From Acidihalobacter yilgarnensis (GTDB lineage Bacteria; Pseudomonadota; Gammaproteobacteria; DSM-5130; Acidihalobacteraceae): 64,000 nt of DNA. Under the pieces are notes generated by a model. It searched no databases, was not told the DNA's origin, and saw only the letters and a program-made list of their open reading frames with translations. Shown here in pieces: positions 1 through 64,000 of the stretch. The position numbers and the translations under genes were made by a program. Location: contig NZ_CP017415.1 of assembly GCF_001753245.1 (NCBI RefSeq), forward strand, positions 1,640,501-1,704,500, written 5' to 3'. Numbering within the stretch: the stretch's first letter is position 1; each line of letters starts with the position of its first letter.

Positions 1-578
1 GCCTTGCTTCTTTTTCCACTCCAACTAATAAAGACTTTCATGATCGTTTTGTCTCCAACAATGTTCTTGCGCTGTCCAATCTCGCTTGCTCCATGCCGAC
101 TCCCCCCTCTTCAGAGCTAACAGTAAATATAGAGACCGACGGGTCCGGACATTTTTTAATATAGAGATCCACGAAAAAAGTCATTAACTAACTGTTTTTT
201 CATCACTTTATCATTCGCCTGTCTCTATATGCGGGCATGAAAATGGGACGCGACAGCCGTCGCCACTCATGAGTAAGGTTAGCGACAGGTTCCCGCTGCA
301 ATTCTGCCGACCATCGGGTTGATACGGAAGGAGCATGAACGGCCGAATGTGGCCGATAGTGTCAGTTCGGTCATGGCCACGCAAAACTGTCATTCGCATC
401 GCGCAGGCGAAAAGACTCCGCTGAACGGTGTTCACAGTTTTCCAGGCCGAACTCAAGATCGAGGTTCGACCGTGGCCTGGGTCTGGGAGTTCCCCTGATG
501 TGATGATGGAAATGAGGGCGTTCCTTCCGGCTGGCGCCGATGGGCTAGAATGGCGGCTGGTTTATCGGTGACGGGTGT
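1..578. other. gene-free AT-rich left flank
   Basis: I see no credible gene before the DUF2058 gene. The first 240 bases are clearly more AT-rich than the rest of the window and hold T and A runs plus three copies of ATATAGAGA, listed separately. Bases 240-480 are of more typical composition. They include a short hairpin-like stretch near 332-350 (CGGCC and GGCCG arms). An 81-codon minus-strand frame at 211-456 has no recognisable domain and no convincing ribosome binding site, so I do not call it. The stretch could be a decayed mobile-element edge or a promoter region for a gene outside the window. Confidence 0.5.
127..230. repeat. 10-bp inverted repeat with a third direct copy
   Basis: ATATAGAGAC at 127-136 is matched exactly in inverted orientation by GTCTCTATAT at 221-230. 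A third, nine-base direct copy ATATAGAGA lies at 159-167. All three are in the AT-rich left flank. They could be operator half-sites or remnants of transposon ends; nothing in the window decides between these. Confidence 0.5.
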
Positions 579-581
579 GTG

Positions 582-1124
582 ATGGCGGGTTCGTTGTTTG
601 ATCAGCTCAAGAAGGCCGGTCTGGTCGACGAGAAAAAGGGCAAGCAGCTCAAGAAGCAGCAGCATCAGCAGCTCAAGCAGGGGAAGAAGCACAGCGATGC
701 GGCGAGCGAGGCGGCGCGGCTTGCGGCCGAGGCGGCGCGGGAGAAGCAGGCGCGCGACCGGGAGCTGAATCAGGCGCGTCAGGCGCAGTTGGCGGCGAAG
801 GCAGAGCAGGCGGCGCTGCGTCAGATGATCGAGGCCAATGCGCTGGCTGACTGGGAAGGCGATGTCGAATATCATTTCGTGGACGGCGGGAAGATCAAAA
901 AGCTGTTGGTGACCCGGCCGATACATGCGCAACTGGCCGCCGGTACGTTGCGCATCGCGCGTCACGCGGGGGGGTATACGCTGATCACCGCGGCGACCGC
1001 CGAGAAGATTGCGCAGCGCGATGAAGGTGTGCTGATTCAGCTCGCCGACGCGGGCGAATCAATCAGCAGCGAGGATCAGGCGCATTACGCGCGCTTCGAG
1101 GTGCCTGACGACCTGATGTGGTAG
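582..1124 (+). CDS. DUF2058 family protein (YaiL-like)
   Basis: This 180-residue protein belongs to the DUF2058 family (YaiL-like, sometimes annotated as nucleoprotein or polynucleotide-associated enzyme). Its molecular role is not established. The N-terminal half (about residues 5-85) is highly charged, rich in Lys, Gln, Ala and Arg, and should form a long helix or coiled coil that could bind nucleic acid. The C-terminal half, from about the DWEGDVEYHFVDGGKIKKL segment to the end, is the compact conserved part; the length is normal for the family. I start it at ATG 582; a GTG sits immediately before it at 579 and could be used instead. It is convergent with glpK and has no obvious operon partners. 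Confidence 0.85.
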   Translation: MAGSLFDQLKKAGLVDEKKGKQLKKQQHQQLKQGKKHSDAASEAARLAAEAAREKQARDRELNQARQAQLAAKAEQAALRQMIEANALADWEGDVEYHFVDGGKIKKLLVTRPIHAQLAAGTLRIARHAGGYTLITAATAEKIAQRDEGVLIQLADAGESISSEDQAHYARFEVPDDLMW

Positions 1125-1195
1125 CGCGCCTGCCGCGCTTGCCACAACCGTTTGGCCCGACGCCGCTTGGCGCCGGTTGAGTTTTCCGTCCGTTC

Positions 1196-2713
<1,518 letters not shown>

Positions 2714-2915
2714 GGCGGCTGGCCTCCGGGGCTTGGATGGGTCGCGCGGCGGCGTGATCGGTAGGCGTTTCGGTCATCGAATATCGCGAATGGATCGTCG
2801 GGTCGGGCGGTGCCATCAGTATAAGGTCTGCGCATACGGCCGCCACGCCGGCCAGGGCGACCGCCGCCGTTGGTTTGGGTATGATCTGCAGCCATTCCGC
2901 CGCCCGGTTGCCGAC

Positions 2916-3527
2916 ATGCTCGAAAAAATCATCGGTCTGCTCGCCGCCTTCGTGATCGCGACCATTTCCCATCTCGGTTATGCCGGGATTGTGTTGTTGA
3001 TGGCGATTGAGAGCGCCTGTATCCCGTTGCCGTCGGAGATTATTTTGCCGTTTTCGGGTTATCTGGTGTTCCGCGGCGAGATGAACCTCTGGCTGGTGGC
3101 GCTGGCCGGTGCGTTCGGCTGCGTGCTCGGCTCGCTGGTGGCGTATTACGTCGGGCGCTTCGGTGGCCGTCAGCTGGTCGAGCGCTATGGACGCTACGTG
3201 TTGATTTCGCAGCGCGATCTGGCGCTGGCCGATCACTGGTTCGCGCGCCACGGCGACATCACCATCTTCGTCGGCCGCCTGCTGCCGGTGGTACGTACCT
3301 TCATCGCCTTGCCGGCCGGCATCGCGGGCATGGAGATCAAGCGCTTCGTGCTCTACACCTTCGCCGGCTCCTTCCTGTGGAGCCTGGGTCTGGTCGAGAT
3401 CGGCGTGAAGCTGGGCGAGAATTGGGACACCCTGGGGCCGTATTTCCATCGCTTCGATGTCGTGATCGTCGCCGTGCTCGCGCTCGGCGCGGGGCTTTAC
3501 GTCTACCGCCATCTGCGCCACGGTTGA
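2916..3527 (+). CDS. DedA family membrane protein
   Basis: This 203-residue inner-membrane protein of the DedA (SNARE-associated/VTT) family has the typical family length. The family is linked to undecaprenyl-phosphate or phospholipid flipping and membrane homeostasis. Seen in the sequence are the conserved re-entrant segment PLPSEIILPFSGYL near residues 37-50, the GRLLPVVRTFIALPAGIAGM block near residues 124-143, and a later GSFLWS motif, plus a C-terminal transmembrane helix. The frame is open further upstream, but only the ATG at 2916 gives a normal DedA N-terminus directly before the first hydrophobic segment. It is convergent with the glycosylase gene. Confidence 0.9.
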   Translation: MLEKIIGLLAAFVIATISHLGYAGIVLLMAIESACIPLPSEIILPFSGYLVFRGEMNLWLVALAGAFGCVLGSLVAYYVGRFGGRQLVERYGRYVLISQRDLALADHWFARHGDITIFVGRLLPVVRTFIALPAGIAGMEIKRFVLYTFAGSFLWSLGLVEIGVKLGENWDTLGPYFHRFDVVIVAVLALGAGLYVYRHLRHG

Positions 3528-3548
3528 GCGCCGGGGCGCGGCGGCGCA

Positions 3549-4088
3549 TCAGTCCGTATCGATGTGCTGCCAGAGATACCAGGACGCCACCGAACGGTAG
3601 GGCGCCCAGAGTGCGCTGACCGCATCGGGCGGCGCATCGTCGCCGTACAGCGTGCGGATCGCGCGGCGCAGCCCGGCATCGCCCGGCGCGAACACGTCGA
3701 GGCGCCCGAGGCCGAAGATCAGAAACATTTCGGCGGTCCATCGGCCGATGCCCGGCACCTCGGTCAGGCAGGCCAGCGCATCCGTATCCGGCAAGGTCCA
3801 GAGGGCGGTGAAATCCAGTCGGCCGTCGAGGCTGCGCGTGGCAATCTCTTGCAGGTAACGAACCTTGCCCCCCGAAAGTCCTGCGCCGCGCAGGGCCTCG
3901 ACATCCGCCGCGACGAGGCTCACGGCCGTCGGTGGCCCGCCGAGCAGGGTTTCCAGGCGTGCGCGGATGGTGCCCGCGGCGCGTGTGGATAATTGTTGGC
4001 CGATGATGCTGGCGCAGAGGGTGACGAAGGGATCGGGCCGCACGCTCAGCCGGCAGGGGCCGAGCGCGGTCTGCAGATGCGCCATCAC
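3549..4088 (-). CDS. DNA-3-methyladenine glycosylase II (AlkA-type, HhH-GPD)
   Basis: This is a base-excision repair glycosylase of the HhH-GPD superfamily that removes alkylated purines. It carries the helix-hairpin-helix LTEVPGIGRWTAEM (about residues 108-121) and the catalytic Asp in the VFAPGDAGLR segment that follows. The called start is GTG at 4088, giving 179 residues. The open frame continues upstream with family-like residues (AEKHLAAADPVM) but contains no ATG, GTG or TTG before a stop. A CTG at 4142 is the only plausible earlier start. The N-terminus is therefore uncertain, and the original start may have mutated. The gene is divergent from the phospholipase-D-like gene. Confidence 0.87.
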   Translation of the reverse strand: MMAHLQTALGPCRLSVRPDPFVTLCASIIGQQLSTRAAGTIRARLETLLGGPPTAVSLVAADVEALRGAGLSGGKVRYLQEIATRSLDGRLDFTALWTLPDTDALACLTEVPGIGRWTAEMFLIFGLGRLDVFAPGDAGLRRAIRTLYGDDAPPDAVSALWAPYRSVASWYLWQHIDTD

Positions 4089-4244
4089 CGGGTCGGCCGC
4101 GGCGAGGTGTTTTTCCGCCCGCCGCAGGACGGCGGGTGTCAGTGGATTTCGCGTGGCGATGAGGATGTCGCTCCTGAGGTCCGGCCGATCGCCCGGCCGC
4201 TGCGTTCGGCATACAATGCCGCACCCAGGCTACGTGTGTCGAAC

Positions 4245-5135
4245 ATGCTTTACATCGAACCCCAGGCCGGCGTGCAGCCGGTGGTGCAACTGATCGAATC
4301 GGCCCATCGCTCGGTCGATCTCAACGTCTACATGATCACCGACCGGCGTATCCTCGCGGCGCTGCGCGCGGACCATGACCGCGGGGTGCGCGTGCGCGTG
4401 ATCATTCCCGAATATCCCTATCGCGCGGGGCGGCGCTTCGTCGCCACGGAGCGCCGCGAGCTGGCGCAGTCCGGTGTCGTGCAACGCTATGCGCCGCCGC
4501 GTTTTGAGGGCCGCTACGTTTTTGATCACGCCAAGTACATCGTGATCGACGGCGGCCGGCGTTATCTGGTGGGCACCGCCAATTTCACCTATTCGGCCTT
4601 CCGCCGAAATCGCGAATATCTGTGGATCGGCGACAACCAGCGCACCGGTGCGGCGCTGGCAGCGGTCTTCGCCGACGACTGGCGCGGGCGTCGCCTGCAG
4701 CGTCCGCTGCCGTCGCCGCTGGTCGCCTCGCCCGATAGCGCGCGGGCGCTGGCGGCAGTGATCCGTCAGCCGGGACCGGTCGCCATCGAGACCGAGGAAT
4801 TCGGTGCGGTGCCGGCCATCGAGCGGGCGGTCCGTGCCAAACACGGCGACATTCGCATCCTGGTGCCGGCGCGGGAATCGCGACACGACCGGCGGGTGCT
4901 GGCGGGCTTGGCGCGCGAGGGCGCGCAGGTGCGCCTGCTGCGCCGGCCCTATCTGCACGCCAAACTGATTCTCGGTCGCGGCGAGGCCTTTATCGGCTCG
5001 CAGAATTTCAGCGCTTCCAGTCTTTACCGCAACCGCGAAATCGGGCTGCGCCTGCACGGGCCCGCGTTGGCACGTCTCAAGACGCGCTTCGATCGCGACT
5101 GGGCGCATGCGCGCCCGCTCGACGGACGCGACTGA
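4245..5135 (+). CDS. phospholipase D-like (PLDc_2) domain protein
   Basis: This 296-residue protein has two phospholipase-D-type half-domains. The first (about residues 10-150) has a complete HxKx4D motif, HAKYIVID, followed by GTANF. The second (about residues 170-290) has HAKLILGR followed by GSQNF, so the motif Asp is replaced by Arg. Superfamily members include phospholipases, cardiolipin synthases and nucleases; I cannot assign the substrate. There is no signal peptide, which favours a cytoplasmic role. ATG 4245 opens directly on the conserved N-terminal strand (MLYIEPQAG). The gene is convergent with the Lhr-type helicase, seven bases away. Confidence 0.85.
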   Translation: MLYIEPQAGVQPVVQLIESAHRSVDLNVYMITDRRILAALRADHDRGVRVRVIIPEYPYRAGRRFVATERRELAQSGVVQRYAPPRFEGRYVFDHAKYIVIDGGRRYLVGTANFTYSAFRRNREYLWIGDNQRTGAALAAVFADDWRGRRLQRPLPSPLVASPDSARALAAVIRQPGPVAIETEEFGAVPAIERAVRAKHGDIRILVPARESRHDRRVLAGLAREGAQVRLLRRPYLHAKLILGRGEAFIGSQNFSASSLYRNREIGLRLHGPALARLKTRFDRDWAHARPLDGRD

Positions 5136-5142
5136 GCCGGCA

Positions 5143-8100
5143 TCACACCGGGCGTGACGGTGGTGGGTGATAGGCGGCGGGGTGGGGCTGCAGCAGCAGG
5201 CGGTGGCGCAGCGCGCCGGCCTCGCCGGCAGTCGCCTCAATGAGCAGGTGCATGTCGTTGCCGGCGCTGGTGGCCACGGGTACGCCGTCGCGGTAGAGCA
5301 CGCGATGACCGGATTGCGGCGCGACGCGCTCGCCAGGGGTGACGATGCCGGTGAGATTGAGCGGATCGGTCGTGGCCAAGGCGATCAGTTCGCCGCCACC
5401 GGGTCGGCGGCGTATCTCGCGCAGCGCGGCCACCGCCTCCGGCAGGGCGTACTGTTCGCCCGCGAAGCCTTCCACGAAGCGCCCGCCGCGCAGCTCGCCG
5501 CGCGCCTCCAGGCGGCGGAAGGCATAGAGCAGCGCACGCCAGTCGGGCAGACCTTGCTCGCGCTCCAGCAACTTGCGGAATACCACACCATAGCGGCGCA
5601 GCAACACGCGGGCGATCTGTTCGGCGTGGGTATGCACCGACTCCGCCGCGCCGCGCGGCGCGCGCAGCAGCGACCAGCGTCCCGCGGCGGCCAGTGGCGC
5701 CGCACCCTGGACCCGACGCGCGCGCCGTCGCTGCACCTGACGCAGCGTGATCATCGCCCGCAGTCCCTGGAAGCCGTCGGCGGTGGCAAGCCCGGCGGCA
5801 ACCAGCTCGCCCAGGGCTTCCTCAAGCTGGCTGCGCAGCAGGCCGGCGTCGCTCAAAAGATCCTCGAAGAAGCTCGCGCCGGCGCTGGCCAGCAGCGCGT
5901 GCACGCGGCGTGCGCCGTCCGAAAGTCCGGCGAGGCGATCTTGCGGCCAGCGTGCGAAGTGCTGCCAGGCCGGCAGCCCGGCACGGGTGATCAGCGACAG
6001 CGGCGTGGTGCGGACCGCCGGTTTGCGCCGGCGTCCGGGTTTGCCGCCGGCCGGTGGCTGCAGACGCAGCCAGCTCAGTTGGCCGCTGCGGCACAGGGCG
6101 TCGAGCGCGTCGCCCCAGTAGGGCTGGATGCGCGTCGGCAGAATGTCCGCCTCCCAGCTGGCCGCTGGCAGGTTCAGGCCTTCGAGCTGCGCAACCCGCT
6201 GCAGTAGCGCGGATTCGCCCTCACCGGGGTCGTCCAGACCCTGCCAGTGGAATAGAAACCGCATGAAATCGGCCGGACTGACTGGCTCGATCTCGCGGCG
6301 CAGCTGTTTGAGCGTGTAGCGATGGATACGCGCCAGCAGGCCGCGCTCGCACCATTGTTCGTCTATCGTGTCCGGCTCGAAGCGACCACGTATGGCGAAG
6401 CCCTCGGCTTCCAGTGCGGCGAGCGCCGTGTCGACCGCATTCGAAGGCAGGGACAGCGGCGCGGCCAGTTGCGAGACACTGATCGGGCCCAGGCCTTCCA
6501 GGCGGCTGCGCACGAGTTCGCGCAGGGCCTCGTCGGCATCGGTAAAGGTTTCGTCGCCGGCCGGCTCGATTGGTGGGTTCTCGGTGGTGTCTGGCAGCAC
6601 TGTGCGCCAGCCACGCAGGCGCTCGGCCGCGACCCACAACCGACCCGCGGGCGCATCGAGTGCGGTGGCGCGCTGCGTTCCGGCAAGTACCTCGAAATAG
6701 GTCCGCCAACCGGGATCGGCCTCGTGTTCCGTCAGGGCTCCGAACACGACGAGGGCATCGTGCAGCTCGTCGGCGTTGCGCACCAGCGGCCAAGCCTCGG
6801 CGCGCACCTGCGCGATCGCGGCGGGGTCCAGCCGGCCGATTTCGCTAGCCGATTGCGGGTCCATGTGGCGGCGCTGCTGCACGGCGAGGACGCGGCGCTC
6901 CTCGGCGGGCGCGTCGTCTAGGAAGGCGTAGGGCCGGGCGTTGAGGATTTCTAGGGCGAGCGGTGAAGGCGTGGCGGTCTCGCGCGGGACGATCTCGACC
7001 GTGCCGGCCTCGATGCCGGCGAGCAGCCGCCGCAGACCGTCGATGTCCATCAGCTCGTGCAGGCAGTCGTACAGCGTCTGCGCGACCAGCGGGTGCTCGG
7101 GCACCTCGCGTTCGCCGGCAAGGTTTTCGGCGCAGGCGAGCTGGTCGGGGAAGACCACCGCGATCAGGTCCTCGGCGTCGCTGCGCTGAAACTGCGGCGG
7201 CTGCCGTCGCCCGGCACGGTTGCGCGGCACGGCCAGTGCGGTGTTGGCGACCCAGCGCCAGCGCGTGCCGAACATGGGCGCGGCGAGCAGGGCTTGCACC
7301 AGCACGCCCTCGGCGGTTTCGGGTTTGAGATAGCGGGCGGGTTCGTCGAGCGGAAAGCTGTGTGTGGGCCCGAGCGAGAGGACGATGCTGTCCTCGCTGG
7401 CGGCAGCCTGTAGTTCGAAGTTGAAGCGGCGGCAGAAACGCTTGCGCAGGGCCAGCCCCCAGGCGCGGTTGAGGCGCGAGCCGTAGGGCGAGTGGATGAC
7501 CAGATGCTGGTCGCCAAGCTCGTCGAAGAAGCGTTCGAATACCACACGTGTCTGGGTGGGCAGCAGGCCGAATGCGGCGCGTCCGGCGGCCAGATATTCG
7601 ACCAACTGTTCGGCGGCTGCGGATGGCAGCCCGAGGACGTCGCGAGCCTCGCGCAGCGCGCTTTCGGTGCCTTGAGCAAGCAGGGCGTCGAAGTCGGCGC
7701 GCAGTGCGGATACCGATTGCGATAGCTCGTCGCTGCGCCCCGGCGCCTCGCCGAACCAGAAGGGGATGTTCGGCGGCTGGCCGTGGGCATCCTCGACGAA
7801 TACGCGTCCCTGTTCGATTTTGAGCATGCGGTAGGCGGTATTGCCGAGCTGGAATACGTCGCCAGACAGGCTTTCAAAGGCGAAATCCTCGTTCACCGTG
7901 CCGATGAACAGCCCTTCGGGTTGGAGGATGACCTGGTAATCGAACTGGTCGGGGATGGCGCCGCCGTTGGTGAGGGCGACGAGGCGCGCGCCGCGTCGCG
8001 CGCGTAGCACGCCGTGAACCGCATCGCGGTGCAGATACGCGCCGCGTCGGCCGCGACGGGTGTGGAAGCCCTCGGCAAGCATGCGCACCACCGCGTCGAA

Positions 8101-9429
8101 GTCCGTGCGCGCAAGACCGCGGTAGGGCCAGGCGCGGGTGAAGGCGCGATACAGCGCATCTTCCTCCCAGTCGCGGCTGGCCACCTCGGCGACAATCTGC
8201 TGCACGAGCACGTCCAGTGGGTGTGCGGGTATGGCAATGCGATCCAGCGTGTCGCGCGCAACCGCGCGCAGCAGGGCGGCGCATTCGACCAGGTCGTCGC
8301 GCGACAGCGGGAACAGCCGGCCCTTGGGGAGGGCGCCGAGACGATGGCCGGAGCGCCCGACGCGCTGAAGCAGGGTCGAGATGGCATGCGGCGAGCCGAG
8401 CTGGCAGACGAGGTCGATGTCGCCGATGTCGATGCCAAGCTCCAGCGAGGCAGTGGCCACCAGCGCGCGCAACTCGCCGCGCTTGAGTCGCTGTTCCGCA
8501 TCCAGCCGGTGCTCGCGCGCGAGGCTGCCGTGGTGGGCGGTGACGGCGGTCTCGCCGAGACGTTCGCTGAGCGCGGCGGCGGCACGTTCGGCCAGGCGGC
8601 GTGTGTTGACGAAGATGAGCGTGGTGCGGTGTGCCTGGATCAGGGTGGCGAGACGGTCGTAGACTTCGCTCCAGACTTCGTTGGACATGACCGCTTCAAG
8701 CGGTGGGCCGGGCAGCTCTAGTGCGAGGTCGCGGTCGCGCATGTGGCCGGTGTCGACAATACGGCAGTCTGCGTCTCCTCCGGTCAGGTAGCGTGCCATG
8801 TCCTCAATGGGTTTTTGCGTGGCCGACAGGCCGATGCGTACCGGCGGACGCGGCGTCAGCGCCGCCAGTCGCTCCAGCGACAGGCTCAGATGCGCGCCGC
8901 GCTTGTTGCCGGCCAATGCATGGATCTCGTCGACGATCAAGGTTTCGACGGTGGCGAGCATGTTGCGGCCGGAAGCCGAAGTGAGCAGCAGGTAGAGTGA
9001 TTCTGGAGTGGTCACCAGGATGTGCGGCGGGCGGCGCTTCATCGCCTCGCGCTCGCCCGGCGGCGTGTCGCCGGTGCGTACTTGGGCGTGGATCGGTACG
9101 TCGTGCACCCCGGATTCGAGCAGCGCGTCGCGGATACCGTTGAGCGGCAGCTCCAAGTTCTTGCGGATGTCGTTGGACAGTGCTTTGAGCGGCGAGACGT
9201 AGAGCACGCGTGTTTCGTCGGGCAGTGGCGCTTCCAGTCCGGCGCGCACGAGGTCGTCGATGGCGGCGAGAAAGGCCGCCAGCGTCTTGCCTGATCCGGT
9301 CGGGGCTGCGATCAGGGTTGCCCGGCCCGAACGAATCGCGGGCCAGGCGAGCGTCTGGACTTCGGAAGGCGCCTCGAATTGCGAGGTAAACCAGCGGGCC
9401 ACCGCTGGGTGAAAATGCGATAGGGCCAT
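5143..9429 (-). CDS. lhr: Lhr-type large ATP-dependent helicase
   Basis: This 1428-residue superfamily 2 helicase of the Lhr type is thought to act in DNA repair. The N-terminal motor has Walker A AAPTGSGKT (about residues 40-48), the DEIH box VDEIHAL (about 164-170), the SAT motif GLSATQKP, and the motif VI region QRVGRSGHR. After the two RecA-like domains (about residues 1-410) come the winged-helix and DUF4145-like or 'Lhr-core' segments and a long C-terminal extension, matching the 1400-1500-residue Lhr form rather than the short Lhr-core proteins. The ATG at 9429 has a poor Shine-Dalgarno, but MALSHFHPAVARWF is a normal Lhr start. Confidence 0.93.
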   Translation of the reverse strand: MALSHFHPAVARWFTSQFEAPSEVQTLAWPAIRSGRATLIAAPTGSGKTLAAFLAAIDDLVRAGLEAPLPDETRVLYVSPLKALSNDIRKNLELPLNGIRDALLESGVHDVPIHAQVRTGDTPPGEREAMKRRPPHILVTTPESLYLLLTSASGRNMLATVETLIVDEIHALAGNKRGAHLSLSLERLAALTPRPPVRIGLSATQKPIEDMARYLTGGDADCRIVDTGHMRDRDLALELPGPPLEAVMSNEVWSEVYDRLATLIQAHRTTLIFVNTRRLAERAAAALSERLGETAVTAHHGSLAREHRLDAEQRLKRGELRALVATASLELGIDIGDIDLVCQLGSPHAISTLLQRVGRSGHRLGALPKGRLFPLSRDDLVECAALLRAVARDTLDRIAIPAHPLDVLVQQIVAEVASRDWEEDALYRAFTRAWPYRGLARTDFDAVVRMLAEGFHTRRGRRGAYLHRDAVHGVLRARRGARLVALTNGGAIPDQFDYQVILQPEGLFIGTVNEDFAFESLSGDVFQLGNTAYRMLKIEQGRVFVEDAHGQPPNIPFWFGEAPGRSDELSQSVSALRADFDALLAQGTESALREARDVLGLPSAAAEQLVEYLAAGRAAFGLLPTQTRVVFERFFDELGDQHLVIHSPYGSRLNRAWGLALRKRFCRRFNFELQAAASEDSIVLSLGPTHSFPLDEPARYLKPETAEGVLVQALLAAPMFGTRWRWVANTALAVPRNRAGRRQPPQFQRSDAEDLIAVVFPDQLACAENLAGEREVPEHPLVAQTLYDCLHELMDIDGLRRLLAGIEAGTVEIVPRETATPSPLALEILNARPYAFLDDAPAEERRVLAVQQRRHMDPQSASEIGRLDPAAIAQVRAEAWPLVRNADELHDALVVFGALTEHEADPGWRTYFEVLAGTQRATALDAPAGRLWVAAERLRGWRTVLPDTTENPPIEPAGDETFTDADEALRELVRSRLEGLGPISVSQLAAPLSLPSNAVDTALAALEAEGFAIRGRFEPDTIDEQWCERGLLARIHRYTLKQLRREIEPVSPADFMRFLFHWQGLDDPGEGESALLQRVAQLEGLNLPAASWEADILPTRIQPYWGDALDALCRSGQLSWLRLQPPAGGKPGRRRKPAVRTTPLSLITRAGLPAWQHFARWPQDRLAGLSDGARRVHALLASAGASFFEDLLSDAGLLRSQLEEALGELVAAGLATADGFQGLRAMITLRQVQRRRARRVQGAAPLAAAGRWSLLRAPRGAAESVHTHAEQIARVLLRRYGVVFRKLLEREQGLPDWRALLYAFRRLEARGELRGGRFVEGFAGEQYALPEAVAALREIRRRPGGGELIALATTDPLNLTGIVTPGERVAPQSGHRVLYRDGVPVATSAGNDMHLLIEATAGEAGALRHRLLLQPHPAAYHPPPSRPV

Positions 9430-9612
9430 GGGGGAATTCTGGCAGCGCGCGCGGGGAGCGTCCAGTTAGACGAGTAGCCCTGGCGTCGTAGTCATCGGAT
9501 GCTAAACTGCTGTGTAGTGTCGGCATTCAAAAAACGACCGACACTTGCGCATTCATCGAGACGACCGTTGCGTGCCAGGGCTGGGGGCCAGACACACAAG
9601 GAGGTGTACCCC

Positions 9613-11133
9613 GTGACCAGTATCGATCTGGCGCGTTTTCTGGGCATCGGCGAGAAGGACGTTTCATGTGTCCTGAATCACGCGGAGGCGCTCGCCGCCG
9701 ATGCGGATGCGTTGTCCGCGGGTTTTTATGGTTATCTGCAAGATTATCCTGAAACCGGTCGCCTGCTCGGTGATTTCGGCATCGAGCGTATGCGCGATCT
9801 GTCGCATCTGCTGGCGGAAAACTTTCGACGTATGCTCCGACTTAAACCCGGTGAGTCACGTCAGGACATTCAGTCTGCGCTGGGTTCGGTGCATTATCGC
9901 GCCGGCGTCATGACGACCTGGGTGGTGGGCGCTTACAGATTGTACGTCGATTATTTACATGACCGCCTTGCGCAGCTGGGTCTGGATGATGACGACCGAC
10001 GTCGGCTCGACAAAGCGCTGATCAAATATGTCTTTTACGACATGATTTTGCAGTTGGAGGGCTACGAACAGGCGCGTCTCTCCGACCTTGGTGAGGGTGA
10101 TGCCGTTGCCCGTGCCGTCCTTGAGGCCACACTAACACTGGACAAGGCAAGCGCACCCGAGGATGTGTTGACCTCGATCTGCGATCGCGTGGTGTCAGCT
10201 TCGGGGCATTTACGTGCGGCCTGGTTCTGTCTTGGTGGGCATGAGCCGTCCACACTCACCCCGGCTTACCATGCTGGAGACCGGGTAGCCGTGCCCGACC
10301 AGCTCTCGCTAAATCAAGATGATCCTATCGCGTGCGCATTGCGTGAGCAGAGGCCCCTGGTATTCGATCCCACCGTTGCGACCTCACCGGACTGGAGCAG
10401 ACGACATCCAGAGGTTCGAACGATCGGCATTTTTCCTTTTGGGTTACGTAATACTGCGCTGACCGGATGCTTCGTGGTTCACGCGGACATGCCGCGCTAT
10501 TTCAACAATACGGGGCTGACCATCTTCGAGGCTTTGGCGACCCTGGCACAGCTCCTGATGGAATTACGGGATCAGGTACAGCGTGATGCACTGACCGGAT
10601 TGGCAAACCGAGAGGCCTTTTCGACGCATCTGTCTGTTGCGGTAGAGCGAGCCGCGCGCGATGGGCGGTTGGTGTGCGTGGGGATACTCGATCTCGATGA
10701 TTTCAAACCGATCAATGACCGCTACGGACACGCGGCGGGTGATGATTTGTTGCGCATGCTCGCCGAACGTCTGCGACAGAGTTTACGGGGTTGCGATATG
10801 GTTGCGCGGCTGAGCGGTGATGAATTTGCATTGATACTCGAGTCGATTGTGACCCTCGGTGAGGCCGAACGGGTTTTCGAACGTATCGAAAAGGCTTTGG
10901 GGCAGCCATTCGTGTTGCCGGATGGTACGCAGCATACTTTGAATGCAAGTCTCGGCGTGACGATTTATCCCTTCGATGAGTCGCCCCCGATGGACTCATT
11001 CGACATGCGGATCAAGCCATGTACGAGGCTAAGAATGCCAAGGCAGGGCGCGCGTGTTTCTGGCGTTATTGGTCGCCTACCCAGGATGCTCGCGAGGAGA
11101 CGCCGCCCTGGCCATTGTCGGCACATCCGATAG
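9613..11133 (+). CDS. globin-coupled GAF-GGDEF diguanylate cyclase (5' part of a frameshifted GGDEF-EAL gene)
   Basis: The product begins with a globin-coupled sensor domain (about residues 10-160). The motif GSVHYRAG places the probable haem-ligating His at residue 94, near His98 of E. coli DosC. A GAF-like domain follows (about 175-310), then a GGDEF domain (about 322-455). The active site is SGDEF at 401-405, with an RGCD inhibitory-site motif five residues before it, so cyclic di-GMP synthesis is plausible. GTG 9613 is chosen because AGGAGG lies 8 bases upstream. At a C5 run (10984-10988) the frame is lost: the last GGDEF helix and the EAL domain continue in another frame from 10989. The last 50 or so residues of this frame are therefore probably not native. 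Confidence 0.85.
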   Translation: MTSIDLARFLGIGEKDVSCVLNHAEALAADADALSAGFYGYLQDYPETGRLLGDFGIERMRDLSHLLAENFRRMLRLKPGESRQDIQSALGSVHYRAGVMTTWVVGAYRLYVDYLHDRLAQLGLDDDDRRRLDKALIKYVFYDMILQLEGYEQARLSDLGEGDAVARAVLEATLTLDKASAPEDVLTSICDRVVSASGHLRAAWFCLGGHEPSTLTPAYHAGDRVAVPDQLSLNQDDPIACALREQRPLVFDPTVATSPDWSRRHPEVRTIGIFPFGLRNTALTGCFVVHADMPRYFNNTGLTIFEALATLAQLLMELRDQVQRDALTGLANREAFSTHLSVAVERAARDGRLVCVGILDLDDFKPINDRYGHAAGDDLLRMLAERLRQSLRGCDMVARLSGDEFALILESIVTLGEAERVFERIEKALGQPFVLPDGTQHTLNASLGVTIYPFDESPPMDSFDMRIKPCTRLRMPRQGARVSGVIGRLPRMLARRRRPGHCRHIR

Positions 11134-12179
11134 CCTATTTCCAGCCAGTGGTTGATCTGAGAGGGCGTGGTGTCGTTGCGGTCGAGGCGCTCGCGCGCTT
11201 GATGCTGGCCGACGGTCGGGTGCTTACGCCTGCGGCCTTTCTCGATGGAATGAGCGCGCAGTCAAGGCGCGACTTAAGCCGTGAAATGCTGCGGCAGGGA
11301 CTCGCGTTGTTGGCCCGGCTCGATGCGCAGGGTATCTCGCTGGGTTTGTCTTTCAATGTAGATGCCGATTTTATCCTCGATGCGGACTGCGTCCATTGTT
11401 TTCGCGACCTTGTCGATGCCAGCGGCATCGACCCTGGACGCATCACGCTTGAAATACTGGAGAGCGGCGAGTTCCTCACCACTGAAAGCGCGCTTGAGCT
11501 GATGCGCGCGTTGCGTGAGGCCGGTGCGCGTATCGCGCTGGATGACGTGGGGTCGGCCTATTCATCGCTACTGCGTCTCAAGGAGTTGCCGATCGACCGG
11601 ATCAAGCTCGATCAGGCCTTCGTGCGGGATCTGGCGCAAGGGCCGGATAATCTGGTGTTCGTGATGGCACTGCAGTCTCTGGCTCAGGGACTGGATGTCG
11701 AACTGATCGTGGAAGGCGTCGAAACCCCTGCCATGCTCGACGCAATGATTGCCTTGGGCGTGGACTCGGTCCAGGGCTACGCATTGGCTCGGCCGATGCC
11801 GGCCGACCAGCTGGCGGCCTGGATGATCGACGGGGCCATCACCCCGCATCGCAATGATCGGCAGCCAGATACCTTACTCGGGGCTTACGCCGCTCACCTG
11901 CGTCAGCGTGCACTGATGGATTCGATTATCCGCGAGGGGACCTTTGTCCATGTCTTGGACGTGATACATGACTGCCCTCTGGTGCGCTATCTCAGCGCAC
12001 AGGGCATGCGAAACGACCATCCCCTGCTACAGATACATCAGAGAATTGTGCATATATTCCATGGACGCCGTCGTCTGATCGATCTGGAAACGTCGGATAC
12101 GAATTTAATGGCGGCGGAGCAGCATCTAGCACGTTTGGTTGCGGATGCATTGTCCGCCGAGGCGGCGGTGAGCTGCTAA
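11019..12179 (+). CDS. EAL-domain phosphodiesterase with CZB-like tail (3' part of the frameshifted gene)
   Basis: This frame starts inside the last GGDEF helix (MYEAKN; upstream in the same frame DGLIRHADQA completes it). The EAL domain (about residues 35-280) has VEALARL, LEILES, DDVGSAYSSL in place of DDFGTGYSSL, and IVEGVET, so the main metal-binding acidic residues are present. About 100 C-terminal residues follow with spaced His and Cys (HDCPLVRYL, HPLLQIHQRIVHIF) that resemble a chemoreceptor zinc-binding (CZB) domain; that assignment is inference. There is no independent ribosome binding site, so the segment should be expressed only as part of the upstream protein if the frame is restored. 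Together the two frames make a protein of about 855 residues. Confidence 0.8.
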   Translation: MYEAKNAKAGRACFWRYWSPTQDAREETPPWPLSAHPIAYFQPVVDLRGRGVVAVEALARLMLADGRVLTPAAFLDGMSAQSRRDLSREMLRQGLALLARLDAQGISLGLSFNVDADFILDADCVHCFRDLVDASGIDPGRITLEILESGEFLTTESALELMRALREAGARIALDDVGSAYSSLLRLKELPIDRIKLDQAFVRDLAQGPDNLVFVMALQSLAQGLDVELIVEGVETPAMLDAMIALGVDSVQGYALARPMPADQLAAWMIDGAITPHRNDRQPDTLLGAYAAHLRQRALMDSIIREGTFVHVLDVIHDCPLVRYLSAQGMRNDHPLLQIHQRIVHIFHGRRRLIDLETSDTNLMAAEQHLARLVADALSAEAAVSC

Positions 12180-12875
12180 CGGATATCCATTGCCGAGGGA
12201 GGGCGTGTCATTTGAATGGCGATGGCGCCAGGTCCGTCTGTATCCGGATTGCTGCCGTCTGCCTGCCCCGTCTTGTCGTATGCGGTATCTCAAGCGAGAA
12301 GTATGCGTATCGCGCCCTGTCTGAAAGCGCGATACGCCGCAATGCTCCAAGCGCCCCATTCATGCGTTCGCGATTGACCTACACTCAGATAGAAATGGAT
12401 CTTCCAAGCTACTTAAATGGGTAATCGAGAATTCCAAAATTCCAACGGGCCGTAGCGGCCCAGGTGTTCCCGTATCGCCATGCATGGACACACACGATGA
12501 CGGCGCAGTGTTCCATCGTCTCACCCTCCAGGGAGCCCTAGCTTGCGTGAGTCACTGGATTTGGGCGCGCACCGCCCTCTGGACCGTCCCGGAACCACTC
12601 GCGCCCACCCGACGACCGCGGATGGTGATCGGTCATGAGAATGGGCACTTCGAGCGAACGAGCTCATGCAGATGAAATACGGCACGGCCAGGGCTTGGTT
12701 TCGCCGTTACCGTGTAGCAATAAATGGGTAGCTTTGTTCCTTATCCGGCCGCGATCTTTCTGGCATGAGAGATGTTGGTGCTGTCGTCGCGATTGCCTGG
12801 GTGTGCTGCTGCAAGTTGAGAATATAACCAGATGAATTAGTTGTTTTTTTACCTGTTAATTGCGGGAAAACCGTC
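12180..12875. other. intergenic region, no gene seen
   Basis: About 700 bases lie between the GGDEF-EAL gene and the phosphorelay operon. Short open frames of 60-77 codons on both strands show no domain, no good ribosome binding site and no consistent codon use. A GGGCC/GGCCC hairpin sits at 12447-12461. The last 60 bases are AT-rich and probably hold the promoter of the downstream operon. I looked for a GEMM-type cyclic di-GMP riboswitch and did not find one. Confidence 0.5.
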
Positions 12876-14426
12876 ATGAACGATCCATTCAAGGACGCAC
12901 TCGAAGCGCTGCAGACGCGTTTCGTCAATCACTTGCCGACCCGGTTACAGGCAATTAGAAACCAATGTCGCCAATTGCAGGAGACCGTTGAGCGAGGGCG
13001 TTGGCCCAACACCGAAATCGATGCCTTGTCGCGCTTATTACACGATCTTGCCGGTGCTGCAGGTACTTTTGGTCTTGCGCGTGTGAGCGTACTGGCGATC
13101 GAATTCGGTCAGCAGCTCGACAATTTTCGTGAATGCGGCGAAGCGCAGGGATTGGCGACGTTGGAGACTGCATTCGGCCGCTTTGATCTTGGCGTGGTCG
13201 ACGCGGCTGCGAATGAAGTTGCGCCATTGCGCGGGGAGCGCAAAGTCAATGGCTCAGCACCACCGCTGGTTTATGTTGTTGAGGATGATGTCGCACAATC
13301 AGCGCCTTTGGCACAGGCCCTGCTGGCAGAGGGTTATCGTGTCCGGGAGTTTGCCGACCTAGACGGCTTCATGAATGCATGCGAACAGGATGAATGGCCA
13401 AAGGCCGTCATCATGGACATGATTTTTCCAGAGGGCAAAGAGGCTGGAGCCAGGGCGATTTCGCTGCTGCGTTCGGATATTACGCAACCGCCCGCGGTCA
13501 TTTTTCTGTCCGTGCGTGACGACCTTGAAGCGCGTTTGGCGGCGTTTCGTGCCGGCGCCAGCCGTTATATCGTCAAGCCCGTCGATACCGCGCGCCTGGC
13601 CCGTCTACTCGACGACCTTACCATGCGCGTCCCCGCGCAGCCGTATCGTGTGCTCCTGGTGGATGATGATCCTCAGCTGTTGCAAGCCCAGGCCTTGCAC
13701 CTGCGTCAGGCAGGTATGACGGTGCATACGCTCGATGATCCGCTACAGGTTATGGCGGTCTTGCGAAGTTTTGAACCCGATGTGGTGGTGCTCGACGTCT
13801 ATATGCCCGAGGCAACGGGCCCAGAGTTGGCCGCTGTGCTCCGAGAACAGGAGGAATTTACATACCTGCCGATACTCTTCCTATCGGCAGAAACGGATAT
13901 CAGCATGCAGTTGCTTGCACTCAATCTCGGCGGGGATGACTTCCTGGTGAAACCGATTCGCCCCGCGCATCTGGTCGCAGCTGTCAGCGCTCGTGCGCGG
14001 CGTGCCAGACTCAATGCGGAGCTTGGGGGGCGTGTCGAAACATTACTATATGAGCGTGAGCGGGTTCACCAGGCGCTCGACGGGCAATTAATGCTGGCGC
14101 GTTTCGATGCGCATGGCTTGATCCGTTCAGTTAATGAACGATTGCTGGCGGCTACGGGGTATATGCGTGACGAATTATTGGGGCGCGACTACCGCACACT
14201 CGCTTCAAGCCTCCAGCAGGACGCTTTTTATCGGGAAATGGGCGAGGTGGTCGCGCGTGGCGACATCTGGCGTGGACGTCTTGCAATACGCCGTCGCGAT
14301 GGTACGCCGCTGTGGGTGGATATCTCGCTAACACCATTTCTAGACGCCGAGGGTAGTGTTTACGAATATCACGCGATGTTGGTGCATGCCTCGCCGGGGG
14401 TATCACCCATGGGCGAGGCGGTTTGA
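12876..14426 (+). CDS. Hpt-receiver-receiver-PAS signalling protein
   Basis: This 516-residue cytoplasmic phosphorelay protein has an N-terminal Hpt domain (about residues 1-110). The phosphorylatable His is residue 56, in LLHDLAGAAGTFGL. Receiver 1 (about 129-245) has EDD and an acceptor Asp in VIMDMIFPEG, with KP near its end. Receiver 2 (about 262-380) has VDDD, VVLDVYMPE and LVKPI. A PAS domain follows (about 393-505), ending near YEYHAMLVHA. There is no DNA-binding or enzymatic output. It is the first gene of a plus-strand operon; the hybrid kinase gene begins 13 bases after its stop. Its layout and receiver 2 sequence closely resemble the GGDEF protein at the operon's end. Confidence 0.88.
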   Translation: MNDPFKDALEALQTRFVNHLPTRLQAIRNQCRQLQETVERGRWPNTEIDALSRLLHDLAGAAGTFGLARVSVLAIEFGQQLDNFRECGEAQGLATLETAFGRFDLGVVDAAANEVAPLRGERKVNGSAPPLVYVVEDDVAQSAPLAQALLAEGYRVREFADLDGFMNACEQDEWPKAVIMDMIFPEGKEAGARAISLLRSDITQPPAVIFLSVRDDLEARLAAFRAGASRYIVKPVDTARLARLLDDLTMRVPAQPYRVLLVDDDPQLLQAQALHLRQAGMTVHTLDDPLQVMAVLRSFEPDVVVLDVYMPEATGPELAAVLREQEEFTYLPILFLSAETDISMQLLALNLGGDDFLVKPIRPAHLVAAVSARARRARLNAELGGRVETLLYERERVHQALDGQLMLARFDAHGLIRSVNERLLAATGYMRDELLGRDYRTLASSLQQDAFYREMGEVVARGDIWRGRLAIRRRDGTPLWVDISLTPFLDAEGSVYEYHAMLVHASPGVSPMGEAV

Positions 14427-14439
14427 CGGAGTTGATTAC

Positions 14440-17400
14440 ATGTCGGACTTGAAGGATCGGAATGGTTATGCACCCTCTGGTGCGATGCCGGCGCCGCTGC
14501 CCCCAAACGAGGCGGATCGTCTCGACGCGCTGCGGCGGTTCGCGGTGCTCGATACCGCACCGGAAAGCGATCTCGATGAAATTGCTGCCCTGGCATCGGA
14601 AATCTGCGAGACGCCGATAGCGCTGGTCTCGCTAGTGGATGAGCACCGTCAGTGGTTCAAAAGCCGCGTGGGGCTGGATGCACAGGAAACGCCTCGCGAG
14701 ATGGCTTTTTGTGCACATGCAATTCTTGGCGATACGATTTTTGAAATTCCAGATGCACTCGAGGACCCTCGTTTCCGAACCAATCCATTGGTGACGAGTG
14801 CACCGGATATCCGTTTTTATGCCGGGATGGTGCTGGCAACTTCGGATGGACTCAATCTGGGCACACTTTGCGTGATCGACCGTGTGCCGAGGCGTTTAAC
14901 GGAGCGTCAGCGGAGCATACTCATGCGCCTAGCGCGCCAAGTGAGCAAATTTCTGTCGCTGCGTTTGACGTTGAACCATTATGCAGAGCAGTCCGCCTTT
15001 CAAGAGGCGTTATTGTCGAGTGCGGGGGCGGCCATTATCGCCTGCGCACCGGATGGGCGCATCACCCGTTTCAATGCAACGGCCGAACGCTTGTTAGGTT
15101 ACCAGACGGAAGAAGTGATCGGCCATCGCGCAGATGAAACCTTTCTGCCCCTAGACCTATCTCTGGTGCCGCAGGTCGCGGCGAATGCGGGAGGAGGCTG
15201 TTTTGACACCCTGCTGGCAACGCAAACTGATCAAGGCGAGCAGGGCACGGGCATGGTGGAGACCCGCTATCGCCATGCGGATGGCCGGGAAATCCCGGTA
15301 TTGCTGTCGATCACGTCGATTCGAGATGCCGAAGGGCGTGTGACCGGACAGTTGGGCGTTGCTCATGAGATGTCCAAACTCAAACGGGTACAAAACCGTC
15401 TGGACCGGCAGCAACAGGCCCTGCGCGTACTCAACGAGATCGCCGCACATCCCGGTGACGATATCCAGGCGCAATTGACTTTGGCACTCAAATTGGGCGC
15501 CGAATATCTGGGTATGAGCCATGGGATTATCAGCCGTATCGTCGATGAGGATTTCGAAGTTTGGGCACAGGTTTCGCCAGCGAATGCGCTGCATGAGGGA
15601 CAGCATTTTCCGCTGAATACGACTTATTGCAGCCTTGTCGTCGGTTCCTCAGACGTATTGGCTATCGACCGGATGTCAGCATCGTCTTTTGCCGACCACC
15701 CTTGCCATGATGCCTTTCATATGGAGTCCTATATTGGCATTCCAATTTGGATGGAAGGAGAAGCCTTTGGCGCACTGAGTTTTTCATCGCATGACTCGAA
15801 GCCGGGGGGCTTTGATGAGGCGGATCGCGATTTCTTGCGTTTGTTGTCGGGTTGGCTGGGCTCGACTCTCATGCGACAGCGTGAACAGGCCATGCGGGAT
15901 GAGCTTCTGGCGCGACTGCAAAAACTTTCGGCACATGTACCGGGGGTTGTTTATCAATATCTTTTGCGTGTGGATGGTACGAGTAGTTTTCCCTATGCCA
16001 GTGAAGGCATCCTCGATATCTATGGTGTTTGTCCCGAGGCCGTGAGAGAAGATGCCAGTGCCGTTTTCGCTGTAATACACGCAGCCGATGTACCCGTTGT
16101 CAGGTCATCAATCGAACGCTCGGCGCGGGAGCTGACGGTGTGGCATATGGAATACCGCGTCGATCATCCTCAGCACGGGACGATCTGGGTGGAGGGACGC
16201 GCCACCCCGGAACGATTGCTAGATGGCGCGATACTTTGGCATGGCGTCATTACGGATATCACTGCCCGCAAAATCGCCCAGGATGTGCTAGACCGCGAGC
16301 GTCAGCGCATGGTGAGCATCATTGAAGGTACGAATGCGGGTACTTGGGAATGGAATATCCAGACCGGGGAAACAGTATTCAACGAACGGTGGGCGGCAAT
16401 CCTTGGGTATCGTCTCGAAGAGTTGTCACCGACCACTGCGGATGTTTGGCGACGGCTGCTACACCCCGAAGATGTCGACCAAGCCGGAAAACAGCTGGCA
16501 GCCCATTTCGCCGGCGAGTCGCCATACTACGATACCGTGCTGCGCATGCGTCATAAGCAAGGGCATTGGGTTTGGGTACATGCACGCGGGCGCGTCGTGA
16601 ATTGGCTAGCGCCAGGCAAACCTTTGATGATGTACGGGACGCACGCGGATATCACGGAGTCGCGAGAGCAGGAGGAAGAGATTCGCAATGCCAGGGCTTT
16701 TTTACAGGCAGTAATCGATTCATCCACTGGCGTATCCGTGATCGCAACAGACACATCCGGTTTGATTACCCTGTTCAATTCAGGGGCTGAACGCCTGTTG
16801 GGATATAAAGCCGAAGAAATCATCGGCTGCATGACGCCGGCACCCTTTCATCTGGAATCCGAAGTCCAGGCGCAGGGCATCTTGCTAAGCGAGGCATTCG
16901 ATAAACCGATTCAGGGCTTCGAGGTGTTCGTCGCCAGGGCCACGCTCGGTGAAGCGGAAACGCGTCAGTGGACCTATGTGCGTCAGGATGGCGAGCATCG
17001 ACAGGTTAATTTAACGGTCACGGCCATTCGTGACGAATCAGATCGAATTACGGGATTTCTAGGCATTGCTTCTGATATTACGGAGTTGGTGCGCACCAGC
17101 GATGCACTACAGGACAGTGAGCAGCGTTTTCGAGGCATGGTCGCCAATTTGCCGGGTGTAGTGTACCGGTCATCTGGTGATGATGGTCGTAGCATGCGAT
17201 ATATGAGTGGCGAAATCGAGCAACTTGCAGGTTACCCGGTGAATGCGTTCCTTGATGAGCCAAGACGTTTATTTGGTGACCTGATACATCCGGATGATCG
17301 CGCCATGGTGCTCGAGGCATTGTCACGTATGCGGGCAGGGGAGACTTGTGAATATAGTTATCGCCTAATTCATGCCGACGGCCATGTGGTCTGGGTTTAT

Positions 17401-19773
17401 GAAAAAGCACGTGGTGAGTTCGATCAATCAGGAAATTTTTTATGGTTCGATGGATTTTTCTGGGACATTACGGCTAGGCGAACCATTGAAAATGAACTCA
17501 AGCTCAGCCAAAAGCGTTTCAGCGGTGCGTTTGCGACTGCGCCACTGGGTATGGCGTTGGTTTCGCTGGATGGGCGCTGGCTGGAAGTCAATGACAAGTT
17601 GTGCCAGATACTCGGCTATGAAAGAGATGACTTATTAGAAACGGATTTTCAACACATTACGCACCCGGATGATCTGGATGCGGATCTTGCACTCGTGAGC
17701 CAGCTCCTTGCCGGAGATGTTCCTAGTTATCAGCTTGAAAAGCGATATTTACATCGAAACGGAAAAATAATTTGGGCGTTGCTTAGCGTGTCACTGGTGC
17801 GGGATGTTCAGGGAGATCCCGTTCATTTTGTTTCTCAAATAGAGGATTTTACCTCACGAAAATTGGCGGAAGAAGCGTTGCTAGAAAGCGAAAAGAAGCT
17901 ATCGACACTATACCGTATGTCGCCCGTTTCCATCATGCTTAACCGGTTCGATGATGGGCAGTTCGTTGAAGCCAATCCTGAGCTGTTCCGACTGACCGGT
18001 TACGAAGAAAATGAGTATCGCCAATTAAGTTATTGGGATATAACGCCTGATGAATACGCTGCACAAGAACAGGCGCAGATCGAATCACTACGTACTCGTG
18101 GAGTATATGGTCCTTATGAAAAGGAATATATCTGCAAGGATGGTAGGCGTATTCCCGTGTTATTGAATGGTTCTTTGATCGAAGGCATTGATGGTGAAAA
18201 ATACATATGGTCAATCGCACAGGATATCAGCGAGCGCGTACTGGCGGAGCAGCGTGCGATAGAGCGCGAACGCTACGTGCAAGCGGTTATCGACAACGTC
18301 ATCGATGGCATCGTAACGCTGGATGAGATGGGTTGTATCGAATCCTTCAATCGCGCGGCAGAGCGTATTTTCGGTTATCGTCAAGCCGAGGTGCTTGGCT
18401 TGGATGCCGCACGTTTATTGTCTGCTCCGCAGGGCATGGTTCTAGAAATGGCCTTGCAGACCTACCGTAAAACGGGTGCGGCACAGAATTGGAATGATCC
18501 GCGAGAGACTGAAGGCGTGCGTCGAAATGGCGATCCATTTCCCATGGAGCTTTCGCTTTCGGAAATTCGACATCTTGGACATGCGCGATTTATCGCGGTC
18601 GTGCGTGATATCACCGCACGCAAGCGTATGCAGGAGATGAAGGATGAATTCGTGGCTACGGTCAGTCACGAGCTGCGTACGCCACTCACATCAATCAGTG
18701 GTTCGTTGGGCTTGCTGGTGAGCGACGCTCTGTCAGCGTCCCCTGAAAAATCGCGCCCTCTGATTGAAATTGCACACAAAAACAGTATTCGGTTGACGCA
18801 TTTGATCAATGACCTGCTCGATATGGAAAAAATGGCTGCCGGAAAAATGCACTTCGATATATGCGTGCAGCTATTATTGCCCTTGGTTGAACAGGCGATT
18901 GACGCTAATCAGAGCTATGCGGATCAATATAAAGTTCGATTGGTATTGACTAGGCGAGAGGCGAATGCGTGGGTCAATGTCGATACGCAGCGGCTGCAGC
19001 AAATATTGGCCAACTTTATTTCCAATGCGGCGAAATTCTCTCCACCCGATAGCACGGTTGAGATCAGTATCCATGCTCAAGGTGAAAATGATTTCAGAAT
19101 CGAAGTGCGCGACCAAGGGCAGGGTGTCCCTCTGGCATTTCAGGATCACTTGTTTCAGAAATTTGCGCAGGCTGATGGGTCGAGTGCGCGGTCGAAAGGT
19201 GGGACCGGCTTGGGCTTGGCCATTAGTAAGGAAATGGCTGAAAGAATGGGGTGTGCAGTTGGATTCGATTCCATTGAAGGGCAGGGAGCTTGTTTCTATA
19301 TCGATCTGCCACGTGTGCCCGAGACAGCCAAGGCCGGTCCTGATGGTGTCACACGATTTTTCCCCGATGGTATGAGCGAGATGGATACGATGGACTGGAT
19401 ACTCGTGGTGGAGGACGACACGGAAGTCGCGGTACGTGTTGGATTGACGCTACGAGAAGCCGGTTTTGCCGTGGATTTGGCCTTCAGGGGCGCGGAAGCA
19501 CTCGCCAAATTGGCCGAGCGTAAGTATGTCGCCATCACCCTTGATCTCATGCTGCCGGACATGAACGGTCGCGAGACGCTTGAGTCGGTGAGGCATGCTG
19601 TGAACGAACGGCATAGCGACGTGTTGATCATCGTGATGTCCCAGCTGGGTCACGCTCAGCTGGGTGTCGAATGTGACGATGCAACCATTGTGTGGTTTGA
19701 TAAACCCGTCGATCTTGGCGAATTGATTTCCGTGCTTCAGCTACATACCCAGATGGGGAAATCCACGCCATAA
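14440..19773 (+). CDS. multi-PAS/GAF hybrid sensor histidine kinase
   Basis: This 1777-residue kinase has no evident transmembrane segments, so it should sense cytoplasmic signals. Approximate order: GAF 28-173, PAS 186-310, GAF 328-480, then seven PAS/PAC units at 496-612, 621-743, 751-884, 892-1014, 1022-1145, 1149-1271 and 1275-1397. HisKA follows at 1398-1467 with His1410 in VSHELRTPL, then HATPase_c at 1516-1624 (NAAKFSPP, GTGLGLAI) and a C-terminal receiver at 1651-1771 (VVEDD, LDLMLPD). The ATG at 14440 lies 13 bases after the previous stop and opens on MSDLKDRNG; the frame is open further upstream inside the preceding gene. His to Asp transfer to its own receiver, then to the neighbouring Hpt domains, is the likely route. 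Confidence 0.9.
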   Translation: MSDLKDRNGYAPSGAMPAPLPPNEADRLDALRRFAVLDTAPESDLDEIAALASEICETPIALVSLVDEHRQWFKSRVGLDAQETPREMAFCAHAILGDTIFEIPDALEDPRFRTNPLVTSAPDIRFYAGMVLATSDGLNLGTLCVIDRVPRRLTERQRSILMRLARQVSKFLSLRLTLNHYAEQSAFQEALLSSAGAAIIACAPDGRITRFNATAERLLGYQTEEVIGHRADETFLPLDLSLVPQVAANAGGGCFDTLLATQTDQGEQGTGMVETRYRHADGREIPVLLSITSIRDAEGRVTGQLGVAHEMSKLKRVQNRLDRQQQALRVLNEIAAHPGDDIQAQLTLALKLGAEYLGMSHGIISRIVDEDFEVWAQVSPANALHEGQHFPLNTTYCSLVVGSSDVLAIDRMSASSFADHPCHDAFHMESYIGIPIWMEGEAFGALSFSSHDSKPGGFDEADRDFLRLLSGWLGSTLMRQREQAMRDELLARLQKLSAHVPGVVYQYLLRVDGTSSFPYASEGILDIYGVCPEAVREDASAVFAVIHAADVPVVRSSIERSARELTVWHMEYRVDHPQHGTIWVEGRATPERLLDGAILWHGVITDITARKIAQDVLDRERQRMVSIIEGTNAGTWEWNIQTGETVFNERWAAILGYRLEELSPTTADVWRRLLHPEDVDQAGKQLAAHFAGESPYYDTVLRMRHKQGHWVWVHARGRVVNWLAPGKPLMMYGTHADITESREQEEEIRNARAFLQAVIDSSTGVSVIATDTSGLITLFNSGAERLLGYKAEEIIGCMTPAPFHLESEVQAQGILLSEAFDKPIQGFEVFVARATLGEAETRQWTYVRQDGEHRQVNLTVTAIRDESDRITGFLGIASDITELVRTSDALQDSEQRFRGMVANLPGVVYRSSGDDGRSMRYMSGEIEQLAGYPVNAFLDEPRRLFGDLIHPDDRAMVLEALSRMRAGETCEYSYRLIHADGHVVWVYEKARGEFDQSGNFLWFDGFFWDITARRTIENELKLSQKRFSGAFATAPLGMALVSLDGRWLEVNDKLCQILGYERDDLLETDFQHITHPDDLDADLALVSQLLAGDVPSYQLEKRYLHRNGKIIWALLSVSLVRDVQGDPVHFVSQIEDFTSRKLAEEALLESEKKLSTLYRMSPVSIMLNRFDDGQFVEANPELFRLTGYEENEYRQLSYWDITPDEYAAQEQAQIESLRTRGVYGPYEKEYICKDGRRIPVLLNGSLIEGIDGEKYIWSIAQDISERVLAEQRAIERERYVQAVIDNVIDGIVTLDEMGCIESFNRAAERIFGYRQAEVLGLDAARLLSAPQGMVLEMALQTYRKTGAAQNWNDPRETEGVRRNGDPFPMELSLSEIRHLGHARFIAVVRDITARKRMQEMKDEFVATVSHELRTPLTSISGSLGLLVSDALSASPEKSRPLIEIAHKNSIRLTHLINDLLDMEKMAAGKMHFDICVQLLLPLVEQAIDANQSYADQYKVRLVLTRREANAWVNVDTQRLQQILANFISNAAKFSPPDSTVEISIHAQGENDFRIEVRDQGQGVPLAFQDHLFQKFAQADGSSARSKGGTGLGLAISKEMAERMGCAVGFDSIEGQGACFYIDLPRVPETAKAGPDGVTRFFPDGMSEMDTMDWILVVEDDTEVAVRVGLTLREAGFAVDLAFRGAEALAKLAERKYVAITLDLMLPDMNGRETLESVRHAVNERHSDVLIIVMSQLGHAQLGVECDDATIVWFDKPVDLGELISVLQLHTQMGKSTP

Positions 19774-19797
19774 ATTGCGTCGTTACATGGGAAATTT

Positions 19798-20190
19798 ATG
19801 ATGAGCCAATTACAACGCATCCTATATGTCGAGGATGAGCCGGATATCCAGGCGGTTGCCCGCGTCGCATTAGAGATGGTGGGCGGCTTTACAGTAGAAA
19901 TTTGCAGCTCAGGCGTTGAGGCTTTGAGCGTGGCGCCTGTGTTTATGCCGGACATCATACTGTTGGACGTGATGATGTCCGGTATGGATGGCCCGACTAC
20001 ATTGACGCGTTTACGCGAACAGCCTGAACTTGCAGGCATTCCAGTGATCTTCATGACGGCGCGGATACAACCGCATGAGGTTTTGCAATATCAATCGATG
20101 GGCGCGATAGGCGTCATTCCAAAACCCTTCGATCCGATGCAGCTGAGTGATCAGGTCAGAACTTTCTGGGTAGAGGTCCAAGCCGAATGA
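19798..20190 (+). CDS. single-domain response regulator
   Basis: This 130-residue protein is a lone receiver domain of CheY size. Acidic pocket residues are in YVEDEPD (11-17), the phospho-acceptor is Asp57 in IILLDVMM, the Thr is in FMTAR, and the conserved Lys is in IPKPFD. It has no output domain, so it probably relays or drains phosphate within the operon's phosphorelay. Two consecutive ATG codons (19798 and 19801) could start it. Its stop overlaps the start of the next gene in an ATGA arrangement, indicating translational coupling to the Hpt-GGDEF protein. Confidence 0.92.
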   Translation: MMSQLQRILYVEDEPDIQAVARVALEMVGGFTVEICSSGVEALSVAPVFMPDIILLDVMMSGMDGPTTLTRLREQPELAGIPVIFMTARIQPHEVLQYQSMGAIGVIPKPFDPMQLSDQVRTFWVEVQAE

Positions 20191-21827
20191 CGCAGACGGA
20201 TCATGAGGCAGTCGAGCGAGAGCTCGCGCGGCTTAAGGCCATGTATCGAGAAAGTTTACGCGACGCGTTAATCGAGTTGGATCAACTGGCATCCCAATTG
20301 ATACATGACGAAGGAGGACGGGATGTCATGAGTGCATTGCAGAGCCGTCTGCATCGTTTGAGTGGCTCAGCCGGTACCTTCGGTTTGCCCGCCTTGAGCG
20401 AAGCGGCTCATGTACTAGAAGTGCTCGTTAATGAATGGCTGAATACAGAACCGACCCCGGTAGTATCGGCCCACGTTCTGGACGAATTTGCCGCGGATAT
20501 CGGTGGTCTTGCATCCTTGCTATTGGAGAATGATCGCCCGGCATGCGCGGCAGATGCTTCACCACCTGGGACGCTGGTCGCTCAGGCGGTCAGTCGACAG
20601 GTTTGGGTGCTTTGCGCTGATGATGCCTTACGGCAGGAGCTGATGGGGGCGCTAAACCAGTTCGATTATCAGGTAATGGGCTTCCAGACGCCGGGTGAGG
20701 TGAATAATCAGCAACTGCCGGATGCTCTGGTTGTGGATATTCGGTTGTCGGGGTTGGGTGAAGATGCGCAATGGTTGTCTAAATTCACTGGACCGTTGAT
20801 AACCCTCGTCGACTCGATGGATTTTGACGATTGCCTGAGTGCTGCCTGGTTGGGTGCAGATGCCGTGTTTCAGCATCCGACCGATGCGTCTGAATTGGCG
20901 ACACGCATTGACTCGATGCTGCGTGAACGGGACATACAGGCGTATCGCGTTTTGATTGTGGACGATGATCTCATCCTTGCCGAGCATTATCGGCTGGTAC
21001 TAACGGCTGCTGGCATGCGCGCCGAGATTCTGGATGCTCCCACACTGATCATTGAAAGAGTCGCCAGTTTTCGCCCCGAATTGATCTTGCTTGATGTCAA
21101 TTTGTCGGGATATTCAGGGCCTGATCTTGCTTCGGTTATTCGCTATCACGACGAGTGGGTGGGTTTGCCGATCGTTTACCTGTCCGCTGAAACCGATCTC
21201 GATCGCCAGATCGATGCACTAAGCCGTGGGGCTGATGATTTTTTGGTCAAACCAATATCGGACACCCAACTGGTAGCGGTTGTGAAGGTGCGTGCACGTC
21301 GTTTCAGGCAGCTGGCTGAGTTGATGTATCTCGACAGTCTGACCGGGCTGTACAAGCATGGCCCAATCAAGGACGAACTGCGTGCTGAGCTGGGGCGTGC
21401 GCGCCGAAATCAGGCTTCGCTTACAGCAGCGATGATTGACATCGATCACTTCAAGCAGGTTAACGATACCTATGGTCATGCGCAGGGGGACCGCGTGATC
21501 AAGGCGTTGGCTTATTTGCTCAAACAAAGGCTCCGTCAGTCTGATCGCATCGGGCGTTATGGCGGTGAGGAGTTCCTCGTCATCATGTCGGCTTGCGACG
21601 CGGAAGAGGCGAGGCGAGCGTTGGATGACATCAGACTCCGGTTTTCCGCGCTCCAGTTTCACCACGAGGGCAAGGTGTTCAATTGCACCTTGAGTGCCGG
21701 GGTTGCAGATAATGCGGTGCTGGATGATGAGCCGCAGGCGCTGCTGGCTGCGGCCGATGAGGCATTGTATGCAGCGAAGCGCTCGGGACGAGATCGCGTC
21801 GTGTTGGCGCATGCGAGTCGGGATTGA
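20187..21827 (+). CDS. Hpt-receiver-receiver-GGDEF diguanylate cyclase
   Basis: This 546-residue protein has an Hpt domain (about residues 1-115) with His56 in LHRLSGSAGTFGL. A degenerate receiver-like region follows (about 132-248; VVDIRLSG in place of the usual acceptor loop, and no clear KP signature). An intact receiver (about 252-375) has VDDD, LILLDVNLSG and LVKPI. The C-terminal GGDEF domain (about 385-540) has GGEEF at 459-463 and an RQSD inhibitory site five residues before it. It should therefore make cyclic di-GMP under phosphorelay control and product inhibition. It is translationally coupled to the upstream receiver (4-base overlap). It shares its first three domains, in order, with the protein at 12876-14426. 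Confidence 0.9.
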   Translation: MTQTDHEAVERELARLKAMYRESLRDALIELDQLASQLIHDEGGRDVMSALQSRLHRLSGSAGTFGLPALSEAAHVLEVLVNEWLNTEPTPVVSAHVLDEFAADIGGLASLLLENDRPACAADASPPGTLVAQAVSRQVWVLCADDALRQELMGALNQFDYQVMGFQTPGEVNNQQLPDALVVDIRLSGLGEDAQWLSKFTGPLITLVDSMDFDDCLSAAWLGADAVFQHPTDASELATRIDSMLRERDIQAYRVLIVDDDLILAEHYRLVLTAAGMRAEILDAPTLIIERVASFRPELILLDVNLSGYSGPDLASVIRYHDEWVGLPIVYLSAETDLDRQIDALSRGADDFLVKPISDTQLVAVVKVRARRFRQLAELMYLDSLTGLYKHGPIKDELRAELGRARRNQASLTAAMIDIDHFKQVNDTYGHAQGDRVIKALAYLLKQRLRQSDRIGRYGGEEFLVIMSACDAEEARRALDDIRLRFSALQFHHEGKVFNCTLSAGVADNAVLDDEPQALLAAADEALYAAKRSGRDRVVLAHASRD

Positions 21828-21876
21828 GGTTGCATTCAGATGCTTTCCCTTGCCAACAGTCAGGTTGCAACCTTTT
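21827..21876 (+). terminator. weak candidate terminator of the phosphorelay operon
   Basis: AGGTTGCA at 21827-21834 can pair with TGCAACCT at 21866-21873, which is followed by TTT. The loop is long (31 bases) and the T-run short, so this is a weak candidate. Confidence 0.25.
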
Positions 21877-22201
21877 GCCGGGTGGTGGCGTGTATATACA
21901 CTGAGAGCATTCTGGGTATGCAAATATGTCATTGATGTTAAAGACGATAGACCATTTGCCAGTGATGCTCCCTGGATGTCCGTTCGTCAGGTGTATACAT
22001 CGTAGTGTGAATCAGCGGGTGCATTTCCCGACGCAGGCGTTATCATATGCACACCGCGGTCGCAATCCGATTCTCGGAGATGGCCGGACTACCGACGGCA
22101 ACTTGCCGGTATTACACACTTCTACATTGGGAAAGCAGCAAGGGCCACGTCAGCGGCTTGGCGCATAGGCGGGCTTTTAAGAACAACAGCGAGTGATCGC
22201 C
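21828..22201. other. intergenic region, no gene seen
   Basis: About 370 bases lie between the GGDEF gene and the DUF3579 gene. The overlapping short frames here have no recognisable content. The region presumably holds the operon terminator and the promoter of the DUF3579 gene, but I see no strong -35/-10 pair. Confidence 0.4.
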
Positions 22202-22537
22202 ATGAAATTGAGTTATTACAAAGGACCCTGCATTATTTCCGGCTATGTCAATGGACGCAAATTCAGACCGTCGAATTGGTCTGAACGCGTTGCGGAAAGT
22301 GGCGGTGTGTTCCATCAGGATACCAAGGTGCTTGAGTATGCTGCGCACCTGAGTCCGATGTATCACGAGGAATACGGTCATTGCATCCATGTCGATTTCG
22401 ACATCCTTGCGATGCAGCAGCCCGGTGTCTACGAATACATCGTCTGGTTCGTGGAAAGCAATGGTCTTGAGGTTGTGCCGTTGACCGATGATCCGACGGA
22501 AAATACCGTGGGTTTCGATCAGTCCGAGGCTGCTTGA
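22202..22537 (+). CDS. DUF3579 family protein
   Basis: This small, 111-residue cytoplasmic protein matches what I know of the DUF3579 family. The ISGYVNGRKFRPSNWSERVA block (residues 11-30), a central LEYAAHLSPMYHEE segment and a C-terminal YIVWFVESNGLEV stretch are the conserved parts. The family is common in beta- and gammaproteobacteria and has no established function. ATG 22202 is preceded by GAGTGATC, a weak ribosome binding site. The gene stands alone between the signalling island and the lipoprotein/porin pair. Confidence 0.8.
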   Translation: MKLSYYKGPCIISGYVNGRKFRPSNWSERVAESGGVFHQDTKVLEYAAHLSPMYHEEYGHCIHVDFDILAMQQPGVYEYIVWFVESNGLEVVPLTDDPTENTVGFDQSEAA

Positions 22538-22769
22538 CCTCCTCCTATCATCCCGGCTGTTCCTACACGAACGGTAAGGCACGCGTTCTGCGTGCGTAAA
22601 CAAGCACTACTTCCCGGTTTCATCCGGCTGTTTATTCAAAGTGGACTCTCGCCCGTAAGTTTTACCCAGAATAACTGATGTCCAGTCCGGAATTTGAAAC
22701 TGGAATCATGCCGTCAGCACCCGATGCCATCGGATCGCATCCATCGGGCGATGCGGCCACTCCAGATGC

Positions 22770-23225
22770 CTATTGGGCAGGCGGGGTGCCATCCTTCCAG
22801 GTTTCGTAACGCCGCCATTGCAGCCATTCCTGAAAATCACGGTAGGTCTTGGAGTCCTTTGGTAGCCGGAGGAATTGCTGGTAGGCCTCGAATGCCTTGA
22901 ACTCGTTCACGCTTGCGGCACTGGGTGTCTGGGTAGGGTGGGCTGGTGATGTCTTTGCTTCATGCGGTGCAGACGAGGTGACGGACTGCTGGCTGGAGGG
23001 GGCAGGTTTGTGGCCCAACAACGAGGGCTGATTCGGGTTGTCCGAATAAATCATCATGCCGTCCGGTGTGGCGTACGGTGAGTTGCGATCCATGACGCCA
23101 GGGCCGGGGGCCATGCGGTCACTGCCGGGCATATCGTTGAGGTGGGCAGGACGAATAGGCCCGCATCCCGCCAGCAAGACAGTCAGGCAGATTGCAGCGC
23201 CCGTCCAGGGCAGGGCTGTCTTCAT
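22770..23225 (-). CDS. putative outer-membrane or periplasmic lipoprotein
   Basis: I do not recognise this 151-residue protein. It starts with a clear lipoprotein signal (MKTALPW...LTVLLAGC), with the lipidated Cys at about residue 22. A Pro/Ser/Thr/Gln-rich, probably disordered stretch follows (about residues 30-105). The C-terminal segment is compact, helical and charged (about 108-145, FKAFEAYQQFLRLP and FQEWLQWRRYETW). The start at 23225 is the only Met that gives a normal signal peptide. The porin gene lies 66 bases upstream on the same strand, so the two may be cotranscribed. Confidence 0.75.
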   Translation of the reverse strand: MKTALPWTGAAICLTVLLAGCGPIRPAHLNDMPGSDRMAPGPGVMDRNSPYATPDGMMIYSDNPNQPSLLGHKPAPSSQQSVTSSAPHEAKTSPAHPTQTPSAASVNEFKAFEAYQQFLRLPKDSKTYRDFQEWLQWRRYETWKDGTPPAQ

Positions 23226-23291
23226 TGAGTCACTCCCATCAAGGCGATGCCGCCGGATGACGGCATCGCCGTATTGCATCGCAGCCAAAGC

Positions 23292-24461
23292 TTACATGAA
23301 CTTGATGCGAGTGCCGATGAACAGCTGGTTGATGTCCTGGGCATTGCCGACACCCATGCCGGTTTTGACGTAGCTTGGCAGGTTCAGCTTGTAGTTGTGA
23401 TAGGAGGCATAGAGCTGGATCGCGTTGGTCCAGTTGTAGACGTAGGCGGCACCGATCTGCGAACCCTTGACGCCCTTGTACATCATGTCCTTGGTTTGCC
23501 CATAGTTCACGACGAAATGGTTCTGGCCAACAATGTAACCGACCTGACCAAAGTAATTGGTCGCGTTGTATCCCTTTTGGCTGTAGGTGCCCTGACTCGT
23601 AACCTTGTTGGTTTCCTGATGCCCCATTGACACGGTGAAATTAAGGCCGTTGGCGAGCAACAATGAAGCGGCGCCGTTGTATATCTTCAGACGCGTGTAG
23701 TCGGTCGAGCCGACGGTCACAATACCCGTACCCGGGTCGGTCGTAATGCCTTGATTGCCGGTATTGACCCAGCTTGCGCCGGCAATGAACTTGGCGCCGT
23801 CACCCAAGTTGGCTTTGTAGCGTGCCGCAAGTTCGGAGGCGCCGCCGTTGTCATAACTCCCCGAGAGTACCAGTCCCCCAAATGATGGAGAATCGTAGCG
23901 CACGCGGTTCTGACGACCGATCGCGTTGAACGGGCTCATGACCTTGCCGATGGTGGCGATACTCTGACCGGCGCTATCCACAAAGGTGATACCGGCGCTG
24001 TACAGCTCGTACCAGACGCCACCCCCGATAAAGTTCGTGCCGGAAAGATCCATGGTGTTGGCGTAATAGGCGGCGCCATTGCCCTTGCCGAAACTCAGCG
24101 TGCCGAATTCGCCCTGCATGAAGGCGTCAACGATTCGCGTGTCGAGTTGCACGCTCCCATTCGAGTTCTGACCGATGTCCCATGAGGAAGAAGGGAGCTG
24201 GGTCAGGCCGATTTCATAATGGAAACCCACCTTGATCCCGTTACTCATGTCCTGCGAGCCAGTAAAACGGAATCGCGAATTGGAGCCGTTGTTGTCAACG
24301 CTGGCGATATCGGATTGCTTGCCGTTATTGGCGTAAGTCAAAGCCCGATCGATCTGTCCTGACGCCTTGAAGCTCATGGCCTGTGCCGCGGGCGTCAAGA
24401 TCAAACCGGCTGCTGCCAGCAGGGATACGGGTAGTGCTTTTTTAAATATGAACGTATTCAC
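23292..24461 (-). CDS. outer-membrane porin (general Gram-negative porin family)
   Basis: This 389-residue protein has a signal peptide (KKALPVSLLAAAGLILTPAAQA). A beta-barrel sequence follows, with alternating aromatic/hydrophobic strands and Gly/Asn-rich turns, starting FKASGQIDRAL, as in Porin_4-type trimeric porins. It should form a diffusion channel for small hydrophilic or anionic solutes; specificity cannot be read. The start is GTG 24461, chosen because AGGAGGAG lies just upstream; the frame continues upstream without a better site. The last residues are RIKFM, so the final residue is Met and the typical terminal Phe is the second-last residue, which is unusual for an outer-membrane barrel. 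Confidence 0.88.
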   Translation of the reverse strand: MNTFIFKKALPVSLLAAAGLILTPAAQAMSFKASGQIDRALTYANNGKQSDIASVDNNGSNSRFRFTGSQDMSNGIKVGFHYEIGLTQLPSSSWDIGQNSNGSVQLDTRIVDAFMQGEFGTLSFGKGNGAAYYANTMDLSGTNFIGGGVWYELYSAGITFVDSAGQSIATIGKVMSPFNAIGRQNRVRYDSPSFGGLVLSGSYDNGGASELAARYKANLGDGAKFIAGASWVNTGNQGITTDPGTGIVTVGSTDYTRLKIYNGAASLLLANGLNFTVSMGHQETNKVTSQGTYSQKGYNATNYFGQVGYIVGQNHFVVNYGQTKDMMYKGVKGSQIGAAYVYNWTNAIQLYASYHNYKLNLPSYVKTGMGVGNAQDINQLFIGTRIKFM

Positions 24462-24660
24462 GCTCTTATCTCCTCCTGAGGGTGATGTCGCTACGGGCTG
24501 GTAGCCCGGCAAGATCGTTGGTTATGCCTACTAACTAAAATTTATAGTCGGATGCCCTTGTCGTTTGGTGATTCATGCATGGTGACTGGGTGGCCCGGAT
24601 TATTGTCATGACCTGCGGTTAGCCAACAATGGGAGAGTTTTAGGCGAAATGGCGGAACGA

Positions 24661-24735
24661 TGTCAATTCTGATAAAAAATAAAAATAAACAAATATATTA
24701 AAATAATAATATTAAAGATTTTTTTATTTATTGAG
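24661..24735. promoter_or_regulatory. very AT-rich tract upstream of the porin gene
   Basis: About 75 bases made almost only of A and T (runs such as AAAATAATAATATT) stand out from the GC-rich surroundings. The tract lies about 200 bases upstream of the porin start, on the promoter side. It could be an UP element or a site for an H-NS-like protein or IHF; this is inference from composition only. Confidence 0.4.
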
Positions 24736-24843
24736 TGCGAAGGGTTCATGTGCAAGCGCACAGTGGCTGAACATGTTGCCCGCGGCGCCTTAGATTGTCG
24801 TTGACCGCGAACGGTTTGAAGAGAGGGGGGCTGAGGGCGAGGC

Positions 24844-24882
24844 AAAAATAAAGCCGGCGCTTTGGTGGGCCGGCTTTATTTG
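24844..24882 (-). terminator. intrinsic terminator of tRNA-Val
   Basis: A 13-bp stem (24846-24858 with 24869-24881; core AAAGCCGGC/GCCGGCTTT) with a 10-base loop is followed on the minus strand by a T-rich tail. It lies just downstream of the minus-strand tRNA. The stem is nearly symmetrical, so it may also act in the other direction. Confidence 0.8.
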
Positions 24883-24900
24883 AAGGTGCTGATAGCAGTT

Positions 24901-24975
24901 TGGTGGGCGGTAGTGGGATCGAACCACTGACCCCTGCCGTGTGAAGGCAGTGCTCTACCGCTGAGCTAACCGCCC
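24901..24975 (-). tRNA. tRNA-Val, anticodon CAC
   Basis: A complete 75-base cloverleaf lies on the minus strand. The acceptor stem GGGCGGT pairs with ACCGCCC, the D arm contains AGCTCAGCGGTAGAGC, the anticodon stem is CTGCC/GGCAG with loop TTCACAC (anticodon CAC, reading GUG), and the T arm contains GGTTCGATCC. CCA is encoded at the 3' end. It is followed by the terminator at 24844-24882. Confidence 0.96.
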
Positions 24976-25009
24976 GAAACGTGGCCGAATCATACTGGCG
25001 CCCCGCGTA

Positions 25010-26329
25010 TCAGTCAATCGTCCGCCCATGAATGCCATGACGATTCATGGGGAGCGTGACGCGGGCTTCGAATCCACCTCCGGGGAGATTGTCGAGATCA
25101 AGACGCCCATTGTGATCGCGTGCGATGCGTTCGACGATGGCCAGTCCAAGCCCGATGCCGCCGCTGGCGGAACCATGCACGAAGGCGCGAGGCAATTCGC
25201 CCAATTGCTGGGTGTTTATGCCGGGACCGTGATCGCGTATCCGCAGGATGACGTGGCCTTCATCGGGGGTCGTGGATACCTCTGTGGGCGGTGAGCCGTG
25301 ATTGAGGGCATTGTCAATCAGGTTGCGAATCAATCGGCTCATGCCGACGGGTTGCATCGGGAAGGCGTGCTCGCCAAGCCCGCGGGTGAATCGGATGTCT
25401 TGGGATTGATCCGGATTCCCGCTGCGCTCGATAGTCTCGGCAATGAGGGGGTCCAGCGCGATTACACGTAGAGGTTCTTCGCGCCCATCTCGTGCATAAC
25501 CGATAAATTGCTCGATGATAGCGTCCATTTCGCGTACGTTAGCGATGATTTCGTCGCGAGTTTCGGCTTCGCTTGCGGGCAGGAATTCGCTGGCAAGACG
25601 GATACGGGTTAATGGGGTGCGTAGGTCGTGCGATACGCCGACGAGGACGAGTTGCCGCTCGCGGATCAGGGCGTCGATGTCGGTGAGCAGATGGTTGAAA
25701 CGGCTGGCAAGTTGGCGAATGTCTCGTGGACCACGCGCAGTTACGGGTTCTGGTAGACGACCATCGCGCATACGTGCGACGGTATTGACTAGGGTGCGTA
25801 AAGGCCTGTTGATCTGGCGTGCAGCCAGAAAACCGCCGAGCAGAGAGAGCAACAACAAGGCGATTAGCTTGAGGTATGGGGGTGGTACTGGACTGCCTTG
25901 ACTCACTGGCAGTCCGAGGGTGACGTGATGAGCCCCCTGCCAGCTCAACCAGAGCATGTGATTGGCATGATCGATACGAATGGAAGCCGTGGCGCCCAAC
26001 CGCTGTTGAAGGCGCGTCTGTACCGTGCGGAGGAATCGGTTTTCGGGTGCGTGCCCCTGTGTCGGTGGCTGATTTCCGGTGACGAGCACGATATGTCGAT
26101 TGTCGAATTGCTGTTGCAGCTCGCGGTAGGCCGAGGGCGGAACTGCGGATGCGAGGATCAGCGTCTGGGCCCATAGATCGGCTAGGCGCTGGCTGCGGGG
26201 GCCATATTCATAGGCATGGAGGAAGCCATACAAGGCGACCTGTCCGAGCAGCAGCAGACTGGCGATCAGTAACACCATGCGTGTGAACAAGGTGTCTGGC
26301 CAAAGCGAGGCACGCAGGGAAGGTATCAT
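25010..26329 (-). CDS. EnvZ-like sensor histidine kinase
   Basis: This 439-residue inner-membrane sensor kinase has transmembrane helix 1 at about residues 18-42 and helix 2 at about 152-172. About 110 periplasmic residues between them are the likely sensing domain. A HAMP linker follows (about 172-225), then the dimerisation domain with the phospho-His in VGVSHDLRTPLTRI (about residue 235), and an ATPase domain with NLIDNALNHG, DHGPGI and GIGLGLAI. Its start overlaps the stop of the response regulator gene by 4 bases, so the pair is translationally coupled. The neighbouring Spy-like protein and divergent RND pump suggest that envelope stress or toxic compounds are the signal. Confidence 0.92.
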   Translation of the reverse strand: MIPSLRASLWPDTLFTRMVLLIASLLLLGQVALYGFLHAYEYGPRSQRLADLWAQTLILASAVPPSAYRELQQQFDNRHIVLVTGNQPPTQGHAPENRFLRTVQTRLQQRLGATASIRIDHANHMLWLSWQGAHHVTLGLPVSQGSPVPPPYLKLIALLLLSLLGGFLAARQINRPLRTLVNTVARMRDGRLPEPVTARGPRDIRQLASRFNHLLTDIDALIRERQLVLVGVSHDLRTPLTRIRLASEFLPASEAETRDEIIANVREMDAIIEQFIGYARDGREEPLRVIALDPLIAETIERSGNPDQSQDIRFTRGLGEHAFPMQPVGMSRLIRNLIDNALNHGSPPTEVSTTPDEGHVILRIRDHGPGINTQQLGELPRAFVHGSASGGIGLGLAIVERIARDHNGRLDLDNLPGGGFEARVTLPMNRHGIHGRTID

Positions 26330-27066
26330 TCAGGCGGTGTCCCAGGTTCATTTGCTGAGAGGCCATCTTCGCCGTTGGGCGCGAAGGCGTATCCAAGACC
26401 CCAGACCGTTTGCAGGTATCGGGGGCGGCGTGGATTGTCCTCCACGAGACGGCGCAGGCGCGAGATTTGCGCATCGATGCTGCGCTCGCTGGCATCGCTG
26501 CCACCGCCGGTCAATAGCACTTGTAGGTGTTCGCGTGAGAGTGTTTGGTAGGGGTGGGCAGCAAGTGCGTGGAGCAGTGCAAACTCACCGCTGGTAAGGG
26601 CAATGATGCGATCTTCGCGATAGAGTCTGCGTTCGCCGAGATCAAGCCGAAACGGCCCGAAGTGTATCTCGCCGGGCGTCGGTGTGGCGCTTGGGGGATC
26701 GTTTTCGCTGCGCCGGAGTACGGCGCGGATGCGTGCTACGAGTTCTCGTGGCTCGAAGGGTTTGGAGAGGTAATCGTCGGCGCCGAGTTCAAGACCCAAG
26801 ACCTTGTCCGGAAGCTCACCGCGTGCGGTGAGCATGATGATGGGGAGGCTGGCATGGCTCTGGCGCAGGCGTCGACAGACGGATAGTCCATCTTCTTGCG
26901 GCATGAGCACGTCAAGTAGGAGCAGGTCGAAATGTTCACGCTGCAGCAGGCGGTCCATATGAGCGGCATCGCCCACGGCACGGGCATCGAAGCCCTGTTC
27001 TTCCAAATACCGTCGCAGCATGTTGCGTAACCGCGGGTCGTCATCGACGATCAATAGTTTGGGCAT
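26326..27066 (-). CDS. OmpR-family response regulator
   Basis: This 246-residue two-component regulator has an N-terminal receiver (residues 1-120) with VDDD at 7-10, phospho-acceptor Asp52 in LLLDVLMP, the Thr in MLTARG and the Lys in YLSKPFEP. A C-terminal winged-helix DNA-binding domain (about 135-232) has the usual RLYRED and LTSGEFALLHAL segments and ends in YLQTVWGLGYAF. It is the first gene of the regulator-kinase pair. The Spy-like gene lies 70 bases upstream on the same strand and may be its target or share its transcript. A direct repeat at 27811-27827 is a candidate binding site. Confidence 0.94.
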   Translation of the reverse strand: MPKLLIVDDDPRLRNMLRRYLEEQGFDARAVGDAAHMDRLLQREHFDLLLLDVLMPQEDGLSVCRRLRQSHASLPIIMLTARGELPDKVLGLELGADDYLSKPFEPRELVARIRAVLRRSENDPPSATPTPGEIHFGPFRLDLGERRLYREDRIIALTSGEFALLHALAAHPYQTLSREHLQVLLTGGGSDASERSIDAQISRLRRLVEDNPRRPRYLQTVWGLGYAFAPNGEDGLSANEPGTPPE

Positions 27067-27136
27067 AGCCTACTGCATCCGTGAAAGGGTCGTCGTCGAG
27101 TGGATCGACGACGACCGTAAGACCGAGGAGGGGTGC

Positions 27137-27694
27137 TCAGTTTTTCATGTGGGTATTCATCCTGCCATCGGGATGCCCCATTTTGCGATGCTCGAAGCGT
27201 TTGGCCCAATCGGTAGCCTGTTTCCATTGCTCGGGGGTGAGCACTCGCTTGATCAACTCGATCTGATCGAGACGCATTGCCAGTAGTTTGGCGCGACCCT
27301 GATCAATGCGGGTGCCGATTGCGTCCAGCGCCGCGCGATCACGGCCTTCGAGGGCTGCCTGATGCAAATCCCCGAAATCCTTGCGCAGGGCGCGTCGGGT
27401 TTCGATGGACGTCTTGATGTGCTGGTTACGCCATACGGCGATTTCGCTGGCTTGCTTGTCGCTCAGCTTAAGGGCATAGGCGTGTCGTTGGATCATATCC
27501 AGCATCGGCATGCCGCCGCCCATATGATGATGCATCATTCCGTGTGCTGGGCGGCAATCCTGCCCGGCGGCATGATTGGGCCAAGGTGGCCCCTGCCGCT
27601 GTCCCTGGAGAGAGGTGTCCGCAAATGCAGTAGCGGAAAGCAAAAGACTGCTCAGGCCAATGGCGAGGGCATGACGTTTGAATGAATGAATCAT
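27137..27694 (-). CDS. Spy/CpxP-like periplasmic LTXXQ protein
   Basis: This 185-residue periplasmic protein has a cleavable signal peptide (MIHSFKRHALAIGLSSLLLSATAFA). The mature part is helical and contains LTPEQW, an LTXXQ motif, near residue 150. The family includes Spy and CpxP, envelope-stress chaperones and sensor inhibitors, and related metal-resistance proteins. A His/Met-rich stretch at about residues 50-65 (HGMMHHHMGGGMPM) suggests metal binding, for example copper, which is inference. The ATG at 27694 gives the intact signal peptide. It is cotranscribable with the OmpR/EnvZ-like pair downstream and divergent from the TolC-adaptor-RND operon. Confidence 0.85.
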   Translation of the reverse strand: MIHSFKRHALAIGLSSLLLSATAFADTSLQGQRQGPPWPNHAAGQDCRPAHGMMHHHMGGGMPMLDMIQRHAYALKLSDKQASEIAVWRNQHIKTSIETRRALRKDFGDLHQAALEGRDRAALDAIGTRIDQGRAKLLAMRLDQIELIKRVLTPEQWKQATDWAKRFEHRKMGHPDGRMNTHMKN

Positions 27695-27810
27695 GGGTAG
27701 TTCCTCAGTGACAGGGCTATGACGTACTCGCGTCAAGGGCGAACATAGCGCGATGCGCAAGACTGGATGGTTCGAGGATGTTGAGAAGTGTGAGTGGGTT
27801 GGGGCGTGGT

Positions 27811-27827
27811 AACAATTCACAACAATT
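27811..27827 (+). promoter_or_regulatory. candidate response-regulator direct repeat
   Basis: AACAATT at 27811-27817 is repeated at 27821-27827, a 10-base period like the paired half-sites of OmpR-family regulators. It lies 43 bases before the TolC-like start and about 117 bases from the Spy-like start, within their shared divergent intergenic region. Confidence 0.35.
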
Positions 27828-27869
27828 AATTGATTGGAGAGGCCGCAACGCGGTTTAAAGTACGCAGCC

Positions 27870-29318
27870 ATGAAGAACCAATGCGCATATCGAGGCCCCT
27901 GGATGCGGGCGTTACGGCTCAGTGCGGGCTTGTGTTTCCTGCTGGCCGCCACCACGGGGCAGGCGGCCGATCCATTGGGTACCTACAACGGGCTTGGGCA
28001 AGGTGCAGGGCGCTTGATCGCGGTACCGGATATGCCGCCGCCACCCATGCCGCTATCGGCAGTGTTGCCACCTGCCTGGCGGGACCATGCGTTGAGTCTG
28101 GCCGAGATTAGTTGGCTGGCCTTACGTAACAATCCACGTACGTATGCGGCGTGGGCGCAGTTGCAGGCGCAAGCCGCGTTACTGGGGCAGGCGCGCAGTG
28201 CATGGTGGCCGACGCTCAGTCTTTCCGTGCCATTGCAGCGACGTCGCACGACCACGGCTGCGGGCTACGCATTACCGCAGCAGGATACGGCTTCACCGAA
28301 TCTGAGCCTGTCATTTCTGATCTGGGATTTTGGCCATCGTTCGGCGTTGATCGATCAGGCCAAGGCGAATTTGCAGGCAAGCGAGTTGACCCAGAATGCG
28401 ACCGTACAATCGGTGCTCTATGGCGTGCAACAGGCGTACTACACCTTGCTCGGAGAGCGTGCATTGCTTGAGGCCTATCAGGCCGCATTGGATGAAAGCA
28501 AACAGGCGCTGACGGCAGCTGAGGCTTTACATCGTGCGGGGCAGGCAACGGTTAGTGATTTATATCAGGCGCGTGCTGCACTGGCCCAGGCTCAAGCCAA
28601 TTTGGCTATGGCAGAGCAAACCCTGACGGGGGATGAAGGGGCCCTCGCCAGTGCCGCCGGGTTACCCTTGAATACGCCCATCCGACTGGCCGCGCTCGAC
28701 GTGACTGCATCGCCTCGGATGATGCAGTCGGTCGAAGCGTTGATGCAGGCCGCTTTAGCGGCGAATCCTGGCTTGCGCAGCGCGCAATATCAGGTTAGCG
28801 CGGCGCATGCCGGGCTCTCGGCAGCCAATCGTAGCGATCTGCCGACGCTGAGCCTGGGCGCCGATCAGGGCTGGCATGCGCAGAATGGTTTCGGGCCGAC
28901 CCAGCAATACAGTCTCGGTATTACGCTGACGGTGCCGTTGTTCACCGGTTTTCAACATACCTATCAGGTGGCCGAGGCGCATGCCCAGCTCGCCCAGGCG
29001 CGTGCATCACTCGAAAGCATCGTCAATACCACGCAGCTATCCGTCTGGCAGGCTTATTACGCATTTCGCAGCGCGACCCTGGCGCTGCCCAGCGCAATGG
29101 CACAACAGGAAAACGCGGCTAAGGCGTTGGCCGCGGTGCAGGCACAGTATCGTGTCGGTCTGGCCACCATGCAGGATTTTCTCAGTGCGCAAAGCGTGCT
29201 GAGCAGCGCGCGCGTGGCGGTCGTGCGCGATGCGATCAATCGCTATCTGGCATTGGCCGGTTTGAGCAATGCGGTTGGCACGGTGATGCCGCCTGCATTG
29301 GGCGCACCGGCACCGTGA
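27870..29318 (+). CDS. TolC-family outer-membrane efflux protein
   Basis: This 482-residue outer-membrane factor of a tripartite pump has a signal peptide (about residues 1-31, ending GQA before ADPLG). Two repeated OEP domains (about 75-270 and 285-465) follow, rich in Ala/Gln/Leu heptads that form the alpha-helical periplasmic tunnel. The first repeat has PNLSLSFLIWDFG and the second LGITLTVPLFTGF, the usual beta-strand segments. ATG 27870 is chosen because it begins the signal peptide; the frame is open for 12 codons more. It is the first gene of the operon with the adaptor (64 bases on) and the RND permease. Confidence 0.93.
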   Translation: MKNQCAYRGPWMRALRLSAGLCFLLAATTGQAADPLGTYNGLGQGAGRLIAVPDMPPPPMPLSAVLPPAWRDHALSLAEISWLALRNNPRTYAAWAQLQAQAALLGQARSAWWPTLSLSVPLQRRRTTTAAGYALPQQDTASPNLSLSFLIWDFGHRSALIDQAKANLQASELTQNATVQSVLYGVQQAYYTLLGERALLEAYQAALDESKQALTAAEALHRAGQATVSDLYQARAALAQAQANLAMAEQTLTGDEGALASAAGLPLNTPIRLAALDVTASPRMMQSVEALMQAALAANPGLRSAQYQVSAAHAGLSAANRSDLPTLSLGADQGWHAQNGFGPTQQYSLGITLTVPLFTGFQHTYQVAEAHAQLAQARASLESIVNTTQLSVWQAYYAFRSATLALPSAMAQQENAAKALAAVQAQYRVGLATMQDFLSAQSVLSSARVAVVRDAINRYLALAGLSNAVGTVMPPALGAPAP

Positions 29319-29382
29319 TGCGGTCTATCAGCAAATTCCGCAGCCTGGGCGTGGACCCCGGGTGCGTTCTGGAGGATTAAGG

Positions 29383-30585
29383 ATGTTGCGAAGATTTGCA
29401 TGGGGCCTGCCATTGATCGCCCTGGCCCTTGCCGGCTGCGATCAACGGGGAGGGCGGCGACAAGGTCCGATGGCTGGCATGGCGGTGCCTGTTCAGGTCA
29501 GCCAGGTCACAACCCGCGACATGCCGGTGACGACCACCTCGGTGGGTACCGTGCAAAGTTTGCACACGGTTACGGTTCGTCCTCAGATCACAGGCATGCT
29601 GAGTGCGGTAGCGGTGCATTCTGGCCAGACAGTCAAGGCTGGCGAGATCCTGTTTCGCGTCGACTCGGCACCATTTTCGGCGGCGCTTAAGCAGGCAGAG
29701 GCGAAGCTGCGCGGCGACCGTGCGCAGCAGAAATACACGGCCGATCAGGTCGCTGCTCTGCGTCCGTTGGTGGCCAAGGATTACGTGACTCGTCAGAGCT
29801 TCGAGCAGGCGCAGGCAACGGCCAGCGCCGCCGCCGCGCTGGTCGAGCAGGATCGCTACGCGCTGGAGACGGCACGCATTCAGCTTGCTTACACCACGAT
29901 ACGTTCACCGATCGCTGGGCGTTTGGGCGCGGTCGATATCAAGGCCGGCAACGTGGTGCAGGCGAATACCAGTACATTGGTCACGATTAATCAGATGAAC
30001 CCGGTTGAGGTCAATTTCAGCGTGCCGCAATCGCAGCTACCGGCCACGCGCGTGGCGTTGGCGGCGACCCCGGTCGCCGATAACGTCGCTTTATTCCGTG
30101 AGGACGATCAGGGCAAGCCGTTGGGCATGGGGCGACTGAGCTTTGTGGACAACACCGTCGATGCTGGCACCGGCACAGTGGCGCTCAGGGCATTGGCGAA
30201 TAACCCAGAAAATCGTCTCTGGCCGGGGCAATTTGTGGTTGTGCGCCTGACACTGAGCACACTGCAGAACGCGAAAGTTGTGCCGGCGCGCAGCATCCAG
30301 CAGGGACAGCGCGGCCCGTTTGTCTATGTGGTTCGTCATAATCACGCCGAGATGCAGCCGGTCAAGCTGGCCTTTATCACCGATGACCTGGCGGTGGTTG
30401 ATACAGGGTTGGCGGTCGGTGATGCAGTGGTTGACCCGATACCCGCGCGAATGCGTCCCGGCGCCCTGGTTCGCGTGATCGAAAGCCACCCTCGTGGCGA
30501 GGCGGCCGGCACCGGACGTAGCGCACGGTTATACCACCCTGAGGCACGCCGTCCTGTTGGGATGCGTGACAAGAACGCGCCATGA
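29383..30585 (+). CDS. RND efflux periplasmic adaptor (membrane fusion protein)
   Basis: This 400-residue adaptor links the RND permease to the TolC-like channel. It has a lipoprotein signal (LIALALAGC), so it is probably anchored to the inner membrane. Order: a beta-barrel strand, then the lipoyl half-motif GMLSAVAVHSGQTVKAGEILF (quoted in part) near residues 73-93. An alpha-hairpin follows (about 105-160), then the second lipoyl half with IRSPIAGRLG, and the C-terminal barrel and membrane-proximal domain. ATG 29383 is supported by GGAGG 8 bases upstream. Its stop overlaps the permease start by 4 bases. Confidence 0.94.
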   Translation: MLRRFAWGLPLIALALAGCDQRGGRRQGPMAGMAVPVQVSQVTTRDMPVTTTSVGTVQSLHTVTVRPQITGMLSAVAVHSGQTVKAGEILFRVDSAPFSAALKQAEAKLRGDRAQQKYTADQVAALRPLVAKDYVTRQSFEQAQATASAAAALVEQDRYALETARIQLAYTTIRSPIAGRLGAVDIKAGNVVQANTSTLVTINQMNPVEVNFSVPQSQLPATRVALAATPVADNVALFREDDQGKPLGMGRLSFVDNTVDAGTGTVALRALANNPENRLWPGQFVVVRLTLSTLQNAKVVPARSIQQGQRGPFVYVVRHNHAEMQPVKLAFITDDLAVVDTGLAVGDAVVDPIPARMRPGALVRVIESHPRGEAAGTGRSARLYHPEARRPVGMRDKNAP

Positions 30586-33500
30586 ATCTTGCCGGCCCCT
30601 TCATCCGCCGGCCGGTGATGACCACCGTGCTGACCCTGGCTGCCATCCTGATGGGGTTGCTGGCCTATCGTGCGTTGCCGGTTGCTTTGCTGCCGAGCGT
30701 TTCCTTCCCCACGATTATGGTCTCCGCAAGTCTACCGGGGGCGAGCGCCAAGACCATGGCCTCGGCAGTGGCGTCTCCTCTGGAGAATCAGTTCTCCAGT
30801 ATTCCGGGGCTGTTGTCCATGAGTTCGGAGAGCCGTAACGGCAATACGCGGATCACGCTGCAATTCGATCTCAAGGTCAATATCGACGCTGCCTCGCAGG
30901 AGGTGCAGGCGGCGGTCGGGCAGGCCTCCCATTTCCTCCCGCCCAATATGCCGCAGACGCCGCTGGTGCGGCAGGTGAATCCGGCCCAAAGTCCGATTAT
31001 GTTTATTGGTTTGTCGGCGCCGAACATGCCGTTGTACAAGCTCGATGCCTACGCCGAGCAGCGTTTTGCAACGCAGCTCTCCGGCGTGCCGGGCGTGGCA
31101 CAGGTGCGTGTTTTCGGTGGCCAGACCTATGCCGTGCGCATTTATCTCAACCCCTATGCATTGGCGGCGAGAAACTTGTCGCTCACGGGTGTCGAGTCGA
31201 CAATCGGTGCGCTCAACGTCAATCTGCCGCAGGGTACGCTACAGGGCAAGGCGAGCAATTACGACATCAGCGTCGACGGACAGCTCAACGATGCGGCGGC
31301 CTACAACCATATGGTGCTTGCCTACAGCAACGGGGCGCCGGTACGGCTTGCAGCCGTTGGCCGAGCCGAAGACAGCGTGCAGCAGAATCTACAGGCGACT
31401 TGGATCAACGGCGATCGCGGTATCGTGCTCGCTGTGGTACGCGAACCGGATAGCAATACGGTGGACGTGGCCGCACAGATCCGCACGATGTTGCCAAAAC
31501 TACAGGCGGCGCTACCTGGCGGCGCCAGCCTGCACATCCTTTATGACAAGTCTCAATACGTGAAGGCCGCCGTGGAGGAAGTGCAGTTCACGCTGCTGTT
31601 GGCGAGTGTGCTGGTGGCTTTCGTGATCTGGTTGTTCTTAGGCGACCTGCGTCAGATGTTGGTGGCGGCGGCGGCCATCCCGATTTCGCTGCTCGGTACC
31701 TTCGCGGTACTGTCGGCGTTGGGATATAGCCTTAATGTGCTTACCTTGTTGGCACTCACGCTATCGGTAGGCTTTGTGGTCGACGATGCGGTGGTCATGC
31801 TGGAGAATATATCGCGCCACCGCGAGGCAGGGTTGACGCCCTTGCGCGCGGCTCTGCTCGGCAGCCGCGAGATCGGTTTTACCGTGTTGTCGATGACCCT
31901 GTCGCTGGCGGCGGTGTTCCTGCCGTTGATTTTCATGGGTGGACTGCTCGGGCGCCTGTTCCTCGAATTCGGTGTGACCATCGCGGTGGTCATTCTGGTG
32001 TCGGGCGCCGTTTCGCTCAGTTTGACGCCCATGCTGCTCTCGCGGATGCGTTTGCGTGAAAACACGCGGACGCCACGCAGCTCATTCTTCCAACGTGGCT
32101 TCGAGTCGTTGACGCGTCTCTATGGTACTAGCCTGGCGTGGTCACTACGTCATCGCGGCTGGGTACTCGGTTTTGCCGGTCTGAGCCTGATTGCAGCGGT
32201 TGTCCTGTTCATGTTGGTACAGAAGGCCTTCATACCGAGTGGTGACTCGGGGATGATCATCGCCAACCTGCGCTATCCGGAGGGCATCCCCTTCACGCAG
32301 CTCACGCAGGAACAGCATGAGGTGGCCAAGCGTATTCAAGCCAATCCGGCAGTAGCGGTCGTGATGTCCAGCGCTGGTCAGAGTGGCGGCGGTTTCGGCG
32401 GGAGTAATGTGGGACGCATCATCATTCACCTCAAACCCGCTGGTGAGCGTGACGACGTTGATGCCGTCATGATGCAATTACGCCGCGAGATGGCACATTT
32501 TCCGCTGGTACGCGCCTTCTTCATCCAGCCGCCGGCGATTCAATTGGGCGCGATGTCGAGCAACGCCAATTATCAATTTGTACTGCAAGCGGGTAGTGAA
32601 TCGCAGCTTGAACAGGCGATCCTTAACTTCGAGCCCGCGCTGCGCGAGATTCCTGGGGTGGTCGGTGTGAATTCGAGTCTCCAACTGAGTAATCCGGAAA
32701 TCCGCATTCACATCCTGCGTGAGCGCGCGGCGGCGCTAGGCGTGACCCCACAGACCATCGAGAAGACGCTCAATCTAGCCTACGGTGGCGCCACGGTTGG
32801 CACCATCTACGGCGCTGCACAGCAATATCAGGTCATTACCCAGCTTGCTCCGGAGTATCAGGCCGATGCCGCCGCGTTGTCGGCGATCTATCTGCCCGGC
32901 AACGCAGGCCAATTGGTGCCGCTGCACGCGATCGCGCGGCTCGATTACGGTGTTGGCCCGCTGAGTGTGGAACACTACGGCCAGATGCCTTCGGCAACGG
33001 TATCCTTCAACCTGGATCCAGGTGTGTCGCTCGGCGAAGTCACGGGCAAGATACAGGCGTTGGCCAACAAGATCCTGCCAGCTGGGGTGAGCGGGCAGTT
33101 CGCCGGTAGCGCGCAGTCCTTCCAGCAATCGTTGGTGAGCTTGCCGATTTTGCTGGTAGTGACCATCCTCGTGATCTATGTGATCCTGGCCATTCTTTAC
33201 GAACATTTCGTGCATCCGTTGACCATTCTCACGGCGTTGCCGCTGGCCGGATTCGGCGCGCTGCTCTCGCTTTATGTGTTCCGGCAGCCACTCGACCTGT
33301 TTAGCTTCGTCGGGGTGATCATGCTGGTCGGATTGGTGAAGAAAAACGGCATCATCATGATCGATTTCGCCATCGAGCGTCGACGAGAGGGTGAAGATGC
33401 CTTGGCGGCCATTCATGAAGCCTGCGTGATCCGTTTCCGCCCGATCATGATGACCACCGCAGCGGCCATTCTCGGCACCTTGCCGATTGCGCTGGGATTC

Positions 33501-33668
33501 GGTTCAGATGCACGGGCGCATATGCCGCTGGGCATCGCCGTTGTGGGTGGGCTGGTATTTTCACAGCTGCTCACCCTGTACGTGACGCCGGCGTTTTACG
33601 TCACCGCCGAGCATTGGCTGGAGAGGCGCCAGCCACGGTCAGCATCGTTGACGGAGACTCAGTCCTGA
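30582..33668 (+). CDS. RND multidrug efflux permease (HAE1 family)
   Basis: This 1028-residue proton-driven inner-membrane transporter has the usual RND layout: 12 transmembrane helices, with large periplasmic loops after helices 1 and 7. The N-terminus FIRRPVMTTVLTL is typical. The proton-relay pair is seen as VDDAVVMLENI in helix 4 (about residues 399-409), and the HAE1 signature continues in LSVGFVVDD. The hydrophobic-efflux type, rather than the heavy-metal type, is indicated by length and by this motif. Substrate cannot be read. It is translationally coupled to the adaptor. It is convergent with the next gene, and their ends overlap by about 10 bases. Confidence 0.95.
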   Translation: MNLAGPFIRRPVMTTVLTLAAILMGLLAYRALPVALLPSVSFPTIMVSASLPGASAKTMASAVASPLENQFSSIPGLLSMSSESRNGNTRITLQFDLKVNIDAASQEVQAAVGQASHFLPPNMPQTPLVRQVNPAQSPIMFIGLSAPNMPLYKLDAYAEQRFATQLSGVPGVAQVRVFGGQTYAVRIYLNPYALAARNLSLTGVESTIGALNVNLPQGTLQGKASNYDISVDGQLNDAAAYNHMVLAYSNGAPVRLAAVGRAEDSVQQNLQATWINGDRGIVLAVVREPDSNTVDVAAQIRTMLPKLQAALPGGASLHILYDKSQYVKAAVEEVQFTLLLASVLVAFVIWLFLGDLRQMLVAAAAIPISLLGTFAVLSALGYSLNVLTLLALTLSVGFVVDDAVVMLENISRHREAGLTPLRAALLGSREIGFTVLSMTLSLAAVFLPLIFMGGLLGRLFLEFGVTIAVVILVSGAVSLSLTPMLLSRMRLRENTRTPRSSFFQRGFESLTRLYGTSLAWSLRHRGWVLGFAGLSLIAAVVLFMLVQKAFIPSGDSGMIIANLRYPEGIPFTQLTQEQHEVAKRIQANPAVAVVMSSAGQSGGGFGGSNVGRIIIHLKPAGERDDVDAVMMQLRREMAHFPLVRAFFIQPPAIQLGAMSSNANYQFVLQAGSESQLEQAILNFEPALREIPGVVGVNSSLQLSNPEIRIHILRERAAALGVTPQTIEKTLNLAYGGATVGTIYGAAQQYQVITQLAPEYQADAAALSAIYLPGNAGQLVPLHAIARLDYGVGPLSVEHYGQMPSATVSFNLDPGVSLGEVTGKIQALANKILPAGVSGQFAGSAQSFQQSLVSLPILLVVTILVIYVILAILYEHFVHPLTILTALPLAGFGALLSLYVFRQPLDLFSFVGVIMLVGLVKKNGIIMIDFAIERRREGEDALAAIHEACVIRFRPIMMTTAAAILGTLPIALGFGSDARAHMPLGIAVVGGLVFSQLLTLYVTPAFYVTAEHWLERRQPRSASLTETQS

Positions 33669-34390
33669 CTCGGTGGTCCCTGAGGTTGCATGTCCAGTGG
33701 GTAGGTTGAGAACGCCCGGTGCAAGGTGTCTAGGTGTCCGACCAAGGCCTTGAGCAAGCTGTCGGATATCGAGCTGTTGCTCGTATTGAGAGCGACGAAG
33801 GCCTGTTCGAGATTACCGGAAGCGGCCTTGAGTGGCGGTGAAATAAGGGGGTTTTCGAAGGCGGCAACGGATTTGCGCAGAGCCGCAATCGCCGCGGCCC
33901 GGTTGGGCACGGCGAGCGCGTGCTGCGCCTGGGTCAGATATTTGCGCGCGCGTTTAACCACATCGTTGCTGCCCAGGTCATCCAGAGCATAAAACAGGTG
34001 ATTGAAAAACGGTTGGACCTGTTGATTGTCTTCGAAGTGCATTTTTGCGCGCATGGCTCTGGCCATGGCCAGAAATTCCGCGCCCGGCATGCGCGAACGA
34101 ATCAGTTCAAGCATGATCTGCACCTTGGTCAGATCGGCATCGAGCCCGATGACATTTTTGTCGTGCAGCGCGGCCCGCGCTTCGACGGCATCAGCCATTG
34201 CTTGCGCGGCATAGATCTGCATGCGGTTGAGCGCAGCGACACGCGGGTTTAGGGTCGGGGCCTGGACCGATTGCATATCGGGAGTCGAGCTTGCGGTGGG
34301 CAGCGCGGCGCTAGCGCCTACGGCATGCAATAGGGTGAGTGGCAACAGGAATCGCAGATACCTGCGCAGGTGATGGTGGGATGGGGCCAA
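33659..34390 (-). CDS. secreted helical protein, possibly YfdX-like
   Basis: I do not firmly recognise this 243-residue protein. It starts with a signal peptide (RRYLRFLLPLTLLHAVGASA). The mature protein is rich in Ala/Leu helices (NRMQIYAAQAMADAVEARAAL, quoted in part as AAQAMADAVEARAAL; then TKVQIMLELIRS and KYLTQAQHALAV), reminiscent of YfdX-family proteins, which is a weak inference. I choose the TTG at 34390 because GAGGAG lies 8 bases upstream. An in-frame ATG at 34411 has no Shine-Dalgarno and would overlap the glucoamylase gene further. It follows the GH15 gene on the same strand. Confidence 0.7.
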   Translation of the reverse strand: MAPSHHHLRRYLRFLLPLTLLHAVGASAALPTASSTPDMQSVQAPTLNPRVAALNRMQIYAAQAMADAVEARAALHDKNVIGLDADLTKVQIMLELIRSRMPGAEFLAMARAMRAKMHFEDNQQVQPFFNHLFYALDDLGSNDVVKRARKYLTQAQHALAVPNRAAAIAALRKSVAAFENPLISPPLKAASGNLEQAFVALNTSNSSISDSLLKALVGHLDTLHRAFSTYPLDMQPQGPPSQD

Positions 34391-36771
34391 AGCAGTTTCT
34401 CCTCGGAACATTGGGATTGCGGCGACCTTAATCGCAGATGCACACGATACGGTATTCCGGTGTATTCGGGGAGCCATCGGTCCAGCGCAGGTAGAAGCGC
34501 AAGGTTTCCCCTGGCCGTGACGTCCAGTCTGGATCGATAGGGTAGGTCGAGTAAAGGCTTGCCGACAGGCGAGTGATGCGCGTGCGCCCAATCGTGATGG
34601 CTCCAGATCAAGGTGGTGTCATGCGATAACAGTAGCTTCAGCCGACAACCAGGGGGGATTCGTCCGATGGGTGCCGATAGCGTCCAGAAACGGATATCTG
34701 AATGCGCTCGCACCCCCTGATACCGCGCCCAGACCGGTCCGGGGCGATCTACCGGGCGCCCCCGCGCGCGCGCGGCGGCGAGCTTGATGAATTCGGCGTG
34801 CGCCCAGGCGAGCGGCATGGCCGAACCCGTGGGTCGATAGGGTACGAGTCCCCAATCAGGGCGGGCGGTATCGTCCCATATTTGCTCGGGTAGCATTCCT
34901 CCGGGGCTCGCACTCGCGGCCATGGTGTGCAGAAGCGCTGACGGATCCCCGCCGTTGGCGAGTTCGTAATGGCCGCGTTCGCCGGCGAGTAGCGGCCAAG
35001 GCCGCCCCTTACCCGTGCCGTCGAACGGACTGCCGTCGGCGTGTTCGCCATATCCATCCTCGTTGTAACGATACCAGGCTGGACCCTGGGGCGTTTCGAT
35101 GCGCAATAGCCGGTCGGCCAATTGCAGACTGTCTCGTATTAGCGGATCGTCGGCGCGGCGCAGTCCGTAACGCACCAATTGCAGAAAATCGAGACTGACG
35201 TGTCCATCTGCCGTGAGGGTGGGCTGGGGGTCACGATTATTCACGATAATCGCCTCACGCATCGCTTCGCGATGTTGTAAGACCCCGCGAGGCCCGACGC
35301 GAACATAGTGCGCGGCAATGCCATGGTTTCTGCCGAGCTCGCTGTCATGGGCGACAGTCCAATCCTCGATTTGGGCATTCCAGCTGTCGGCTAGCGTGAG
35401 CGCCAGATCGCGTTCCGCCGGAGGCAGGTATTCGGCACCGACCACCAGACTTGCGACCATTACCGCCAGTGTGAAAGGGCTTAGGCCGCAGTCTTCCTCC
35501 CAGCGATCCTGATCGCTGACGGGGCCGTTGAGGGCGATAAAACCGAGCGCGCGCCGAATCATATCCTGCGGTCGAATATCGCCGAGAGCCTCGTGTTCGT
35601 CGAGAGCGCCAGCGAGCAAGATCGGAAAGGCGGTTTCGTCGAGTTGAAGCCCCTGCCAGTAGGCTCGACCGCCGAGCCATTGATTCTGATTCCAGTGTCC
35701 ATCGGCATGCTGGTTGGCGATCAGATAGCGCAGGTTGGCGCGGGCATCCTCATGCGCGCCAAGTGTGAGCAGCGCTCCTGCCGTTTCAACGAGATCTCGT
35801 GGCCAAACCAGATGGTAGCCACCCTCGCGTTCTCTCGTCTCTCCCCAGGGGATACTCAAGCTGGCCACCACTGCACCTGGATAGGTCTTGTCTTCGTGCA
35901 CCTTGACGACCATAGCGGAGGTGCGTAGCAGATTGAATAATTCTGGCTCCAAGGTGTTGACTTCGGGGAATTGAGCTTCCCAGACCTGATGCCAGGCATC
36001 CCATTGAGCGCAGCAGTGCTCGACTACACGCGCATACGAATGGCTCAGGCTGGCGAAGGCGAGCGTGGCGGCGGAGCGTCGTCCGCTGCCAAAGCCCAAC
36101 GCGAGCACCGCGTGTCTGGGAAGTTCACCAGTGAGGGCGACATTGCCGGGACCGGCATGCGTATATGCCCAACGCATAGACCCATGGCGAGAGAAATCCT
36201 GCCACCCGTCGTTCTCGCCGACGTAGCCGACGGCGCCGCGTACGAAGGCATCGTTGCCTCGTTCGTCGCGAGCAACCAGAGCGAGGGCGAAAGGGCCCTG
36301 ATTGGCCCACAGGACGCGACGCCCATGATATTCGTCATACCAAGCCTCGTTATGGTTATCACTACCGCCCAATCTGGGGGCGAGCAGTACGTAAGGCCGT
36401 AATCCAGGGTCGCCTTCGAGGGCGACTTCAAGCATCAATACGTCTCGACGAGGGTCAGGGCAGACGCCGATTCGCAGCGTGAATCGCGGGTGGCGGTGAA
36501 TCAGGGTGACGACGGGTGCGCCTGCGCCACAAGACGCGATCTCGTAGTTGTCATGCTGCTTAATTTCGACCCAGAAACCTTCGTCGTCGGCAATCATGAA
36601 GCCGAGATCGCGGATTTGTGGAATGTCGACGCGAGGATAATAGACTTCGTTGACGATGCCCTGACCCAGCGTATACCAGAGTCGAGGAGAACCCAGCGCG
36701 CAACCGATCATATCCTTGCGGCTTGCACTCCAGGTGGCCGGGATACCGGGCCCACCGGGGGGCTCGCTCAT
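34318..36771 (-). CDS. GH15 glucoamylase-like glycoside hydrolase, probable 3' frameshift
   Basis: This 817-codon frame encodes a GH15 glucan 1,4-alpha-glucosidase-type enzyme that releases glucose from alpha-glucans. An N-terminal beta-sandwich (about 10-265) precedes the (alpha/alpha)6 barrel (about 290-690). The barrel has HLVWPRDLVETAGA, the catalytic-acid region DRWEEDCGLSPFT and the catalytic-base region GGMLPEQIWD. There is no signal peptide, so it acts on intracellular glucan. The native C-terminus appears to lie in another frame: reading one base later between about 34500 and 34550 gives YPIDPDWTSRPGETLRFYL and then RWTDGSPNTPEYRIVCICD, ending at 34428. In the called frame the tail is atypical (many Cys and Ser) and runs 73 bases into the next gene. 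Confidence 0.88.
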   Translation of the reverse strand: MSEPPGGPGIPATWSASRKDMIGCALGSPRLWYTLGQGIVNEVYYPRVDIPQIRDLGFMIADDEGFWVEIKQHDNYEIASCGAGAPVVTLIHRHPRFTLRIGVCPDPRRDVLMLEVALEGDPGLRPYVLLAPRLGGSDNHNEAWYDEYHGRRVLWANQGPFALALVARDERGNDAFVRGAVGYVGENDGWQDFSRHGSMRWAYTHAGPGNVALTGELPRHAVLALGFGSGRRSAATLAFASLSHSYARVVEHCCAQWDAWHQVWEAQFPEVNTLEPELFNLLRTSAMVVKVHEDKTYPGAVVASLSIPWGETREREGGYHLVWPRDLVETAGALLTLGAHEDARANLRYLIANQHADGHWNQNQWLGGRAYWQGLQLDETAFPILLAGALDEHEALGDIRPQDMIRRALGFIALNGPVSDQDRWEEDCGLSPFTLAVMVASLVVGAEYLPPAERDLALTLADSWNAQIEDWTVAHDSELGRNHGIAAHYVRVGPRGVLQHREAMREAIIVNNRDPQPTLTADGHVSLDFLQLVRYGLRRADDPLIRDSLQLADRLLRIETPQGPAWYRYNEDGYGEHADGSPFDGTGKGRPWPLLAGERGHYELANGGDPSALLHTMAASASPGGMLPEQIWDDTARPDWGLVPYRPTGSAMPLAWAHAEFIKLAAARARGRPVDRPGPVWARYQGVRAHSDIRFWTLSAPIGRIPPGCRLKLLLSHDTTLIWSHHDWAHAHHSPVGKPLLDLPYRSRLDVTARGNLALLPALDRWLPEYTGIPYRVHLRLRSPQSQCSEEKLLWPHPTITCAGICDSCCHSPYCMP

Positions 36772-36837
36772 GAGGTGATCTCCTGGTGATGACGTTCATG
36801 ACGGAAGCCATGATGGCGATGTGCCGGTAGCGGCTCA

Positions 36838-37598
36838 GATATGACAGCTCAGATAGGGCGCCGCCAAGGCCGGACTGTGTTCCTGGAAATTCCACCGTTG
36901 GTCCAAGTCGATTCCTTTGTCGTAAGCGGTTCGATCTTTGATCGCTAATGTTGCAGCTACGGTAATCGCGACATGACCGATGTAACCGCAATTCCAAGCA
37001 GCTCGAAATCCGATTGGCGAAGCGTTGTGCGAGGGCGTTTTGCACCATTTCATTAGCGAGATAGTGGCCGATGCGAAAGCGTTGGGATTCGTGGAAGTGT
37101 GTGCCAATGGCTTCATTGATGATGCAAAAACTAGCGAGATCATGACCGATGGGTTTTGCCATGAGGAGACGAGCATGTCTGCAGTAGTAGGCAAGCCCGG
37201 TCCCGCCAAGTGTGCCATGGGGATGAATAATTTGGGGGTGTGCCCAGGTGGGCAATGGCTTCGGCGTAGTGGCTCCATACCTTTTGCCTTCGGCGAGTGA
37301 GGTCATCAGGGCGCTGTAGGTTTCGGCGGCAGGCAAATAGCCAGTTAGATAATCTATGTGGGTGTGGCAATCCGCTTACATTGGGTCGCTCACATCGAGC
37401 CCTTGGGAATATTCGCAAGAAGCGTTCGCGGTCTGCACCGAACGGGTCAACACCCATCAGGCGAAGGTATCCCGGCAGTGCGTGACGCCGAAACAGGGCG
37501 AACAGCGTAGGTATTACCAAGCGTCCCGCAATATCGTCCGGGCCCAAAACATATCTCAGCGTAAGGATTGGCATCGTCGGTGCCGTGGCGCTGCCCAT
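36838..37598 (-). pseudogene. zwf: decayed glucose-6-phosphate dehydrogenase (zwf) remnant
   Basis: Pieces of Zwf are spread over all three minus-strand frames. Near 37490-37560 is AGRLVIPTLFALFRRHALPG (N-terminal nucleotide-binding part). Near 37270-37330 is ETYSALMTSLAEG. Near 37090-37180 is KPIGHDLASFCIINEAIG followed by ESQRFRIGHYLANEMVQNAL, matching the substrate-binding KPxGxDLxSA and RIDHYLGKE region. Near 36930-37010 is YIGHVAITVAATLAI. The key Asp of RIDHYL is Gly here. Several frameshifts are needed to join these pieces, and the C-terminal half is missing: the remnant is about 760 bases instead of about 1450. It directly follows gnd, so the ancestral order was probably gnd-zwf-glucoamylase. 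Confidence 0.85.
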
Positions 37599-39038
37599 TT
37601 ATTTGTCTGGTGAGGTGTCTTGTATTCCCCAGGACGTATGGAAGCTACCGCTCCGGTCAAGTCGCTCATAGGTGTGGGCGCCGAAATAATCGCGCTGCGC
37701 CTGGATGAGATTGGCGGGCAGTCGGGCGCTGCGCCAACTGTCGTAGTAGGCCAATGCAGCGGAAAAGGCCGGCAAGGGAATACCACCTTGCGCACCCTGA
37801 GCCACTACAGCGCGCAGGTCGGATTCCAGTCCTCCAAGGCGTTGGGCGATGGCTGGAGAAAAAATGGGATTGGTCATGTGCGCACCGTGTTTGTAGGTCT
37901 CGGCGAAATGCTCGAGCAGACCGGCGCGAATGATGCAACCACCTCGCCAGATACGCGCGACGGTGGCGAGCGGGGTATCGTAACCATAGGCTGTGTTCGC
38001 CGCGGCGATGAGGTGCATACCTTGCGCATAGGATAGGGTGATCGCGGCTTCAAGCGCGCCTGCCACGCGCGCCTGCAAGGTGTCCGGTGAGGTCGAGAGG
38101 GGGCCGGGGAGTAGACGCGAAGCCAATTGACGCTCTTCGTAGTAACCCGAGAGGCCACGAGCGCTGACTGCGGCATCGATTACAGGTGTCGGTACACCCA
38201 GATCGAATGCCGCTTCACTGGTCCAGCGACCGGTCCCTTTCTGCCCCGCCTTGTCTCGAATACGGTCGAGCAGGGGACCTGCGCCGTTATCATCCGGCTG
38301 GATCAGGATGTCGGCGGTAATCTCGATGAGATAGGACGACAACGGGCCTTCACGCCAGGATGCGAACAGGTGGTGCAGATGCGCGTTGTCCAGGCCGCCG
38401 CCCCGGTGCAGCAGGTCGTAAATTTCGGCGATGAGTTGCATGAGGGCATATTCGATGCCGTTGTGTACCATTTTCACGAAATGGCCGGCACCTCCGCTGC
38501 CCATCCAGGCCACGCACGGTGCGCCATCGGACGCGACGGCGGCAGCCGGTTCGAGAAGTGGGCGGATGTGATTCCAGGCAGCCGCTTCGCCGCCAGGCAT
38601 CATGCTTGGTCCATGACGTGCGCCGGATTCGCCTCCGGAAACACCCATGCCGATGAAATGCAGTCCCTGATCCGACAGGCGACGTAGTCGGCGCTCGGTA
38701 TCGGGGTAATGAGAATTGCCACCGTCGATGATGATATCGCCGGCACGTAGATGTTTTTCGAGCTGATCCAGGGCGCTGTCGACGACGCCGGCGGGTACCA
38801 ACATTAGGACAATACGTGGAGTGCCGAGTGATCGGCTGAAGGTTTCAAGATCGGCGCTGCCGATAGCCAGTCCGGGTTGGCCGAGTTCGCTAGCGGCGCG
38901 TTGTGTGAAGCCTTCGGCCTTGCGTGGGTCCGGGTCGTAACCGGCTACGCGGGCACCATGGCTCGCAAGATTGAGGCCGAGATTCGCGCCCATGACACCT
39001 AGGCCAACGACGCCGATGTCAAATGGTGAAGTCGCCAT
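37599..39038 (-). CDS. gnd: 6-phosphogluconate dehydrogenase, decarboxylating
   Basis: This 479-residue pentose-phosphate enzyme oxidises 6-phosphogluconate to ribulose 5-phosphate and CO2, reducing NAD(P)+. The N-terminal dinucleotide fold has GLGVMGANL (about 11-19). The family signatures are IIDGGNSHYPDT near residues 98-109, GMGVSGGESGARHGPSMMPGG near 131-151 (given as landmarks), and KMVHNGIEY near 190. The all-helical C-terminal domain includes RDKAGQKGTGRWT. The length is that of the long dimeric form. The gene is intact although the adjoining zwf is destroyed, so 6-phosphogluconate must come from another source, such as a second zwf or a gluconate route. Confidence 0.95.
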   Translation of the reverse strand: MATSPFDIGVVGLGVMGANLGLNLASHGARVAGYDPDPRKAEGFTQRAASELGQPGLAIGSADLETFSRSLGTPRIVLMLVPAGVVDSALDQLEKHLRAGDIIIDGGNSHYPDTERRLRRLSDQGLHFIGMGVSGGESGARHGPSMMPGGEAAAWNHIRPLLEPAAAVASDGAPCVAWMGSGGAGHFVKMVHNGIEYALMQLIAEIYDLLHRGGGLDNAHLHHLFASWREGPLSSYLIEITADILIQPDDNGAGPLLDRIRDKAGQKGTGRWTSEAAFDLGVPTPVIDAAVSARGLSGYYEERQLASRLLPGPLSTSPDTLQARVAGALEAAITLSYAQGMHLIAAANTAYGYDTPLATVARIWRGGCIIRAGLLEHFAETYKHGAHMTNPIFSPAIAQRLGGLESDLRAVVAQGAQGGIPLPAFSAALAYYDSWRSARLPANLIQAQRDYFGAHTYERLDRSGSFHTSWGIQDTSPDK

Positions 39039-39124
39039 GCGCTACCTCCGTTGAGATGCGGGATCGGGTCGCTTTGTCTTACGGGTCTTTCCGTACGTCT
39101 AGATAAGCCGCTGGTTGGAGGGAG

Positions 39125-39149
39125 CCCCCGAGCGCGAAGTGCTCGGGGG
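39125..39149 (-). terminator. strong hairpin just after the HtrA gene
   Basis: CCCCCGAGC (39125-39133) and GCTCGGGGG (39141-39149) form a perfect 9-bp stem with a 7-base loop, 12 bases past the protease stop on the minus strand. No T-run follows, so it may act as a factor-dependent terminator or an mRNA-stabilising end. Confidence 0.55.
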
Positions 39150-39161
39150 GCGGGCCGGTTG

Positions 39162-40676
39162 TTACTTGGGTAGGGTGATCGCGGTAAACAAGGGCATTTT
39201 ATCGCGCAGGATCAGAATCGGTATTGGACGGCCAGCCGGTGCCTCGCGCACTAGGCGATTGAGCTCGGTTGATGAGCTGACGCGGTGACGGTCGAAATCA
39301 AGAATGATATCGCCAATCTGGAGGCCGCTTTGGGCGGCCACGCCATTCGGGTTCATGGCCTTGATGACCACTGCATCGTGTTTGAGTCCGAGCTCGCCGA
39401 GTTGATCGTGCGGGATTGTCTCCGTGGCAATGCCCATGCGGCCATGCCCATTTTCGACTGGCGCTTTTTCGCTGGCTTGTTTCAGTTGCTGCTCGTTCAA
39501 TTTCCCGATCTTGACCTTCAGGGTCATGTGTTTCCCGTCGCGCAGAATTTCGACCGGGACCACGGTGCCGATCGGTGTGCTGCCGACGAGCGGTGGCAAG
39601 TCGCCGGAACGCTTCACCGGCTTGCCGTCGAAATCGAGAATGATGTCGCCGGACTTGAACCCAGCCTTCGCGGCAGGGCTATTGGGTTCGACCTGAGCCA
39701 CCAGGGCGCCGATCGGCTGTTGCAGGCCAAAGGACTGTGCGAGCGACTGATCCATTCCCTGAACCATGACGCCGAGCCAGCCGTAACTCACCTTGCCGTG
39801 TGCCTTGATCTGATCGATGACGTCCTTGACGATATTGATTGGTATCGCAAAAGACAGCCCCATGAAGCCGCCGGAATTGGTATAGATTTGCGAATTGACA
39901 CCGACGACCTGGCCTTGGAGATTGAGCAGCGGGCCGCCGGAATTGCCTGGATTGACCGCCGCGTCAGTCTGGATGAAGGGCACGTAGTTTTCATCCGGCA
40001 GATTGCGCGAGAGGGCACTGATGATGCCCTGGGTCGCGGTGTAATCGAAGCCGAAGGGGTTGCCGATGGCCAGAATCCACTGACCGACCTGCAGCTGGTT
40101 GGAATTTCCTAATGGCAACGTGGGCAAGTCTTTGGCGTCAATCTTCAGTAAAGCAAGGTCGGTTCGCTTGTCCATGCCGATGACCTTGGCCGTGTACTCA
40201 TGCCTATCCAGCAGACGTACTTTGAGCTCGGTGTCGCCGACGACGACGTGCCGATTGGTCACGATATAGCCGTTCGACGAGATGATGAAACCGGAGCCGA
40301 GAATTCGCTCCTTGCTCTCGAATGGCTGGTCGAAGGGATTGTTTGGCCCGAAAAAGTGCTTGAAGAATTGGCGGAACGGACTGTTAGGCGGCAAATCAGG
40401 CATGGCCTGTTGTTGCTGTTGCTGCTCACTCGCGCCGCTCTTGATGATGCGTACACCGGTGATGCTGACGACCGCAGGGGCTGCCTTGTGAACCAGCTGC
40501 GTAAAGTCCGGCAGGCCGCTCAGTTGAGGGGCCGTGGCTGTGCTCGATTGCGCTGCAGACGGCGCATGGCTGCTGTCCGAGGAATCCTGGGCACAGGCCT
40601 GAGTGGTGAGCGCGAGCAGCGCGACGAGCGAAAGGGATAACCAGCGGCGGGTCTGATGGATATTGGTATGATTCAT
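39162..40676 (-). CDS. HtrA/DegP-type periplasmic serine protease
   Basis: This 504-residue envelope quality-control protease has an N-terminal export signal (about 1-29). The signal ends ALTTQACAQ, so a lipoprotein form is possible but the lipobox is poor. The trypsin-like domain (about 85-290) has the triad: His in YIVTNRHVVVGD, Asp in RTDLALLKI and Ser in NPGNSGGPLL. Two PDZ domains follow (about 295-385 and 415-500). Residues about 88-97 contain a run of Gln (SEQQQQQQAM) in the LA loop region. The gene stands alone, with 380 non-coding bases upstream and a hairpin downstream. I found no convincing sigmaE promoter. Confidence 0.93.
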   Translation of the reverse strand: MNHTNIHQTRRWLSLSLVALLALTTQACAQDSSDSSHAPSAAQSSTATAPQLSGLPDFTQLVHKAAPAVVSITGVRIIKSGASEQQQQQQAMPDLPPNSPFRQFFKHFFGPNNPFDQPFESKERILGSGFIISSNGYIVTNRHVVVGDTELKVRLLDRHEYTAKVIGMDKRTDLALLKIDAKDLPTLPLGNSNQLQVGQWILAIGNPFGFDYTATQGIISALSRNLPDENYVPFIQTDAAVNPGNSGGPLLNLQGQVVGVNSQIYTNSGGFMGLSFAIPINIVKDVIDQIKAHGKVSYGWLGVMVQGMDQSLAQSFGLQQPIGALVAQVEPNSPAAKAGFKSGDIILDFDGKPVKRSGDLPPLVGSTPIGTVVPVEILRDGKHMTLKVKIGKLNEQQLKQASEKAPVENGHGRMGIATETIPHDQLGELGLKHDAVVIKAMNPNGVAAQSGLQIGDIILDFDRHRVSSSTELNRLVREAPAGRPIPILILRDKMPLFTAITLPK

Positions 40677-41057
40677 GAGCGACTTCCGTTTCCTGCGGTC
40701 AAGTTCCTGCCAACCAGGGCGAGAGCAAGCACATATATAGTTGAAAATGTGGTAGCGCTACTTGCCTGTGATTTATGACTACCACGTATGGGCCGAGTTC
40801 CTGTGCCCGCAAACAGGATAGCCCATCTGGCGGGCGACCTGCACGCGACCCCAGTCGAATGAGGGGGTAATTCGCAGGATCAAATGCCCCGCGTTAAGCC
40901 TGTGTGAAGTTCGTCTAGATCCAAGGCGCACTTGATGATGGCAGGCCGGCGCGCTTAGGGATTCAAAATAAATCGCAACTGTCTCGCGAATCGATTCGTG
41001 GCAGGTGTATCAGTCTGCCTTATCCCACGGGTAGGTAAAAATATGTAAAAGCTCGAT
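40677..41057. other. intergenic region upstream of the HtrA gene
   Basis: About 380 bases without a gene. The half next to the protease probably carries its promoter: on the minus strand an AT-rich CTATATATG lies about 60 bases before the start. GTGGTAG at 40749-40755 and CTACCAC at 40779-40785 form an inverted repeat and GTAGCGCTAC is a short palindrome, both possible operator elements. A further palindrome CGAATCGATTCG lies near 40990. Confidence 0.4.
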
Positions 41058-41270
41058 TCAGTGGGATTGTGCGGCAATTGCCCGTATCAGCCGTCGCTTC
41101 AGCCAGTGTCGCGCGGGCGGAAATCCACCAAGCGCCAGACCGCTAGCGAAGGCCAGAAGCAATGGTCTGGATGCAGGTTCGAGCAGGCGTAACGGCCAGG
41201 GTTCGCGGCGTGCTACGGCGCGTAGACGCTGACGTGCGATCCTCAGCGAATCCGGCGGCTGGCCAGCCAT
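41058..41270 (-). CDS. small YqjK-like protein
   Basis: This 70-residue protein has a basic N-terminal half (RIARQRLRAVARREPW) and one probable membrane-associated helix (PLLLAFASGLALGGF). It is the third gene after a DUF883 gene and a small membrane gene, the order of E. coli yqjD-yqjE-yqjK, and the size fits YqjK. The match rests mainly on position. The ATG at 41270 lies inside the 3' end of the preceding gene (28-base overlap), so the two are probably translationally coupled. A longer frame extends upstream to 41366 but would lie within the preceding gene. Confidence 0.55.
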   Translation of the reverse strand: MAGQPPDSLRIARQRLRAVARREPWPLRLLEPASRPLLLAFASGLALGGFPPARHWLKRRLIRAIAAQSH

Positions 41271-41449
41271 CCAACTCCCCCCGCCGATAGCAGCAATACG
41301 CTCCCTGTGAGCAGCAATGCGGCAACCGGTCCAAGATAAGCGGTCAACCAACGTTCGAAACCCCAAGCGAGCAGCAGCAGGCCAGCGAGTAACAGACAGG
41401 CGGCCACGAGGCTGAGCCAGAGCGCAACCCCGAGGCGCATGATTGCCAC
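41243..41449 (-). CDS. YqjE-like (holin-superfamily) small membrane protein
   Basis: Two adjacent transmembrane helices (ALWLSLVAACLLLAGLLLLA as 20 residues, then AALLLTGSVLLLSAGGVGWL) with a short basic tail match the YqjE / 'phage holin family' proteins that sit beside DUF883 genes. These are not phage holins in function. The only conventional start is GTG 41449, giving 68 residues. The frame continues upstream as an amphipathic helix (NYLTEWLLSLLDLLHLEGQS) that the family normally has, up to a CTG at 41518 overlapping the DUF883 stop as CTGA. The true protein may therefore be 91 residues, starting at CTG. Confidence 0.65.
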   Translation of the reverse strand: MAIMRLGVALWLSLVAACLLLAGLLLLAWGFERWLTAYLGPVAALLLTGSVLLLSAGGVGWLASRRIR

Positions 41450-41514
41450 CCGGAGGGATTGACCCTCAAGGTGCAGTAGATCGAGCAGTGACAGCAGCCA
41501 CTCGGTGAGGTAAT

Positions 41515-41835
41515 TCAGCGCCGCCCCCCAAGGTCGAGGAGTTTGGCTAGCACGAAGCCGACGCCGAAGGATACGAGCAGGCTGGTTAAGGGCCGCTCGC
41601 CAACCTGTTTCTCGAAGGCATCGTAGTATTCGCGACCTTGTTCGCCGGCTTGACTGGCTTGCTGCTTGAGTCGCTCACGCGCCTGGGCGACACCGGCCTT
41701 GACCTGCGCCCGCGCCTCGTCCGCACGCCCGCCGGCGATATCCTTGAGCGCGCGGGTGAGTTCAGCGACATCCTGGCGTAGCTTGCCCAGATCTTCGCGA
41801 ATGATGTTGATTTCGTCCTTGGGACTGTCTGCCAT
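41515..41835 (-). CDS. DUF883 family protein (YqjD/ElaB-like)
   Basis: This 106-residue protein has a long charged helical segment (about residues 8-80: EDLGKLRQDVAELTRALKDI, then AGVAQARERLKQQ) and a C-terminal transmembrane helix (about 84-102, LTSLLVSFGVGFVLAKLL). This is the DUF883 layout. YqjD and ElaB are C-tail-anchored, bind ribosomes and are stationary-phase or stress induced in E. coli; the same role here is inferred. It is the first gene of the three-gene membrane set at 41058-41835. Confidence 0.88.
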   Translation of the reverse strand: MADSPKDEINIIREDLGKLRQDVAELTRALKDIAGGRADEARAQVKAGVAQARERLKQQASQAGEQGREYYDAFEKQVGERPLTSLLVSFGVGFVLAKLLDLGGRR

Positions 41836-42011
41836 GGCATTACCTCATGCGGTGTGTGCCGAGCCTGGATGATTGGCGGGTATCGAGTATTTGATAGTCT
41901 AGGGCAAACCGTCGTTTGCCACCTGATTGTTTATGCCTGCATGGCTGACGGTCGCCAAGATAACCCTGAAAAGAGTAGTTCAATTGGGCATGACATGGAA
42001 TTCGGCGTGAT

Positions 42012-43736
42012 TTATCCCAGGCGCGTGTAAGCGGTCAGTGCGTTGTCTCCGTGTAGGATATCTGCGGGCGCACCATGGGAAACCACGCGCCCATGCTCGA
42101 TCACATAAACCTCATCCATGTGTCGCAAGGCATGAGGGCGATGCGTAATCAACAATACGCTGCGGCCATCCATGGCTGATTCGATGGCGTCGAGTACGTG
42201 CGCTTCCGCATCGGCATCCAAACCTTCGGTGGGCTCATCCAGGATCAGGAATGGAGCGTCCTTGAGCAAAGCGCGGGCGATGGCGACGCGACGCGCTTGT
42301 CCGCCCGAAAGACGTATGCCGGCTTCACCGACGAAGGTGTCATAGCCCGCTGGGAAACCCATGATTTCGTCATGGATGCGGGCTTGTTTGGCCGCAGCCA
42401 TGATCTGCACCTCGTCAGCATCCGGGCGGGCCAACAGCAGATTGCCACGAATGGTGGTATTGAACAGGTGTGTGCGCTGCGAGACGACGGCGCAGAAGCG
42501 GCGTAAATCCTCGCCGCTGTATTCGCGCAATTCGCGCCCGCCCAACATAATACTGCCATCTTGGTAATCCCAAAAGCGCATCAACAGATTGATCAAGGTG
42601 GTTTTGCCTGAGCCAGTAGCGCCAATGAGGGCGACACGATGTCCGGCCGGCAGGGTGAGATCGAATCCGTTCAGTGCCCAGTTGGCATCGTCGGCATAGC
42701 GCATCCGCACGCCCTTGCAGTGCAAATCGGCTGTACTTGGGCGAGGGGCCGGTACTGCCGGGTCCTCGACTTGGGGGCAGGTATCGATGATTTCGAAGAT
42801 GCGCCGGGCGGCGGCGAGTGTTTCGCCCAGATTCTGGAAGGCGAGCGGTAGACCGCTGACGGTTTCGAAACTGGCCATGACGAAGAGGGCAATCATCGCT
42901 AGGTCCGGCCCGCTAAGCATTCCTTGATTGACCAGAGGAATGGCAATCAATAAGGCAAACCAGATCGACAGTTGTGTGATCCACCCGTTGCCGGCGGTGG
43001 CAAGGCCGGTAATTCGACTGAGTTTGTGCTGCTGATCGATTAGCGCATGGGTGAGTTCGCCGACGCGTTCGATTTGCCGCCCAGAGGCGCCGTACACGCG
43101 CAGCTCGCCCTGGCCCTGGATACCATCGACCACGCTAGCCCGTAGTGTCGAACGCACCTCGACGGCTTTTCCGCCTGGTCGCTTGCCGGCACGATGGGCC
43201 AAATAGGGAATGCCGATACCGGAAAGGATAAGGCCCGCCAGATTGATCAGCGCGACGGGGAAACTGAAGACGGCCATGAAACCAAACAGTATGGCCACTC
43301 CGATCAGGGCCGCGACGCTGGGGGCCAGAACGCGCAGGTAGAAATTATCGAGCGTATCGATGTCGGCGCGAATCCGGCTGAGCAGATCGCCGCCACGATA
43401 ATACTGGATACGGGCAGGGGCTAGCGGCTCCAGATGTTCGTAAAACCAGACACGTAGATGGGCGAGTAGGCGGAGGGTGGCCTCATGGGTGACCAGTCGT
43501 TCCAGATAGCGTCCGCCTGTGCGCAGAATAGCCAGTCCACGGATTCCAGCTGCCGGGGTGAAATAGTCCATGCTGACGTGGGCAAGGCCTGCGGCGGCCA
43601 TGGCGGTAATGAACCAACCAGAGAGTGCAAGCAGGCCGATATTGGCCAGCATCACGACCAGGCTCAGGGCAATACCCGCGAGCATCCAGCGGGTATATGG
43701 GGCGAAAAGACCTAATAGGCGGCGCAGGTCTTTCAT
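42012..43736 (-). CDS. cydC: heterodimeric thiol ABC exporter subunit CydC
   Basis: This 574-residue ABC half-transporter, with CydD, exports cysteine and glutathione to the periplasm and is needed to assemble cytochrome bd. Six transmembrane helices (about 10-320) precede the nucleotide-binding domain, with Walker A IGATGSGKTTLINL (about 372), signature LSGGQARR and Walker B FLILDEPTEGLD. Its start overlaps the cydD stop by 4 bases (translational coupling). It is the last gene of the seven-gene unit that begins at cydA, which supports a dedicated role in bd-oxidase biogenesis. Confidence 0.93.
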   Translation of the reverse strand: MKDLRRLLGLFAPYTRWMLAGIALSLVVMLANIGLLALSGWFITAMAAAGLAHVSMDYFTPAAGIRGLAILRTGGRYLERLVTHEATLRLLAHLRVWFYEHLEPLAPARIQYYRGGDLLSRIRADIDTLDNFYLRVLAPSVAALIGVAILFGFMAVFSFPVALINLAGLILSGIGIPYLAHRAGKRPGGKAVEVRSTLRASVVDGIQGQGELRVYGASGRQIERVGELTHALIDQQHKLSRITGLATAGNGWITQLSIWFALLIAIPLVNQGMLSGPDLAMIALFVMASFETVSGLPLAFQNLGETLAAARRIFEIIDTCPQVEDPAVPAPRPSTADLHCKGVRMRYADDANWALNGFDLTLPAGHRVALIGATGSGKTTLINLLMRFWDYQDGSIMLGGRELREYSGEDLRRFCAVVSQRTHLFNTTIRGNLLLARPDADEVQIMAAAKQARIHDEIMGFPAGYDTFVGEAGIRLSGGQARRVAIARALLKDAPFLILDEPTEGLDADAEAHVLDAIESAMDGRSVLLITHRPHALRHMDEVYVIEHGRVVSHGAPADILHGDNALTAYTRLG

Positions 43737-45502
43737 GCGGCACTTCCCTCATAGGCGTGGCATAGACGTGCGTAAAGACCGTCATCAATGATCAGTTGGT
43801 CATGCGTGCCGCTCTCGACGAGCTGCCCGTTGTCGAGGACTAATATGCGATCAGCACGGCGCACGGTTTCCAGCCGATGCGCGATGCTTAATACGGTTCG
43901 TCCTTGCGCGAGACGCTCAACGGCATGGGTGATCAGACGCTCGCTGTCTGGGTCGAGGCTGGCGGTAGGTTCGTCGAGGATGAGCAGCGGGGCATTTTTG
44001 AGGAAGGCTCGTGCCAGTGCGATACGTTGGATCTGACCGCCGGATAAGCCTTGTCCACGGTCGCCGACGCGTGTGTCGTAACCGTGTGGCAACTGGCGGA
44101 TAAAGGTGTCTGCGTGCGCCTGCTCAGCGGCCTCGCGCACGGCGGTCATGTCTGCGCCGGTATTACCCAGTCGGATATTGTCGAGCACACTGCCATGAAA
44201 CAGTGTCGGGCGTTGCGGCACCCAGGCCAGATGACGCAACCAATCGTCGGGTGCGAGGGTATGCAGAGGCATACCGTTCACATAGATCGTGCCTGAATTG
44301 GGCTGCAGAAAGCCGAGCACCAGCTGGATCACGGTGCTCTTGCCCGCACCACTGGGGCCCACCATCGCGACTCGTTCGCCGGCCTCAAGCCTGAAATCAA
44401 GTTTACTGAGCACGGGTACTTCGCTGGTATAGGCGAAATCGACGCACTCGAAGCGTAGGTCGATCGCGCCTTCCCTCGCGAGCGCGCCGCTGCCGCTTGC
44501 CGGCGCCGGAGGCGTGGCCTCCATCAATTCGACCATGCGTTCTGCGGCGCCGATGGCTTCCATGCGGGCGTGGTATTGCGTGCCCATGTTGCGCAACGGC
44601 AGGTAGAACTCCGGGGCAAGCAGCAGCACGAAGAAGCCGGGCAGATAGTGGATGTCGCCATAGAGCAAACGGAAGCCGATGAATACAGCAACCATCGCGA
44701 TACTCAGCGTGGCGAGAAATTCCAGCGCCAACGAGGATAGGAAAGCGACGCGTAGTACCGCCATTGTGCTCTGCCGGTATTGGTCTGAGATGCGGGCAAT
44801 GACCTCAGCTTCGGCACGACTAGCGTTGAATAGTTTGAGCGTGGTCAAGCCTTCGATCATATCCAGGAAGTGGGCGCTCATGCGTGCGAGCCTGCGCCAC
44901 TGTCGCTGATTCAGTCGTTCGGCGCCCTTGCCGATGATGATCATGAAGACGGGGATCAAGGGTGCGGTGAGCACCATGATCAACCCGGACACCCAATCGG
45001 CCGGGAACACGAAAACGAGGATCGAAAATGGAATCAGGGCAGCCAATGCCGATTGCGGGAGATACAGTGCATAGTATTTTTCCAGTGACTCGACGCCATC
45101 CACCAAGGTGTTGGCGAGTTCGCCGCTGCGTTGCGTACGCGTCCATGCCGGGCCGAGCGTCTCCACGCGCTGATAGAGCATCGCACGCAGGTGGCGCTTA
45201 ATGCGCGAGGCGATCGAGAAGGCCGCGGATTCCGAAAACACCGCGACAAGGGCACGCAGCGCGAACACGCCGAGCAGGGCCGCGAGTGGCGTGGAGATTG
45301 CGGCCATTTCCTGTCCTCGGATTGCCACCGCATCGACGATCCGTGCGAGTAGCCAGGCCTGCAGGATGATCAGGAATCCGGCGAGCAGGCCGAGACCTAC
45401 GGTGAGCGTTACGGGAAGCCGGACCAGCGGGGCGTATTGTCTGAGCCAGCGATCCAGGGCCTTGCCGGCTTCGCGAGTTCTGGGGGCTTGCGCGTTCGTC
45501 AT
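43733..45502 (-). CDS. cydD: heterodimeric thiol ABC exporter subunit CydD
   Basis: This 589-residue partner of CydC has six transmembrane helices (about 25-330) and a nucleotide-binding domain with Walker A VGPSGAGKSTVIQL (about 384), signature LSGGQIQR and Walker B LLILDEPTASLD. It comes before cydC on the minus strand, as in most genomes. It lies 21 bases after the stop of the sigma54 activator gene, so regulator and exporter are probably on one transcript. Confidence 0.94.
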   Translation of the reverse strand: MTNAQAPRTREAGKALDRWLRQYAPLVRLPVTLTVGLGLLAGFLIILQAWLLARIVDAVAIRGQEMAAISTPLAALLGVFALRALVAVFSESAAFSIASRIKRHLRAMLYQRVETLGPAWTRTQRSGELANTLVDGVESLEKYYALYLPQSALAALIPFSILVFVFPADWVSGLIMVLTAPLIPVFMIIIGKGAERLNQRQWRRLARMSAHFLDMIEGLTTLKLFNASRAEAEVIARISDQYRQSTMAVLRVAFLSSLALEFLATLSIAMVAVFIGFRLLYGDIHYLPGFFVLLLAPEFYLPLRNMGTQYHARMEAIGAAERMVELMEATPPAPASGSGALAREGAIDLRFECVDFAYTSEVPVLSKLDFRLEAGERVAMVGPSGAGKSTVIQLVLGFLQPNSGTIYVNGMPLHTLAPDDWLRHLAWVPQRPTLFHGSVLDNIRLGNTGADMTAVREAAEQAHADTFIRQLPHGYDTRVGDRGQGLSGGQIQRIALARAFLKNAPLLILDEPTASLDPDSERLITHAVERLAQGRTVLSIAHRLETVRRADRILVLDNGQLVESGTHDQLIIDDGLYARLCHAYEGSAA

Positions 45503-45523
45503 GGGATTTTGTGTGCCAGGGGA

Positions 45524-46927
45524 TCAGCCGGATTGTCGTTGGAGTTGGTATTTCTGCATGCGATAACGCAGGGTCTCGCGAGTGGTGCGCAGTGCCCGCG
45601 CGGTTGCTGAGACATTGTAATCGTGTTGCTCCAGTGCAGCCTCGATGACGCGACGATCCATGTCATCCAAGGCGAGACTGCCGTCCAGCGGCAGGCAAAT
45701 GTGCGGCGTGGATGGCGCACCGGGGCGGTTGGGAAATTCAGCGGCCGTCGGCGGCGGGCCCAGTTGCAACCACTGAGCCGAAAACGTGCCGTGCTCGCTC
45801 AGCAGGACGCTGCGTTCGATGACGTTGCGTAATTCGCGAACATTGCCCGGCCAGTGATGCGCCTTGAGACGCGTCATGATGTGCGGAGGGATCTCGCGAA
45901 CCCGGCGACCGGCCTTGGCATTGAACTCCGCGACGAAGGCCGGTACCAGTTCGTCGAGATCCTCCGGACGCTCGCGTAAGGGCGGCAATTCGATCTGAAA
46001 GACGCTTAGACGATGATAAAGATCGGCGCGGAAGCGCTCATCGCGGACATGTTCCGCCAGATTGCGGTGGGTGGCAGCGATGACCTGCACGTTGATGCTG
46101 ATTTCCCGATCTCCGCCCAGACGTCGAATGTAGCGTTCCTCGATGGCCATGAGCAGCTTGGCCTGCAGGTCGGGGTCCAGTTCGCCGATTTCGTCGAGGA
46201 ATAGCGTGCCACCGTCGGCTTGTTCGAAGAGTCCACGATGGCGGCTGCGGGCGCCAGTAAAGGCGCCGGCCTCGTGACCGAACAGCTCGGACTCGATCAA
46301 TTCACGGGGTAACGCGGCGCAATTGAGTTGTACCATGGGGCCGTCAGCGCGCGCGCCGGTGTGATGCAGGATACGCGCGGCAAGCCCCTTGCCAGACCCG
46401 GTCTCGCCCATGATGAGCAGGGTGCTGAAGGGCGCGCGCGCAAGCCGTTCGAGGAGTTCTCGAACTTGGCGGTTGGCTTGGCTGTTGCCGTACATGGCCT
46501 CCGGTGTGTAGCGGGCGGAACCCTCGCGTTGTTGTTGATCCAGTCGACGCTGGGCACGGGCACTGCGTGCCGCACCAGCGACCACCAAGTCGAGCCGGTC
46601 GCGGTCGCAGGGTTTTTCGAGGAATTCGTGTGCGCCCAAGTGCAACGCTCGTACGGAGTCGGGCACGCTGCCGTAACCGGTCAGCAGCACCCATTCTGAA
46701 TGGATGGCGGCCTTGCGAGCATCGGCGAGCAGGTCCAGACCGTTGCCGTCGGGCAAACTCATATCGGATAGGACGACCAGGGGATCGAGTTGATTATCGA
46801 ACAGGCAGCGGCGCGCCTCCGCGGCCGTCGTAGCCAGCGTGACCTCCCAGTGTTCGCGCTGAAAATGGCGGGCCAGTTCGTTACCCAGCAGCGTCTCGTC
46901 CTCGATGATCAGCAAGGTCTCGGGCAT
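45524..46927 (-). CDS. NtrC-family sigma54-dependent response regulator
   Basis: This 467-residue activator has a receiver (about 1-120) with EDE at 10-12 and phospho-acceptor Asp55 in VVLSDMSLPDGN. The AAA+ domain (about 145-375) has Walker A GETGSGKG, the sigma54-contacting loop GAFTGA in HEAGAFTGARSRH, and Walker B LFLDEIGELD. The C-terminal Fis-type helix-turn-helix (about 420-462) reads NVSATARALRTTRETLRYRM. It should activate RpoN promoters in response to the adjacent kinase. The intact GAFTGA loop and the perfect RpoN site upstream of cydA make its own operon the obvious target. The kinase gene ends 72 bases upstream. Confidence 0.93.
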   Translation of the reverse strand: MPETLLIIEDETLLGNELARHFQREHWEVTLATTAAEARRCLFDNQLDPLVVLSDMSLPDGNGLDLLADARKAAIHSEWVLLTGYGSVPDSVRALHLGAHEFLEKPCDRDRLDLVVAGAARSARAQRRLDQQQREGSARYTPEAMYGNSQANRQVRELLERLARAPFSTLLIMGETGSGKGLAARILHHTGARADGPMVQLNCAALPRELIESELFGHEAGAFTGARSRHRGLFEQADGGTLFLDEIGELDPDLQAKLLMAIEERYIRRLGGDREISINVQVIAATHRNLAEHVRDERFRADLYHRLSVFQIELPPLRERPEDLDELVPAFVAEFNAKAGRRVREIPPHIMTRLKAHHWPGNVRELRNVIERSVLLSEHGTFSAQWLQLGPPPTAAEFPNRPGAPSTPHICLPLDGSLALDDMDRRVIEAALEQHDYNVSATARALRTTRETLRYRMQKYQLQRQSG

Positions 46928-46999
46928 GGCAGATATTGGTTTCGTGTTGTGAACAAGGGCGACATTATCCTCCTTGCGGGGCTGTCCGGGGGTTCGGTG

Positions 47000-48559
47000 T
47001 CAGTTGTCACCCGGTCGCAGACCGCAGGGCAAGGTGAGACGTGCGCGGGCGCCACCTTCTGTACGATTGCTCAAATGCAGTTGTCCGCCGCAATCGAGCG
47101 CGAATCGGCGTGCGGTGGCAAGTCCTAGTCCGGTGCCGGCCGGCTTGTCGGAAGCAAAAGCGCGCGGGCCGGAGCGCAGCAGGGCACTTGAAAAGCCGGG
47201 ACCATGGTCGTCGATCGTAATGACGATCAGTCCCTCTGCGCGATGGGCTCGAACCATTACGCGTTGCGCGTGATGGCCCGTGCTTGCTTCGCAAGCATTG
47301 CTGAGCAGGTTCAGCAGCGTATGGCGGAATGCGGTTTCCGGCAGTAGGCAACTCAAGCCTTCCTGCGTCTCGAACACGATGCGCAGTTCGGATCCATAGC
47401 GAAAGCGCAATAAGGTGCCGAGGCCATGCAAGGTGTCGCCGATGTCGACTTGGCGGGAAGGCTCTGGGCGGTGACGTGCACGGGAGAGATGCGTGTTCAA
47501 TGTGCTGACCAAACGGTCTATTTCGTTACCGATCAAGATGATGCGCTCGTGGAATTCGGGATCGGAGCATTCGGTTTCGAGGTTGCTTAGTGCGAGGCGT
47601 ATGCCCGCCAGTGGATTGCGCAGGTCATGCGCAAGGCTGGCGGCGACTTCGCCGGCTGCCGCCAGGCGCTCTGCGCGGGTCAGGGCGGCTTGGGTGAGAA
47701 ACAGCGTACGGCTGGCCTCGTCGATGGCTTCTGAGAGCGCTTGTTCGCGCAGGGCATGCTGGTCTTCCAACAGCCGCAGGCGGGCGACCAGTTGGTTATA
47801 GCTCGAAAAAAGCGGGTGTAGCACCGGGGCAACACCGGTCTCGTCCAGTGGGCGGTATTCGCGCCCTGCCAGCGCGGTCAATAAATCAGCCAGGCGGCTG
47901 AGCGGTGCGACCAAGCGGCCCTGGAGCGCGCTGAGCAGGGCAATCACGAGTAGCGGGAATGCGGTCAATAATGCCAAGGCGAGCTGTAGCGCGCGTCCGG
48001 CGTCTTCGCTGACCAGTTTCAGCATCGGTACGCGTGCCCGATCCTCTTCCTCAGCGGCTTGGTGCAAGAGCATCAGGGCATGATTCAGATGGATCGACAG
48101 CGCAGGTTGATCGAGTTCGTGCTGGGCGGCGCGCAGATGCGTTGGGGTGTCCGGCGCCAACCATTCATGTCGTCGAGCGAGTGCGTGAAGTTCCGTTCTG
48201 AGCGAGGGACTGATGGTTTGTTTGCGGGTGATATCGTGCGTGAGTGTGCTTGAAATGACCTGTAGCGCGGCGAGATTTCGGGCTTGTTGGTAAAGCGGAT
48301 CGAATCGCGTGAGGCCATGATGGATGAGAAATACGAGAATCGCCATGGCGCAGACGAATAAGGTAGTCGACAGCGTGACTGGCAGCCACAATGGCTGCAT
48401 GACCAGTCGCCTGAGTGCGTGGCTGGGACTACGAATCAGCATGAAACGTTCTCGTGTCGGCGGGGGATGTAGGGTGGATAATCCGCTGACCGCCGGTAGA
48501 GGTGGGAGTTCCCGCGGCCACACTTCATGTCCGCTGGGTGAGGGTTGCCGCGTTTTCAT
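47000..48559 (-). CDS. membrane sensor histidine kinase (NtrB/DctB-like)
   Basis: This 519-residue kinase is the partner of the sigma54 activator. Transmembrane helix 1 is at about 56-80 and helix 2 at about 192-214. A periplasmic region of about 110 residues between them, rich in helices and His, has no recognised ligand fold. A HAMP-like linker follows, then a coiled segment, HisKA with the phospho-His in SLAHDLRNPLAGIRLALSN, and an ATPase domain with NLLSNACEAS, DDHGPGF and GTGLGLAT. I use ATG 48559, whose ATGA overlaps the previous stop by 4 bases; a Met at 48442 would remove 39 residues of low-complexity N-terminus. Proximity to cydAB suggests that it senses respiratory state. Confidence 0.9.
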   Translation of the reverse strand: MKTRQPSPSGHEVWPRELPPLPAVSGLSTLHPPPTRERFMLIRSPSHALRRLVMQPLWLPVTLSTTLFVCAMAILVFLIHHGLTRFDPLYQQARNLAALQVISSTLTHDITRKQTISPSLRTELHALARRHEWLAPDTPTHLRAAQHELDQPALSIHLNHALMLLHQAAEEEDRARVPMLKLVSEDAGRALQLALALLTAFPLLVIALLSALQGRLVAPLSRLADLLTALAGREYRPLDETGVAPVLHPLFSSYNQLVARLRLLEDQHALREQALSEAIDEASRTLFLTQAALTRAERLAAAGEVAASLAHDLRNPLAGIRLALSNLETECSDPEFHERIILIGNEIDRLVSTLNTHLSRARHRPEPSRQVDIGDTLHGLGTLLRFRYGSELRIVFETQEGLSCLLPETAFRHTLLNLLSNACEASTGHHAQRVMVRAHRAEGLIVITIDDHGPGFSSALLRSGPRAFASDKPAGTGLGLATARRFALDCGGQLHLSNRTEGGARARLTLPCGLRPGDN

Positions 48560-48870
48560 TCCCGAGAATGGTTATCGGCTTTTTGCCGGCGATATGCGAG
48601 CCGGATCAAGAGTGTGAAGCTGAACACAAAAAAAGCAGCGGCTAGCCAGATCAGCATCGGCGGCAACCCAAAGATGCTATCGACTAAAATGACTCCCAGT
48701 AGTGGGCCAGAGAGAAACAGTGCGGGTAGGCCCAGAGGCGATAGTCTGCGTAACAGCCCCAACGTCCTGAGTGGGTGTGTGTGATGGTTGTCTATGGGTG
48801 GGGAGGGCATTGTTTGCTCGATTGGGGCGCACGGCGGCCGAGGGACGAACCTCGATCGCCGCGTCGTCAT
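48556..48870 (-). CDS. small two-helix membrane protein within the cyd operon
   Basis: I do not recognise this protein (104 residues from ATG 48870; 84 residues from ATG 48810). After a Pro-rich, His-containing N-terminus come two transmembrane helices (ALFLSGPLLGVILVDSIFG and MLIWLAAAFFVFSFTLLIRL) and a basic tail (AYRRQKADNHSRE). It starts 15 bases after cydB and overlaps the kinase gene by 4 bases, so it is certainly in the operon. It could be an accessory oxidase subunit (a CydX or CydZ analogue, though CydX is about 37 residues with one helix) or a partner of the sensor kinase. Confidence 0.7.
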   Translation of the reverse strand: MTTRRSRFVPRPPCAPIEQTMPSPPIDNHHTHPLRTLGLLRRLSPLGLPALFLSGPLLGVILVDSIFGLPPMLIWLAAAFFVFSFTLLIRLAYRRQKADNHSRE

Positions 48871-48885
48871 GGCTCCGTGATAGTT

Positions 48886-49923
48886 TCAGTGGGCGTAGGC
48901 TGCCATCTTGTTGATGCGTGCCCGGAAAACCCAGAACTGATACCAGTTGTACATCAACATCACCGGGATGAATCCGCCAACTGCGAGGGTAAATGCGACC
49001 AGCGAGTTCGAAGGATTGGCCCCATCGTAGATGGTCCATGTGCCGGGCACCAGCCAGGGGTACATGGTTGCCATCATCCCGCCCCACATCAGGACGATGA
49101 GCGTGGCCAGCCAGAGCATGGCGCGCATGTCGTTTTGCCGTGTTGAGGCCAGGCGCATCTTGAACGCGGCATATACAATCACCACACCCAAGAGCAGCCA
49201 AACCCAGGCGTAAGGACCGGTCCATTTGGCAGCGGCCCAGGGGAAGGTGATCAGACTCCAGATCAGAGTCACCACCACGGCTGCTAGAGCAAGATAAAAA
49301 TTGGCGGCAACCCAGCTACCCGCTTGCTGATAAGTTGAGCAACGGCGTTCGAAACGGGCTCGGATGTACAACCCACCGGCGAGCGAGGCGGCGACCACGG
49401 CACCAACACCAGTCCAGATACTAAACGCGCTCAGGAAGCGTAGATCGCCACCGACGTAGTTGGGTACCATCGTATGACTGAGTGGGAATCCCTTGAGAGC
49501 CGCGCCGAGCGCCATACCGGCGAAGAAGGTCGCGCTCAGGCTGCCGAGGCCGAATCCCCAGTCCCAGAAGCGCTTGCTGGCACTCGAATGCACTCGAAAT
49601 TCGAGTGCGACGGCACGGATCATGATGCTCAGCAGCGCGAACATCAATGGGATCATCAGATAATGGAAGGCAGACCCATAAACCAGCGGAAAACTGCCGA
49701 AGATGATGCCGCCGGCGACGACCAGCCAGGTTTCGTTGGCATCCCAGGTACCTGCCATCGAGGCCATGATCGCGCCACGCTCATCCTCGTCTTGCACAAA
49801 CAGTGAGAAGATACCGGCACCAAGATCAGCGCCGTCGAGGATGATGTAGAGCATGAAGCTCAGACCCAGGGCAATCCACCAGATAAATGACAGTTCGTTT
49901 TGTATCGTGGATAGGCTTTGCAT
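48886..49923 (-). CDS. cydB: cytochrome bd-type ubiquinol oxidase subunit II
   Basis: This 345-residue inner-membrane subunit II has eight to nine transmembrane helices. It shows the family N-terminus (WWIALGLSFMLYIILDGADLG, given as the landmark DGADLGAGI near residue 30) and the WDANETWLVVAGG motif near residue 60. The length is closer to the CioB/short CydB type (about 340) than to E. coli CydB (379). It pairs with CydA encoded 33 bases upstream. The complex reduces oxygen to water with quinol and does not pump protons. Confidence 0.93.
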   Translation of the reverse strand: MQSLSTIQNELSFIWWIALGLSFMLYIILDGADLGAGIFSLFVQDEDERGAIMASMAGTWDANETWLVVAGGIIFGSFPLVYGSAFHYLMIPLMFALLSIMIRAVALEFRVHSSASKRFWDWGFGLGSLSATFFAGMALGAALKGFPLSHTMVPNYVGGDLRFLSAFSIWTGVGAVVAASLAGGLYIRARFERRCSTYQQAGSWVAANFYLALAAVVVTLIWSLITFPWAAAKWTGPYAWVWLLLGVVIVYAAFKMRLASTRQNDMRAMLWLATLIVLMWGGMMATMYPWLVPGTWTIYDGANPSNSLVAFTLAVGGFIPVMLMYNWYQFWVFRARINKMAAYAH

Positions 49924-49956
49924 ATCTCGATTCCTGCGGTTCGATTGAAGGTATCG

Positions 49957-51399
49957 TTAGTAGACCGGGCGTACATATTCGGGGTGTGCCTGATCGTCAC
50001 TCGGACGTTCAAGATGCCCAAGCGGCTCGTGTCCACCCTCGATCACTGGGCTCTCCATATCCGGGCCTTTGCGGATGACCTTGGCGAAGAAATACCAGGC
50101 GCCGCCCCACACGAGAAGCTCGAATACCGCGAAGCAAACGAGCCAGAGAATTTCGGAGCCGACGCTCATTTTGCTTACGCCAGCCGAAGTCTTCATCAAC
50201 CCGTAAACCACCCAGGGTTGGCGTGCGATCTCACGTGTCCACCAGCCGGTCCAGATGGCGGCATAGGGCAAAAACGCACTGAATACGAGGATGCGTAAAT
50301 ACCCTCGGTGCGAGTGGGCTGTCTGTGAATCGAGGCGGCCTCGCAGGATCAGATAGGCGCCCCACAGCGCAACGATGAATAAAAAGAATCCGATCGCGAC
50401 CATGACTCTGAAGGAATAGAACGGGAGTAGTACCGGGGGACGGTCTGCGGGTTTGAACTGATCGAGCCCCGTTACCTTGCCGTTGAGCGTGTGTGTTTCG
50501 AGTAGGCTGAGGACATGCGGAAGGGTGATGGCGAAGTCGTTCTTGCCGGCGGTGTCGTTCGGCCAGGCTATGATGTGCCAGCCAGAATTTACCGAACCAT
50601 TCGAGTTGTAGGTGTGATAATGACCCTCCATCGCCGCAAGTGCCGCCGGTTGCGCCTGTGCGACTACGCGCCCGAGGCCGTCGCCGAGATAGATCTGTAA
50701 GGGCGTGACGAACAACAGCGCGATCAGTGAGTACTTGAGCGAACGCTGGAATAGTGCGCTATTGCGGTTCCTGAGCATGAACCACGCCGAAATGCCCGCG
50801 ACGAAGAACAAGGCCAATTCGACGGCTGCTATCCACATATGCGGGAAGGCGAAGATGAAATCCGGATTCAGGATGGCCTCGACCCAATTGTGGACCATGA
50901 AAATTCCATGCTGGAGGGTGACGCCGGTTGGCGTTTGCATCCAGGAATTGGCAACCAGAATCCACATCGCCGAGAGGCTGGATGAGAGCATGACGTTGAA
51001 GGTCGCGAAGAGATGCATCCGTTTGCCGATCTTGCCCCATCCAAAGATCATCAGGCCTACGAACCCGGCTTCGTACATGAATGCGGTAATGGTTTCGTAG
51101 CCTAGTATGTTGCCGAAAAATGGCCCTGCTGCCTGCGAAAAAGGCCCATAGAGAATGCCGAAGGCCATTTCCATGGTGACGCCGGTGGCGACGCCGGCGC
51201 CGAAATTGATGATGAACAGTTTTTCAAAGAATCGAGTTAGTCGATACCAGTGTTCATCGCCCGTCCTGACCCATCGCCACTCAGCGATAAACAGCAGAAG
51301 CGATAGACCGATGGTGAGTGGCGGGTAGAGGATATGCATGCTGGTAATCCATGCGAAATCCAGCCTGCTCAGCAGAACCGAAAGCGAATTTTCGAGCAT
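49957..51399 (-). CDS. cydA: cytochrome bd-type ubiquinol oxidase subunit I
   Basis: This 480-residue subunit I carries the b- and d-type haems. Probable haem ligands are the N-terminal His in MHILYPPLTIGL, the His in HMWIAAVELALFF and the Met in FYSFRVMVAIG. The quinol-loop region is short and the usual GRQPW motif reads ARQPWVVYG, both more like cyanide-insensitive (CioA) than E. coli-type CydA. I start at ATG 51399 (MLENSLSVLL), with GGAG upstream; an earlier Met at 51432 would overlap the predicted RpoN promoter's transcribed start region. It is the first gene of the cyd unit, and the promoter at 51439-51453 leaves a leader of about 28 bases. Confidence 0.94.
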   Translation of the reverse strand: MLENSLSVLLSRLDFAWITSMHILYPPLTIGLSLLLFIAEWRWVRTGDEHWYRLTRFFEKLFIINFGAGVATGVTMEMAFGILYGPFSQAAGPFFGNILGYETITAFMYEAGFVGLMIFGWGKIGKRMHLFATFNVMLSSSLSAMWILVANSWMQTPTGVTLQHGIFMVHNWVEAILNPDFIFAFPHMWIAAVELALFFVAGISAWFMLRNRNSALFQRSLKYSLIALLFVTPLQIYLGDGLGRVVAQAQPAALAAMEGHYHTYNSNGSVNSGWHIIAWPNDTAGKNDFAITLPHVLSLLETHTLNGKVTGLDQFKPADRPPVLLPFYSFRVMVAIGFFLFIVALWGAYLILRGRLDSQTAHSHRGYLRILVFSAFLPYAAIWTGWWTREIARQPWVVYGLMKTSAGVSKMSVGSEILWLVCFAVFELLVWGGAWYFFAKVIRKGPDMESPVIEGGHEPLGHLERPSDDQAHPEYVRPVY

Positions 51400-51438
51400 T
51401 GGCGTGCAACTCCATGGCTTTGACGTGCCCAATGGAGA

Positions 51439-51453
51439 GCAAGTGATGTGCCA
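51439..51453 (-). promoter_or_regulatory. sigma54 (RpoN) -24/-12 promoter of the cyd operon
   Basis: On the minus strand the sequence reads TGGCAC ATCAC TTGC, an exact match to the TGGCAC-N5-TTGC core. Transcription should start near 51427, about 28 bases before the cydA start. The downstream operon encodes an NtrC-type activator with an intact GAFTGA loop. The spacing and match are seen directly; function is inferred. Confidence 0.85.
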
Positions 51454-51504
51454 TCACGCCAAACGCACTGGCAGCGTCGATTGCTGGGGGCAGAACACGA
51501 ATTG

Positions 51505-51543
51505 GGTGGTGGATATCAACCGATTATGGGGATATCCACCACC
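51505..51543. promoter_or_regulatory. 13-bp perfect inverted repeat, candidate enhancer for the sigma54 activator
   Basis: GGTGGTGGATATC (51505-51517) and GATATCCACCACC (51531-51543) are exact inverted copies separated by 13 bases. The centre lies about 97 bases upstream of the predicted cydA start of transcription, the usual distance for an upstream activator site. It could also fold as an RNA hairpin after ctaB, but there is no T-run. Confidence 0.65.
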
Positions 51544-51565
51544 TACGCGCGTGTTTGGTACACAC

Positions 51566-51637
51566 GTGGTATCAGTGGTATCAGTGGTATCAGTGGTATC
51601 AGTGGTATCAGTGGTATCAGTGGTATCAGTGGTATCA
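51566..51637. repeat. eight perfect tandem copies of GTGGTATCA
   Basis: A 9-bp unit GTGGTATCA (TGATACCAC on the minus strand) is repeated eight times without a mismatch. The last three bases, read on the minus strand, are the ctaB stop codon TGA, so the array starts exactly at the end of ctaB and extends towards cydA. The unit resembles the inverted-repeat arm at 51505 (GTGGATATCA) with one base missing. The array is likely to vary in copy number by replication slippage. Confidence 0.97.
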
Positions 51638-52582
51638 GAGGGGCGGGATGCCGATCATTTGCAGCAGATGATCGCCGATCAGGGCAGCGTAGAGGATGAA
51701 TAGATAGCTGATCGATGCGCTGAAGACACGGCGCGCGAAGCGATCCATTTCAACACCAACGGGCATGCGCTTGAGTTTGATCGTAAGCACGGTATACCAA
51801 ATCCCGCTGACGGCCGCGACCGCAGCGTACGGGAGGCCGGCGCCGAAGAGGGCGGGAGTCAGGCTGACGGCAATGGTTGCCAGTGCGTATTTGACGATCT
51901 CCGCACGGGTACGCTCAACGCCGTGGGTGACCGGCAGCATGGGAATGCAGGCCTTGGCATAGTCTTCGCGAAAATACAGTGCGAGCGGCCAGAAGTGTGC
52001 TGGTGTCCAGACGAAGATCAGGGCGACCAGTAGCCAGGGCAGAGGCGCGGTAATTGGCGCACCTACCGCAGTCCAGCCGATTAGTGGCGGCAATGCACCT
52101 GCAAGCCCGCCCCAGACGATGTTCCAAGGTGTGCTTGGTTTAAGGTAAAGCGTGTAAATAATCCCATAACCTATTGTTCCAAAAAGCGTTAGTAATAACG
52201 TGATCGGGTTTGTCCAATTCGCCAGAATGGTCACGGACCCTGAAAATAAGGCGATGGCATAGAGTACTGCGCCACCCTGGGTAATTCGCCCGCTGACCAG
52301 CGGTCTACGGCGTGTGCGGCGCATATGCTGATCGAGCAAGGGCTCGACCAGCTGATTGAGTACGCCACCTGCGCCACCGGCCAGTGCAATGCCGGCCAAG
52401 CCCGCGAGCGCGCCGCTCCAGTGATGCCAAAAGTCCGGAGCCAGTAGTTCGCCGACGATTGCGGTGAAGACCAGTAGCGAGACGACGCGTGCCTTTGCCA
52501 AGGTCAACAGGTCGCCGATCAGACTGGGTTTTGCAGGGGGAATACTCGCTTGTCCGTTGCTATCGAGTTCAATTTCGTTCAT
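51635..52582 (-). CDS. ctaB: protohaem IX farnesyltransferase (haem O synthase)
   Basis: This 315-residue polytopic enzyme (CtaB/CyoE) attaches a farnesyl group to protohaem to make haem O for the haem-copper oxidase. The first prenyl-diphosphate binding motif region contains NQLVEPLLDQHMRRTRRRPL (NxxxDxxxD-like, about residues 85-104). The second reads YTLYLKPSTPWNIVWGG and onward. There are eight to nine transmembrane helices. The ORF ends MIGIPPL at a TGA supplied by the tandem repeat. It is downstream of cyoABCD and the CtaA-like gene, an organisation equivalent to cyoABCDE with one insertion. Confidence 0.94.
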   Translation of the reverse strand: MNEIELDSNGQASIPPAKPSLIGDLLTLAKARVVSLLVFTAIVGELLAPDFWHHWSGALAGLAGIALAGGAGGVLNQLVEPLLDQHMRRTRRRPLVSGRITQGGAVLYAIALFSGSVTILANWTNPITLLLTLFGTIGYGIIYTLYLKPSTPWNIVWGGLAGALPPLIGWTAVGAPITAPLPWLLVALIFVWTPAHFWPLALYFREDYAKACIPMLPVTHGVERTRAEIVKYALATIAVSLTPALFGAGLPYAAVAAVSGIWYTVLTIKLKRMPVGVEMDRFARRVFSASISYLFILYAALIGDHLLQMIGIPPL

Positions 52583-52606
52583 GGATGAATTGACCGTTCG
52601 GGTGTG

Positions 52607-52631
52607 CTCGGGATGGCATCGCCATCCCGAG
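52607..52631 (-). other. intercistronic hairpin between the CtaA-like gene and ctaB
   Basis: CTCGGGATGG (52607-52616) and CCATCCCGAG (52622-52631) form a perfect 10-bp stem with a 5-base loop. No T-run follows, so it is more likely an mRNA-stability or processing element than a full terminator. Confidence 0.65.
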
Positions 52632-52667
52632 TTGCAGGGCTTCAGTAGGCCGCCGCGAAGAGTGGGA

Positions 52668-53600
52668 TCAATAACGCCATTGCAGGACGATGGCGCTGGT
52701 GATGAGCAAAACCATCAATTGATGGAAGGCGACGATTGCACCCGGGGATTTGGGCTTCAGATTCACGGCGTGAAACAAGAAAAAGCCGACGGCGGCCTGG
52801 AAGACGGCGAGTGCGAAGGCCACCGGGTAGATTTCACTTAGCCAGCCCAGGGTGCCGAGTACCAGCATCGCTGCAAAGCCATGCACGATGAATATCCATT
52901 GTGCCGTTTTTTTCGGGTGTAGAAAGGGTTCGATGGCTTGTCCGAAGCCTCGCTGCCCAGTAACCATACCGCCCATAAAAATAGTGAACAGTAAGGCGTG
53001 CAAGGCGATCGTGATGTCCACGTATGCCAGCAGGTCGATGCCGGGATAGACGATCCCGACCAGGTAGTTGAGGAAGACGAGGTAGGCGAGTAGTCCGTGG
53101 GTGCCATGCACGAAGGCCGGTGCGCGTCCCGCGAGTACGTACAAGGTGCCCATGCCGAAGAGCGCGGTGACTACAATAAGACCGAGACCGGTGAAGGTCA
53201 TTTTGTCTGGGTGCAGTGCAGCAAGTGCCACAGCGGTCAATCCAACCGCCGTGGCCAAGACACGGTGAGCTGCCTCGGGGTCTCCACGCAGCATCAGTAC
53301 GATGATATTGCGTGTGTAAGGCCACCGCGTGCCCAAGGAAAGGCCATAACCGAAGCCTTCCACGATGCTGCCAAGCAACATCAGCGCGATGGCGAAAATG
53401 ACCTCAGAGAGCATCAGGCCCTCTACGACGGCCCCCTTTATCGGCAAGGGACTCTCAAGTCCCCGCCAGATGCCTAGCACGATGGCCAGTAGTACAAGAC
53501 TGCCGATCCCGAGCCCGATGATGCGTACCGTGAGGGTCATTTCGCCCTCGACGACGTGCTTTGGGTCTGAGTTGGCTTGCGTTTCCGTCGAATTGCTCAT
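52668..53600 (-). CDS. polytopic membrane protein, divergent CtaA/COX15-like
   Basis: This protein of 310 residues has about eight transmembrane helices. Four His sit at helix starts in a two-fold pattern: AAHRVLATAVG, HGTHGLLAYL, IVHGFAAMLVLG and AFHQLMVLL. This resembles the four haem-ligating His of haem A synthase (CtaA/COX15), but the usual CtaA Cys and Glu-His signatures are not clear, so the call is tentative. It lies between cyoD and ctaB. If it is CtaA, the quinol oxidase could carry haem A; otherwise it may be an oxidase assembly factor. I use ATG 53600 (GGAAG 8 bases upstream); an ATG at 53615 is also possible. Confidence 0.55.
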   Translation of the reverse strand: MSNSTETQANSDPKHVVEGEMTLTVRIIGLGIGSLVLLAIVLGIWRGLESPLPIKGAVVEGLMLSEVIFAIALMLLGSIVEGFGYGLSLGTRWPYTRNIIVLMLRGDPEAAHRVLATAVGLTAVALAALHPDKMTFTGLGLIVVTALFGMGTLYVLAGRAPAFVHGTHGLLAYLVFLNYLVGIVYPGIDLLAYVDITIALHALLFTIFMGGMVTGQRGFGQAIEPFLHPKKTAQWIFIVHGFAAMLVLGTLGWLSEIYPVAFALAVFQAAVGFFLFHAVNLKPKSPGAIVAFHQLMVLLITSAIVLQWRY

Positions 53601-53652
53601 GGCTCTGGCTTCCATCGGTTAAAAACCGAGGAGTTTACAACCAGTGAGTGCG

Positions 53653-54003
53653 TTACCCCAGCCCCGGAATCATCGTACGCATGTGCAACGTATAAAACAT
53701 CCAGATGGTCAGGCCGACCGCCATGATGAACAAGGGGATCGTCAGCACCAAGGCGACCGTATGCCAGATCTGGGTCTCGGATAAATCGAGATGGAACAGG
53801 AAGTATAACTGTACCAATATGACCACGAATGCGATGAGCGATAACACCACCGTGAGTGCGTTGGGTGTCAGTGCGTGTCCCTTCACCAAGCCAAGAGACA
53901 GGATCATCATCGCCAGGGCGAAGACATAGCCAATCAAGTATCCACGGGTATTGGCGAGCTTGACCTCGGGATGATCGAGCGGATTATCGTGTCCGTGCGA
54001 CAT
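53653..54003 (-). CDS. cyoD: quinol oxidase (bo3-type) subunit IV
   Basis: This 116-residue small subunit has three transmembrane helices (YLIGYVFALAMMILSLGLV; ALTVVLSLIAFVVILVQLYF; TVALVLTIPLFIMAVGLTIW), the CyoD/COX4_pro layout. It assists binding of CuB or haem during assembly in the E. coli bo3 enzyme. The start at 54003 overlaps the stop of cyoC by one base (TGATG). The reading frame upstream of this start is only the shadow of cyoC and is not used. Confidence 0.9.
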   Translation of the reverse strand: MSHGHDNPLDHPEVKLANTRGYLIGYVFALAMMILSLGLVKGHALTPNALTVVLSLIAFVVILVQLYFLFHLDLSETQIWHTVALVLTIPLFIMAVGLTIWMFYTLHMRTMIPGLG

Positions 54004-54632
54004 CAGAGCACCCCCTTCAGATAGACGAACGTGAAGACGCACACCCAAATGATGGCTTGGAAGTGCCAGAAGAGTTTGAGGTTGATCAGCCGATAGACCA
54101 CGTTCTGCGAGAAACCCTCGCGCATGACCTGGATAAGCATGATGAACATCCACAGCAGGCCGATGATCATGTGCAATCCATGAGTGAGCACAATGGTCCA
54201 GTAGGCCGACAGGAATCCGCTGCGTTGTGGCACCGCTCCTGCGGCGAGGAGATCGGCAAATTCCTTGTACTCCATACCCAGAAAGACCAGTCCGAGTACG
54301 AAGGCGGCGAGCAGACCGTTGATCACACCGGCACGACTGCCTCGCTTGAGGGCGGTCATGCCCAAGCCGTAGGCGAAGACACTGCTGAACACCACTACGG
54401 TCTCCCACATCGCATAGACGGGGTGAATAATGTCGGCTGCCGTTGGGCCACCAGCAGCGTTGCGCACATAGACACCATAGGCCGCGAATAACGCCGCAAA
54501 GATCATGGCGTCGCTAAGCATGTACAACCAAAAACCGAGGGTCCGAGTCGAAATCGGATCGTGACCGTGATGCTCGTAGTCCCAAAGCGCCGCGGTGCCG
54601 GGATCGACGGTCTCAGCGGAATGTGAACTCAT
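54003..54632 (-). CDS. cyoC: quinol oxidase (bo3-type) subunit III
   Basis: This 209-residue subunit III has five transmembrane helices, as in the CyoC branch of haem-copper oxidase subunit III (seven in the mitochondrial type). Landmarks are STRTLGFWLYMLSDAMIFAA, VFSSVFAYGLGMTAL and YWTIVLTHGLHMIIGLLWMF near residues 145-165, and a C-terminal KLFWHFQAIIWVCVFTFVYL. It lies 87 bases after cyoB with a 10-bp hairpin between them, and is directly coupled to cyoD. Confidence 0.93.
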   Translation of the reverse strand: MSSHSAETVDPGTAALWDYEHHGHDPISTRTLGFWLYMLSDAMIFAALFAAYGVYVRNAAGGPTAADIIHPVYAMWETVVVFSSVFAYGLGMTALKRGSRAGVINGLLAAFVLGLVFLGMEYKEFADLLAAGAVPQRSGFLSAYWTIVLTHGLHMIIGLLWMFIMLIQVMREGFSQNVVYRLINLKLFWHFQAIIWVCVFTFVYLKGVL

Positions 54633-54677
54633 GAATCGATACTCCTAGCGAATAACGTATGGGTTTGGATTGGCCTA

Positions 54678-54711
54678 CCCCTGTCCGGCGGATCGAGCCG
54701 ACGGACAGGGG
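54678..54711 (-). other. intercistronic hairpin between cyoB and cyoC
   Basis: CCCCTGTCCG (54678-54687) and CGGACAGGGG (54702-54711) form a perfect 10-bp stem with a 14-base loop. It has no T-run and sits inside the operon, so an mRNA stabiliser or partial attenuator is more likely than a terminator. Confidence 0.65.
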
Positions 54712-54719
54712 CTTGCCGA

Positions 54720-56825
54720 TCAATCGCCTTGATGCTTTTTCGCGGATGCCTGCGGCGCTGCATATGCGCCGCTACCGACCGCGCCGCCGGCCTGCTCGAC
54801 CTTGTTGCCGCGCGCCAACATCTCATTTTCCATCCGCTCTACATCGGCAGCCGGGATGATGTAGTCCGTATCCTTGTCGAACGAGCGGTAAAGAATGACG
54901 ATGAGCATGGCGATGGCACTGACCGCGGCCAGCCACCAGATACGCCAGACCATCGCAAAACCGAAGGCGAGGGACAGCATGCCGAGGATCAGCGGTACCG
55001 CCGTGTTTTTCGGCATGTGGATGTCCACATAGTGATCCGGTCGCAGGCTAGTCAGACCATGCTGGCGTCGCCAGGCCCATTCGTCGCGGTCGTGTACGAT
55101 GGGTGTGACCGCGAAGTTATAGAACGGCACCGGAGAGTGCGTCGCCCATTCCAGATTGCGCGAAGTACCCCAGGCGTCTGCACCGACGGCGTTTTTTTCG
55201 CGATCTCGAATGCTGACCACGAGCTGCAGAACAAAGTAGACGATCGAAATTGCATAAAGGCCAATGCCAACCATTTCGGCGATCAGCAGTGGTTGCCAGG
55301 CCGGGTGCGTGATGTAGTCCAGGCGACGGGTCATGCCCATGAAGCCCAGGGTGTACATCGGGATGAACACCATCAGGGTGCCCGCAGTAAAGAACCAGAA
55401 GAAACGTTTACCCAGGCGTTCATCGAGCTTGAAGCCGAATACCTTCGGGAACCAGTAGGAGACGGCACCGAATGCTGCGTAAACGATCAGTAGGAACATG
55501 TTGTGGAAGTGAGCGATCACGAACACGCTGTTGTGGACAATATAGTTGATCGCGGGTACCGCCAACATCATGCCGGTGAGGCCACCGGAGATCAGCAGGA
55601 ACATGGAACCCACCGCCCACAGCATCGGCGTGTCGAAACGTATCCGGGATCGATACATCGTGAACGCCCAGTTGAATACCTTCACGCCGGTTGGAATGCC
55701 GACGAGCATGGTAGCCAGACTGAAGAAGGCGTTGACGTTGGGACCGGCGCCCATGGTGAAGAAGTGATGTAGCCATACGCTCCAGGAGACGGCCGCAATG
55801 GCCATTGAAGCGATGACCATAGTGATGTAACCGAACAGCGGTTTTTCGGAAAAGGTCGGAATGATCTCCGAGAGCATGCCGAAGGCCGGTAGGACGACGA
55901 AGTAGACCTCCGGGTGACCCCAGATCCAGAACAGGTTGGTGTACATCATGAGGTCGCCACCCAGGCCCACCGTGAAAAAGTGGGTGCCGAGGTAGCGGTC
56001 GAAGGTCAGCAGTGCCAAGGTCACGCCCAGAACCGGGAACGAGGTGAGGGCAATGATGTTCGAGGCCATCGAGGTCCAGGTGAATACCGGGAGGCGTCCC
56101 CAGGTCATGCCCGGTGCCCGCATCTTGATGATGGTTGCGATCAGGTTGATCGCGCCCATGGTGGTGCCGATACTGCCGATCTGTATTGACCATATCCAGT
56201 AATCGACACCGACGCCTGGGCTATAAGGCAGTTCCGTCAGCGGAGCGAGTCCGACCCAGCCGGCATGTGAAAAATCGCCGATGAACAGGGCGATCATGAC
56301 CAGTGCCGCGCTCACCACGGTAAACCATAGGCCGAGTGCGTTCAGATACGGGTAGGCCATGTCACGCGCGCCGATCTGCAACGGTACGATGATGTTCATC
56401 ATGCCGACGAGAATCGGTGTCGCAGCCACCAGAATCATGATCATGCCATGGGCGGTGAACACCTGGTCGAAATGGTAAGGCGGCAGATAGCCATGCGCCG
56501 CGCCTAATACGCCAGGCGAATCTGGTCCCACCGCGATCGCCTGCTGCGAGCGAATCATCAGGGCGTCGAAGAAGCCACGGAACATCATCACCAGACCGAC
56601 GACGATGTACATCACGCCGATCTTCTTATGGTCGACCGTGGTCAGCCATTCGCGCCAGATATAACCCCACTTGCGGGCGCAAGTCGCCCAAAACAGGAGG
56701 ATTACACCTACGACGACCGACAGCTCAAAGGCGAAGAAGAGGACCGGGTTGTTGTAGTGGACCTCAAGCAGCAAGCCCAGGCGCCCGAATATCGGGTTCC
56801 ATGGTCCTTGTAGATCGACAAGCAT
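54720..56825 (-). CDS. cyoB: quinol oxidase (bo3-type) subunit I
   Basis: This 701-residue proton-pumping catalytic subunit is of the long CyoB type (E. coli CyoB is 663). The low-spin haem His is in FTAHGMIMI (about residue 129). The CuB His-Tyr pair is in WGHPEVYFVVLPAFG, the next two CuB His are in VSWSVWLHHFF, and the haem pair is in VIAHFHNM. An extra N-terminal helix (LFFAFELSVVVGVILLFW) and C-terminal helices are the quinol-oxidase additions. It belongs to operon cyoABCD, 18 bases after cyoA. The C-terminal 40 residues are charged and Gly/Ala-rich. Confidence 0.95.
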   Translation of the reverse strand: MLVDLQGPWNPIFGRLGLLLEVHYNNPVLFFAFELSVVVGVILLFWATCARKWGYIWREWLTTVDHKKIGVMYIVVGLVMMFRGFFDALMIRSQQAIAVGPDSPGVLGAAHGYLPPYHFDQVFTAHGMIMILVAATPILVGMMNIIVPLQIGARDMAYPYLNALGLWFTVVSAALVMIALFIGDFSHAGWVGLAPLTELPYSPGVGVDYWIWSIQIGSIGTTMGAINLIATIIKMRAPGMTWGRLPVFTWTSMASNIIALTSFPVLGVTLALLTFDRYLGTHFFTVGLGGDLMMYTNLFWIWGHPEVYFVVLPAFGMLSEIIPTFSEKPLFGYITMVIASMAIAAVSWSVWLHHFFTMGAGPNVNAFFSLATMLVGIPTGVKVFNWAFTMYRSRIRFDTPMLWAVGSMFLLISGGLTGMMLAVPAINYIVHNSVFVIAHFHNMFLLIVYAAFGAVSYWFPKVFGFKLDERLGKRFFWFFTAGTLMVFIPMYTLGFMGMTRRLDYITHPAWQPLLIAEMVGIGLYAISIVYFVLQLVVSIRDREKNAVGADAWGTSRNLEWATHSPVPFYNFAVTPIVHDRDEWAWRRQHGLTSLRPDHYVDIHMPKNTAVPLILGMLSLAFGFAMVWRIWWLAAVSAIAMLIVILYRSFDKDTDYIIPAADVERMENEMLARGNKVEQAGGAVGSGAYAAPQASAKKHQGD

Positions 56826-56843
56826 TACGGTGATCCTCCTAGC

Positions 56844-57794
56844 TTAGTTAGCGTGCTTAAGGAATTCTTCTGACTGCATGTTCTCAGTCAGTGCATTCGG
56901 TGTCGGGTAGACCTTGCCAGCCTTGGCAGCCTTGATGACTTGAGTGAAAAGGCCGGTCTGCACATCGGAGAAATACTGTGTTTTATGGTTGATATTGACC
57001 GTGGGCTGTGCGTATTTTTCAAAATCGGTATAACTCAGGTGGGTGTTGCTTTTTTGCACTTTGGCCACCCAGGCATTGAACTCCGACTGGCTGACCGCCT
57101 TGGTCTTGAATTGCATCCAGGAGAATCCGCCACCACTGAGTGCTGCCGAAAAGCCGTGGTATTCGCCTGCATGGGATGCTAGGAGACTCTGCTTGGTTCT
57201 CATGCCCGGCATGATGTAGATCTGTCCGACCAACTGCGGGATGAAAAAACCGTTCGTCACCGAGGTGGATGTCAGTCGAAAATTCACTCTGGTGTGTGTG
57301 GGGATGACCAGTTCGTTCGAGCTTGCGATATGCAGCTTGGGGTAGACAAACAACCATTGCCAGTCGGTTGTGATTACATCGACTTCAAGTGGGTCTGCTC
57401 CGGGTTGCGTCTTGGAGGTCAGGACGGTCGGATTGTAGGGATTGACTTCATGAATGCCGATGTAGGAGTAGTAGCCCAGTACGGCCACGATGAGTATTGG
57501 TACTCCCCAAACAATGACCTCAAGCACATTGGAATGCGTCCAGTTGGGGTCGTACTTGGCCTTGGTTTTGGCATTTGCGCGATAACGCCAGAGGAACCAG
57601 ATCACCATCAGCGTCGTCGGGATGACGATTGCGAGCATGATTGAGACATCGAGGATCAGGTAGTGCAACTCCATTTCGCTGATTGGCCCCTTGGGATTGA
57701 AGAGCCAGAAGTGTTGGTTGCTGCACCCCCCCAGGAATAGGAGCGGCATCAGCGCTAGATAGCGGAGTGCGCCTGGGAATTTCTCTCGGGACAT
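56844..57794 (-). CDS. cyoA: quinol oxidase (bo3-type) subunit II
   Basis: This 316-residue subunit II has a lipoprotein signal (LMPLLFLGGC), two transmembrane helices (about 40-65 and 85-108) and a periplasmic cupredoxin domain (about 125-270). The CuA ligands are absent: the segment LVGQIYIMPGMRTKQSLLAS has no CxxxC, so the enzyme takes electrons from quinol rather than cytochrome c. A COX-aromatic-rich C-terminal extension (SEFNAWVAKVQ, SYTDFEKYAQPT) is typical of CyoA. ATG 57794 is supported by GAGAGGATC upstream and gives the intact lipoprotein signal. It is the first gene of the cyo operon. Confidence 0.94.
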   Translation of the reverse strand: MSREKFPGALRYLALMPLLFLGGCSNQHFWLFNPKGPISEMELHYLILDVSIMLAIVIPTTLMVIWFLWRYRANAKTKAKYDPNWTHSNVLEVIVWGVPILIVAVLGYYSYIGIHEVNPYNPTVLTSKTQPGADPLEVDVITTDWQWLFVYPKLHIASSNELVIPTHTRVNFRLTSTSVTNGFFIPQLVGQIYIMPGMRTKQSLLASHAGEYHGFSAALSGGGFSWMQFKTKAVSQSEFNAWVAKVQKSNTHLSYTDFEKYAQPTVNINHKTQYFSDVQTGLFTQVIKAAKAGKVYPTPNALTENMQSEEFLKHAN

Positions 57795-58234
57795 CGTTTG
57801 ATCCTCTCTCCCTGCACGAGTGAATTGATGGACGCGCCGTACGAACCCAATGCCGTCGTCGAAAGCAGGGGGCACCAAGTTATGAATCATGGCTACCAAG
57901 CTTTTGATGATCCGGCGACATACTTCGCATCCTGCCGAACGTTTATGACCCGCAATGTGGGCCCGATATATCGATGTCTAAAACCTCGATGAGGTCCTAT
58001 TGATTACGGTGTTGCACGCATAAATACGATATATGTACTTATCCTAATATTGTAATATAGCCGTTTGAATATTTCACCAGCGGATACCGCATACATCCGG
58101 CGGCGGCGGGTTTTGACAGGCCCGACTACGTCGAACCTCACGCGTTAATGGTCAGTGCTTCCTAGTCCATTATCGGCGCGAACGCCAATAACCATCAGCT
58201 ATATTGCAGTATGAGGATGCCTACTGGGCCAAAC
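57795..58234. other. promoter region upstream of cyoA, no gene
   Basis: About 440 bases between cyoA and the upstream minus-strand gene. The stretch 58015-58075 is AT-rich. On the minus strand it offers a weak sigma70-like pair, TTACAA then 16 bases then TATATC. An inverted repeat ACCTC-GAT-GAGGT at 57983-57995 could be an operator. No sigma54 site was found here, in contrast to cydA. Confidence 0.45.
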
Positions 58235-59251
58235 TCAACCGGTGTGTTTCTGTCGTTGTGGCTGCGACAATGCGTCGCGGGAATGGTGGATGTCCAGCGC
58301 CAGAATGTGCTGAAGGTGGGCAATGCCTGGAAGTCCCAGCGCCGGGTTGCGGGCTGCTGTTCTGAATTGACTTGCCAGTGACCGCATGGGGGCGACTTGA
58401 GTCAAGTACCAAGCCGCTTGGTTAAGTGAGCGTCGTGATTCAGCTGTTCGCGGCCATTCCGCATACGCGGCGACCGCTGAGTCGTAAGCATGAATCATGT
58501 TACGACCGAGGGGTCGTATCAGCCATTGCGTATTGCTGATCGCCTGATGAATGGCCTTGTTGGCGGCTTGCCAGCGCGGTCCACCGTGGGAAGCCGCATC
58601 GACGGCCGAGCGTACTTCTTTACGCAGGTGCGCGATTGGAAATACGTGGGCAGTAATCTCAATTTCGGCAACGAGATGCTTTATTTGCTCGCGGGCCGCT
58701 TTGGGTCTGCCCGTCTGGGCTAGGGCTTGCCCACGTTGGGCCGCTGCCAGGAGCTGGTTACGCGCGGAGCGGTCAGCGCTCGGTATGGGCAGACGCTTGA
58801 TGCTACCGATCAGGCCGTCCCAGGAGGCTGCTGCGTTTGATGGAACGGGGTTGCTCAGACTCTCGGACACCATGACGATCCGATCACGCAGACCCGCCAG
58901 GGCTGGCGGCGTTGCCATCTGCAAGAGATGACCGTTGGCATCCGCAAGGGCAATACGAAGTCGCAGGGTGTCGTGTCGCGCTGCGGCACGCTGCGCCGCT
59001 CTCAGATCCTGATAGACCAGTAGATCGATATCGATCAGGTGTGCGCTGAAACCGGGTATCAGATAGTGGCTTCGATCAAACTGTTGGTCCGATTTTGCGG
59101 AGGTTTTTGCATGCTGCGTCGCGGCCCATGCACCTGGACACAAGAAGGCGCACATCAAGGCGCCGCAGAATGCCAAGCGGCGCGCGCGTTCCGGACGTGT
59201 GGGTGTATGGATGCCGCGATAGCGAGCGGTAAGACCTGGGGTGGGTACCAT
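58235..59251 (-). CDS. secreted protein of unknown function
   Basis: I do not recognise this 338-residue protein. The N-terminus has a basic stretch followed by a hydrophobic signal (LAFCGALMCAFLCPGAWA), so it is probably exported. The mature part is helical and Ala/Arg/Leu-rich (LVYQDLRAAQRAAARHDTLR, QLLAAAQRGQALAQTG, REQIKHLVAEIEI), with the general character of YfdX-type or TPR-like helical bundles. It is similar in style, though not clearly homologous, to the secreted protein at 33659-34390. The ATG at 59251 may be too early: an internal start closer to the hydrophobic core would give a shorter signal. It ends about 440 bases upstream of cyoA. Confidence 0.65.
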   Translation of the reverse strand: MVPTPGLTARYRGIHTPTRPERARRLAFCGALMCAFLCPGAWAATQHAKTSAKSDQQFDRSHYLIPGFSAHLIDIDLLVYQDLRAAQRAAARHDTLRLRIALADANGHLLQMATPPALAGLRDRIVMVSESLSNPVPSNAAASWDGLIGSIKRLPIPSADRSARNQLLAAAQRGQALAQTGRPKAAREQIKHLVAEIEITAHVFPIAHLRKEVRSAVDAASHGGPRWQAANKAIHQAISNTQWLIRPLGRNMIHAYDSAVAAYAEWPRTAESRRSLNQAAWYLTQVAPMRSLASQFRTAARNPALGLPGIAHLQHILALDIHHSRDALSQPQRQKHTG

Positions 59252-59397
59252 GTTGTCCTGAGTTTTGGGCTATCGGGCTGTTGTCGTTGATCCGTCGCGA
59301 AGCGGACTGTAGGACCATGATCGGAGCAGAAAATTCCACCGAGTTGTGGGTAAACCGCGAATTCGGTCGTTGCCGGCATCCTATATTTCGCGAGGCA

Positions 59398-60636
59398 TCA
59401 TTCTTTGGCGATCGCGTGATACGGGTAGCGGGTCTGGACATAATCCGTGACCAATGCCTGAAATTCCTCGGCGATATGATCCCCTTTGAGCGTGACGGTT
59501 TTTTCGCCATCGACGTAGACAGGGGCGACTGGGGTTTCTCCCGTGCCCGGCAGGCTGATGCCGATGTTCGCATGTCGGCTCTCGCCGGGACCGTTGACGA
59601 CACACCCCATGACGGCGACGCTCATGGATTCTACGCCCGGATGGCTGGCCCGCCATGAAGGCATCTGCTCCCGCAGATACCCCTGAATCGATTCGGCCAA
59701 TTCTTGAAAATAACTGCTTGAAGTCCGACCGCAGCCGGGACAGGCGACGACCCGAGGTGAAAAGGCGCGCATGCCCAGGGACTGTAAGATTTCCTGTGCG
59801 ACGAGAACCTCTTCCGTTCGCGCGCCGCCGGGGGCAGGTGTCAGGGAGATGCGAATCGTGTCGCCAATCCCTTCACCGAGCAGGATAGAGAGGGCGGCAG
59901 TCGAGGCGACGATGCCCTTGGTGCCCATGCCGGCTTCGGTCAGCCCTAGGTGCAGTGGATAATCGCAGCGGCCGGCAAGGTCGCGATAAGCCCGGATGAG
60001 GTCAGGTACCCCAGAGAGTTTGCAAGACAATATGATGTGATCGTGTGGCAATCCGAGCGCTTCCGCGCGTGCCGCGCTGTCCAGTGCCGAGGTGAGCAAG
60101 GCTTCGTGGGTAATCGTTTCCAGAGGCAACGGTTGTGAGAGGCGTGCATTCTCATCCAGCTTGCGCGCCAATAGATCTTGGTCAAGAGATCCCCAGTTGA
60201 CGCCGATGCGTACGGGCTTGTGATGTTGGCAGGCAATTTCGATCATTTGCGCAAACTGGGTGTCGCGTTTGTTGCCACGTCCCACATTGCCCGGGTTGAT
60301 GCGGTACTTCGCCAAGGCCGCGGCGCAGTCTGGGTACTTCGTCAGCAGCTTATGCCCATTGAAGTGGAAGTCGCCGACCAGTGGTACATCGATATTCATG
60401 GCATCGAGACGGTTGCGTATCTCCGGTACGGCAGCGGCCGCCTCTTCAGTATTGACGGTGATTCTCACCAGCTCAGAACCCGCCTTGGCCAGTTCGGCCA
60501 CCTGAATGGCGGTGCGTACTGGGTCGGCAGTGTCGGTATTCGTCATGGATTGCACCACGACCGGCGCGTCCCCGCCAACGGTGACTTGTCCGATTCTGAC
60601 GGAAGTACTATGTCGACGGGCTAGGAATGCTTGCAT
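59398..60636 (-). CDS. ispG: 4-hydroxy-3-methylbut-2-en-1-yl diphosphate synthase
   Basis: This 412-residue [4Fe-4S] enzyme (IspG/GcpE) catalyses the penultimate step of the MEP isoprenoid pathway, using reduced flavodoxin or ferredoxin. A TIM-barrel (about 1-260) has [21 protein letters not shown] and RINPGNVG. The C-terminal cluster domain has the Cys ligands in [11 protein letters not shown] and [14 protein letters not shown] 60636 ([16 protein letters not shown]) is the normal start; an upstream in-frame ATG at 60705 would add a Cys-rich stretch unlike the family. It stands alone and is divergent from the DUF1631 gene; the MEP product also feeds the farnesyl group used by CtaB. Confidence 0.96.
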
Positions 60637-60857
60637 CAGATTGAACTCAATGGAAATGCAGGCGGAGATTCTAACGCGTTTGCAGCCAAACTCGCAGGGG
60701 GGCATCTGACGCCTTAGCGCATCAAGAAGCAGGCCTCCGTTGGTCGGGCTCCCCGCGCTTTCCGTCGGATCGATTCGTCTTGTCGGGCCTCACAGCCGAT
60801 ACTCTTTAGCATTCCCTGCAACCAGCATGCGCCTGCGCGCTGGGCAATAGGTGGGAC

Positions 60858-63191
60858 ATGAGCCAGCCACGATCCGAAAACGTCGTTCCAATTGGCCCGC
60901 AACGGGTCCGTGTAGATGCGGTCGAGCGCAGTCAACTGGTTACCCGGATTCGCGAACAGATTCGGGAGGGCTTGACGCAGCGACTCCATGTCATGCTGGA
61001 GCAGGTGGATGACACATTGTTCGCTCGCGCCGATCGGGCCGATAGCAACCAGCAGCAAGCCGCCTATTTCGATGCGATGCGCGAGATAAGACGCAAGCGC
61101 CCCACGCTGGAAGCAGACTTCGCCGCGCTGATTCTCAAACGATTCGATCAAGCATTACACCATCGGCAACAACCCTTGACAGCCGCGCAACGCAATTTGC
61201 CAGACGACGAGCTGAGTCTGATCGAAACCGACGAACTCGAAGAACGCTTGGCAGTGGACGCGATGGTCACCAAGGCCAAGCGACTTTACGCCGAGGCGCT
61301 CTATCTGATCGGTCAGCGGCTCGCCGCGATGGCGGGTACACCCGCACCCGCGGTGAACGAGGAGGTTGCCATCGGGCCAGGCGTTATTTGCGGCGCCTTC
61401 CAGGAGGCTTCAGCCTCGCTTGAAATCGACATACAGATACGCCTGCTGCTGTACAAACTCTTCGATCACGATGTGATCAACGCGCTGGGTGATCTCTACG
61501 CGGGCGTCAATTTAATCCTGCGCGAAAGCGGCATTCTACCCACACTCAGTGCCGCGGACGCCGTGCCAGGGTCGGCGCGACACTCACGTGCCGGCAGGCG
61601 CGCGCCTTCATCGGGCGGAGGTGCTGGAGAAAGGGTTCCCGAATCCGATGAGATGGATGAAATCGCTCGAACCTTGCGCGATTTCCTCTATGGACATGAC
61701 TCCGTATCGGGACAAGGATCCAGTCTGGGATCAGGCGGTGCGGCCTACGGTGGATACGCAGGTATATCCGGTAATGCTTCTCCGCAGCCGGTGATTGAGG
61801 CTTTGTCGCGCCTACAGTTGACCGCTGTGGCCGGCGATTATTGCGTGGATGGTGGCCTTTCTCTGAACCCGGCAGCACTCAAGCGTGGCTTGATAGACGG
61901 CAGTGGTACGGCCACGGGTACCGGAGCCTTAATCCGGCCGCTGGAAGACAAGACGATCGATGTGGTCGCCATGTTGTTCGACTTTCTGTTTGATGATCCG
62001 GATCTGCCCGGACAAATCAAGGGCGCCGTGGCTCGATTACAGATACCAGTGCTTAAGGCTGCATTGATCGATGCCGAGTTCTTTACTCGCAAACAACATC
62101 CCGTGCGACGTCTTCTAAACCAATTGGCTCATGCAGGAATCGGCTGGTCACCGGACGCCGATGATCCAGATGATGGTTTGCTGGTCTGTATCGAGCGCCT
62201 CGTCGACCGTGTGCTGAATGAATTCGAGGACAATGTCGCAATATTTTCCGATGTGCTGGATGAATTTGAAGAATGGCTACGAAAAACGGAACATCGCTCC
62301 TCGGTACGCGAAGAGGAACTCGTTGGAGAAGCGCAACAAGCTGAGACACAAGCCGTCGCCAAGGCCGCCGCTGCTGCAGCCATTCATGAAACCATCGGCG
62401 AAGCGGAATTGCCGGAACCTGTGCGGACTTTTCTGAACGGTCCCTGGATGAATTTGCTTGCGCGCATATACCGCTTGGAAGGGGGCGGGACACCAGCCTG
62501 GGAACGCGTCCTCAATGTGGCTTCGACCTTGGTTTGGAGTTTGATGCCCAAGGGCAGTGAAGCCTCGCGCCGACAACTACTCGAAACGCTGCCGACCTTG
62601 CTGCGGGCGCTGCGCGACGGCATGGAGCGGTTGCATCTACCGGCAACAAGTCGTGAGCAGTTACTCAGCTGTTTGGCGGTGGAGCACACACGCCTCGCAC
62701 GGGCAATGAATGCATCGATGCCACCTGTTAGCGGCGGTATACAGAAAACCCAAAGTGTAGTCGCCGGGAATGAGAGCGTACCGACTATGGCGGAAATCTC
62801 GTCGGACCCGCAATCATTCATGGCTCGAAAAGCCGCTGAAATCAACCGCATGATCGATGAGGGCCGATTCCTGGGTGGGATGAGTACGCCTCGCCTGAGC
62901 GAGGATGGGCCCTTGGATCATTTCTATGAGCGCGCGGAAGATATGGGTGAGGGTGCTTGGCTTGATTGGACCGATACGACGGGTCGCGAGCAGCGGATCA
63001 AGCTCTCTTGGCGGAGCGTGATCAGTGGCAAATATTTCTTCGTGAATAGACAGGGTGTCAAGGTTGCGGAAATGAATGCCCATGCCCTTGCGCACGAATT
63101 GCGGGAAGGGCGGGCCCGCGTGATAGAGGATGCGCCGATGATGGATCGCGCCTTGTTGTCGGTGTTGGATAATCTGCAGCAAGGCGTGTGA
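60858..63191 (+). CDS. DUF1631 family protein
   Basis: This 777-residue cytoplasmic protein belongs to the DUF1631 family, often mislabelled 'thymidine phosphorylase'. The function is not established. The N-terminal two-thirds are helical, with the family's IETDELEERLAVDAMVTKA (about 116-134) and DIQIRLLLYKLFDHDVINAL (about 192-211). A Gly/Ser-rich linker runs about 236-300. The C-terminal region (about 680-777: EGAWLDWTD, RIKLSWRSVISGKYFFVNR) resembles a PilZ-like beta-barrel, which would make it a possible cyclic di-GMP effector; that is inference. It is divergent from ispG, and its stop abuts the MFS gene. Confidence 0.88.
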   Translation: MSQPRSENVVPIGPQRVRVDAVERSQLVTRIREQIREGLTQRLHVMLEQVDDTLFARADRADSNQQQAAYFDAMREIRRKRPTLEADFAALILKRFDQALHHRQQPLTAAQRNLPDDELSLIETDELEERLAVDAMVTKAKRLYAEALYLIGQRLAAMAGTPAPAVNEEVAIGPGVICGAFQEASASLEIDIQIRLLLYKLFDHDVINALGDLYAGVNLILRESGILPTLSAADAVPGSARHSRAGRRAPSSGGGAGERVPESDEMDEIARTLRDFLYGHDSVSGQGSSLGSGGAAYGGYAGISGNASPQPVIEALSRLQLTAVAGDYCVDGGLSLNPAALKRGLIDGSGTATGTGALIRPLEDKTIDVVAMLFDFLFDDPDLPGQIKGAVARLQIPVLKAALIDAEFFTRKQHPVRRLLNQLAHAGIGWSPDADDPDDGLLVCIERLVDRVLNEFEDNVAIFSDVLDEFEEWLRKTEHRSSVREEELVGEAQQAETQAVAKAAAAAAIHETIGEAELPEPVRTFLNGPWMNLLARIYRLEGGGTPAWERVLNVASTLVWSLMPKGSEASRRQLLETLPTLLRALRDGMERLHLPATSREQLLSCLAVEHTRLARAMNASMPPVSGGIQKTQSVVAGNESVPTMAEISSDPQSFMARKAAEINRMIDEGRFLGGMSTPRLSEDGPLDHFYERAEDMGEGAWLDWTDTTGREQRIKLSWRSVISGKYFFVNRQGVKVAEMNAHALAHELREGRARVIEDAPMMDRALLSVLDNLQQGV

Positions 63192-64000
63192 GTGTCAATC
63201 GCCAGCGACTTACCTGGAAAGCGCGGTAGCATCCTGGCCTGGGCACTTTACGACTGGGCCAATTCTGCGTTTGCTACCGTCGTGATGGCGGGGTTTTTCC
63301 CTATTTTTTTTCGTGAATATTGGAGCCGAGGCCAAGCCTCCGAAACCATCACATTCCACTTAGGTGCTGTGAATTCCGGAGCCAGTCTGGTCATCGCTCT
63401 CGTGGCTCCAGTATTGGGGGCGATGGCTGATCGTGGGCACGCCAAGAAACGCTTTTTAGCGGCTTTTACGGTGTTGGGGATTCTGGGAACGGCCGGGATG
63501 TTCAGCCTGGGTGGCGGGCATTGGATGCGTGCCGCCGCGTTATACACACTAGGCATCGTTGGCTATATGGGCGCCAACATTTTTTACGATGCGCTGATCG
63601 TCGCCGTGGCGCGGCCACAGGAATACGATCGGGTCTCTGCGTTGGGCTACGGTTTGGGGTATCTCGGAGGAGGCGGGCTGTTCGCAATCTGCGTCGCTTT
63701 GACGCTCTGGCCTACGCACTTTGGCTTGGCAGATGCCGCCGATGGCGTCCGTTGGTCCTTTTTGCTGACCGCCATTTGGTGGGGTGTTTTTACATGGCCC
63801 TTACTGTTGCGCGTCGCCGAACCCGGTAGCGCCCTGCCAGCCATCGGGTGGGCCAGGACAACTCGTGCCGGTTGGCATCAATTGCTTAATACCGCGCACG
63901 AGATTCGCCGATTGCGGGTAATCGGTAGTTTCTTGCTGGCTTATTGGCTGTATATCGACGGAGTCAATACGGTCATCCGTATGGCAGTCAATTACGCGTT
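63192..64000 (+). CDS. UMF1-type MFS transporter, truncated by the window end
   Basis: An open frame of 269 codons runs off the right edge. The N-terminus contains YDWANSAFATVV, the signature of the UMF1/Atg22-like branch of the major facilitator superfamily. It is followed by helices with VLGAMADRGHAKKRFL (the loop 2-3 motif), YDALIVAVA and GYGLGYLGGGGLF. Seven or so transmembrane helices are visible. GTG 63192 directly follows the TGA of the DUF1631 gene and is preceded by AAGG, so translation is probably coupled. The substrate is unknown. Confidence 0.85.
   Translation, partial: MSIASDLPGKRGSILAWALYDWANSAFATVVMAGFFPIFFREYWSRGQASETITFHLGAVNSGASLVIALVAPVLGAMADRGHAKKRFLAAFTVLGILGTAGMFSLGGGHWMRAAALYTLGIVGYMGANIFYDALIVAVARPQEYDRVSALGYGLGYLGGGGLFAICVALTLWPTHFGLADAADGVRWSFLLTAIWWGVFTWPLLLRVAEPGSALPAIGWARTTRAGWHQLLNTAHEIRRLRVIGSFLLAYWLYIDGVNTVIRMAVNYA

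Follow-up and report, generated by a model that had tools for sequence, protein, structure and literature searches.

Control of the cytochrome bd oxidase genes by ArcA, FNR, RoxSR or CydR is not known to involve sigma54. These regulators have the same target genes as those predicted for the response regulator described here. The closest described arrangement is the cyd operon of Acidithiobacillus ferrooxidans (first gene AFE_0956), in which a sigma54 promoter, TGGCACAGAGATTGCT, has been mapped by 5′ RACE and a gene for a sigma54-dependent regulator, AFE_0957, is predicted to adjoin the operon, according to Moinier et al. 2017 (PMC5506826). The locus that we describe likewise has a predicted sigma54 promoter and a neighbouring gene for a sigma54-dependent regulator, but the At. 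ferrooxidans operon differs in also having a sigma70 promoter and in binding RegA (PMC5506826). The same kind of sigma54 two-component regulators has been surveyed in 2025 in the class Acidithiobacillia (PMC12194929), and the survey describes an AtoC/AtoS group, reportedly restricted to most of the sulfur oxidizers, which may correspond to the kinase–regulator pair discussed below; in its main text there are no words beginning with 'cyd'.

Sigma54 control of a cyd operon is therefore already known. The original prediction for this DNA had called the wiring unusual, a description in need of qualification, since a sigma54 promoter of a cyd operon had been mapped before (PMC5506826). A circuit of kinase, regulator and dyads like the one described below is absent from the accessible text of PMC6606698, PMC10164946, PMC3916325 and PMC4626219, and among the open-licence papers listed by our literature searches none was recognisable as describing it by title or opening of the abstract; subscription papers mostly fall outside that collection.

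The cyd operon and its linked regulators

The window, as the term is used here, is the whole stretch of 64,000 nucleotides of Acidihalobacter yilgarnensis DNA that was analysed. The operon contains the following genes, in order of transcription:

49957..51399, minus strand: cydA, cytochrome bd oxidase subunit I (PF01654, 2e-146)
48886..49923, minus strand: cydB, subunit II (PF02322, 5e-70)
48556..48870, minus strand: orf104, small protein, no Pfam or NCBIfam match
47000..48559, minus strand: sensor histidine kinase (HK), with HisKA and HATPase domains (Pfam, alignment and model)
45524..46927, minus strand: NtrC-type response regulator (RR), predicted promoter activator, with REC, Sigma54_activat and HTH_8 domains
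43733..45502, minus strand: cydD (TIGR02857, above cut-off)
42012..43736, minus strand: cydC (TIGR02868, above cut-off)

All seven genes run in one direction with gaps of no more than 72 nt between the reading frames as listed; the start of HK is uncertain, lying either at 48559 or at an ATG at 48442, in which case the gap before it is 113 nt. The listed cydA frame opens at an upstream TTG (51432), and most homologues align from its residue 12. The CydA and CydB families (PF01654 and PF02322) place the oxidase in the cytochrome bd group, with CydB scoring 114.6 against the equivalog TIGR00203, below the cut-off of 117.3. The product of orf104 is partly conserved in the congeners L172 and L173 (62–67% identity over 43–56 aa) and is possibly an oxidase accessory protein. 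The model of HK (pTM 0.39) has an all-helical N-terminal half, and among the 50 PDB matches listed by a structure search the titles are mainly those of kinase cores such as ZraS.

The RR has a conserved phospho-acceptor aspartate, an intact GAFTGA loop and a Fis-type HTH, and is thus of the NtrC type; both the domain matches and the alignment bear out the earlier proposal that the operon encodes an activator with the loop and the Fis-type HTH. It is like members of the NtrC and AtoC families in its REC domain, its AAA+ domain with GAFTGA, and its Fis-type HTH, but it lies below the curated cut-offs for AtoC and NtrC (TIGR01818), scoring 349 of 714 and 339 of 559 respectively, and we have rejected its assignment as an equivalog of either on these NCBIfam cut-offs. 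The recognition helix reads TRETLRYR, and the form [T/S]RETLRYR is present in 22 of 25 RR orthologues (L183, L185 and L187 vary) and in none of 16 other activators, while GAFTGA is found in 23 of the 25 (L184 and L185 vary); the loop of the L185 orthologue (genome G052) reads GAFTDA. The orthologues form one clade (SH-aLRT 100), apart from the paralogues of the same genome and from the activators at loci L057 and L059, which are long branches in the regulator tree.

The predicted sigma54 promoter and tandem dyads upstream of cydA

Three elements lie between cyoE and cydA:

51438..51453, minus strand: sigma54 −24/−12 promoter TGGCACATCACTTGCT, an exact consensus match, present in 5/5 family members and within a three-genome footprint
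51508..51521, minus strand: promoter-proximal dyad GGTTGATATCCACC, centre about −87, 0 mismatches to GGTNNATATNNACC
51527..51540, minus strand: distal dyad GGTGGATATCCCCA, centre about −107, 2 mismatches

Positions 51453–51439 on the minus strand read TGGCAC-ATCAC-TTGC, exactly the TGGCAC-N5-TTGC element originally reported before cydA and the sole exact match within the window; the GG-N10-GC core and the −24/−12 consensus are those of a sigma54 promoter, and the genome encodes RpoN (PF04552, 1.7e-69). Counting from the −12 C at 51439, we predict a +1 at 51427, which is 28 nt 5′ of the cydA ATG at 51399; the original figure of about 28 bases before cydA is correct for this predicted leader and incorrect for the element, which ends 39 nt 5′ of the ATG. 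Extended by the next T (TGGCACNNNNNTTGCT), the 15-mer has one match in the window as against 0.03 expected from window shuffles. However, there are 11 exact matches to the 15-mer genome-wide versus eight for the reversed control, so that the motif alone proves nothing, and as evidence by itself it was ruled out. Another exact TGGCAC-N5-TTGC is found on the plus strand 573 bp past the end of the window (L176:2073), where no ORF of at least 100 aa is listed 3′ on that strand in the 4-kb stretch covered; it is perhaps a chance occurrence or belongs to a small RNA.

Upstream of the promoter are two tandem dyads, GGTnnATATnnACC, 19 bp apart, which the original prediction had overlooked. Lying in tandem 5′ of the promoter, near −87 and −107, they have the placement of candidate NtrC-type activator sites. 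Two dyads followed by a sigma54 site at 50–160 bp occur in one place in the window, the cydA upstream region, and the pattern of dyads plus promoter is found in none of 60 dinucleotide-shuffled windows, the dyad consensus having been defined after inspection of these same upstream regions. In an alignment with two congeners the dyads and the −24/−12 blocks are among the invariant stretches, and the rest of the intergenic DNA has diverged. Six further single dyads match exactly in this genome, and we have rejected them as regulon members, none of them having a second dyad and a sigma54 site; one of the six, inside cyoA (56987–57000), has no partner and no sigma54 site. Further upstream, eight copies of a 9-bp tandem repeat, GTGGTATCA, overlap the 3′ end of cyoE (51566–51637) and are absent from the aligned upstream regions of the two congeners.

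Overlapping the dyads is an inverted repeat with perfect 13-nt arms (51505–51517/51531–51543), a feature that raises the question of whether this DNA is an enhancer or instead a cyoE terminator or RNA element. The repeat has the position for it, between cyoE and cydA, together with perfect complementarity and a 13-nt loop, and our terminator scan could not report it because the scan takes loops of 3–8. Yet no T run follows the repeat on the minus strand, and the tandem dyads are kept in L014 and L174, where cydA has no preceding CyoE match, and we consider a terminator or RNA element extremely unlikely. The dyads are more readily read as a predicted enhancer.

Conservation in the Acidihalobacter family

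An RR orthologue is present in each of the five genomes of the order that were examined, and all five have the arrangement cydAB-HK-RR-cydDC, the sigma54 promoter and the tandem dyads. In the four relatives (L172, L173, L174 and L014, the last an Acidihalobacter MAG) cydA and cydB are followed by HK, RR, cydD and cydC, with tandem dyads upstream and a sigma54 site 53–108 nt before the ATG of the cydA gene adjacent to HK-RR; the dyads of L014 and L174 are at 31–32 bp spacing. The original prediction was to fall if relatives with the operon lacked the site, and the site is kept in all five genomes with cyd-HK-RR. In L174 (genome G015) three cydA copies lie in a row beside HK-RR; the second, lying just upstream, shares the same sigma54 site and has only one dyad, and the third is cut by the end of the stretch compared, with its upstream region outside the comparison.

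These comparisons bear on the possibility that the sigma54 site is fortuitous, with cyd transcription starting at a sigma70 promoter or reading through from the upstream cyo operon. The motif is, as noted, hardly commoner across the genome than its control, and At. ferrooxidans cyd does have a second promoter of the sigma70 type (PMC5506826). A chance site, however, is countered by the footprint in congeners and by conservation in 5/5 family members; sigma70-like matches between 41800 and 52700 number zero, versus 4.3 in shuffles; and at L174 there is no CyoE match in the 16-kb stretch covered and the sites are nonetheless kept. It seems very unlikely that cyd is expressed in this way, and we favor transcription from the predicted sigma54 promoter.

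Dyads at cydA and the regulator elsewhere in Acidithiobacillales

Each of the 12 genomes reached through their cydA loci, 11 of which are Acidithiobacillia, has one clear RR orthologue (56–67% identity, E 7e-121 or better), with the next best match in these genomes at E 1e-82 and 40% identity. At L138 the HK-RR pair lies between secB-gpsA and genes for squalene synthase, hopene cyclase and HpnI/J/K, and the other ten loci resemble L138 over HK-RR and, to varying extent, over its neighbours. HK-RR was matched beside cydA at none of 30 Acidithiobacillia cydA loci (L057 and L059 gave weaker matches, to an activator alone); despite the pair being elsewhere, most cydA upstream regions of these 30 loci carry dyads.

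We have compared 105 distinct cydA upstream regions (111 before identical ones were merged; the partial loci L078, L079 and L246 were left out of the counts). Tandem dyads are present in 5/5 regions from the Acidihalobacter family and in 31/43 close cydA copies from RR-bearing Acidithiobacillales, all 43 coming from genomes with a detected RR orthologue (partial in G011/G408); they were not found before the other 12 of these 43. Among close cydA copies from genomes in which no RR orthologue was found the count is 0/46, plus 0/1 in genome G384 (0/47), and it is 0/7 for distant cydA genes. The L057-type copies (L057, L059 and L262) lack dyads (0/3) and have the sigma54 site (3/3). Scores for the GG-N10-GC sigma54 element, with weights set by hand, follow a similar division: the 43 copies score at least 15 in 30 cases and at least 13.4 in 42, with 12 between 13.4 and 15 and L242 at only 12.2, and the 46 regions from genomes in which no RR orthologue was found score at least 15 in one case and at least 13.4 in three.

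At the level of whole genomes, 16 of 31 Acidithiobacillales have an RR orthologue, and the strict paired pattern of dyads and promoter is found in 13 of these 16 and in none of the 15 without. All 32 matches to the strict pattern are 5′ of cydA: 27 precede an intact cydA (25 in cydA-holding loci and two clustered with one of these), four, in one cluster, precede a cydA broken by an ISL3-type transposase gene, and one, at a contig end, aligns to the cydA upstream region of a relative; reversed-pattern controls gave no matches. Fisher tests give p values of 2.7e-6 for the 31 genomes, 0.003 inside one genus and 4e-15 for the cydA upstream regions, which are descriptive, relatedness being ignored. 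The broken copy (L214; G398:C1, about 1373500) has a cydA start, three dyads and the ISL3-type transposase gene inside the coding region; its sigma54 site has decayed, the −12 GC reading GT, with a best score of 12.9. Genomes G392, G398 and G399 each have 6–8 CydA-like matches, some of them partial.

Since this cydA clade is likewise missing from 14 of the 15 Acidithiobacillales genomes without RR, the genome-level correlation is in part one of shared presence and hence partly confounded; nor are the genomes independent. The pattern suggests that the RR and this clade of cydA come and go together. The remaining genome, G384, has no RR orthologue and one close cydA, which nests with those of L061 and L085, whose genome has RR. 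The L061 upstream region has one dyad and that of L085 tandem dyads, with a sigma54-like element scoring 16.4; the G384 cydA lacks tandem dyads, and its upstream region reaches a sigma54 score of 11.9 at best. Read from its sequence, G384 is a natural deletion, with the RR absent and the sites gone.

The original prediction that the linked kinase and regulator provide the sigma54 control of cydAB fares well in these comparisons, by which RR appears the best candidate, through both its co-occurrence with the dyads and its recognition helix. The promoter could be real and yet be driven by another enhancer-binding protein, with HK-RR a passenger in the operon. Matches to the sigma54-activator domain number 14 in this genome (the last two weak), so other activators do exist, and in L057 and L059 a cydA sigma54 site without dyads has a different activator-like gene nearby. 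Against this, the dyads track the RR orthologue across genomes, the recognition helix of RR is conserved along with the site, and in L193 and L205 the region upstream of HK-RR itself carries the same dyads; we judge a passenger role unlikely, and take RR as the predicted activator.

The activators near cydA in L057 and L059 (38–42% identity) fall outside the RR clade. From the resemblance of the promoters we infer that AFE_0957 is an activator of the L057/L059 type, and probably a different activator from RR; if AFE_0957 is of this type, RR is excluded as a cyd activator of the AFE_0957 kind by the position of the L057/L059 activators outside the RR clade. L057, L059 and L262 probably belong to another circuit of sigma54 and cyd, distinct from this one and resembling the one in At. 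ferrooxidans.

Regulator loci away from cyd

Of 369 genomes sampled from the class, 20 gave an RR orthologue. At E 1e-100 the RR was found in 0 of 49 genomes, a set that includes no positive genome; elsewhere the same query matched in 12/12, 5/5 and 16/31 genomes, with about 33 first-look candidates scored per genome where more than 33 existed. At two loci of one genus, L193 and L205, HK-RR lies away from cyd and is itself preceded by dyads and a sigma54 site; in L200 these elements precede a gene weakly matching YfdX, and in L197, from an RR-bearing genome, a dyad pair and a sigma54 site adjoin an encapsulin/EncFtn-domain gene (5480–6886). The other 11 of the 15 regulator loci searched have no dyads plus sigma54 site. 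The four positive loci, from three genera, thus tie the dyad to HK-RR independently of cydA.

The neighbours of the pair offer a clue to its history. In L193 and L194 it is followed by a gene for a DegP-type protease, and in L194 by one for 6-phosphogluconate dehydrogenase too. In the window, the corresponding genes are beyond cydC:

39162–40676: DegP-type protease, from 1.3 kb beyond cydC
37599–39038: 6-phosphogluconate dehydrogenase, beyond cydC and past the DegP gene

These shared neighbours suggest an older HK-RR-degP locus around which cydAB and cydDC were later inserted. In L194 a CydB-family gene (6187–7404), with no evident cydA, lies directly before HK-RR and behind TGGCACATGGCTTGCT. 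A single clade for the regulators of both lineages is not rejected (AU p 0.434).

A predicted circuit for cytochrome bd expression

The promoter, the dyads, the gene order, the integrity of the domains, the conservation and the co-occurrence are all present in the DNA as described. They lead us to propose that HK-RR very probably activates E-sigma54 at cydA through the tandem dyads, with positive feedback. In the steps of this model, cydAB-orf104-HK-RR-cydDC would be transcribed from the sigma54 promoter; the operon's own HK would phosphorylate RR; RR would bind the two GGTnnATATnnACC dyads, centred approximately 87 and 107 bp 5′ of the start; and its GAFTGA loop would open the E-sigma54 complex. 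With HK and RR inside the operon, induction should provide positive feedback. In Acidithiobacillales, the orthologous pair would use the same dyads to control several cydA copies in trans. Binding, phosphotransfer, activation and feedback are what we infer from the sequence features.

The neighbours of the pair in other genomes lead us to guess that the pair responds to respiratory or envelope/oxidative stress and does not sense O2 directly. A more speculative history, one we offer tentatively and do not hold to be the probable one, is that a gammaproteobacterial two-component system for envelope/redox stress, already having a sigma54 enhancer of its own, became linked to the bd oxidase independently in two acidophile lineages: in cis in the Acidihalobacter family, where cydAB and cydDC would have been inserted flanking the pair, and in trans in Acidithiobacillales, where the enhancer would have come to lie before a multiplied cydA, the pair residing in a hopanoid neighbourhood. 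The outcome would be a sigma54 regulon serving almost exclusively one terminal oxidase.

For the bd oxidase of bioleaching acidophiles, the proposal names an activator, the sequence of an enhancer and a promoter, in the form of a compact prediction: one regulator, one dyad and one main target. Should the wiring have arisen separately in the two lineages, an old stress circuit would have been turned towards respiration twice, in cis in one lineage and in trans in the other.
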